Translations under genes and position numbers: made by a program
DNA from: a virus
DNA length: 22,737 nucleotides
Reading direction: 5' to 3' (one strand)
Virus record (IMG/VR): IMGVR_UViG_3300037358_000021
Location: 1-22,737 of that record
Notes under the pieces: generated by a model
The model's input: only the letters and a program-made list of their open reading frames with translations
What the model was told of the DNA's origin: nothing
The model's database searches: none
In this document: piece by piece, positions 1 through 22,737 of the stretch
How the letters are laid out: the number at the start of each line of letters is the position of its first letter
Position numbering within the stretch: the first letter of the stretch is position 1

Positions 1-1561
1 TGACAATTGCTTGACCTTGTTTATCCTGGGACAGCCAATAAATCGACAAGTCCTGACGAGCAATCGAATATTTCGCGACGCATCCATGCTCAATAAACAC
101 ACCCGGAAATATCTGGAATGTAAAATCAGCAGCGCCTGCATTAAACCAGATCTCGCTCGTTTGAGTTCCGATCAACCAAACATATAGATCGCAAACAATT
201 ATAGTTTGGATGGGGTCTGGATAACCAGACTTAGTAGCGAAGTCGAGAGGATCAAATGCCATTCCTCCAATAGTGGAAACAGTATAAGTAAATCCAGTGC
301 CAGCAATAGCTGCCAGTGTGTACGTGGCACCACTACCCCCACCCACTTCCGTCACTACCCAATTATAATAGGGGTAGCCAGGAAGTCCGAGCACATCATT
401 AACAGCATAGCCCTGGCCAGTAGTTGTTATTACGATTGCTGCCACTAGGGTAGATTCAAATAATGTCACGTTCACAGTAGCTATTGCGCCCGTGCCATAA
501 CTGCTTATATTTGTTAGAACTATTCCAAAATAACTACCTACACCAGTTATGAAGCCTGGATTCCCTCCATTAAAAAGATACCCATTGCCTGTGAATCCGC
601 TCACGATAGCTCCCCCACCTATAAGGGGCGTCAGCACGTCACCTACCTGATATCCAGTTCCAGAAAAAGCGGGCACAACAGCAGTTACAACATTCCCTGC
701 AACTGTGACATTTGCAGTGATTCCAGTGCCGCTGCCTCCTGACATAGGAGCATTTGTATATGTTCCATTGGTATAGCCTGAGCCTGCTGCTGATATAATT
801 CCACTATAATTGCCGCCAGGAAGTGCTCCTGAAAGCACATCTCCAGGAACATAATTAATACCCATCGTGGTGATTGCCACATTCGAAATTACATTATTTG
901 TGACTGTCAGGGTAGCAACAACACCAGTTCCCGCACCTCCAGTTAAGGCAATATCAATAAATGTTCCGTTGGGATAACCTGACCCACCAGAAGTAACAGA
1001 CCCCGAATCAATTGATCCGAAAACTCCCGTAAGCATATTGAAGTCCGGAACACTGAGAGAAATATACCACTCATTAGTGCCTGGAACATTGAATATAAAA
1101 AATGTCTGATCATACTCAACACGATCGGCACCTTGATAATTAGGATCAGTGATTACCGCAAAAGTATTTGTGGAAAGTTGTATCGCATAACCAGTTGTTG
1201 TGCCATCCACTAGGATCATCACCACACCGTTGTCTGCCATATAGACAACAGGAGCGGCGGACAACGTTGCCATTGTCCCGATATTCGTCAGTGTGTATCC
1301 TAAAGTTGTATTTCCAGTGATAAGGTAAACATTCGTACCAATCACCCCATAAACTTGTCCGGTACTCGCCGTGTATAAGCACCGCCAGGGAACTTCGTTA
1401 AGAGAATCCTTGGTGAGATAAATACTGCCGGGAGTCAGGTAATGAGTATAGGGAACCGGCGAACCTTGTGGATTCTTTTCAGGAAATAAATTTACGCAGC
1501 GTTGAGCATCGGCGATTAAATTATTAGCTGAGTACGCACCGCTAGTGAGAGGTATTAACAC
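1..1561 (-). CDS. P22 gp10-like tail hub / packaged-DNA stabilization protein (3' end outside window)
   Basis: I translated 520 codons on the minus strand without a stop; the frame runs off the left edge. It starts with GTG directly after an in-frame TAA, with a GAGAGG Shine-Dalgarno about 11 bases upstream and 15 bases after the preceding gene. The N-terminus (SANNLIADAQRCVNLFPEKN, then YLTPG near residue 42) and the segment around 468-520 (SEIWFNAGAADFTFQIFPG, then IYWLSQDKQG) resemble P22 gp10-type tail accessory proteins. These close the portal channel after DNA packaging and form the tail hub. Residues of about 183-432 look like an insertion of glycine-rich beta repeats with the pattern GSGYxxGxY...GGxGTG...VTV...GxGY..GDVL, starting near 193, 260 and 324. 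Placement after gp4-like and virion genes fits. The family assignment is from memory of motifs, not a search. Confidence 0.78.
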   Translation of the reverse strand, partial: MLIPLTSGAYSANNLIADAQRCVNLFPEKNPQGSPVPYTHYLTPGSIYLTKDSLNEVPWRCLYTASTGQVYGVIGTNVYLITGNTTLGYTLTNIGTMATLSAAPVVYMADNGVVMILVDGTTTGYAIQLSTNTFAVITDPNYQGADRVEYDQTFFIFNVPGTNEWYISLSVPDFNMLTGVFGSIDSGSVTSGGSGYPNGTFIDIALTGGAGTGVVATLTVTNNVISNVAITTMGINYVPGDVLSGALPGGNYSGIISAAGSGYTNGTYTNAPMSGGSGTGITANVTVAGNVVTAVVPAFSGTGYQVGDVLTPLIGGGAIVSGFTGNGYLFNGGNPGFITGVGSYFGIVLTNISSYGTGAIATVNVTLFESTLVAAIVITTTGQGYAVNDVLGLPGYPYYNWVVTEVGGGSGATYTLAAIAGTGFTYTVSTIGGMAFDPLDFATKSGYPDPIQTIIVCDLYVWLIGTQTSEIWFNAGAADFTFQIFPGVFIEHGCVAKYSIARQDLSIYWLSQDKQGQAIV

Positions 1562-1576
1562 TTATGTTGATTCCTC

Positions 1577-2272
1577 TCAAGATGTTTTCGTTGCCCAATT
1601 ATAAATGTTACTGGGAAAAATTGATTTGTGTTTGATTCGTTCGATTAGGGCAGCGGCTTCTTCAGCTTTCCATTTCTCAAACACTTGCTGATCTTGGATA
1701 CGCTTAGATTCACCCGCTGAATAGGTGATGTCTTTAGGAGCCTTCCCAGCTAGATAATGTTTGTGCTCGGTCATGACGTCATCGCAAAAAACTCTTAGGC
1801 CACATTCACGAGCGAGGAGTTCTTGTACATCATCGTGATACCAATGCCAAAGTCCCGGTAACGCCCACCAACCACACTCCCGAATAAGATCACCACCGAC
1901 GGTCACATAAGAATGAATTCTTTTTTGAGACTGCCATCCTTCGTTGCCATGAGAAATTTTCCATCCACCAGCGGCTTCGGACAGCCTCTTTTCCCAATTG
2001 GTTGAGTAAGTGTACTCGTCGTCGCAAATAAGTCCGTAAAACGGTTCATCAGGAAAACGCTTAAAGCACTCATTCATTGCCCCGCAGACACCAATATTTT
2101 CTCGAGAAGAAACTCCATGCCAATTATTAGGCAATTTTATCTTCGCGTATTCATCCATACGATCGCGACCATTAACCCAGAGTAGTCCGGTGCCGGTGCA
2201 GCCTACCTTATTGATCTGGTCAATAACAGCTTGGCATTGCTCGGGACGATTATAGGAGGGAAGGAACCACAT
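1577..2272 (-). CDS. Glycosyltransferase-like protein (GT-A type, phage)
   Basis: 231 residues, ATG start with a GGGAGG Shine-Dalgarno 5 bases upstream. The N-terminus MWFLPSYNRPEQCQ resembles the start of GT2-type glycosyltransferases, where a beta strand followed by S-x-N-R-P opens the nucleotide-sugar fold. An acidic cluster at about residues 82-86 (GLICDDEYTYS) lies where the metal-binding DxD motif is expected, and a second acidic stretch (YHDDVQELLARECGLRVFCDD) follows at about 144-165. It ends 15 bases before the gp10-like gene and follows a methyltransferase by 11 bases. With the two genes further upstream it forms a sugar-modification cassette inside the tail-gene region. Sugar donor and target are unknown; modification of virion protein is an inference. 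It is clearly diverged from the next two glycosyltransferase genes. Confidence 0.6.
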   Translation of the reverse strand: MWFLPSYNRPEQCQAVIDQINKVGCTGTGLLWVNGRDRMDEYAKIKLPNNWHGVSSRENIGVCGAMNECFKRFPDEPFYGLICDDEYTYSTNWEKRLSEAAGGWKISHGNEGWQSQKRIHSYVTVGGDLIRECGWWALPGLWHWYHDDVQELLARECGLRVFCDDVMTEHKHYLAGKAPKDITYSAGESKRIQDQQVFEKWKAEEAAALIERIKHKSIFPSNIYNWATKTS

Positions 2273-2283
2273 AACCGCCTCCC

Positions 2284-2949
2284 TTAATTCTTATGATAGA
2301 TAAATGCATAACCTGACCAACCATAGGTAAACCAGATTTCACACTTAGTTGCGATAGTTTCTAGAAAGGCTCTTCGCTCACCAAAATTATTGGCGGCCTC
2401 ATTATTATTGAAGTCATCGAACAAAACTACGGCACCGTTGCTTAGTAGCGGCGCTGTAGTTTGTAATACTGTCTTCGTTGATTCGTATAAATCACAATCA
2501 ATATGTAGCACAGAAATTGATTGAGGAAGATTCGTAGAGTTTATTAAAGTATCCTGATAGAATCCCTTAATAAACTCTGCTTGATTTGGAATCACTTGTT
2601 GAAGAATGCTGCGAAGATTAGGAAGAGTATTTTCTTCTACCCGACAGTCGCCTTCTTTCCAATGGCCTTCTAGTACTTCTCTACAATTTGCATCTCCGCC
2701 AGAAGGTTTAGGAAATCCTTCCCAGGAATCAAAGAGATACATTTTACGTTTATCTGAATATTCACGAAGGATCTTGGCAAAAATAGAAGCGGTTAGTCCG
2801 CGATACGTTCCGAATTCAGCGATATCGCCCTTGATGTTACAGAATCGCGTGTATTCAATTATTCTCCGGAACGGCTCGGAATAAATTTCGATCATCCGTT
2901 GCGGACTCATCCCAGGTGGAATATCAAATTGTATCTGGGCAGTGCTCAT
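2284..2949 (-). CDS. TylF/MycF-like SAM-dependent methyltransferase
   Basis: 221 residues from the ATG that overlaps the upstream stop as ATGA. An upstream in-frame start at 3009 exists but would overlap the previous gene by 64 bases, so the coupled start is preferred. The sequence has the marks of the macrocin O-methyltransferase (TylF) family of class I methyltransferases: a SAM-binding segment GDIAEFGTYRGLTA near residues 41-54, YLFDSWEGFPKP near 71-82, the strand VLHIDCDLYEST near 148-159, and VVLFDDFNN near 174-182. The paired acidic residues in the last two segments match the metal-binding aspartates of TylF and MycF. Family members often methylate sugar hydroxyls, which fits the flanking glycosyltransferase genes. 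The actual substrate is not visible. It may instead act on a small molecule or a host glycan. Confidence 0.75.
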   Translation of the reverse strand: MSTAQIQFDIPPGMSPQRMIEIYSEPFRRIIEYTRFCNIKGDIAEFGTYRGLTASIFAKILREYSDKRKMYLFDSWEGFPKPSGGDANCREVLEGHWKEGDCRVEENTLPNLRSILQQVIPNQAEFIKGFYQDTLINSTNLPQSISVLHIDCDLYESTKTVLQTTAPLLSNGAVVLFDDFNNNEAANNFGERRAFLETIATKCEIWFTYGWSGYAFIYHKN

Positions 2950-3572
2950 TTTATATAATACGTATGAGAACCAAGGTGGCCAATTTGCATGGAAAGTTCC
3001 ATGTCGCACAAGGATTCATATCCGGCTTTGCGGGTGGTCTCACACCAATACTCATCTTCTTGCATTATCTCGTCGCTGTCGGGCTTTGTCGGATCCATCA
3101 TCCAACGGGGAGGATCAGCAAAGTATGGTTTGCGAAGTTTCTCAAAGACTTCCATTTTAGTTAAATGAAAGGGAAATCCTACGAGTCTCATGGGCACAAG
3201 TTTCTGGTAGGGCTGCAATGCGTTGCGATCCATCGGTTCCGCCACAGGGCTACGATCAATCCCAGCGCGGCGACTCGTGGTGGCGCAGACAATAGGCTTA
3301 TCGTGAGCAAGAAGAGGTTCTAATGCGGAAGGGGCGAAAATACTATCTGCATCAATTTGCAGTAAGTGCGTTGCCTGAAATTCTTTGGCCTTTTCTACTA
3401 ACATATTCCGGTTACGAGAAATCACGGAACCAACTGCCTGAACTTTACCCACTTGAATTCCGACGCGAGTAGAATGTGCCAATAATTCCCACAAGCAATT
3501 CTGGAAATGGACATTAGTGTATTCCGGTTGCGGAATACCAACACAAACACGAATTCCGGTATAATCAGGCAA
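2946..3572 (-). CDS. GT-A glycosyltransferase-like protein
   Basis: 208 residues. The start is TTG at 3572, chosen because an AAGGA Shine-Dalgarno lies 7 bases upstream and no ATG is close. Recognisable elements are RNRNMLVEKA near residue 54, the DxD-type metal motif in LLQIDADSIF near 71-80, MRLVGFPFHLTKMEVF near 127-142, an acidic EDEYWC segment near 172, and a C-terminal IGHLGSHTYYIK. The order matches phage glycosyltransferases in which DxD holds the metal and sugar nucleotide. It is a paralog of the gene just upstream (same RNRN/FNRN, DxD, FADPPR/FAEPPR, EDEY and IGH blocks). The two are separated by three bases, so a tandem duplication is likely. The stop overlaps the following methyltransferase start. 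Donor sugar and acceptor are unknown. Confidence 0.68.
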   Translation of the reverse strand: MPDYTGIRVCVGIPQPEYTNVHFQNCLWELLAHSTRVGIQVGKVQAVGSVISRNRNMLVEKAKEFQATHLLQIDADSIFAPSALEPLLAHDKPIVCATTSRRAGIDRSPVAEPMDRNALQPYQKLVPMRLVGFPFHLTKMEVFEKLRKPYFADPPRWMMDPTKPDSDEIMQEDEYWCETTRKAGYESLCDMELSMQIGHLGSHTYYIK

Positions 3573-3575
3573 ATT

Positions 3576-4244
3576 CTATTCCTTAGTCGGTTTCATTATG
3601 TTGAAAGTCTTAGCACCACGGTGGCCAATATTGGTAGAAAGATTTATATCACAATAAACATCGTAGCCTGCCTCAATCGCGCGAAAGCAGAAATATTCAT
3701 CCTCGGGCATAAGGCTTCCGGTGTCGTCAACTTCCATCATTGCTCTCGGAGGCTCGGCGAACCAAGGCTTCGTGAGTTTGCGAAATACATCCATCTTAAT
3801 AAGCATGAACGGCATGCCCAAAAGGCGCATCTTCACGGGGGGCGAAGGAATCTGGAGCCTGGAACCGTCTAACGTATCGCCAATCGCACTATCTTGTTCA
3901 TCATCGCGTTTAGAGGCCGTTGCTCCAACGATGTCAAGATTATGTGCAATGAGCACATCACCCGCCCAAGGGGGGAAGATCATGTCTGAATCGATGAACA
4001 AAATATGAGTCGCCGTTGTTTTAAGGGCGAGCTCAACTAAAAGATTCCGGTTAAATGCAATTCGACAACTGGACGTATTTATCATATTGCAAATATGATA
4101 CGAACCATTTTGACTCTTATGGTTCAAAAGGCTCATCACAAAATTAACGTTGACGAATTCGCCAGAAGGGAATACTACCGCTACACGGGGGATTTGATTT
4201 TCCGATGCAGCTGGGACAAGCGGTATTGTTTCAATCAACAACAC
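3576..4244 (-). CDS. GT-A glycosyltransferase-like protein, paralog of the next gene downstream
   Basis: 222 residues. The nominal start is GTG at 4244, but no convincing Shine-Dalgarno precedes it, and the paralog begins about 17 residues later, so the true start could be internal. The core shows FNRNLLVELALKTTATH, a DxD motif in ILFIDSDMIFPP near residue 82-93, MRLLGMPFMLIKMDVF, WFAEPPRAMM, PEDEYFCFRAIEAGYD and a C-terminal NIGHRGAKTF. These blocks align one for one with the gene at 2946-3572. The protein probably binds a nucleotide sugar through the DxD and a divalent metal. It lies 37 bases after the tandem virion-protein pair, which makes those proteins possible glycosylation targets, but that is inference from position only. 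Confidence 0.68.
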   Translation of the reverse strand: MLLIETIPLVPAASENQIPRVAVVFPSGEFVNVNFVMSLLNHKSQNGSYHICNMINTSSCRIAFNRNLLVELALKTTATHILFIDSDMIFPPWAGDVLIAHNLDIVGATASKRDDEQDSAIGDTLDGSRLQIPSPPVKMRLLGMPFMLIKMDVFRKLTKPWFAEPPRAMMEVDDTGSLMPEDEYFCFRAIEAGYDVYCDINLSTNIGHRGAKTFNIMKPTKE

Positions 4245-4281
4245 ATATTAGGCAGATTCAAAGAAAAATTAAATCACTTTC

Positions 4282-5007
4282 TTAATTTACGCCGAAGATG
4301 CTGTAATTATAAGTTGAAGTGTCATTAGCAGTTCCCACAACGGTGAAGTAGACACCAGCCGATATTGTAGTTAGGTGAGGCTGCGCACCGACCGCACTTT
4401 GGGCGGTGTTAAGACTAATCGCCACAGTATCAGTAATCGCAATTGTGGTATTAGTCACCGTTACGGCAGTTGCACCGTTCAGGTTGAATGTGCCTGCGCG
4501 GCCTGCGCCGGTTGCGCTTGCCTTTTGGACAAAGCCTGTGCCGACCAAAGTTTCAGTGATATTGCCGGCAAAGCTGCCAGCCACACCTACATCGCCCGTA
4601 AACCATGCACCGCCTTTGGCAGAATTAAATAAGGCACTTGCTCCCACTGGGAGAGCAAGGGCGGTGGATCCCGCAACGCCGTTAATTGTATCCGAGCTAC
4701 CCTGTGCTCCATAAATGGATAAAGAATTTGCGCCATTATTTATAACTATCGTAAATTGATAGGGAACATTTGGACCTCCCGTAGAAAGCGGAAGATTAAC
4801 TCCCGTGCTGGCAGTCACCGTGTCAACTTCATTATAAACAGAATTTAACTGAGTGGCCGTTGCCTGGGTTGTGCCTGCGGCCACAATTCCATAAGTTGAA
4901 GAAGAATTATTCATGTTATAAATGGAACTGGCAATCTGTGCGGCATCAGCAAGACGAAATGAGGGATCGAGCTTAATGAGTGGATTTGGCTTAGTTGTGG
5001 CAACCAT
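4282..5007 (-). CDS. Beta-rich virion protein, tandem paralog (decoration or fibre type)
   Basis: 241 residues, ATG with GGAG 9 bases upstream. Composition is rich in Ala, Gly, Ser, Thr and Asn with few charged residues, typical of extended beta-structured phage surface proteins. It shares long blocks with the gene directly upstream: GIVAAGTTQATATQLNS near residue 39, ASTGVNLP near 67, a GNITET segment near 148, a TNTT.AITD strand and a terminal ISAGVYFTVVGTA...YNY..GVN. The two genes are one base apart. Neither has a known catalytic motif. Position between the gp4-like adaptor and gp10-like hub suggests a head decoration or tail component. I cannot assign a precise role. Confidence 0.6.
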   Translation of the reverse strand: MVATTKPNPLIKLDPSFRLADAAQIASSIYNMNNSSSTYGIVAAGTTQATATQLNSVYNEVDTVTASTGVNLPLSTGGPNVPYQFTIVINNGANSLSIYGAQGSSDTINGVAGSTALALPVGASALFNSAKGGAWFTGDVGVAGSFAGNITETLVGTGFVQKASATGAGRAGTFNLNGATAVTVTNTTIAITDTVAISLNTAQSAVGAQPHLTTISAGVYFTVVGTANDTSTYNYSIFGVN

Positions 5008-5008
5008 A

Positions 5009-5761
5009 TTAATTTACTCCAATCATTGTGTAGTTATAGAGAGAAGTATCACTGGCAGTTCCCACCACTGTGAAGTAGACACCAGCAGATATTGTCGAAA
5101 CGTGGGGAACCGCACCAACAGTACCAGAGGGGGTATTAACGCTGAACCCGATAAAGTCTGTAATCGCCACCGTTGTATTAGTGACCGTCACCGCTGTTGC
5201 TCCATTAAGAGTGAAAGATCCAGCCCTCGCAGTTCCTGCGCCAGACTTCTGAACGAAGCCAGAACCGACAGTTGTTTCTGTGATATTTCCAGCAGCACCA
5301 ATAGTAGTTGCAGTTAGTGCACCAAAGGCAGCAGCTGCACCAGCACCTGTGGGACTAAACCATGCGCCAACTTTGGTAGTAAAGTACATGACGCTCGAAC
5401 CCGCTGCCTGTGTAACACCAGTTGCGCCAGCCGTTCCATTAATAGTATCGCTCTGACTTTGAGCAGAATAAACAGTCAACGTATTCGCACCATTATTTGT
5501 GACAAAGCAAAATTGGCAAGGAGTAGAATGCTTTCCGCCCGAATAGGGGAGATTGACACCAGTGCTCGCGGCAACTGTGTCAACCTGATTGAGCAAGGAA
5601 TTTAATTGAGTGGCAGTCGCCTGAGTAGTCCCAGCGGCAACGATACCGTAAGTAGAAAGGCCGGAATTCATGTATAAAAGTCCGTTGCGGATATAGCCCA
5701 TATCTGCAAGGCGGTAGCCGCCATCACTCGGTGCAAGTTCAATTGGTTTAGTGGTCGACAT
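5009..5761 (-). CDS. Beta-rich virion protein, first of a tandem paralog pair
   Basis: 250 residues, ATG preceded by AGGAG at 8 bases. It is Ala/Gly/Ser/Thr-rich with short beta-prone strands and no enzyme motif. Its N-terminus (IELAPSDGGYRLADMGYIRN) and C-terminus (SAGVYFTVVGTASDTSLYNY) match the downstream neighbour closely, while a segment around residues 130-155 (GAGAAAAFGALTATTIGAAG) is longer here. The pair probably arose by duplication and then drifted. The C-terminal ISAGVYFTVVGTA pattern resembles phage structural proteins annotated only as hypothetical. A decoration or fibre role is inferred from composition and context. Confidence 0.6.
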   Translation of the reverse strand: MSTTKPIELAPSDGGYRLADMGYIRNGLLYMNSGLSTYGIVAAGTTQATATQLNSLLNQVDTVAASTGVNLPYSGGKHSTPCQFCFVTNNGANTLTVYSAQSQSDTINGTAGATGVTQAAGSSVMYFTTKVGAWFSPTGAGAAAAFGALTATTIGAAGNITETTVGSGFVQKSGAGTARAGSFTLNGATAVTVTNTTVAITDFIGFSVNTPSGTVGAVPHVSTISAGVYFTVVGTASDTSLYNYTMIGVN

Positions 5762-5794
5762 TGGTTGGTCTCCTGTTAATTAATGGATAGATGG

Positions 5795-6517
5795 TTAGTA
5801 AAAAGTGTCGCTGAAAACATTGTATAATCCCGGACGAATCAAGTCAGTCGGGATACGCAATCTTGGTATTTGAACATTCGCGTTTCTAATTACATTCAAT
5901 GCATCTTTTGCTAAACCAATCATTGCCGGATCTGGCGGAAGCTGGTATGCCTGCCGAAGCCTCACAGCCAAGTTATACTTAAGAGCGGCCATATATTCCA
6001 ATGGCAGATTTATTGTTTGTGATAGAGAAGTGAACTGATTTAGTGTCTGCTTCACCGTTAAGTGAATCTCATAGATTGATGCTAACGGAAGAGGCCACGG
6101 ATATGCTAGTCCTGTTGGGAAATTAGAATCATAAAATAAATATTGCGGAAATGTGGTAAGTTGTTTAAGCGCAATTCTATTATAGTCTTCCCTCGCCTCA
6201 ATTATCTCCAATGGATAGTCAATTTGGTTAGGTTGACTTTGAATCATTTGACGGAAGAAGGCGGATTCAATTCGATCGGGGCGTGGATTAATATTGAAAT
6301 TTCCACCAGGTCCAACTGTGTACGATTGAGCACCAGTGCTCGTGTACGCATAGTCAACTAAATCATAAATCAACCAACGCTTGCGCTGCCACTGTCCCAA
6401 CATATCCTGAAGATCGTAGTATGCATCATTCGTATCTTCAGCCAGCGCAGTTTGTCCAACACCCAACACGCCGCTCTTCTTCAGCGCAGCGCGGATAATA
6501 TCCTGAGGAGTGGTCAT
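5795..6517 (-). CDS. P22 gp4-like head-to-tail adaptor / tail accessory factor
   Basis: 240 residues. The N-terminus MTTPQDIIRAALKKSGVLGV, followed by DLQDMLGQWQRKRWLIYDLV near residues 36-55 and YTVGPGGNFNINPRPDRIES near 66-85, is the characteristic order of P22 tail accessory factor gp4-like adaptors. The C-terminal half carries the helical block YMAALKYNLAVRLRQAYQLP near 175-194. Such proteins bind under the portal ring after packaging and prepare the site for the gp10-type hub, whose gene lies downstream in the same direction. The Shine-Dalgarno is AGGGCG, 8 bases before ATG, and lies inside the 3' arm of a small hairpin (see 6528-6552). Length agrees with other gp4-like adaptors that lack a large C-terminal extension. 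Confidence 0.82.
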   Translation of the reverse strand: MTTPQDIIRAALKKSGVLGVGQTALAEDTNDAYYDLQDMLGQWQRKRWLIYDLVDYAYTSTGAQSYTVGPGGNFNINPRPDRIESAFFRQMIQSQPNQIDYPLEIIEAREDYNRIALKQLTTFPQYLFYDSNFPTGLAYPWPLPLASIYEIHLTVKQTLNQFTSLSQTINLPLEYMAALKYNLAVRLRQAYQLPPDPAMIGLAKDALNVIRNANVQIPRLRIPTDLIRPGLYNVFSDTFY

Positions 6518-6527
6518 TAATGGTTCG

Positions 6528-6552
6528 CCCTATTTATTTCTAATGAATAGGG
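6528..6552 (-). promoter_or_regulatory. Hairpin covering the ribosome-binding site of the gp4-like gene
   Basis: CCCTATT and AATAGGG form a 7-bp stem with an 11-base loop. On the minus-strand transcript the 3' arm overlaps the AGGGCG Shine-Dalgarno of the gene starting at 6517, so it could limit translation unless opened by ribosomes or a protein. There is no U tract after it, so it is not a normal terminator. AT-rich content makes it weak. Confidence 0.35.
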
Positions 6553-6570
6553 TGAAGCATCCCTATCCTA

Positions 6571-7092
6571 TTATTTATTCAACTTTGCTTCAGCCTCTGC
6601 GATATACTTCTTCAACCTCGGGATGCCCCAAAGTTTGGAGGCAGGAATTCCCAGGGACTTGGCCTTGTCGATGAGAGAATCCTTATCATCCTCATCGGTT
6701 TCGGCATGGGCTTCGTCTATCGCGGTCTGCTCATCCTCGGGCGGAAGATTATCTTCAGCAGGAAGATTGTCGATGGCTTCTTCGGCTTCCTGAATCGCTG
6801 CGCGAATCTTGGCAAGTGACCACTTACGATTAATGGGCACTTCAAGTTCGCGGGCGCGGGAAATTAAAGTTTCGCGTATTGGATCAAATGTGGCCAAACT
6901 CACTGTATTCTCCGGTGGTAACGCATCGGCGGCTGCCTTAAGCCTCCCGAGCACCTCGTCCTCCTCCTTCTTATTCTGGACAATCTCATACTGCCCATGA
7001 GCGCCTGTGTGAATCAACTTAGGGAACTCGCGAAACACGTAAGGGGGAAAATCCATCAATGCGTAAACGCCGCCGTAGTTCTGTTTGGCCAT
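6571..7092 (-). CDS. Phage protein with two HeH/LEM-like repeats
   Basis: 173 residues from ATG at 7092, chosen because GGAG lies 9 bases upstream; an ATG at 7098 is too close to that site. The N-terminal third (AKQNYGGVYALMDFPPYVF) resembles a phage structural or assembly protein, but I cannot name it. Two related helix-extended-loop-helix segments follow: LISRARELEVPINRKWSLAK near residues 77-96, and LIDKAKSLGIPASKLWGIPR near 140-159, each ending in a K/R-x-x-I-x-E-A-E tail. They are separated by a very acidic linker of about 45 residues. HeH/LEM or SAP-like folds often bind nucleic acid or protein partners. The gene lies just downstream of the capsid terminator and carries the repeated 25-base hairpin in its leader. 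Confidence 0.55.
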   Translation of the reverse strand: MAKQNYGGVYALMDFPPYVFREFPKLIHTGAHGQYEIVQNKKEEDEVLGRLKAAADALPPENTVSLATFDPIRETLISRARELEVPINRKWSLAKIRAAIQEAEEAIDNLPAEDNLPPEDEQTAIDEAHAETDEDDKDSLIDKAKSLGIPASKLWGIPRLKKYIAEAEAKLNK

Positions 7093-7116
7093 AAACATAA
7101 TCTCCAATAATTAGAA

Positions 7117-7141
7117 TGCCCAGTGAAAGCACTGGTACTTT
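7117..7141 (-). repeat. 25-base exact repeat, copy 1, forming a leader hairpin
   Basis: This 25-base sequence is identical to 11442-11466. On the minus strand it contains CCAGTG CTTT CACTGG, a perfect 6-bp stem with a 4-base loop. It lies 24 bases before the ATG at 7092, just upstream of the Shine-Dalgarno. No run of U follows, so it is not a simple terminator. A shared transcript-leader element or protein-binding hairpin is likely; a hairpin promoter is an alternative. Confidence 0.7.
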
Positions 7142-7146
7142 TAAAA

Positions 7147-7179
7147 TTGATCCGACTTATTTTAATTGACCCGGATCAA
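7147..7179 (-). promoter_or_regulatory. Inverted repeat between capsid and HeH gene
   Basis: TTGATCCG and CGGATCAA form an 8-bp inverted repeat with a 17-base spacer. On the minus strand the second arm is followed by TTTTAAAA, so it could be a weak terminator, or an operator for transcription of the gene at 7092. No clear -35/-10 promoter pair with correct spacing was found in this gap. Confidence 0.3.
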
Positions 7180-7221
7180 ATCAATGGCGAGTCCGGAAGG
7201 ACCACACACCCCACCTCATTC

Positions 7222-7261
7222 AGACAAAGAAATGCCCAGGAGGAACGAGGAACTCCTGGGC
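7222..7261 (+). terminator. GC-rich hairpin near the capsid gene 3' end (direction uncertain)
   Basis: GCCCAGGAG (7234-7242) pairs perfectly with CTCCTGGGC (7253-7261) around a 10-base loop. The hairpin lies 15 bases outside the low-coordinate end of the capsid gene, which is its 3' side. Read on the minus strand, the stem is followed by ATTTCTTTG, a short U-rich tract, so it most likely ends capsid transcription on the minus strand even though the symmetric stem could be read either way. The 9-bp GC-rich stem is the strongest terminator-like structure in this part. Confidence 0.65.
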
Positions 7262-7276
7262 ACATTAGATTAGAAA

Positions 7277-8875
7277 CTAGATGGCATCCGCGATTGCGAC
7301 TGCCCATTCCGGTCTCACGTAGAGATAACCGTATAAAACATCAAGGCGGGTAATCAATTGATCAGTACCTACGGTATAATCCGTGATCATCCTCATCGAG
7401 ATGTTGTCGAAGGATTCGCGTGCACCTTCAACAATGCCCTGCTGCGGCAGAACGAGATCCGCCGTAGCCATCGTGACTGCTTCCGGAGTATAGGCGATAT
7501 TCTTGCGGAATATCGAACTTGCCGGAGTCGCCAGAAGGATTGTGGCACCGTTGACGGGGCTGGAGTCGACCGTCTGATACTGCACCTGCGGACCACCGGC
7601 GACGCCCGTCGAAGACGGAACGATAGCCGGGTAGATCGAAAGTGAAGTGGCATTGGTCGCAGCGGCAGCGGTAACTACGAACTGGCGAAGCTGACCAGTC
7701 GACTGCTTAGTAATGCGATTTACTGCATTCACGTTTGCAATCGTGATGATATCTCCCAGGGTAAGTGTCCCAGTGATAGCATTAGTCGTCAGCGTAAGGC
7801 CGGTCTGACCCGCGCCGTTGACGGTTCCAGCGGTAAACGTGCCAGTCGTGTGTTTCAACACGGTCTGATCCATCATCCACTCGAAACCAATCGCCTGCTG
7901 CATCGTACCCGTAGTGTACTGACGGGAGATGTCGCTGATCGGGTTAAGCAGCCCGCTCAGAACGCCCACAGTGCGCGCCTGGGTATACGGATCCTGAACG
8001 ATCTTACGACGTCCAGTCGGAGCAGAATTCACATCCAGCAACGCACCGGCAGTAAGGAAGGTCGACAAAATCGGGGAGATAATGTTACCATTAGCATCCG
8101 TGTTGCTGACCAAGTTACACACGCCGCCATCCACACCGCTCATGATGTTGTAAGCAATAGCGCCTGCGAGGTTGTTGATGCAAGGTGCGAGAATCCGTTC
8201 GGAGTAATCATCAAGACTCATCGTCCTGTCAACAGAACTGAACGAAACGTCGACACCCTGCTGCGTGGCGACAACCAAAGTTGTTGACTGCTCACTAGTA
8301 TCTTGGATTTGCGCAGCTGCACCTGTGCGAACGGTAAAGTCGTTGGGCAGACGGACACGAAGCTGTGTGCCGATCTTAGCTCCGACCTTAGCAAAAGAAT
8401 CATCGTCAATTTTTTCAAAAAGTTTCGTTAAAACTTTTTCGCTACCTAGCTGCTGCATATTTCTATGCAGATAAGACTATATCATAATCATTTCTGATTT
8501 TGCGTGCTTCGGATCACTTGATCCTACTCCCACAAGGGGATAGTCGTTGAACCTTTTCCATTTCAGGAACTCGGATGCTGATTGCCCAATACCTATTATT
8601 TTCAAACATTCACGCTTGGCCTTTTGGCCTACGTTGTAGTTAATAAGTCTCTAAGGGGTTTCCAGCAGTTCTCGCAATTTAACAACAACTTGATGACCTG
8701 CTAAGTCCTTGTTATATAACAAAATTGTTGATCTATATTCTGAATAAATGCATTCACTTTTTAATTAAATTCATAAAATATAGATAGTAAACACCAATGC
8801 CTAGTATATAGTGTTTTTCCAGAGTCTGACCGCTTCTCTGGTAATCATGTTTATGGTCAAGATTGAATTTGCCAT
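7277..8875 (-). CDS. Major capsid (coat) protein, P22 gp5-like, split by a group I intron
   Basis: Exon 1 is 8875-8810: ATG with AAAGGA 8 bases upstream, encoding MANSILTINMITREAVRLWK plus Asn-Thr, and then hits TAG three codons later if unspliced. Exon 2 begins at about 8449 (or 8441) and ends at 7277. The spliced product is about 409-412 residues. Exon 2 starts with FEKIDDDSFAKVGAKIG, then VRLPNDFTVRTGAAAQIQD, TQQGVDVSFSS and LDDYSERILAP, the block order I know from P22-type coat proteins. Homologs of this type begin MANxLLTIxMITREALRxL, exactly what exon 1 supplies and exon 2 lacks. An ATG at 8458 in the exon 2 frame lies inside the intron P9 hairpin and has no Shine-Dalgarno, so I reject it as the start. 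Function: HK97-fold shell subunit assembled on the scaffold encoded upstream. Confidence 0.9.
8450..8809 (-). ncRNA. Group I self-splicing intron (IA-like) inside the capsid gene
   Basis: On the minus strand the core elements occur in order: P at 8680-8665 (AAATTGCGAGAACTGC), Q at 8586-8570 (GGCAATCAGCATCCGAG), R at 8553-8538 (GGTTCAACGACTATCC) and S at 8484-8472 (ATGATATAGTCTT). R and S pair as P7 (ACTAT/ATAGT), and P and Q can pair as P4 (ATTGC/GCAAT). P1 is exon AAACACT with intron GGTGTTT, seven pairs ending in the conserved U-G. P2 is ATCTATATT/AATATAGAT. Two small hairpins lie between R and S, one with a GAAA loop, as in subgroup IA. P9 (8470-8453) is a 7-bp stem with a GAAA loop. The 5' site follows U8810. 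The 3' site is either after G8450 (in frame with U8810) or after G8442, which gives better P9.0, P10 and homolog length but needs cleavage after C8811. There is no ORF inside. Confidence 0.9.
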
Positions 8876-9009
8876 TGTGGCATTCCTTTGAATTGTTAAT
8901 GAAAGTTGGAATGAACCATTAGCAGGAATTTATTAGAAGAGCAGCTAAGTAGTTTTTGTTTAGTACCTATCTCTAAACGCTTAACGGTAATCATGAAGGA
9001 TAAAATACA

Positions 9010-9900
9010 ATGCCTCAAGTCATAGACAGTGATGAATATAATGTTGCTGGTGTGTACACTGTAACACAAAAAGCCTCTGGTCGAACATATGTTGGAGAAG
9101 CATTCAACATAAGAGAAAGATGGATGAATGGACATATCGGTTGTCTTAATGACAACAGACATGGCAATCGCTTCCTACAACGCGCCTGGAACAAGTATGG
9201 CCCAGATGCATTTGAATTCAAAATATTTACAGTTGTTGAAAATACTGAAAATTTATCCAAATATCTTTTTAAGAAAAAATTAAAATGGCATGAAAATGAA
9301 GTTCTTAAACTTTTTCCTAAAAATTATAATCTGGAAATTCCAGGAGAAAATGGCTATGTTATTCCAGGACCACGTGCCAAAAGAATGATGAAGAAAGCTG
9401 CTAAGAGAGAACGCAATACAGAGATAGGTAGGGCAAGAATGAAAAGAGTTCGTCTAGAAGCTATGAAAAACCCAATAGCAGTGGCACGCCATAAGAAAGC
9501 TACAAAAGAGGCGTGGCAAAATCCAGAAATTAAAGCTGCCAGGGTAGCCGCCTATAATACTCCAGAAGGTAAAAAGAATCGTGCTAGTGGGGCGGCGCTA
9601 GGATGGATTAAACGAAAAGAAAAACTCGCTAATGATCCTGAATTCGCGGCCAGACATAAGGAGAGTAGAGCGAAGGCAAACAAAAAAATTAAAGAACTCT
9701 ACAATACCCCTGAACGCAAAAATATGCTTTCTAAACAAGCAGACGAAACTTGGGCAGTTCCTGGAAGGAAAGGAAAAGTCACAGAATCTCTAGAAGAGTA
9801 TTATTCTGATCCTAAAAATAGAACACGGCATTCTAAGATAATGCTTGAACATTTTGAAAAGAAAAAATCTAGGAAACTTTCCATCCCGGGAGATCTTTAA
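9010..9900 (+). CDS. GIY-YIG homing endonuclease, free-standing, opposite strand to capsid
   Basis: 296 residues, ATG with AAGGA 9 bases upstream. The N-terminal GIY-YIG nuclease domain shows GVYTV at residues 14-18, YVG at 27-29 and the catalytic-type arginine R37 eight residues later, as in I-TevI. A WNKYGPDAFEF segment near 60-70, the candidate metal-binding glutamate in KWHENEVLKLF and the NYNLEIPGENGY segment complete the domain. Residues of about 150-280 hold about six diverged repeats with an N/D-x-P-E/x...A...W pattern (for example NTPEGKKNRASGAALGW and NTPERKNMLSKQADETW), probably DNA-binding modules like NUMOD3. It is the only convincing plus-strand gene, AT-richer than its neighbours, which suggests transfer. 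It starts 134 bases from capsid exon 1, divergently, and its 3' end overlaps the next minus gene by 32 bases. Confidence 0.85.
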   Translation: MPQVIDSDEYNVAGVYTVTQKASGRTYVGEAFNIRERWMNGHIGCLNDNRHGNRFLQRAWNKYGPDAFEFKIFTVVENTENLSKYLFKKKLKWHENEVLKLFPKNYNLEIPGENGYVIPGPRAKRMMKKAAKRERNTEIGRARMKRVRLEAMKNPIAVARHKKATKEAWQNPEIKAARVAAYNTPEGKKNRASGAALGWIKRKEKLANDPEFAARHKESRAKANKKIKELYNTPERKNMLSKQADETWAVPGRKGKVTESLEEYYSDPKNRTRHSKIMLEHFEKKKSRKLSIPGDL

Positions 9901-10150
9901 ATTCAATTTCATCAAGAGATTTTCTGTCTCTTACAATTAAGCTCATTTTAATTTTTAATGCCTTTAGATCTTTGACAACCTTGGCTGCCATACCTATCGG
10001 AACATCCCAATCGGCATCTCTATTGGGCTTTTCTCCCAACATACTTCCACAACCATTCATCCATTTAAATGGAACCGTACCACGAATCTTCTTATCTTCG
10101 GGACTTCCAGGTCGAAATGGGTAGTGTGCGTAAATCGTAACTTTCTTCAT
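9869..10150 (-). CDS. Unknown small phage protein
   Basis: 93 residues, ATG with a strong GGGAGG Shine-Dalgarno about 5 bases upstream. Visible features are KKVTIYAHYPFRPGSPEDKK at the start, a FKWMNGCGSML segment near 28-38, and a basic helix KVVKDLKALKIKMSLIVRD near 57-75. I do not recognise the family. It lies between the tRNA genes and the capsid region. Its last 32 bases overlap the end of the plus-strand homing endonuclease tail to tail, so one of the two reading frames may have been extended when the endonuclease arrived. Confidence 0.6.
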   Translation of the reverse strand: MKKVTIYAHYPFRPGSPEDKKIRGTVPFKWMNGCGSMLGEKPNRDADWDVPIGMAAKVVKDLKALKIKMSLIVRDRKSLDEIEFKDLPGWKVS

Positions 10151-10217
10151 ACATCCTCCCTAATTATCAGGACACTTATTATGGCCTAACAACCCCGGAA
10201 GACAATCCGTTTATGTG

Positions 10218-10292
10218 TGGTAGCCGAGGATCGAATTGCACGATCGACCTTCTGGTTATGAGCCAGACGAGATACTACTTCTCCACTCGGCA
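10218..10292 (-). tRNA. tRNA-Met (anticodon CAT), CCA encoded
   Basis: A full 75-base cloverleaf fits: acceptor TGCCGAG/CTCGGCT (six pairs; the first position is T opposite T), D stem GAGA/TCTC, anticodon stem TCTGG/CCAGA with loop CTCATAA, T stem GATCG/CGATC with loop TGCAATT, then A73 and genomic CCA. Oddities: the D loop is short and lacks the usual GG, and position 55 of the T loop is G in place of T. If the host modifies C34 to lysidine it would read Ile codons; the sequence alone does not decide. Confidence 0.8.
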
Positions 10293-10303
10293 ATAATATA
10301 TTC

Positions 10304-10378
10304 TGGTTCCCCCTCCTGGAATCGAACCAACTGCTTCTGCATTCCGAGTGCAGCTTTCTACCAATGAAGTACACCCCG
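10304..10378 (-). tRNA. tRNA-Pro(CGG)-like element with a non-pairing acceptor stem
   Basis: All internal spacings fit a 75-base tRNA: T8 A9, D arm CTTC/GAAA with an ATTGGTA loop, a perfect anticodon stem CTGCA/TGCAG with loop CTCGGAA, T loop TTCGATT, A73 and CCA. However, the 5' acceptor strand CGGGGTG cannot pair with the 3' strand AGGGGGA, and the T stem GTTGG/CCAGG has a mismatched outer pair. The 5' strand looks like that of a normal tRNA-Pro, the 3' strand like another tRNA, so this may be a chimera left by recombination between tRNA genes, or a pseudogene. Confidence 0.45.
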
Positions 10379-10453
10379 AAAGGGCGTAGCTACTTGGTCG
10401 AGGTCGAATATTATCAGATTCCATTTTCATAATTTCTATATAGCGTTTAACGA

Positions 10454-10484
10454 AGGGCAGAACAATCATGTTCTATCACGCCCT
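10454..10484 (-). other. Stem-loop overlapping the scaffold stop codon
   Basis: AGGGC/GCCCT forms an outer stem and GAACA/TGTTC an inner stem with a 4-base loop. The structure begins within the scaffold stop region. There is no long U tract on either side, so transcript stabilisation or tRNA-operon processing is as likely as termination. The remaining bases up to 10379 hold no gene that I can see. Confidence 0.35.
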
Positions 10485-11420
10485 CTTATACCGATTCCTT
10501 TTTTCTTCCAACTGACGCTGACGTTCAGTGACCCAATCGCTCATCTTTGTGGCTGAGTCAGTGAGATCCGGAATGCCCGCTTTCGACGCACCACCAGCGA
10601 CAGGAATCACCGGAGCCGGAGCCTGAGAAACAGGAGCCGGAGGGGGCGCGGGCGGCGCATTAAGTGCAGCTTCTACACGCGCTAATTCCATTGCTCTCTT
10701 GACGGGAGTCATTTTAACAAGTTTCTCAGCTTCTTCAAAGTTCTGACCGAGATGATGGAGGATCTTTGAGGGATTTTTAAGTTCGACTACGGTTTCCAGA
10801 AATTCTGAAGATACGTTTTTACCTAATGCGCCGACGAGGTTAAGGTTCTTAATCGCCTCATCCCATGACTGAACGCCGTAGTCTTTTTTGCCAACCTCGA
10901 CAATTTCATTGCAAGTTTTATTAAACTCATTTGCCTGGGCGATCAGGATTGCTTTTTCCGCTGCGCGTTTTTCAATTTCCGCTTCCGTCACTTCCGTTGT
11001 GCTCATCGGAGGCGTAGATCCATTTGTCCCAGGAGCGCCGGAGGCTTTGGTCTCAAGTTGCTTGAGCAATTCAGCAGTGCGAGCTTCAGCAGCTTTTAAC
11101 GCTGCATCTTTTTGATCAGCCGTGCGCTCAGCTTCTAAACGGCGATAGGTTAATTCATTTATGCGCTTTTGGACATTGTCCACTTTGGGCTTTTCGCCAG
11201 CCGCAGCCGGTGGCGTCTCCGCAGTCGTCGTTGGTGGCGTACCATCTCCGGATGTATTACCTTCTGTCGTCGCTGCTGCTCCAGTTCCGGAGGTCGCAGA
11301 TATCGATCCATCTGCATTGACGACAACGCCAACCGTAGCGGAGCCATCAGAATTAGTAGAAGCCACCGGCGAAGCAACTGTGGGCGACGGCGTACCGGGA
11401 TCGACAACGGGATCAGTCAT
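10476..11420 (-). CDS. Capsid scaffolding protein
   Basis: 314 residues from ATG at 11420, chosen because GGAG lies 9 bases upstream. A low-complexity Thr/Ala/Pro/Gly-rich N-terminus (about 1-75) is followed by a long charged helix (VQKRINELTYRRLEAERTAD and onward to about 125), a helical middle (about 145-245) and an Ala/Pro linker (about 250-275). The C-terminus, DWVTERQRQLEEKRNRYKRA, is strongly basic and helical, like the coat-binding helix-turn-helix of P22 gp8-type scaffolds. Length, composition and position between portal and coat all fit. Scaffold directs shell assembly and then leaves the procapsid. The leader carries the 25-base hairpin repeat (11442-11466). I see no protease motif. 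Confidence 0.8.
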   Translation of the reverse strand: MTDPVVDPGTPSPTVASPVASTNSDGSATVGVVVNADGSISATSGTGAAATTEGNTSGDGTPPTTTAETPPAAAGEKPKVDNVQKRINELTYRRLEAERTADQKDAALKAAEARTAELLKQLETKASGAPGTNGSTPPMSTTEVTEAEIEKRAAEKAILIAQANEFNKTCNEIVEVGKKDYGVQSWDEAIKNLNLVGALGKNVSSEFLETVVELKNPSKILHHLGQNFEEAEKLVKMTPVKRAMELARVEAALNAPPAPPPAPVSQAPAPVIPVAGGASKAGIPDLTDSATKMSDWVTERQRQLEEKRNRYKRA

Positions 11421-11441
11421 AGAATAATACTCCAAAAGAAT

Positions 11442-11466
11442 TGCCCAGTGAAAGCACTGGTACTTT
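11442..11466 (-). repeat. 25-base exact repeat, copy 2, forming a leader hairpin
   Basis: Identical to 7117-7141 over 25 bases, with the same CCAGTG/CACTGG stem and CTTT loop. It lies 21 bases before the scaffold ATG, again just upstream of a GGAG site. The flanking bases differ, apart from a loosely similar TTCT...TGGAG stretch, so the conserved part is the hairpin itself. Confidence 0.7.
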
Positions 11467-11575
11467 GTAGAAAGTGAGTGTTCAACAAATTCAGAAAGGT
11501 ACGGAGGGACTAAGGAGTCAATTTATCACACTCTGCCGAGCGTTATATTGCCACCTCTCGGCTGGGCAAAAATGG

Positions 11576-11599
11576 AAACATCAAAATAATTTGATGTTT
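11576..11599 (-). terminator. AT-rich palindromic hairpin after the small-gene array
   Basis: AAACATCAAA and TTTGATGTTT form a perfect 10-bp stem with a 4-base loop directly at the stop codon of the gene at 11598. On the minus strand the sequence continues CCATTTTTGCCC. Low GC makes it a weak terminator. A second stem, GCCGAG/CTCGGC, lies between 11536 and 11562, so the 177-base gap before the scaffold holds three hairpins and probably sets scaffold expression apart. Confidence 0.4.
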
Positions 11600-11759
11600 A
11601 CTTTTTCTTATTCTTCTGCTGATCCTGATACACCGGATCTTTTGACTTTTTCAAATCTTCTTCAAGACGTTCATTCATTTCTTTAAATCTACGATCAACA
11701 TCTTCTTCGCGCTTCTTCACATCACCGCGTGTTTCACCCTTTTCCCAATAGTGATTCAT
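11598..11759 (-). CDS. Small charged protein with C-terminal DPVYxxQQKNK tail
   Basis: 53 residues, ATG at 11759. It starts MNHYWEKGETRGDVKKREED, continues as one charged helix (VDRRFKEMNERLEEDLKK) and ends SKDPVYQDQQKNK plus two lysines. The tail is the second of two signatures that recur in this array (DP-x-Y-x-x-x-Q/S-K-x-K). It is the last gene of the array before the scaffold. No catalytic motif or membrane segment is seen. The helix could form a coiled coil. The function is unknown; position and shared tail suggest an accessory head protein. Confidence 0.6.
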   Translation of the reverse strand: MNHYWEKGETRGDVKKREEDVDRRFKEMNERLEEDLKKSKDPVYQDQQKNKKK

Positions 11760-11819
11760 GCTCACTCATCATCTCCATCACTATCGTTGCATTATTCCAT
11801 ATAAGAATACGCGGGGCAG

Positions 11820-12062
11820 TTATTTATTCTTCTGTTGATCTGAATAATAGGGATCTTTCGACTCTGCCATTTTGTGGCCGGGGGATTCGTGTTCTTTTAA
11901 TCCTTCAGGAAAACTATCTTCGACAAATCCTCTTATATTTCTTACCCCAGAATATTTATGATGAGTAGCACTCTTTTCATGCGACACTTCTGGGTAGTGC
12001 TTTAGGAGCTCATGATTATCTTCATCTGAGATAGTTTTATGAGGAACCGAAAATTCTTTCAT
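11820..12062 (-). CDS. Small protein with both shared tail motifs (KEHESPG and DPYYSDQQKNK)
   Basis: 80 residues, ATG at 12062. The body (MKEFSVPHKTISDEDNHELL, then HYPEVSHEKSATHHKYSG) is His-rich and unlike its neighbours. The C-terminus combines EGLKEHESPGHKMAESK with DPYYSDQQKNK, so both signatures of the array occur in tandem, as also in the gene at 14858-15046. It follows a broken copy of the gene at 12643, whose residual frame ends at 12064 just before this start. No known domain is recognised. Confidence 0.6.
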   Translation of the reverse strand: MKEFSVPHKTISDEDNHELLKHYPEVSHEKSATHHKYSGVRNIRGFVEDSFPEGLKEHESPGHKMAESKDPYYSDQQKNK

Positions 12063-12065
12063 ATC

Positions 12066-12149
12066 AATTAATCCTCATTGTTGACATACCCAGTTGTTCG
12101 GCGGTTTTGCCTTCGATTGCTTGAGCGGCGACACGTCTGTCGATATTCC
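12066..12149 (-). repeat. 84-base direct repeat, copy A (remnant of the 12643 gene)
   Basis: It matches 12645-12728 with a single mismatch. In the frame of the parent gene it reads NIDRRVAAQAIEGKTAEQLG and ends ATGAGGATTAATTGA, corresponding to the parent C-terminus, but that frame has no start codon upstream. It is the scar of a duplication or of a recombination that removed the rest of the gene copy. Confidence 0.85.
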
Positions 12150-12197
12150 AATACCGTGTGGGCGAAGATCGCTTTGGACATCTTTGAGGGTTTTCAT
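12075..12197 (-). CDS. 40-residue ORF crossing the repeat in another frame (doubtful gene)
   Basis: ATG at 12197 follows the preceding TAA directly. The first 17 codons (MKTLKDVQSDLRPHGIG) look like a genuine N-terminus, but from 12149 on the frame runs through the duplicated 84-base segment in a register different from the parent gene, giving an unlikely basic, Pro-rich end. It may be a truncated gene whose 3' part was replaced by the repeat. Whether it is still translated is open. Confidence 0.3.
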   Translation of the reverse strand: MKTLKDVQSDLRPHGIGISTDVSPLKQSKAKPPNNWVCQQ

Positions 12198-12353
12198 TTA
12201 TTTATTCTTCTGACTATCGTTATACACCGGATCCATCGACCCTGCACCTTTTTCGCGTGCGCTTGCGGCTAATGCTTCGCGAGCAGCCTTCGCCTGTTCA
12301 ACAGCGGAAGAGTGCTTGATTATGAGGCCGAGAAGGGGAGAGGGTTTGGTCAT
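12198..12353 (-). CDS. Small protein ending DPVYNDSQKNK
   Basis: 51 residues, ATG at 12353 overlapping the upstream stop as ATGA, so translation is probably coupled. It begins MTKPSPLLGLIIKHSSAVEQ, has an Ala-rich helix (AKAAREALAASAREKGAG), and ends SMDPVYNDSQKNK, the second shared tail of the array. The stretch before the tail (helix, then G-x-G/GKGS, then x-DP) resembles the endings of the genes at 14252 and 15048 (AEELRxxGKGSxDPxY). No function is recognised. Confidence 0.6.
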   Translation of the reverse strand: MTKPSPLLGLIIKHSSAVEQAKAAREALAASAREKGAGSMDPVYNDSQKNK

Positions 12354-12589
12354 TTGTTCGGCTTTCCATCGTTACCAGCCCAATAAGGATGTTCATGTTC
12401 CTTATACGGACGATCACGAGGTGACTTTTCTCTCACATGAAAGTTGTCATCTTTATATTTCTTGGCTAATTTTGCGGAAGCAAGATTAGCATCAATTGTA
12501 TTAGAATGCTCAGAAAAATGACCTGGAGACATTCCGCCGCCGTCTCTCATTGCGTATGCATGATCAACTACATATCTAGTGTTACTCAT
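12350..12589 (-). CDS. Small phage protein with KEHEHPYW segment
   Basis: 79 residues, ATG with AGAGG 6 bases upstream. The sequence includes VVDHAYAMRDGGGMSPGHFS near residues 7-26, a helix NLASAKLAKKYKDDNFHVRE near 35-54, and a tail PYKEHEHPYWAGNDGKPNK, an apparent variant of the KEHQKPEW tag with a short extension. It follows a small hairpin with a run of nine C at 12623-12631. It is soluble, with no transmembrane segment. Function unknown. Confidence 0.58.
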   Translation of the reverse strand: MSNTRYVVDHAYAMRDGGGMSPGHFSEHSNTIDANLASAKLAKKYKDDNFHVREKSPRDRPYKEHEHPYWAGNDGKPNK

Positions 12590-12642
12590 AAATTACCTCT
12601 AATAGTGTATGGGGGTATTATGCCCCCCCCCATGAGGAGCCT

Positions 12643-12990
12643 TTAATTAATACTCATTGTTGACATACCCAGTTGTTCGGCGGTTTTGCCTTCGATTGCT
12701 TGAGCGGCGACACGTCTGTCGATATTCCCCGGCGCACTGGCATGTTTGAGCAGTGCATCGAATATTTGTTCTTTTTCCCATTCAGGCGTGGTCGACATTC
12801 CCAGCATGCGGGACAATGTGAGTCGGGCTGATTCTACAAAGTGGTGCCACTCACGACGAATGAACTTTTTCTGGCTTGGATAAAACTTATAGAAAGTGTC
12901 ATCATGCGCGGCCTCTTCATAAAAACACGCAGCCATTTCCTTTGCAGTTTCAGCAAGGAGAACATGGGTGAATTTTTGATTAGTGCTCAT
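12643..12990 (-). CDS. Unknown 115-residue phage protein of the head module
   Basis: ATG at 12990 overlaps the stop of the preceding gene as ATGA; the longer TTG start at 13005 is rejected. The protein is helical: KFTHVLLAETAKEMAACFYE near residues 6-25, FYPSQKKFIRREWHHFVESA near 37-56, and a C-terminal AAQAIEGKTAEQLGMSTMSIN. The pattern of Tyr-Pro-Ser followed by a basic helix with REWxxFVxxAR resembles conserved hypothetical proteins near phage head genes, but I cannot name a role. Its last 76 bases recur exactly at 12074-12149. It has neither shared C-terminal tag, which sets it apart from most of the array. Confidence 0.62.
   Translation of the reverse strand: MSTNQKFTHVLLAETAKEMAACFYEEAAHDDTFYKFYPSQKKFIRREWHHFVESARLTLSRMLGMSTTPEWEKEQIFDALLKHASAPGNIDRRVAAQAIEGKTAEQLGMSTMSIN
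12645..12728 (-). repeat. 84-base direct repeat, copy B (3' end of an intact gene)
   Basis: Matches 12066-12149 with one mismatch. Recombination between the two copies would delete 579 bases holding the small genes at 12075, 12198 and 12350. Confidence 0.85.
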
Positions 12991-13337
12991 ATATTCGATG
13001 CCCAAGTTAGAATGGAATAATAAAATTTAGGAAGCGGACTGATTTCAATGTAGAATTCATTTCCTTGCGAAGCTGCAGCTTGGAGGGTGTATTGTTGAGC
13101 ATCCTTCACGGAAGAAAATGCATAGGTGCTGTTGGCGTTGATTAGCGCATCCACCTGATACATCGCGGCACCAGAACCATCGGGCGCGGTTCCTGCAAAT
13201 GACTTACTGAAATAAGTCATAGGAAACTGAACATTGTTCACGCCGCTTGTGTTACTGGCATTTATCTGCGCGTTAATCTGGGCTTGCGCCGGTGCGTTGA
13301 ATGTTTGCGTGGGGTAGACGGAGGTTTGGTTGATCAT
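12987..13337 (-). CDS. Virion-associated protein, paralog of the preceding gene
   Basis: 116 residues, ATG at 13337 four bases after the upstream stop. The N-terminal half is Asn/Gln/Ala-rich (FNAPAQAQINAQINASNTSG). The second half carries GTAPDGSGAAMYQVDALINA near residues 48-67 and a KDAQQYTLQAAASQGNEFY segment near 78-96. These align with GAAPDSSGKTMIQFEALVNN and KDAQVALLGVAESWGFANY of the upstream gene, so the two are tandem paralogs. They are low in charge, like beta-structured virion proteins. No fold is assigned with certainty. Confidence 0.58.
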   Translation of the reverse strand: MINQTSVYPTQTFNAPAQAQINAQINASNTSGVNNVQFPMTYFSKSFAGTAPDGSGAAMYQVDALINANSTYAFSSVKDAQQYTLQAAASQGNEFYIEISPLPKFYYSILTWASNI

Positions 13338-13341
13338 TTTT

Positions 13342-13728
13342 CTACCAGGCTAATATTGCACAATTGGCGGAGGTTGTATTAGTGGATAAGGCATAGTTGG
13401 CAAATCCCCAAGATTCTGCAACACCCAGGAGAGCCACCTGGGCATCTTTCTGAGTAGGATATCCTGTAGCAGTGTTATTGACTAGGGCTTCAAACTGAAT
13501 CATCGTTTTGCCAGAACTATCAGGAGCCGCACCTGCGTTTACCTGAATATTAATTCTAGGAGTAGTGGAATTCAAGATCTGCGTACCATTACCGATGACC
13601 GTATTAGTGCCAGCTGCAACATTCGTTGTAATAGTGGATGTAGACACCGCAAGGCCGCTCGGAGTATAAAGTACAGCCGGATTGATTGACACAACATTGC
13701 CGCTTCCGCTTCCTACGCCTAGTGTCAT
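13342..13728 (-). CDS. Virion-associated protein, first of a tandem pair
   Basis: 128 residues, ATG at 13728 one base after the upstream TGA. A Ser/Thr/Val/Asn-rich N-terminal region (about 1-60, for example GVGSGSGNVVSINPAVLYTP) is followed by RINIQVNAGAAPDSSGKTMI near 58-77 and a KDAQVALLG helix near 94. It ends TTSANCAILAW without the shared basic tag. It is a clear paralog of the next gene, with a longer N-terminal beta region. The role is probably structural, by composition and context only. Confidence 0.58.
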   Translation of the reverse strand: MTLGVGSGSGNVVSINPAVLYTPSGLAVSTSTITTNVAAGTNTVIGNGTQILNSTTPRINIQVNAGAAPDSSGKTMIQFEALVNNTATGYPTQKDAQVALLGVAESWGFANYALSTNTTSANCAILAW

Positions 13729-13729
13729 G

Positions 13730-14002
13730 TCAGCCGCCCCATTCTGGTTTCTGGTGTTCTTTTATAGAATATTGTCCAGATTTATATCCGCGAGCTTCAG
13801 CATATTCTCTGGCGTCTTTTTCTGATTTAAATTTTCCACGATTTGTGTATGATCCCCCACCTTGTGAATCAGTATGAAGTTCATGATTAAATGATTCTTC
13901 GGCACGCTCAGCGCGAGTAGGAAACCCAGCAGCTTTACGCCTCTTGTCCAATTCTCTTTCTATATTTTCTGTTGAGTCAACAGGATAAATTAAATCACTC
14001 AT
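13730..14002 (-). CDS. Small protein ending in the KEHQKPEWGG tag
   Basis: 90 residues, ATG at 14002 five bases downstream of the previous stop. It includes a charged helix (ENIERELDKRRKAAGFPTRA near residues 13-32) and a compact C-terminal unit GKFKSEKDAREYAEARGYKS near 56-75 that looks like a small alpha/beta module of the SPOR-like kind (inference). It closes with QYSIKEHQKPEWGG. The tag codons are nearly identical in DNA to those of the genes at 14007 and 15268. No signal peptide is seen. Role unknown; the shared tag suggests a common partner. Confidence 0.6.
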   Translation of the reverse strand: MSDLIYPVDSTENIERELDKRRKAAGFPTRAERAEESFNHELHTDSQGGGSYTNRGKFKSEKDAREYAEARGYKSGQYSIKEHQKPEWGG

Positions 14003-14006
14003 CTAC

Positions 14007-14246
14007 TTATCCACCCCATTCTGGTTTTTGGTGTTCTTTGATAAAATCAGCGCCAAGAGGTTTTGAATTATGTTCATCCTCACGCGCCTGATGTTCTTTC
14101 ATTTGACGCTTGGCCTCTTTATACAATTTCTCATTTACTGGAACACCGGCCCAAGCAGACTTGGCGTTTGATTTTTCCTCAGGTGTTTTAGCATTTTGAT
14201 TTGCTCGAAGAACAGATTTTATATGGCCAAGATGATCATATGACAT
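14007..14246 (-). CDS. Small helical protein ending in the KEHQKPEWGG tag
   Basis: 79 residues, ATG at 14246 five bases after the upstream stop. The body is helical and charged (HIKSVLRANQNAKTPEEKSN near 8-27, LYKEAKRQMKEHQAREDEHN near 41-60), and an internal MKEHQ precedes the final DFIKEHQKPEWGG. The last 28 coding bases are identical to those of the gene at 15268, while the bodies are unrelated. This points to exchange of tags by recombination. Function unknown. Confidence 0.6.
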   Translation of the reverse strand: MSYDHLGHIKSVLRANQNAKTPEEKSNAKSAWAGVPVNEKLYKEAKRQMKEHQAREDEHNSKPLGADFIKEHQKPEWGG

Positions 14247-14251
14247 ATGTG

Positions 14252-14491
14252 CTACTTCACCTTCCTACAATCGCCATACTTCGGATCCACGCTTCCTTTT
14301 CCACCCAAGCGCAATTCTTCTGCGGCCAGGTGCGCAGGATCACGTTCGCGCGATTCTCCAGAAAGAATCTTGCCGGTTTCTTTATAGTTCTCATTCAGCG
14401 GTGTGCGCGAATACTTATCGTTATCATGGGAATATGCGAGACCTTCTGGGGCATCCGTCATCTCGGTGAGCGCATTAGGATTCTGAGTCAT
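14252..14491 (-). CDS. Small protein ending GKGSVDPKYGDCRKVK
   Basis: 79 residues, ATG at 14491 five bases after the upstream stop. It starts MTQNPNALTEMTDAPEGLAY, has a polar centre, then AAEELRLGGKGSVDPKYGD. The ending matches AAEELRHEGKGSSDPMYNNS of the gene at 15048 and more loosely the DPxYxxQQKNK tails. It is therefore a divergent form of the second shared tail, with the helix before it conserved too. No catalytic motif is visible. Confidence 0.58.
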   Translation of the reverse strand: MTQNPNALTEMTDAPEGLAYSHDNDKYSRTPLNENYKETGKILSGESRERDPAHLAAEELRLGGKGSVDPKYGDCRKVK

Positions 14492-14496
14492 ATATT

Positions 14497-14709
14497 TTAT
14501 TTCTTTTTCATATTTTCTAATGCATTATTGTACCCTCTATGATACTCGGGATGAAATTTTTCACCTGTTTCTTCTGTGTAATCCTTGGGATCCCAAGGAT
14601 TACCTGGATCTTGCCTAGCTCCCGTTCGATATCCTTTTTTATATTCCCGCTGGTACTCAGATTTTTCATGTTCTTTCTGCTGCCACTCAGGCTTTTCATG
14701 TTCTTTCAT
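14497..14709 (-). CDS. RMF/CrpP-like small protein with duplicated KEHEKPEW tag at its N-terminus
   Basis: 70 residues, ATG at 14709 sharing one base with the upstream stop (TAATG). Unlike its relatives the tag stands at the start and twice: MKEHEKPEW then QKEHEKSEY. The rest has the pattern YxxGYxTGxxxDPGNPWDP followed by a second HPEYHRGYNNA, which resembles the Rmf/CrpP type of small proteins (paired aromatic-x-x-Gly-aromatic motifs around an Asn-Pro-Trp core). Family members bind ribosomes or modify antibiotics; for phage copies no role is established that I know of. The resemblance is by eye. Confidence 0.5.
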   Translation of the reverse strand: MKEHEKPEWQQKEHEKSEYQREYKKGYRTGARQDPGNPWDPKDYTEETGEKFHPEYHRGYNNALENMKKK

Positions 14710-14858
14710 TAGTCTTCTCCAATTCTCTCGTTATAGTTTTTATCATCCTGAACAACCTGTTCAGGCGAACGTGTCTCTGCCCCTGGGAATCCACAATATT
14801 TACAAGGTGTAAAATCCCATTGACTTTCGCAAGCATCGCAACGTGAACAGCGTGCCAT
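14709..14858 (-). CDS. 49-residue zinc-ribbon protein
   Basis: ATG at 14858 overlaps the upstream TAA by one base, and the stop shares a base with the next ATG. Cysteines at positions 4, 7, 10, 19 and 22 give CxxC...CxxC knuckles (MARCSRCDACESQWDFTPCK, then YCGFPG), consistent with one bound zinc. The C-terminal half (about 27-49) is acidic and probably flexible. Such ribbons often mediate protein or nucleic-acid contacts. It has neither shared tag. Confidence 0.62.
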   Translation of the reverse strand: MARCSRCDACESQWDFTPCKYCGFPGAETRSPEQVVQDDKNYNERIGED

Positions 14859-15046
14859 TATTTATTCTTCTGTTGATGCCTATAATAAGGATCCTCTGAT
14901 TTCTGATGTTCTTTTAATCCACTGTAAAATTCTTTAGTCATTTTATCAAGGCCTTCTACTTTAGTGCCTTTATCGGGAAGAGAATTTCTTTTACTTTTTG
15001 CTAATTCCTCATCAAACCATTTTCCATAATCTGCCCTATTTCCCAT
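14858..15046 (-). CDS. Small protein ending in the fused tag KEHQKSEDPYYRHQQKNK
   Basis: 62 residues. ATG at 15046 is chosen because it lies one base after the upstream TGA; a longer frame to 15217 would be fully buried in the previous gene. The body is DYGKWFDEELAKSKRNSLPD and KVEGLDKMTKEFYSG. The ending joins both array signatures without a linker: KEHQKSE directly followed by DPYYRHQQKNK. This makes it the best evidence that the two tails belong to one functional system. No other domain is recognised. Confidence 0.6.
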   Translation of the reverse strand: MGNRADYGKWFDEELAKSKRNSLPDKGTKVEGLDKMTKEFYSGLKEHQKSEDPYYRHQQKNK

Positions 15047-15047
15047 A

Positions 15048-15266
15048 TCATTTATCCTTCTTACTATTGTTATACATCGGATCACTTGATCCCTTCCCCT
15101 CATGGCGAAGTTCTTCGGCAGCGGCGACGATTTTGGATTGTTGGGTGGTGGAGGGTTTGCGACCTTCATACTTAAAGGTCTCAAGTGGATCGCCACTTTT
15201 ATTTTTTGTTGCCTCAAAATGTTTTTGATATGCTTTATATTCGTGCCTTGTTTTAAACATCGTCAT
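15048..15266 (-). CDS. Small basic protein ending GKGSSDPMYNNSKKDK
   Basis: 72 residues from ATG at 15266, five bases after a GGTGG site and overlapping the previous gene only at its stop region; a GTG at 15275 is also possible. It reads MTMFKTRHEYKAYQKHFEAT, a Lys/Thr-rich middle, then IVAAAEELRHEGKGSSDPMY. The ending is the second shared tail in a variant closest to the gene at 14252. Soluble; role unknown. Confidence 0.58.
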   Translation of the reverse strand: MTMFKTRHEYKAYQKHFEATKNKSGDPLETFKYEGRKPSTTQQSKIVAAAEELRHEGKGSSDPMYNNSKKDK

Positions 15267-15267
15267 A

Positions 15268-15468
15268 TCATCCACCCCATTCTGGTTTTTGGTGTTCTTG
15301 AATATGCTCGCGTCTTATTTTTCTCGTAGTTGCATCTTGATTCTCCGCATATTCGCGACGCTTCTTTTTATTTTCCTCGGAATTAATACCATCAGAATCA
15401 TATTTGCCCATTGAATTGTCATTGTAGAGTTTTGTATTTATTTTGTTCATCGGAATTGGTTTTGACAT
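15268..15468 (-). CDS. Small charged protein ending in the KEHQKPEWGG-type tag
   Basis: 66 residues, ATG at 15468 one base after the stop of a 22-codon ORF. It starts MSKPIPMNKINTKLYNDNSM and has a strongly charged helix EENKKKRREYAENQDATTRK near 31-50 before the final EHIQEHQKPEWGG. The final 28 coding bases are identical to the tag of the gene at 14007. Together with the 22-codon ORF it opens the array downstream of the portal. No domain is recognised. Confidence 0.6.
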   Translation of the reverse strand: MSKPIPMNKINTKLYNDNSMGKYDSDGINSEENKKKRREYAENQDATTRKIRREHIQEHQKPEWGG

Positions 15469-15469
15469 A

Positions 15470-15538
15470 CTATCCCCTATACTTCCCTTCCAGCTTTGTA
15501 CTTGCTAGAAGCATGTTTATGAATTTGCGGAATTTCAT
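15470..15538 (-). CDS. 22-codon ORF between portal and small-gene array (doubtful)
   Basis: ATG at 15538 has AAGGTG 5 bases upstream and the ORF ends one base before the next start, the spacing typical of this operon. It reads MKFRKFINMLLASTKLEGKY plus Arg-Gly. The -1 frame over the same bases gives IHKHASSKYKAGREV with a stop almost at the same place but no start codon. One reading may be the remnant of a once longer gene. Confidence 0.35.
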   Translation of the reverse strand: MKFRKFINMLLASTKLEGKYRG

Positions 15539-15589
15539 CTTATCACCTTAATATATTTTACAACAAAAGACAACTACAATCTATTCACT

Positions 15590-17806
15590 TTATTGTCCAG
15601 GTCCAGCGCCCACAGTCGGTCCCGCGCCAACCTCTGGTCCTGGCTGATTTTTAGCAGCGCCCGGAGAAGGTGATTGACTGCCTTCCGTCGCGGTGGGCGT
15701 TTGACCACCTGGATTTTCTGGCACATTTTCGTCTTCCGCAAGTTCGCCAGCGGAGGCCGCTTCTACCGGCGCGAGGGAGGCTTTATGTTCCTCTTTCATG
15801 AGGTCATGCAGCATCATCGCAGTATCTTTAGGATTGATCTGTTCTTTGATCAGCACAGAGATGCGCTTCGTGATCGCTTCGTAAACATCGATATCTTTTT
15901 GTTGGTCTTTGGCCTTCAACCGGAGACGTTCCTCACCAAGTTCCTGTGCCATTGTCGCAAGCATCTTCTGCGTCTGGACTAATTGCATTTGCAATTCCTG
16001 AACAGCCGGAGGAATACCTTCACCCTTCGCCTGTGGCGGAACCATACGTTCGAGACGCTCAGCAATTTCCATCGCCATCGGGAAGTCAGCGGCTTTGAAA
16101 AGTAAGTCGCCGATCACCGCACCCCACTGAGGAGCACTTGTCAATATTTGCGTGATGGCATTAAATGCTTCTTGACGACGAGTAGCATACGCCGGTCCAA
16201 CATCAGCTTCTACATCATAGCGACCAATATTGGGGTTGAAAATTCCCGCAATGATATCTGTTTCTTCAGCCTTGTGTTCTTGGAACGCGGCATTCGCCTT
16301 CGGATCCAATTGAACATGCTTCTCTTCACCATCTTCGCCCATAATGCGAAGAATACGAGGTGTGTCATATATCTTGGGAATCAAATCAATTAGAATCTTC
16401 CCAGTGCCGCGAATGGCGATGGCAAGATTGTCGATAAAATGATAGGTGCTATTGTCGCCCTTACGTTGACGTTCCTGAATCGCGACGCCACTTCTTTCAT
16501 TGGACTTCTCGCCGAAGTTCGCCTCAACTTGTCCACTCACCATCTGCATTTCTGTCTGGGCGAGTTTCAATCCCTCAATGTACGCAGTCGCCATAACAGG
16601 CGGCGCAGCGCGTTCCGGCGCGGGAATTGGATTCCCATCATCGTCAACTGAATTATATGGCAGTACGGAATGATTTACTGTATTCGCAGTTTCCCAGTAG
16701 CCTTCAAGATTTTCGATTGCTTTTGCAGGTGCAATGAAGGGAGTTTTACTTTGGAGGGCGACGTGTTCGACAGCGCTGCTGCTCCAATAATTATACATCC
16801 GTTGTGGATCACGGAGTGCTCTGGTGTGGCCTTTGCGGTCAAGTTCTCCATTAATGATTGTTTCTTCACCGATCACCCTCATAATAGGAATATATTCGCC
16901 AGCCCAGTCGCGGCGTTCGGCGATTTCATCGCCAATGATCAAGTACCATTCAACTTTCCAAGTATTGATCTCACGCACTTTAGTGGAGGGATTATCGATG
17001 ACTTGATCGATAATCTCTTTAGGAATTCTCCCGGCCTTGATCATCTGCGCTTGACCAGTGCGTGGATCAGTGAACGAAATTAGTTTATCCGTATCCGGCA
17101 CGCGACGATAATATTCTGCGATGCGAACATGTTCTTTATCAACCCAACCGTCGGCATTTCCTAGCGCAGCACGCGCCCATCTATCACGGAACTTCGGATA
17201 AGCCACACGGAATTCATCCTTCGGCATATCATCAAAGATAAAACCAAACCTGGCATCGAGACCGTCGACCTCATTTATATCTGGGTCGATGAACACCGTG
17301 AGAGGATCTTTTATCCTGCGGATAAAAATTTCCTGGTCGAAGTTATCGTTGCCCAGGTAATCCGTGACTACGCGCCAATACCCGATTCCGCCAGCCACCT
17401 GAAAAGAAGTGGCAGTGTCGTAGGCGACTGTGGCATTGCTGATATATTCTATATGACGAAATATGCCCTCATAAACTTGAGATGCTTCATAGGTCGCACC
17501 GTTCCCAACAGGATTGACTTTGCAACGTGGCTTATTCTGTTTGCAGTCATTGATGATCTGCAAATTATGTTGACGCGTTTTATTAATGGTGAGACAGGGA
17601 CGCTCGTCGATATCACGATTACGCCGAACTTCATTCGGCCATTGATAGCCGTTGTCGGAATCCGCATTCGCGAACTTTATATCTTCGAGAAATAACTTCC
17701 GTGCGCGACTTTCCCACTCTTCACATTGCTTGAATCGACGTTTAGCTTCCGCGATAATTTTATCATCGCCTGTGAGTAGCTCCTCACTCGCAATATCGTT
17801 CGCCAT
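15590..17806 (-). CDS. Portal protein, P22 gp1-like
   Basis: 738 residues, close to the 725 of P22 gp1. ATG at 17806 shares a base with the preceding stop (TAATG). Characteristic segments: an N-terminal acidic/basic helix with AKRRFKQCEEWESRARKLFL near residues 21-40, WPNEVRRNRDIDERPCLTIN near 56-75 followed by KTRQHNLQIINDCKQNKP, IKDPLTVFIDPDINEVDGLD near 165-184, a long helical stem region (about 420-560), and a coiled-coil segment around 600-650 (VQELQMQLVQTQKMLATMAQ). The last 60 residues are Pro/Gly/Ala-rich. The dodecameric ring at one capsid vertex is the DNA entry channel and binds terminase, the gp4-like adaptor and scaffold. Position between terminase and scaffold agrees. Confidence 0.92.
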   Translation of the reverse strand: MANDIASEELLTGDDKIIAEAKRRFKQCEEWESRARKLFLEDIKFANADSDNGYQWPNEVRRNRDIDERPCLTINKTRQHNLQIINDCKQNKPRCKVNPVGNGATYEASQVYEGIFRHIEYISNATVAYDTATSFQVAGGIGYWRVVTDYLGNDNFDQEIFIRRIKDPLTVFIDPDINEVDGLDARFGFIFDDMPKDEFRVAYPKFRDRWARAALGNADGWVDKEHVRIAEYYRRVPDTDKLISFTDPRTGQAQMIKAGRIPKEIIDQVIDNPSTKVREINTWKVEWYLIIGDEIAERRDWAGEYIPIMRVIGEETIINGELDRKGHTRALRDPQRMYNYWSSSAVEHVALQSKTPFIAPAKAIENLEGYWETANTVNHSVLPYNSVDDDGNPIPAPERAAPPVMATAYIEGLKLAQTEMQMVSGQVEANFGEKSNERSGVAIQERQRKGDNSTYHFIDNLAIAIRGTGKILIDLIPKIYDTPRILRIMGEDGEEKHVQLDPKANAAFQEHKAEETDIIAGIFNPNIGRYDVEADVGPAYATRRQEAFNAITQILTSAPQWGAVIGDLLFKAADFPMAMEIAERLERMVPPQAKGEGIPPAVQELQMQLVQTQKMLATMAQELGEERLRLKAKDQQKDIDVYEAITKRISVLIKEQINPKDTAMMLHDLMKEEHKASLAPVEAASAGELAEDENVPENPGGQTPTATEGSQSPSPGAAKNQPGPEVGAGPTVGAGPGQ

Positions 17807-18006
17807 TAATATTCAAATATGCGGTGGTGTGGGAGACCGTCCCGCACCGCTGACGAAAGACAATCTCTTATGACGCTTTGGGTTTCTGTAAAAGTTACTT
17901 GAAACATTTCTGCTTCAGGAATTCTATTTTCTATAGCATCGATAACTGAGAAGCTAACAAGTCTCCCAAAAGAATCTCTTGTAAGGGATTCATTGGAGAA
18001 TGTCAT
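17806..18006 (-). CDS. Unknown 66-residue protein before the portal
   Basis: ATG at 18006 lies two bases after the upstream stop, and its TAA overlaps the portal ATG. It begins MTFSNESLTRDSFGRLVSFS, then VIDAIENRIPEAEMFQVTFT, and ends RDGLPHHRIFEY. No motif is recognised. Tight coupling with the portal suggests co-expression. The composition is that of an ordinary soluble alpha/beta protein. Confidence 0.55.
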   Translation of the reverse strand: MTFSNESLTRDSFGRLVSFSVIDAIENRIPEAEMFQVTFTETQSVIRDCLSSAVRDGLPHHRIFEY

Positions 18007-18008
18007 TG

Positions 18009-18167
18009 TCAGGATTTTCTACCTGATCGGCGTTTAACGCTATAGGCAATGGCTGCAGCCTGCTTAACAGCTTTCGCTGGACTTTTACCTTTTGCTTTTA
18101 GTGCATCAACTTCAGTTAGCATATTGCGCTGAAAAACTTTTTTGGATTTGCCCTTTTCCAATGGCAT
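18009..18167 (-). CDS. Small basic phage protein (MPLxKGxSKK type)
   Basis: 52 residues from ATG at 18167, one base after the upstream stop; a longer frame to 18203 would overlap that gene. The start MPLEKGKSKKVFQRNM and the end SPAKAVKQAAAIAYSVKRRS match a widespread type of tiny phage protein that begins MPLxKGxSKKxxxxN and ends xKQAxAIAxSxxRK. Its function is not known to me. About one quarter of residues are Lys or Arg, so nucleic-acid contact is likely. Confidence 0.68.
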   Translation of the reverse strand: MPLEKGKSKKVFQRNMLTEVDALKAKGKSPAKAVKQAAAIAYSVKRRSGRKS

Positions 18168-18168
18168 A

Positions 18169-18279
18169 TTACTTCTTGGCCTTCTTTTTAAACGGCACGA
18201 CAAACTTTGCCTTTACCGCTGGTGCTTTCGCTTTCACGCTGGGTGATTTGGCTTTCACGGAAACTTTTAATTTAGCCAC
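18169..18279 (-). CDS. 36-residue Lys/Ala-rich basic peptide with VKAK repeats
   Basis: GTG start at 18279 overlaps the end of the upstream gene by 8 bases, with an AGGAG site 8 bases before it. The peptide is MAKLKVSVKAKSPSVKAKAP followed by AVKAKFVVPFKKKAKK: three VKAK units and a Lys-rich tail, similar to histone-tail or H1-like sequences. It contains no acidic residue. DNA or RNA binding, perhaps inside the head, is an inference. It is easily missed because of its length. Confidence 0.55.
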   Translation of the reverse strand: MAKLKVSVKAKSPSVKAKAPAVKAKFVVPFKKKAKK

Positions 18280-18436
18280 TTGATGCTCTCCTGTTAACGG
18301 TTGTTATTTTCTTCAATGCTGCCCATGCATCATTGACCTTCTGCGTTGCGCGTTGAATTTCTTCATCGCTTGCATTTTCTTTAATTCTTTTTTCCAGCAT
18401 GTATTTTGCTGTTCGATAGTCGTTCTTAGGATCCAC
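18272..18436 (-). CDS. Small helical protein between terminase and portal
   Basis: 54 residues from GTG at 18436, chosen because CAGGGA precedes it; a TTG at 18460 would add eight residues but overlap the upstream gene more. It is almost wholly helical: DYRTAKYMLEKRIKENASDE near residues 6-25, then IQRATQKVNDAWAALKKITT. A short two-helix coiled coil is likely. It overlaps both neighbours by about 10 bases. No function is recognised. Confidence 0.52.
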   Translation of the reverse strand: MDPKNDYRTAKYMLEKRIKENASDEEIQRATQKVNDAWAALKKITTVNRRASSG

Positions 18437-18644
18437 TATTTCCCTGTTGGTTTGTAGCAATCACCAGCGCCCAATGCCCGGAGAGTGTCCGTTGTTCTTG
18501 GACATCCCTAATTTCTGGCCGACCCAAATTATTTCCTGGTTCACCAAAAGACTGCTCTCCAGCGGGATTCATTTTCGCCATGTAGGGATCCATTCCATCA
18601 GGCTCACTATCGCCAATGGAATCTGGTGTTTCTTCATCTGCCAT
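18426..18644 (-). CDS. Unknown acidic protein after the large terminase
   Basis: 72 residues, ATG at 18644 one base after the terminase stop. The first half is acidic and Pro/Gly-rich (MADEETPDSIGDSEPDGMDP), the second half reads RPEIRDVQEQRTLSGHWALV. Probably partly disordered. Its position suggests co-expression with terminase; no role can be given. Confidence 0.52.
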   Translation of the reverse strand: MADEETPDSIGDSEPDGMDPYMAKMNPAGEQSFGEPGNNLGRPEIRDVQEQRTLSGHWALVIATNQQGNSGS

Positions 18645-18645
18645 A

Positions 18646-20199
18646 CTATCTCCCTAACCATGCTGCACCGCGTTGCGGTATGTTTAAACTTATCACGTTG
18701 CGTTTCGTCGCGCCTGTTGATTGACGGCGTTCACCAACAGGTTCAGCAAACGTCAATGCAATTGCATCCCATTCATCGGGCGAACGCATCCCGCGCCGTT
18801 TCATGTCCTGCTTGGCCTCAATCAACAATTGGCCATACATATTATATTTAAATCCGGGAGCGCAAGCATCAGCCTGAATACTGTCCGTGTCTGGGATCTG
18901 TGCTTCACCAACATCTTCCAACCACTTTTTAGAACGCATCCACATTTCTGCGCGACGATTGGCCGGTCCACCCTTCTCCTTCGGACGTGCATCCTGTGGC
19001 GAGCCACCGAAGTTCACGCCCTTCATTATTGAACGGTAAGGTTCGCCCCACGTATTAATAATATCCAGCGTGGCGATACCCGCGCCGCCAACGTCGATGA
19101 ATGCACGATCAGGTTTATCTTCATCTATTATCTGGCGAATCCAATTCGCACCGTCTACGGAAAGTATTTTTGATTTACTTTCAATTTTCACAACCTGGCG
19201 ACCTTTGCGCCATGCAATACTGAATCTATCTTCGCCACCCCACGAGGGATCAATGCCCAAAATAAGAGGTCCAAATGCGTCGCAATTATTTTTGCGTGCC
19301 TTAAGAATTAATGCAGGTGGAATATAACTATCGTGCCCGGTAAGCTGAAATGCCTCCGATGCCGTCGCCGGATATTCCTGCATGAATAATAAATCACCTA
19401 ATTCTTGGATCTTGCCTTGACGCCACGCCATCTGTTCATTGTCGAGATTATGCGCAGCTTGATATAATTCATCGGCATCCGTCAACACAAAAGTTTCTGG
19501 TGCCTTAATGCGATATTCATCCTGCCAATACCACGGAATAAATATTGCTTCGTAGGCGGACAATCCTGCCTCAGCTTTTTGCCATTCCTGATGGAATAAA
19601 TTTCCCATTCCATTGGCGGTAGATTCTTTTATAATTTCTGTGCCCGGTAAGTCCGGGATCGCCTGAAGAATTCCTGCAGAATGTAGATCTGCATTAGGCC
19701 AAAAAGCAAATTCACTTCCGTGAAAGAACTGCAGCGTCTGTGACCGGCCAACTGCCTTCGTCCCAGCAGTGCCGACGCGGTAGCCTGAATCTAACCCGTC
19801 GAAATCTAATTCTTTTGCATTGCTCGCACCTGTGTGCGGTTTCAATAATTCTGGGCAATGTTCATGGAATCTGTTCGCCATTTCGAACAAATTATCCGTC
19901 GCATCTTGTTCATGCGTCAAGATAAATACGCGCTGCCCAAATGCATGTGTCGCCTTGTGATAATACCGTCCGCCCACATAAGTTGAACAACCCTGCTGGC
20001 GTCCCTTAAGAATCAGTGCGCGAACTTTTCCTGCGCGTCTTAGCTGCTGCTCGAGCCGCTGATGCAAATATTTCTGTGCGCGATTGAGAATCAACGGCTC
20101 AATAGCGCCGGACTTAGTACGGATCTTCAAACATTTCAACGCATAATGTTCGAAGTCGTCCTTAAGACGTTGACGAATCGCGCGTTCCTTATCCTCCAT
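18646..20199 (-). CDS. Terminase large subunit
   Basis: 517 residues, ATG at 20199 sharing a base with the upstream stop. The N-terminal ATPase has a Walker A variant KGRQQGCST (about 65-73), the segment QFFHGSEFAFW (about 157-167) with the Walker B-type acidic residue and the catalytic E163, and the coupling motif ESTANG (192-197). The C-terminal RNase H-like nuclease shows its aspartates in GIDPSWGGED (D317), AFIDVGGAG (D369) and PDEWDAIALTF (D478). The MQEYPATASEAFQ segment (about 273-285) joins the domains. It pumps DNA into the procapsid through the portal and cuts the concatemer; P22-like relatives use headful cutting, but that cannot be proven here. It is complete, with all key residues present. 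Confidence 0.95.
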   Translation of the reverse strand: MEDKERAIRQRLKDDFEHYALKCLKIRTKSGAIEPLILNRAQKYLHQRLEQQLRRAGKVRALILKGRQQGCSTYVGGRYYHKATHAFGQRVFILTHEQDATDNLFEMANRFHEHCPELLKPHTGASNAKELDFDGLDSGYRVGTAGTKAVGRSQTLQFFHGSEFAFWPNADLHSAGILQAIPDLPGTEIIKESTANGMGNLFHQEWQKAEAGLSAYEAIFIPWYWQDEYRIKAPETFVLTDADELYQAAHNLDNEQMAWRQGKIQELGDLLFMQEYPATASEAFQLTGHDSYIPPALILKARKNNCDAFGPLILGIDPSWGGEDRFSIAWRKGRQVVKIESKSKILSVDGANWIRQIIDEDKPDRAFIDVGGAGIATLDIINTWGEPYRSIMKGVNFGGSPQDARPKEKGGPANRRAEMWMRSKKWLEDVGEAQIPDTDSIQADACAPGFKYNMYGQLLIEAKQDMKRRGMRSPDEWDAIALTFAEPVGERRQSTGATKRNVISLNIPQRGAAWLGR

Positions 20200-20549
20200 T
20201 ATTCCAATTCAGCTAATGCAGTTTCCTGATTGTTCACGGTAACTTTTGCGTCAACACTGGATAATTTGGGGTGATAATAAGGCGCAACCTTTTCAGCACA
20301 CTCCCTGGCAATCACCTTATATGAAAGAGCAAGTTTTAAAAGTTCTACATTCTCTGCCGTTTGAGGCAGCGTTCGCAATCTAGAAATTTCAAATTCTGCA
20401 GTCTTATGATAATATCGCATATCGTTGAGTAGCAAATCTTTAGGCATTATGCCTTCAGCTGCAGCTTTCTCAATCATTTCTTGATTTTTCTTACCAAGCG
20501 CTCCCTTTGGCCTTCCGCCTCCGGGCATGTAACCACCTTTTCCTGCCAT
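20199..20549 (-). CDS. Probable terminase small subunit
   Basis: 116 residues, ATG at 20549 directly after the upstream stop; its TAA overlaps the large terminase ATG. A basic, Gly-rich N-terminus GGGRPKGALGKKNQE (residues 10-24) could grip DNA like an AT-hook. It is followed by helical segments (LLKLALSYKVIARECAEKVA near 69-88) and APYYHPKLSSVDAKV, an ending I know from proteins encoded just before phage large terminases. Small terminases bind pac or cos DNA and regulate the motor. The assignment rests mainly on position and this ending; no classical winged helix is evident. Confidence 0.6.
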   Translation of the reverse strand: MAGKGGYMPGGGRPKGALGKKNQEMIEKAAAEGIMPKDLLLNDMRYYHKTAEFEISRLRTLPQTAENVELLKLALSYKVIARECAEKVAPYYHPKLSSVDAKVTVNNQETALAELE

Positions 20550-20999
20550 TTAGAATTCTCCTCTCTCGGGAGCAATTTCTATCATATGTCTAATTGGCCG
20601 ATCATGATAACATTGATCATCAGTTTTTCTTAACTTTGGATTATTTTCCCAATCGGTAGGATTAATCTTACGATATGCGTCAATACAGATATCATATATT
20701 ACATAGTCATCTAATCTAATGTCGTCGCACTCTGGTTCAGAAATAAATATCTCTTGATTTCCTTCGAGATAAAATTTTCTAAAAGATATTTTTGGGAGAT
20801 CCTTTTGCCACAATGCCTGCATTCTTTGATCATTGTAATTCAATTCACACAACAGCGGCGGGATTCTTGTTTCTACATCTCCAATCCCTATAACTTGAAA
20901 TGCCTCTACATAAACAGGAAAAGGGACTTCAACAATTCCAGTTTCTTCGCCTTTATAATTTATTCTCTTTGGAAACTCAAGTAATTGATATCGTATCAT
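20550..20999 (-). CDS. Unknown 149-residue phage protein
   Basis: ATG at 20999; its stop abuts the next ATG. It starts MIRYQLLEFPKRINYKGEET, with alternating strands (VEVPFPVYVEAFQVIGIGDV) and a Cys/Asp-rich part around 88-106 (EPECDDIRLDDYVIYDICID). It ends PIRHMIEIAPERGEF. The gene before the terminase in P22-like phages varies, so context gives no role. It is not a nuclease by any motif that I can see. Confidence 0.55.
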   Translation of the reverse strand: MIRYQLLEFPKRINYKGEETGIVEVPFPVYVEAFQVIGIGDVETRIPPLLCELNYNDQRMQALWQKDLPKISFRKFYLEGNQEIFISEPECDDIRLDDYVIYDICIDAYRKINPTDWENNPKLRKTDDQCYHDRPIRHMIEIAPERGEF

Positions 21000-21062
21000 G
21001 ATTTAACCAATTTTTGCATTTGGCACCGAATCGTTAATTTTAGTTACTAAAACGATTAGCCC

Positions 21063-21095
21063 AAAAGAAATGAGGAGGCGTGATTGCCTCCTCAT
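21063..21095 (-). terminator. Rho-independent terminator after the 21107 gene
   Basis: ATGAGGAGGC and GCCTCCTCAT form a perfect 10-bp stem around a 6-base loop, followed on the minus strand by TTCTTTT. It lies 12 bases after the stop at 21107 and separates this gene from the terminase operon. It is the clearest terminator in the window. Confidence 0.85.
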
Positions 21096-21106
21096 TGTCT
21101 CAATTA

Positions 21107-21820
21107 TTAAACGCCGAAAATCGCGATAGGGGTCGCCGTAGCGATCGTAAGCGTCGCGCCAGTCGGAAATGTTGCAGCCAGCGCACCATACGCAGCGGCA
21201 ACGTTAATACCAGTCGTAGTTTCGGCAGTCGTCGCAGCAGCATTCGTGGCAGAAGTAAAGCCAAGCTGTGCCTGCAACGGATTAGTGTACGCAGCAGTCA
21301 TGCCCGTAATCGTGGGAAACGTGCTGGTCGCCGTGAAAATGGACGCAATCCAATACAGCCCCGAATTCAACGCAAGTGCAGCAGCGGTAGAAGTCACCGT
21401 CACCACACCAGTAGCAGTCAACGCACCAACTGCGCCAAAGTCATATACAAGATTCCCCGGATATCCAGCGCCGTTGTCTGCATAAATGCCATAGTGCGCA
21501 TTACCGCCAGTTTGCGGGGTGCTGACGTTGACGTTCAATGTTTTAATAGTGGTCGCCGGAATAAACAGCGGATACGCATACAGCGTACCAGTCACTGTCA
21601 AGAATCCAACGGGAGTTGTGCTCGGCGCAGCGCCATAAAAACGGCCAGTCACCCAAGGGACAACACTGCCGCCGCCGATGCCGAGAGACAATTGTGAAAT
21701 GCTCACAGCTTCGGTCTGCGGGACGGCACCCGCAACCAACTGAGAATCCACCGGAAAACGCTCATTACCAGTCAAGGGCAATGTAGCAAGGTTCATCGAA
21801 TTTGTTAACCAACCGCTCAT
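21107..21820 (-). CDS. Beta-rich virion protein (tail or fibre type)
   Basis: 237 residues from ATG at 21820, chosen because AAGGA lies about 7 bases upstream; a longer frame to 21889 has no such site. The N-terminus LATLPLTGNERFPVDSQLVA near residues 10-29 and a PQTEAVSISQLSLG segment resemble the attachment part of phage structural proteins. The remainder is Ala/Thr/Gly-rich with sandwich-like strands (TIKTLNVNVSTPQTGGNAHY, NSGLYWIASIFTATSTFPTI), reminiscent of carbohydrate-binding beta sandwiches. Flanked by a terminator downstream and an endonuclease gene upstream, it forms its own unit. A precise role is not assignable. Confidence 0.6.
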   Translation of the reverse strand: MSGWLTNSMNLATLPLTGNERFPVDSQLVAGAVPQTEAVSISQLSLGIGGGSVVPWVTGRFYGAAPSTTPVGFLTVTGTLYAYPLFIPATTIKTLNVNVSTPQTGGNAHYGIYADNGAGYPGNLVYDFGAVGALTATGVVTVTSTAAALALNSGLYWIASIFTATSTFPTITGMTAAYTNPLQAQLGFTSATNAAATTAETTTGINVAAAYGALAATFPTGATLTIATATPIAIFGV

Positions 21821-21883
21821 AAGAAAATCCTTTTTGTTAAAATTTAAAGGGTGTGTTTTGCCCCGATTGCCCGCATAATTTAG

Positions 21884-21920
21884 AATCAATTAATCCCTGC
21901 GGGAAAATTGCTAATTGATT
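21884..21920 (-). other. 9-bp AT-rich inverted repeat after the homing endonuclease
   Basis: AATCAATTA and TAATTGATT are separated by 19 bases that include CCCTGCGGG, directly after the endonuclease stop. It may be a weak terminator or a border left by endonuclease insertion. No U run follows. Confidence 0.35.
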
Positions 21921-22559
21921 TTAGGCACTCAAAATTCCTCTTCGCTTATCCCACCAAAGTTGAACGGCAATCTTATTGTTAGCCTTACGCTCAGGAGTAT
22001 GCTTCACCCCTGCGAGTTTTGCACTTATACTTTTCTTCTTTTCTTCAGAACAAGGCTGCCCCATTAAAGCAGCACTAATCTTCGCCTTTGTTTCTTCTTT
22101 ACAAGGACAACCCTTATGAACTAAACTTAATTTTAAAAGAGTTTCCGGAGATGCTTTCTTCCCTTTTCTTGCCCTCACTGAATTAGCAATACATTGGGGA
22201 GAAGGTTTTCTGCCTTTGAGCGTTCTTCCTACTTTTTCAGCAACACTTTTTGTCGACATGGGGCTAACTTCACCGCCATTTGTAATATTATAGCCATATC
22301 GTCGATCTTGCGTCCTGTACTTAGCAATCGCGGCTATCTCCAAATTAGCAATATAGGATCTTTCCCCTGCAACAAGAATTTCTAGCTTAACATTTTCTGC
22401 ACCGTATTTTCGAATCGCATTATAGACAGAAATTTTATATTTTCCAGAAGAAACTTTACAGTGTGCTCTAAATCTTCCCTTTGGATCATTGCTTATTCCA
22501 AAATACAATTTTCCATTGGGAAACACTAATCGGTATAGCCAACAGAGCTTTATTATCAC
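21921..22559 (-). CDS. GIY-YIG homing endonuclease with NUMOD3-type repeats
   Basis: 212 residues. GTG start at 22559 overlaps the upstream stop as GTGA, so it relies on translational coupling. The nuclease domain reads WLYRLVFPNGKLYFG at residues 7-21 with arginine R29 eight residues after the YFG glycine, AIRKYGAENVKLEIL near 49-63, a glutamate in NLEIAAIAKYRT, and YGYNITNGGE. Residues of about 110-195 hold repeated NUMOD3-like units (GRKPSPQCIANSVRARKGKK, then GQPCSEEKKKSISAKLAGVK and HTPERKANNKI), which bind DNA. No intron signature was seen around it, so it appears free-standing. It differs from the plus-strand GIY-YIG gene in domain order and repeats, pointing to separate arrival. Confidence 0.85.
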   Translation of the reverse strand: MIIKLCWLYRLVFPNGKLYFGISNDPKGRFRAHCKVSSGKYKISVYNAIRKYGAENVKLEILVAGERSYIANLEIAAIAKYRTQDRRYGYNITNGGEVSPMSTKSVAEKVGRTLKGRKPSPQCIANSVRARKGKKASPETLLKLSLVHKGCPCKEETKAKISAALMGQPCSEEKKKSISAKLAGVKHTPERKANNKIAVQLWWDKRRGILSA

Positions 22560-22737
22560 TTCTTCATAAACTCCACGGCACGTTTCATCGCCATGCCTTT
22601 GGGTCCCATCTGTCCCTGACCTTCGCTGTGGTCTGGGTGTTCATGCGAAAAAACTTCTCGATGAGTGGGACCATCCGGCGACGAGGGATTGCCATATTGG
22701 TTGTGCACCGTGACATAACCATTGTCAATCTTGCGCA
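22556..22737 (-). CDS. C-terminal part of an unknown phage protein (5' end outside window)
   Basis: 60 codons ending at TGA 22556 are open to the right edge; the start lies beyond it. The visible part reads NGYVTVHNQYGNPSSPDGPT, then REVFSHEHPDHSEGQGQMGP and KGMAMKRAVEFMKK. It is His/Gly/Pro-rich, with a short basic helix at the end. No family is recognised. The stop overlaps the endonuclease start. Confidence 0.55.
   Translation of the reverse strand, partial: RKIDNGYVTVHNQYGNPSSPDGPTHREVFSHEHPDHSEGQGQMGPKGMAMKRAVEFMKK

What the first reader, a model, noticed from the sequence alone, without database searches (positions are those of the whole stretch)
8441..8875. Group I intron splits the major capsid gene after codon 22
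The capsid frame at 7277-8458 lacks the family N-terminus; that peptide (MANSILTINMITREAVRLWK...) is encoded at 8875-8810 behind its own ribosome-binding site. Between them lie P, Q, R and S core elements in order, P1 with seven pairs and terminal U-G, P7 pairing of R and S, and a GAAA-capped P9. An annotation without splicing would call a truncated capsid and lose the real start. Introns are known in phage polymerases, terminases and nucleotide-metabolism genes; a P22-like coat gene interrupted this early is unusual to my knowledge.
Basis: partly seen in the sequence, partly recalled or inferred. Interest (0 to 1): 0.88.

Follow-up and report, generated by a model that had tools for sequence, protein, structure and literature searches.

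The report
Coat gene with a core-less intron
A phage's main shell gene is cut in two places, once by a normal self-splicing intron and once by a 55-base insert that keeps only the splice-site guide and has no catalytic part, so it probably depends on its neighbour to be removed.

Summary
The coat gene has three exons: E1 8875-8810, a 31-nt mini-exon E2 8754-8724 (NAFIQNIDQQ+T), and E3 8406-7277. Together they encode a 408-aa P22-type coat protein that aligns end to end with uninterrupted relatives. Intron 2 (8723-8407, 317 nt) carries the whole ribozyme core. Intron 1 (8809-8755) is only 55 nt and has no core. The relative L002 has two such core-less introns (46 and 38 nt) around a 7-nt exon, beside two complete introns. 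Its protein is in frame only if both are removed, and 0 of 400,000 shuffles reproduced that solution. Both sites hold full-length group I introns in other relatives. About ten of roughly 295 distinct coat loci carry introns, up to five per gene. Most likely mechanism: the neighbouring core excises the mini-introns, like an engineered "spliceozyme". No RNA evidence was available.

The parts
8810..8875 (-). Exon 1 of the coat gene (22 codons, MANSILTINMITREAVRLWKNT), preceded by AAAGGAA ribosome-binding site
   Evidence: Matches the N-terminus of uninterrupted relatives; 15 nt differences to L002, all synonymous
8755..8809 (-). Intron 1: 55-nt core-less mini-intron, flanked by U and ending in G
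   Evidence: Boundaries set by protein homology and frame; no Rfam group I match in 8725-9005
8789..8800 (-). Internal guide sequence of intron 1, GCAUU-GGUGUUU: P1 with exon 1 (AAACACU), P10 with exon 2 (AAUGC)
   Evidence: 12 contiguous pairs; only place in the window on either strand with more than 10; same guide block in L002
8724..8754 (-). Exon 2, 31-nt mini-exon encoding NAFIQNIDQQ plus the first base of a Tyr codon
   Evidence: Matches family consensus N-x-F-I/L-Q-N-I/V-D-x-Q-Y
8407..8723 (-). Intron 2: complete group I intron, 317 nt, no ORF
   Evidence: RF00028 64.2 bits; conserved structure with compensatory changes in P1, P3, P9, P9.2 across five introns
8683..8689 (-). Guide of intron 2, GUUGUUG, pairs with exon 2 end CAACAAU (P1); UCAUC at 8692-8696 pairs with exon 3 GAUGA (P10)
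   Evidence: P1 covaries with L002 CAACAGU:GCUGUUG
7277..8406 (-). Exon 3 of the coat gene (rest of the protein, to the stop codon)
   Evidence: Joined exons give 408 aa, phrog_283 major head protein over profile positions 1-381 of 385, 177.9 bits
9010..9900 (+). Free-standing GIY-YIG homing endonuclease gene, divergent from and 134 bp upstream of the coat start
   Evidence: Pfam PF01541, PHROG homing endonuclease; homologue in the same place and orientation in L002 (35% identity)

Best explanation
The coat transcript carries two group I introns of unequal kind. Intron 2 is a complete self-splicing intron at a Tyr codon (Q-T|AC-D). Intron 1, 31 nt upstream at KNT|NAF, is a remnant of a former complete intron. 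It has lost the catalytic core but keeps what a core needs to find it: the U.G-marked 5' splice site, an internal guide that pairs with both exons (P1 and P10), and a terminal G. It is removed at the RNA level, most likely because the core of intron 2 (in cis, or in trans from another copy) docks intron 1's P1, cuts after the U with guanosine, and joins exon 1 to exon 2 at the terminal G. Intron 2 then splices itself out to give the 408-aa coat protein. Shown by sequence: exon map, frame, core location, guide pairings, conservation in L002. Inferred: that intron 1 is removed as RNA, and which core does it. The adjacent GIY-YIG gene probably spread these inserts, which would block its target site (inference).
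For: (1) Exons 66+31+1130 nt give one 409-codon frame (408 aa plus stop) and a protein that aligns end to end with one gap to relative L085. (2) Intron 2 core: RF00028 64.2 bits; 37 of 73 predicted pairs show compensatory change over five introns, including P9.2, which places the true 3' end. (3) Intron 1 guide: 7-bp P1 plus 5-bp P10. Dinucleotide shuffles of intron 1 reach 12 contiguous pairs in 0.12%, and 7+5 in 0.005%. (4) L002, 251 nt differences in 375 codons of exon 3, has the same guide block while the rest of intron 1 does not align well. (5) L002 is in frame only with two core-less introns of 46 and 38 nt. There is exactly one coding-compatible partition, it satisfies both guides (8+5 and 8+6 pairs), and 0 of 400,000 shuffles do. 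(6) Both sites hold full introns elsewhere: L032 at KNT|N; L100 and L379 at NA-T|TT. (7) All 19 mapped introns have U before and G at the end; the mini-introns have among the strongest P1+P10. (8) Exons 1 and 2 evolve under purifying selection in both phages (exon 1: 10 synonymous, 0 nonsynonymous codons), so the inserts must be bypassed or removed. (9) Engineered group I spliceozymes remove 64- and 100-nt core-less introns in E. coli, with about 30% of random interior sequences favourable (PMC4094466).
Against: No transcript or protein data. Only two genomes carry core-less introns, three cases in all. Engineered spliceozymes also needed a P9.2 helix with the substrate, and I found no convincing equivalent in intron 1. 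The 3' splice site of intron 1 lies upstream of the core rather than downstream, a geometry for which I know no natural example. The intron 1 hairpin is not unusually stable (z about 0).
Confidence: 0.68

Rival explanations
1. Intron 1 is not spliced. [quoted passage not shown]
For: Similar size, hairpin at the take-off point, stop codon shortly after, neighbouring homing endonuclease gene. PMC5009743 describes the T4 case and its proposed origin.
Against: T4 bypassing uses matched take-off and landing codons. Here ACT faces GTG, and in L002 ACT faces TTG. The second L002 junction falls inside a codon (T|TT). Bypassing does not explain P10 pairing with the downstream exon, nor full introns at the same sites.
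Confidence: 0.12
2. Intron 1 is removed by splicing, but by a host or phage protein machinery or by another group I RNA in trans, not by the intron 2 core.
For: Degenerate lichen rDNA group I introns that cannot self-splice are removed, which its authors take to imply a dedicated machinery (PMC8527467).
Against: A complete group I core sits 31 nt (window) and 24 nt (L002) downstream of the nearest mini-intron in both genomes; I know of no such protein factor in phages.
Confidence: 0.12
3. Intron 1 is a dead remnant. The coat protein is made without exon 1, from the GTG at 8757-8755, or the gene is broken.
For: A GTG precedes exon 2 in frame.
Against: No clear ribosome-binding site at that GTG; exon 1 has one. 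Exon 1 is identical in protein but differs at 15 nt between window and L002. The N-terminus is conserved across uninterrupted relatives.
Confidence: 0.05
4. One reading: one intron from 8809 to about 8453.
For: The joined frame is open and the P1 is real.
Against: It discards a 31-nt stretch encoding NAFIQNIDQQ and keeps intron 3' sequence (P9.1, P9.2) as coding. Lower family score (671.7 versus 703.5 bits), no P10 at that 3' end.
Confidence: 0.02

Closest known systems
Group I introns in phage structural genes (mycobacteriophage LittleE capsid, BAKA/Optimus tail genes; PMC3706429)
   Same: Group I type splicing in a capsid gene; U before and G at the end of the intron
   Different: Single introns; LittleE's carries a homing endonuclease. 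Here there are two introns, a 31-nt exon, and one intron without a core, in a P22-type coat gene
Spliceozymes, engineered Tetrahymena ribozymes (PMC4094466)
   Same: A group I core removes a 64- or 100-nt core-less intron defined by P1 and 3' end elements
   Different: Engineered; the guide sits in the ribozyme and a P9.2 helix is formed in trans. Here the guide sits in the mini-intron
T4 gene 60 50-nt bypass segment (PMC5009743)
   Same: Short non-coding insert in a phage gene near a homing endonuclease gene, proposed to be a degenerate group I intron
   Different: Skipped by the ribosome with matched codons; here the codons do not match and both exons pair with the guide
Degenerate lichen rDNA group I introns (PMC8527467)
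   Same: Group I introns that cannot splice on their own yet are removed
   Different: About 300 nt in the case shown, in eukaryotic rRNA; they lack about 100 nt, not the whole core

Membership tests
Group I introns (intron 2, 8723-8407) | Covariance-model match including P3, P7, P9 | tested here: met
   RF00028 64.2 bits over model positions 1-253
Group I introns (intron 2, 8723-8407) | U at the end of the 5' exon paired with G of the guide; G at the intron end | tested here: met
   CAACAAU:GUUGUUG, ends in AUUG; P10 UCAUC:GAUGA
Group I introns (intron 2, 8723-8407) | Splicing restores the host gene | tested here: met
   Predicted 408-aa coat protein aligns end to end with relatives, provided intron 1 is also removed; not shown in RNA
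Group I introns (intron 1, 8809-8755) | P1 with U.G, P10, terminal G | tested here: met
   7+5 pairs, intron ends GUG
Group I introns (intron 1, 8809-8755) | Catalytic core (P3-P8) | tested here: not met
   55 nt in all; no RF00028 match up to E 10, same in L002
Group I introns (intron 1, 8809-8755) | Removal by two transesterifications using guanosine | not testable with these tools
   Needs RNA from infected cells or in vitro transcripts
Translational bypass element (T4 gene 60 type) | Matched take-off and landing codons | tested here: not met
   ACT versus GTG (window), ACT versus TTG (L002)
Translational bypass element (T4 gene 60 type) | Stop codon directly after the take-off codon | tested here: not met
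   Stop lies two codons further on (KNT-I-Y-stop)
Translational bypass element (T4 gene 60 type) | Nascent-peptide signal | not tested
   No comparison made
P22-type coat protein | Match to PF11651 / phrog_283 | tested here: met

The most novel reading that the evidence does not exclude
Phage coat genes carry a natural class of non-autonomous group I introns, 38-55 nt long and made only of a guide and splice sites, which are excised by the ribozyme core of a neighbouring complete intron: a natural counterpart of the engineered spliceozyme, and a possible step between group I introns and bypass elements such as that of T4 gene 60.
Probability: 0.55. Interest if true: 0.92.

Novelty: new variant of a known kind. 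Interest (0 to 1): 0.8.

Why it matters
If one ribozyme core serves two or three sets of splice sites in nature, a self-splicing intron can support dependent introns that have lost everything but the guide, an RNA parallel to the spliceosome. Such inserts are invisible to covariance-model searches and to gene callers, so more may exist beside known phage introns. The coat genes here are also an intron hot spot with up to five introns and exons as short as 7 nt, which makes the idea directly testable on short transcripts.

Tried and rejected
A direct exon 1 to exon 3 splice: frameshift, 84-aa product. L002 as a frameshifted gene or sequencing error: first assumed because exon 2 seemed one base short; rejected when a second core-less intron at the L100/L379 intron site restored the frame. 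Assembly artefact: unlikely, since an independent metagenome contig (L002) has the same insert. Search for relatives of the window's GIY-YIG gene in IMG/VR: none by pattern search. Exact search for the intron 1 guide block in IMG/VR: only the L002 contig. Stability of the intron 1 hairpin: not above shuffles. P1 of L100 b, c, d and L102 d, and of L032, is only 4 bp under my boundaries; these boundaries may be off by a few bases. Papers: no earlier report of a core-less group I intron of this kind found in the held library, which lacks most subscription journals.

Full report
Observation. Rfam RF00028 matches window 8740-8453 on the minus strand with 64.2 bits. The coat frame 7277-8458 starts without the family N-terminus, and that N-terminus is encoded at 8875-8810 behind AAAGGAA.

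Exon map. Uninterrupted relatives in IMG/VR read ...REAVRLWKNTNQFIQHIDMQYDDSFAKTGAKIG. Joining 8875-8810, 8754-8724 and 8406-7277 gives 66+31+1130 = 1227 nt, 408 residues plus stop. Against phrog_283 it gains the N-terminus (161.1 to 177.9 bits, profile start from 25 to 1).

Intron 2. It spans 8723-8407. P1 is CAACAAU:GUUGUUG, and P10 is UCAUC:GAUGA two bases into exon 3. Five introns from the family (window, L002 twice, L102, L089) fold to one structure with compensatory changes at 37 of 73 pairs.

Intron 1. Between exon 1 and exon 2 lie 55 nt (8809-8755), too short for a core, and Rfam finds none there. Its guide GCAUU-GGUGUUU pairs without a break with AAACACU^AAUGC, the joined exon ends: seven P1 pairs ending in U.G, five P10 pairs, intron end G. 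Shuffles of the 55 nt reach 12 contiguous pairs in 0.12% and the 7+5 pattern in 0.005%. In the window, both strands, no other place has more than ten. The junction was fixed by protein homology, not by the pairing.

L002. This 79-kb IMG/VR contig has the closest coat gene (91% identity in exon 3). It has complete introns at codon 8 (AT|A) and at the intron 2 site. At first its exon 2 looked one base short. It is in frame if two more inserts are removed: 46 nt (ACT|...TTG|AATGCCT) and 38 nt (AATGCCT|...ATG|TTATCC), which leaves a 7-nt exon. The result is again 408 aa, with the same first 36 residues as the window. Exactly one partition of the segment meets the coding requirement as I coded it (Asn codon, any codon, T, with G before each exon), it meets both guide requirements, and no shuffle of 400,000 does. 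I noticed this partition after seeing the alignment, so the test is post hoc, but the coding requirement alone already selects it. The 38-nt insert has P1 AAUGCCU:GGGCAUU and P10 UUAUCC:GGAUAA. Between window and L002 the guide block of intron 1 is conserved (CTARGCATTGGTGTTT) while the rest aligns poorly. Exon 1 differs at 15 nt with no amino-acid change, and the seven codons of exon 2 that were compared at 4 nt with none. The coding function of exons 1 and 2 has therefore been maintained with the inserts in place.

Sites and spread. The intron 1 site holds a complete intron in L032. The 38-nt site holds complete introns in L100 (49.5 bits) and, by my reading, L379. The intron 2 site is also used in L102 and, with an HNH gene inside, in L060. 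L361 has an intron with an internal reading frame one codon further on. L100 and L102 have five introns each, with exons as short as 17 nt. Of about 295 distinct coat loci fetched, about ten lineages carry introns. In seven contigs searched whole, the RF00028 matches lie in the coat gene. The cultured relative PAE2 has an uninterrupted coat gene. All 19 mapped introns have U before and G at the end; for several of them that rule helped me to choose the boundary.

Mechanism. From general knowledge, group I cores recognise P1 by shape and can act on splice sites given in trans. Engineered spliceozymes remove 64- and 100-nt core-less introns from mRNA in E. coli, with about 30% of random interior sequences favourable (PMC4094466). 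I infer that the intron 2 core does the same to intron 1. [quoted passage not shown] Matched codons are absent here, and bypassing does not explain P10. A GIY-YIG gene stands upstream of the coat gene in both genomes, which fits spread by homing with the inserts as target-site protection; this is inference.

Limits. There are no RNA or protein data. Core-less introns are seen in two genomes only. No P9.2-like contact between intron 1 and the core was found. The literature library is partial.

Verdict. The group I intron is real. The 55-nt core-less intron beside it is the finding.

Noticed in passing
L102 2578-5175 and L100 1572-4110: P22-type coat genes with five group I introns each, exons down to 17-18 nt, clustered at the 3' end of the gene.
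   Followed up: partly
L379 1400-2010, L381 1400-2010, L361 1133-2010: Further coat genes with (by my reading) three, two and one group I introns near the 5' end; the L361 intron holds a long reading frame that looks like an HNH endonuclease (not searched).
   Followed up: partly
L060 2250-2991: Group I intron at exactly the window's intron 2 site, carrying an HNH_3 endonuclease gene (Pfam PF13392).
   Followed up: yes
window 21921-22559: Second GIY-YIG endonuclease gene, with a NUMOD3 motif, at the other end of the window.
   Followed up: no
window 10218-10292: tRNA-Met (CAT) between the coat region and the scaffold gene.
   Followed up: no
window 11820-15468: A run of small ORFs that share a C-terminal motif like KEHQKPEWGG, apparently diverged tandem copies.
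   Followed up: no
window 4282-5761: Two adjacent paralogous ORFs (STYGIVAAGTTQATATQLNS repeat region), likely a tandem duplication.
   Followed up: no
L002 4281-5267: Endonuclease VII family gene directly downstream of the coat gene.
   Followed up: no

Follow-up and report, generated by a model that had tools for sequence, protein, structure and literature searches.

The term collaborative homing, as it is defined in the relevant sections of PMC3984707, PMC2988022 and PMC10448857, refers to the pairing of an ORF-less intron with an adjacent free-standing endonuclease whose target is the intron site, a site that the intron protects. The cases treated in those sections of PMC10448857 are T3, other T7-like phages and a cyanophage, and endonuclease turnover is offered there as an alternative origin of such pairs. 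In the cyanophage psbA case and in the T3/T7-like case, an ORF-less group I intron lies beside a free-standing endonuclease (portions of PMC3984707 and PMC10448857); the psbA enzyme, F-CphI, is placed by a passage of PMC6083498 in a family other than GIY-YIG. A different sort of interruption is found in T4 gene 60, where a 50-nt insert is bypassed by the ribosome. This insert is possibly a degenerate group I intron, according to the part of PMC5009743 concerned with it, and its neighbour, by an account resting in part on a section of PMC2988022, is the mobA endonuclease. Finally, intron splicing in capsid and tail genes is mentioned for mycobacteriophages of cluster J in the brief description given in PMC3706429.

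Here we describe a P22-type coat gene that shares features with all of these systems. With the cyanophage and T3/T7-like cases it has in common the ORF-less group I intron next to a free-standing endonuclease gene; with the cluster J phages, as far as that brief description allows the likening, an intron in a phage capsid gene. It differs from the psbA/F-CphI and T3/T7-like pairs in that the interrupted gene encodes the coat protein, the endonuclease is of the GIY-YIG type and divergent, many endonuclease-bearing relatives lack introns, and a cut at the intron site is putative. Within the open-access literature we recognised no description of this arrangement in P22-like coat genes, nor of core-less intron remnants of the kind reported below. 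The newest part of the finding is one such element, 55 nt long and reminiscent of the gene 60 insert.

The window, that is the whole stretch analysed, is a virus record of 22,737 bases from IMG/VR carrying P22-like portal, terminase, scaffold and coat genes, all on the minus strand (Table 1). The gene that hosts the interruptions belongs to the P22-type coat family (Pfam PF11651, E 1e-31), and the endonuclease gene occupies the interval between scaffold and coat. An earlier note on this DNA had proposed that an ORF-less group I intron in the coat gene and a divergent GIY-YIG gene 134 bases upstream of exon 1 constitute a collaborative homing pair. The intron, its host gene and its strand are borne out by the profile matches (RF00028, 64.2 bits; PF11651), and the position of the endonuclease ORF (9010-9900) and the length of the spacer were correctly given, as was the end of exon 1 at 8810, where the 5' junction reads AAACACT and the peptide WKNT. 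The sequence beyond 8810 is nevertheless not one intron, since a coding stretch at 8754-8724 splits it in two; the second interruption had been overlooked. The hot spot in the coat gene, with two interruptions and an adjacent endonuclease, is thus real and richer than had been described.

Table 1. Features of the coat locus, in window coordinates.
Feature	Coordinates	Strand	Remarks
Coat exon 3	7277..8406	-	remainder of P22-like major coat protein
ORF-less group I intron, 317 nt	8407..8723	-	within Tyr codon of Q-Y-DDSFA; has P9, P9.1, P9.2
Coat exon 2, 31 nt	8724..8754	-	NAFIQNIDQQ + first base of Tyr codon
Core-less element, 55 nt	8755..8809	-	stop codon TAG; P1-like stem AAACACU/GGUGUUU
12-nt internal guide-like sequence	8789..8800	-	GCATTGGTGTTT; same 12-mer in L002
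Coat exon 1	8810..8875	-	MANSILTINMITREAVRLWKNT; start at 8875
Spacer, coat start to endonuclease start	8876..9009		134 bases
Free-standing GIY-YIG homing endonuclease gene, 296 aa	9010..9900	+	divergent to coat gene
Head scaffolding protein gene	10476..11435	-	phrog_8865, E 6e-20

The stretch 8754-8724 reads AATGCATTTATTCAGAATATAGATCAACAAT, and the peptide it encodes matches the same place in uninterrupted relatives, for example WKNTNQFIQHIDMQYDDSF. Because this peptide is present in genes that have no interruption, we recognise two interruptions rather than one, of 55 nt (8809-8755) and 317 nt (8723-8407). When 8875-8810, 8754-8724 and 8406-7277 are joined, the product is a full-length coat protein of 408 aa that aligns with its relatives without gaps. 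Three other readings were rejected. A single intron running from 8809 to the end of the Rfam match at 8453 would have exon 2 inside it and the P9.1 and P9.2 hairpins inside or beyond it; the in-frame junctions 8453/8452 and 8426/8425 give coat N-termini of odd length that cannot be aligned with relatives, whereas the three-exon reading aligns; and joining exon 1 straight to exon 3 breaks the frame.

The nearest relative among the matches listed, L002 (coat identity 90%), has the same two interruptions, sized 85 and 289 nt; because the two are sisters sharing both interruptions, they represent one event. Comparison of their codons gives 12 identical, 10 synonymous and 0 nonsynonymous in exon 1, and 3, 4 and 0, respectively, in the last seven full codons of exon 2, against 173, 171 and 32 in exon 3. 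With 14 synonymous changes and no nonsynonymous one in the comparable codons of exons 1 and 2, purifying selection therefore acts on the protein encoded by the short exons. We take this selection, the anatomy of the gene and its reading frame as demonstrated. It is improbable that the coat gene is defective in both records, whether as a dead element, a pseudogene or an assembly artefact. Such decay would be in keeping with exon 2 of L002, which is one base short as assembled, so that splicing would leave the coat reading frame broken, and with the 55-nt element, into which a ribozyme core cannot fit; but the layout is common to two different virus records, neither of them yielded a second coat gene, and the short exons have changed at synonymous positions exclusively, set beside 171 and 32 in exon 3. 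The missing base in L002 may be a sequence error.

The 317-nt intron contains no endonuclease ORF. Its RF00028 match (gathering threshold 50 bits, E 2e-14, positions 1-253) spans the whole conserved core from P3 to P9. In exon 2, CAACAAT is the pairing partner of the guide GTTGTTG at 8689-8683, and the junctions (CAACAAT/ ... AATTG/AC, slashes marking the intron boundaries) follow the group I rule, with the exon-terminal U paired to a guide G and a G as the last base of the intron. The equivalent in L002 is CAACAGT with GCTGTTG, a compensatory change; the length of the window's guide pairing, taken alone, was matched by 169 of 5000 shuffles and is hence weak evidence. Further introns were available for alignment. 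In coat codon 8, L002 carries an extra ORF-less group I intron (4288-4608), with a 14-nt guide that pairs across both exons (equalled by 3 of 5000 shuffles), and L168 has one at the same site. In an alignment of six introns (one from the window, two each from L002 and L168, one from L172), 25 of the 43 predicted pairs had changed on both sides. The P9.1 and P9.2 hairpins (the labels P9, P9.1 and P9.2 are our own) covary among these six and both lie beyond the Rfam end at 8453; the covariation of P9, P9.1 and P9.2 places the 3' end of the intron beyond that point too. The intron would excise itself, from 8723 to 8407, by group I splicing.

The shorter interruption has a U.G at its 5' junction and a G as its last base; its length is not divisible by three, and the in-frame stop comes two codons past exon 1. 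The guide-like sequence GCATTGGTGTTT within it has an uninterrupted pairing partner across the junction, made up of 7 nt in exon 1 and 5 in exon 2; this run of 12 was equalled by only 3 of 5000 shuffles of the element. In L002, the 85-nt counterpart differs outside the shared 12-mer, and its junction pairing is 11 long (13 of 5000 shuffles equal). The element therefore offers a guide to both exons and a terminal G, and it fails as a group I intron in its catalytic core: there is no room for one in 55 nt, and the whole record gives a single RF00028 match. Judged on these group I junction features, it looks like an intron relic with its guide still readable. It may be what is left of a second group I intron that kept guide and junctions as its ribozyme core was lost, and production of coat protein would still require that it be excised or passed over.

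How this might be achieved can be envisioned in two ways. The element could persist in the RNA as a programmed ribosomal bypass insert. The gene 60 insert, as described in the parts of the literature cited above, is likewise short, non-triplet and stop-containing, with a junction stem-loop and an adjacent free-standing endonuclease, and the correspondence extends to length (55 versus 50 nt), to the location of the stem-loop at the upstream junction and to the early stop. Yet no matched pair of take-off and landing codons restores WKNT-NAF. In the window, use of the pairs AAA-AAA, AAC-AAT and ATA-ATA, or of the wobble pairs, costs or alters residues; the sole pair found in L002, AAC-AAT with a late landing, would skip most of exon 2. 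Moreover, the loop bases GCATT, on which pairing to the downstream exon depends, are kept in L002, and a bypass hairpin would have no need of that. The 12-nt guide to both exons, the group I junction bases and a complete group I intron 31 nt further on also set the element apart from gene 60, as does the want of a usable codon pair, and we regard bypass as unlikely. The other way, which we advance tentatively and with some doubt, is that the relic is a core-less mini-intron cut out by the catalytic core of the intron 31 nt downstream, one ribozyme thus serving two interruptions. If true, this would be a parasite-of-a-parasite intron and a natural halfway form linking complete introns to bypass inserts of the T4 type, kept in place by the adjacent homing endonuclease; removal by a neighbouring ribozyme would mean that splicing may outlast the loss of an intron's own core. 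Of the whole locus, the 55-nt element is the part most deserving of experiment.

The divergent ORF is recognised as a GIY-YIG endonuclease by Pfam (PF01541, 24.4 bits against a cut-off of 22.6), by a PHROG homing endonuclease family (E 1.5e-15) and by the I-TevI structures 1mk0 and 1ln0 of the PDB (E 7e-15 and 1e-14). Its residues R37, E95 and N107 align with the catalytic R27, E75 and N90 of I-TevI; the nuclease domain and the catalytic Arg, Glu and Asn are in place. The domain is the same as that of I-TevI, and the free-standing placement is that of the T4 endonucleases treated in a section of PMC2988022; in contrast to both, the C-terminal part of the window enzyme matched no known DNA-binding domain of Pfam. 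A promoter scan found no sigma-70-like site in the 134-base spacer, and the region's site count was below that of shuffles. In the endonuclease tree, the enzymes of the window, L002 and L081 are united in one clade (support 93/82), within which L002 groups with L081 (99/91); the window enzyme sits on a long branch, so its placement is less sure. All three genes are divergent and lie in the scaffold-coat interval.

Several neighbouring features may be recorded here. The 3' end of the endonuclease gene is overlapped by 32 bases by a 93-aa ORF (9869-10150, minus strand) for which Pfam and PHROG gave no family match. The gap between scaffold and endonuclease holds a tRNA-Met (10218-10292, minus strand), adjoined by a tRNA-like sequence (10300-10385, minus strand) that ARAGORN did not call; in L002, six tRNAs stand directly upstream of the scaffold gene. 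Near the end of the record (21921-22559, minus strand) lies another GIY-YIG ORF, which carries a NUMOD3 motif; its alignment with ORF 9010-9900 was no better than E 0.2. At the edge of contig L235 (109-855), where the sequence ends before any upstream neighbour gene, stands an endonuclease with 63% identity to the L081 enzyme.

To place the locus among its relatives, we tabulated at least 130 IMG/VR coat loci together with two genome contigs, the duplicates L001, L076, L160, L236 and L234 having been left out beforehand. The counts below refer to 120 loci, namely the window and 119 of 130 coat loci among the matches listed, in a list compiled by hand; eleven were set aside for want of a visible scaffold gene upstream, and near-identical contigs were counted separately. 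L081 and L140 came from the endonuclease search, and so added intronless endonuclease-bearing loci to the count. The endonuclease screen covered GIY-YIG proteins (by a purpose-built profile) and HNH relatives of the L172 protein (by phmmer), and L225 was counted among the loci with neither free-standing endonuclease nor ORF-less intron. Other searches added little. A search of the genome collection with the coat protein gave 2 loci, and the screens applied revealed no intron or endonuclease at the corresponding place in either; the endonuclease alone matched 32 IMG/VR stretches, with 0 relatives by tblastn. The wide form of a DNA pattern of exon 1 plus guide occurred in at least 119 stretches, with no coat gene in the 80 loci listed, and a pattern of the intron core matched L002 alone. 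A first-stem pattern with a 10-base loop was discarded as chance because none of its 22 loci had a coat or endonuclease match.

Genes for GIY-YIG enzymes are present between scaffold and coat in the window, L002, L081, L140 and L171 (divergent) and in L032 and L183 (same strand), and genes for HNH_3 enzymes in L168, L172, L176 and L173 (same strand). ORF-less coat introns occur in the window, L002, L168 (which has two) and L172, that is in 4 of 11 endonuclease-bearing loci and in 0 of the 109 others (Fisher 4e-5, for the 120 loci among the matches listed). When loci were collapsed by hand to clades from the tree, the figures became 2/8 versus 0/109 (p = 0.004). In the coat tree, the window and L002 are sisters, beside L081, which has the endonuclease, and L159, which has none (support 0.74), while L168, L172 and L176 belong to another clade (support 1.0); two distinct coat clades therefore show the association, one with GIY-YIG and the other with the unrelated HNH_3 enzymes, and we consider it demonstrated. 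The insertion sites, numbered by coding nucleotide, are 23 (L002, L168), 66 (the 55-nt element), 73 (L172), 90 (L168) and 97 (window, L002), five sites spanning about 75 nt. Association and clustering fit an endonuclease-linked spread of the introns.

The same survey also tempers the proposal of the earlier note. Its pairing of an ORF-less intron with an adjacent free-standing endonuclease is what the window contains, and joint occurrence in relatives, which it had named as a check, holds in one direction: among the 120 loci counted, ORF-less coat introns are found solely beside free-standing endonucleases. In the other direction it does not, as the coat gene is uninterrupted in 7 of the 11 endonuclease-bearing loci, and the independent inheritance that was to speak against the pair is in this respect partly observed. 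The relative L081 is particularly instructive. Its endonuclease, of the same clade as the window's, is encoded at 3980-4684, in the spacer beside an uninterrupted coat gene, and the last codons of the gene are ancestral spacer sequence, kept in the endonuclease-free sister L159 about 90 nt before the coat ATG. The coat starts of L081 and L159 are alike at 124 of 150 nt, with 22-23 of 24 nt matching at insertion sites 2-5 and 18 of 24 at site 1. An L081 enzyme cutting at sites 2-5 would therefore cut its own genome, which argues against those targets in that relative. Because of this match and of the seven uninterrupted loci, we make the weaker claim for the endonuclease as the driving force.

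These observations lend weight to an alternative, which we rate as a serious possibility though not a probable one, namely that the locus is a shared hot spot without collaboration: the endonuclease would home only to its own empty spacer, the introns would arrive separately, at the one conserved coat 5' end that attracts them all, and the linkage would be physical only. The intronless majority of endonuclease-bearing loci, the spacer position and ancestral 3' end of the L081 gene beside an intact coat gene, and the presence of endonucleases of several lineages in the same spacer are all as this account would have them. It does not readily explain why ORF-less coat introns are confined, among the matches listed, to loci with an endonuclease, or why the association recurs with an unrelated enzyme in a second clade; and at a distance of about 0.2 kb, the introns would in any case be likely to be co-converted when a break in the spacer is repaired.

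Co-mobilisation is plausible in the following form. The 5' end of the coat gene in these podovirus-like phages would be a target that accumulates ORF-less group I introns, and the scaffold-coat spacer a settling place for free-standing homing endonucleases. The GIY-YIG enzyme would cut endonuclease-free coat regions at or near the locus, and recombinational repair would then carry over both the endonuclease gene and, next to it, the interrupted coat 5' end, whose insertion sites lie 199 and 285 bases away from where the endonuclease gene starts. Were the cut made at the intron site, this would be collaborative homing in the strict sense; were it made in the spacer, co-conversion would link the elements loosely, without strict collaboration. 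The activity of the endonuclease, its cut site, splicing and the handling of the 55-nt element we infer, and to the proposal as a whole, comprising endonuclease-linked spread, a self-splicing intron and a 55-nt intron relic, we assign a probability of roughly one half.

A single gene family displays a series of stages in one process: an empty coat gene, a coat gene with an endonuclease beside it, ORF-less introns next to endonucleases of two unrelated families, a coat intron seemingly containing an endonuclease ORF, and a core-less relic in a gene under purifying selection. The last stage but one is represented by L225, a distant relative with an HNH-like ORF, named by eye, between two sub-threshold matches to an intron in the coat gene; it suggests that something like both of the states implied by the earlier note, which had seen in the locus an intermediate preceding entry of the endonuclease into the intron, exists in this family. 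With several stages at hand in one gene family, the origin of mobile introns and of inserts of the gene 60 type becomes testable, and synthetic RNA and uninterrupted alleles would provide the material. A further peculiarity of these coat genes concerns L039, L042 and L158 (Dyella jiangningensis SBZ 3-12), which have early in-frame stops at positions conserved in relatives, one of them aligned with the Gln of DRQY; stop-codon recoding and repeated decay are both possible explanations.

Follow-up and report, generated by a model that had tools for sequence, protein, structure and literature searches.

The window, i.e., the whole stretch of 22,737 nucleotides analyzed here (IMG/VR record IMGVR_UViG_3300037358_000021), is a 22.7-kb fragment of an uncultivated virus. 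Its minus strand encodes a P22-like portal protein (phrog_156), a head scaffold (phrog_8865), a coat protein (phrog_283), and a large terminase. With portal, scaffold, and coat (phrog_156, phrog_8865, and phrog_283) all of the P22 type, the region was recognized as a P22-like head module. The best matches to the portal in bacterial genomes were on contigs of Dyella (58% identity) and Rhodanobacter (56% identity), and since these contigs carry the closest bacterial portals, the host is probably a proteobacterium.

The interval between the portal and the scaffold contains 16 small minus-strand frames, which are separated by gaps of mostly -4 to 5 nt, a spacing typical of a translationally coupled operon. 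Eleven of the 16 encode proteins carrying tag A, tag B, or both. Tag A has the form KEH[Q/E]KPEW, with a GG ending in three genes, and tag B is a C-terminal DPxYxxx[Q/K/R]KxK. Interspersed among the tagged genes are the untagged ones, namely a zinc-ribbon-like gene (g4), two paralogues (g9 and g10), a conserved gene (g11), and a doubtful short frame at 12075-12197. The features of the interval and its two borders are as follows.

15590-17806, minus strand: portal protein, P22-like (phrog_156), upstream border of the array
15268-15468, minus strand: g1, 66 aa, tag A at the C-terminus (IQEHQKPEWGG)
15048-15266, minus strand: g2, 72 aa, tag B AAEELRHEGKGSSDPMYNNSKKDK
14858-15046, minus strand: g3, 62 aa from an ATG at 15046, tags A and B in tandem KEHQKSEDPYYRHQQKNK
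14709-14858, minus strand: g4, 49 aa, cysteine-rich and untagged, zinc-ribbon-like with weak database similarity only
14497-14709, minus strand: g5, 70 aa, tag A twice at the N-terminus KEHEKPEWQQKEHEKSEYQR, ahead of an RMF-like (sub-threshold) body
14252-14491, minus strand: g6, 79 aa, tag B AAEELRLGGKGSVDPKYGDCRKVK
14007-14246, minus strand: g7, 79 aa, C-terminal tag A and an internal KEHQ segment
13730-14002, minus strand: g8, 90 aa, C-terminal tag A
13342-13728, minus strand: g9, 128 aa, untagged, adjoining its paralogue g10
12987-13337, minus strand: g10, 116 aa, untagged, paralogue of g9
12643-12990, minus strand: g11, 115 aa, untagged, a conserved gene that many relatives also have downstream of the portal
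12350-12589, minus strand: g12, 79 aa, variant tag A near the C-terminus KEHEHPYWAGNDGKPNK
12198-12353, minus strand: g13, 51 aa, tag B (DPVYNDSQKNK)
12066-12149, minus strand: 84-nt direct repeat, a 99% copy of the g11 3' end (original at 12645-12728), mostly inside the doubtful frame 12075-12197
11820-12062, minus strand: g15, 80 aa, variant tag A and tag B KEHESPGHKMAESKDPYYSDQQKNK
11598-11759, minus strand: g16, 53 aa, tag B followed by KK DPVYQDQQKNKKK
10476-11435, minus strand: head scaffolding protein (phrog_8865), downstream border of the array and candidate docking partner

For two of the genes, an internal ATG was the likelier start: the ATG at 15046 in g3, rather than an upstream TTG, and the ATG at 11759 in g16. 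The 84-nt copy of the g11 3' end is located after g13, with no start evident in the original frame. The body of g5 resembled the Pfam family RMF (ribosome modulation factor) with an E-value of 0.036 and 14.6 bits, under the curated cut-off of 27.9, and g5 had no match among solved structures. Single-sequence folds of g8 and g5 reached a pLDDT of only about 62 and were of low confidence. The tagged proteins matched nothing credibly in PHROGs or Pfam and had no recognizable homology to the P22 proteins gp7, gp16, or gp20, no polyvalent-associated domain was identified in the array proteins in scans of Pfam and NCBIfam, and PADLOC returned only a weak partial match.

The canonical tag A (IKEHQKPEWGG or IQEHQKPEWGG) forms the C-terminus of g1, g7, and g8. 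Variants were observed in g12 (KEHEHPYWAG), where the motif lies nine residues from the end, and in g3 (KEHQKSE) and g15 (KEHESPG), where it precedes tag B. The g5 protein starts with two copies, KEHEKPEWQQ-KEHEKSEYQR, within MKEHEKPEWQQKEHEKSEYQR. Tag B was found at the C-termini of g2, g3, g6, g13, g15, and g16, the last with two further lysines. Among these, g2, g6, and g13 share a longer tail of about 24 residues (AAEELRxxGKGSxDPxY), and as this similarity extends beyond tag B, the three may be true paralogues.

The row of tagged miniproteins is a real pattern. In local alignments of the twelve small proteins, 22 pairs scored at least 40, compared to an average of 2.6 and at most 8 over 400 shuffles, and the DNA pattern of tag B occurred five times in the window and 0.00 times in shuffles. 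When the tails were cut off, only trivial matches between bodies were left; the bodies, which are short, are thus not detectably homologous outside the tags. These results bear out a sequence-only reading of the window, which had described about ten small proteins with common tails on different bodies. The genes and tails it listed were all present on the minus strand at the coordinates it gave, including the two genes with both tags in tandem, g3 and g15. Its description of the tags as C-terminal holds for most genes and fails for g5, with its two N-terminal copies of tag A, as well as for the internal and near-end copies elsewhere. No tag-like segment was found in the structural proteins of the window. 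A resemblance by eye of tag B to the scaffold C-termini of relatives (DP..M...EW...R..Q) was dropped, as local alignment of the tag consensus to the scaffold of the window gave no match.

The nucleotide differences among tag copies were mostly synonymous in tag A. With five synonymous substitutions and one nonsynonymous substitution, the three C-terminal copies had a pS of 0.53 and a pN of 0.02 (binomial P about 0.0008). Further synonymous differences, at the H, K, P, and E codons, were found in the copy of g5. Hence, the tag A peptide itself looks selected, with counts that are small and all in the same direction. The sequence-only reading would have been undermined by tails that are a mere by-product of DNA repeats, and for tag A at least, this excess of synonymous differences speaks against such an origin. 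The case for peptide-level selection is weaker for tag B, where little synonymous excess was observed (pS 0.46, pN 0.28) and the codons of D, Y, and the first conserved K (K9) were identical in all six copies.

The same slot was compared among relatives drawn by their portal, which comprised 80 additional viral loci and the same number from bacterial genomes. In the nearest viral relatives (61-64% identity), a homologue of g11 lies no more than about 100 nt from the portal match, and the array is absent. Of the 118 loci with both a portal and a coat gene, 71 had no frame shorter than 100 aa in between and only four had four or more, compared to 13 in the window; nothing comparable to the array was found in these 118 intervals. 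Similarly, no pairs of proteins that share a tail on differing bodies scored at least 40 among the 6,697 pairs compared in the 80 bacterial loci, except for full-length paralogues, and the viral and phage loci yielded only one pair, which was again of full-length paralogues. Among the loci scanned, such pairs were found in the window only. The same small genes were not found in any of the related phages compared.

Searches for the tags beyond these loci were also negative. In IMG/VR, no match was found for EH[QE]KPEWGG or DPxYxxx[QK]K[ND]K followed by a stop codon, and DPxYxxxQKNK had 13 matches, none of which was C-terminal in a small protein. The looser pattern [KQ]EHxKPEW had two matches in IMG/VR, one of them in a different, glycine-rich protein (locus L010), which was judged to be due to chance. 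Tag A was absent from about 85,000 bacterial and archaeal genomes, tblastn searches with the small proteins gave nothing credible against phages (12 of 12 queries) or plasmids (10 of 12 queries), and pattern searches of IMG/VR identified no relatives of g4, g8, g12, or g15. Among the records searched, the array therefore seems to be confined to this phage, where near-identical records of the window possibly lie outside the searches. A literature search for shared C-terminal tags of small phage proteins, or for cassette boundary sequences, found nothing relevant.

In relatives, the interval between portal and scaffold is a site of accessory genes. Among the larger proteins of this slot, 33 in all, three matched LPD23 and one matched ART-PolyVal. 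Both are domains of polyvalent proteins, for which packaging and co-injection have been predicted (PMC5512222). Another three of the 33 were pectate-lyase-like and two resembled endosialidase chaperones, and tailspike proteins also occupy the slot in some relatives. Tail, surface, or decoration proteins are thus inserted at this site as well, so that position alone does not mean cargo; it favors a role in the virion without proving it.

We tentatively propose, at somewhat less than even confidence, that the tags are docking motifs that load small cargo into the procapsid. In this proposal, the two tags would be short linear motifs fused to unrelated small late proteins, and they would be bound by a component of the head-assembly machinery, most likely the scaffold or its complex with the portal; a single component could recognize both tags, or each tag could have its own. 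Binding of the tags would allow the small proteins to co-assemble into the procapsid, and their later ejection with the DNA would deliver a mixture of factors for early infection. Further proteins could join this set by gaining a tag, e.g., through duplication of a gene 3' end. The partner, the entry into the virion, the ejection, and the functions of the bodies are what we infer; the main grounds for reading the tags as labels are the pattern itself and the excess of synonymous changes in tag A. The N-terminal, internal, and C-terminal positions of tag A and its tandem arrangement fit a docking motif that tolerates different positions, rather than a fold or a degron, and the tight gene overlaps between portal and scaffold are also in favor of cargo. 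The docking signal suggested by the sequence-only reading thus retains its support from the tails on different bodies, the conservation of tag A, the head-assembly operon, and the polyvalent proteins in the slot (4 of 33), and gives way in one respect, as the signal is not C-terminal only.

The closest analogy is with phage T4, where a 10-residue N-terminal signal takes divergent small internal proteins into the head (PMC9026906). Like the T4 proteins IPI, IPII, and IPIII with their capsid-targeting sequence (CTS), the array combines a swappable signal of about 10 residues with several small divergent proteins of a tailed phage in a head-assembly context. Unlike the N-terminal CTS, it has two motifs that are C-terminal or internal except in g5, and it is associated with a P22-like head. 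The T4 CTS is cleaved by a prohead protease of the gp21 type, and no prohead protease was recognized among the scanned proteins of the 22.7-kb fragment. As the position of the tags differs and no processing protease was seen, the array was not classified with the T4 CTS family. To our knowledge, the tags have no sequence relationship with the CTS. Additionally, the T4 internal proteins are packaged, whereas packaging of the array products is putative.

A second analogy is with P22, whose portal, scaffold, and coat are of the type encoded in the window. The P22 ejection proteins are thought to co-assemble with the scaffold, and a column of the scaffold has been proposed as their docking site (PMC12005531). 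Co-assembly with the scaffold and ejection apply to gp7, gp16, and gp20 of P22, whereas for the array products they are a proposal. These three P22 proteins are larger and form a conduit, and we know of no shared tags among them. The polyvalent proteins, represented by four proteins in this slot of relatives, are large multidomain chains; in contrast, the array consists of many separate tiny tagged proteins with no detected polyvalent domain. The fullest version of the proposal, in which two position-tolerant labels of a P22-like podovirus, mostly C-terminal and sometimes stacked, load a swappable dozen of unrelated miniproteins into the head for the next host by a code unrelated to that of T4, is the more doubtful one and is put forward as a possibility.

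Alternatively, the tags could dock to a partner outside the virion, either a host or a phage protein, and the array would then encode late proteins that modify the host within the producing cell. The evidence for a common linear motif applies equally to such a partner, and the zinc-ribbon-like neighbor and the weakly RMF-like body of g5 fit an action on host machinery. The genes are nevertheless located within the head module rather than in an early region, and we regard this explanation as unlikely.

A similarly low probability was assigned to the tails being leftovers of duplication, where an ancestral small gene was copied, its bodies diverged or were replaced, and the tails were kept because they belong to a small fold or because the copies are recent, with no function as a label. 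Some features of the region point this way: the longer tail of g2, g6, and g13 suggests paralogy of that subset, g9 and g10 are paralogous, and the fresh 84-nt duplication (99% identity) of the g11 3' end inside the array is an example of gene-tail copying. Recency alone fails to account for tag A, which has accumulated synonymous changes with its peptide unchanged. No residual similarity was left among the bodies, and tag A moves among N-terminal, internal, and C-terminal sites.

Least probable, and quite unlikely in our view, is a role at the DNA level, with the repeats at gene ends acting as ribosome-binding or translational-coupling sequences or as homologous boundaries of cassette exchange and the peptides as by-products: the 3' ends of the tags do often supply a Shine-Dalgarno-like stretch for the next ATG (AATGGGGTGG..ATG, AAGAAGGAT..ATG, and AGGAAGGTG..ATG) and tag B does not vary in its D, Y, and K9 codons, yet the cores of the motifs are found 20-30 nt ahead of the start, too far for a Shine-Dalgarno sequence, g15 and g16 carry tag B with the next gene start 60 and 162 nt away, g5 has its tag A copies at the 5' end, the synonymous sites of tag A vary freely, and the DNA similarity ends at about the stop codon. 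An overlap with ribosome-binding sites thus accounts for the last few codons of the tags at most.

If the tags are packaging labels, as tentatively proposed above, they would represent a second, independent solution for loading small effectors into phage heads, and the cargo of unknown phages would become recognizable from sequence. Particles of P22-type viruses already serve as cargo containers. Even with another docking partner, the tags would mark otherwise unrecognizable small proteins as acting together.

Several other features were observed in the relatives and in the window. In a related phage (locus L053, 2643-4265), the portal-scaffold slot holds a different run of small genes, some lysine-rich, with no common tags. 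In L040, L042, L043, and L045, two conserved proteins occupy the slot as a pair, one of about 450-510 aa that is rich in Pro, Gly, Arg, and Met and one of about 190-245 aa. Within the window, two homing-endonuclease-like (GIY-YIG) genes were identified at 9010-9900 on the plus strand and at 21921-22559 on the minus strand, the former on the strand opposite to its neighbors and near a tRNA-Met gene (10218-10292). Downstream of a tail accessory gene, two adjacent genes (4282-5007 and 5009-5761) encode strongly similar proteins of about 245 aa. Finally, the region 1577-4244 encodes a TylF-like methyltransferase and two adjacent paralogous Anp1-like proteins (glycosyltransferase-like, sub-threshold), which were unexpected beside podovirus tail genes.
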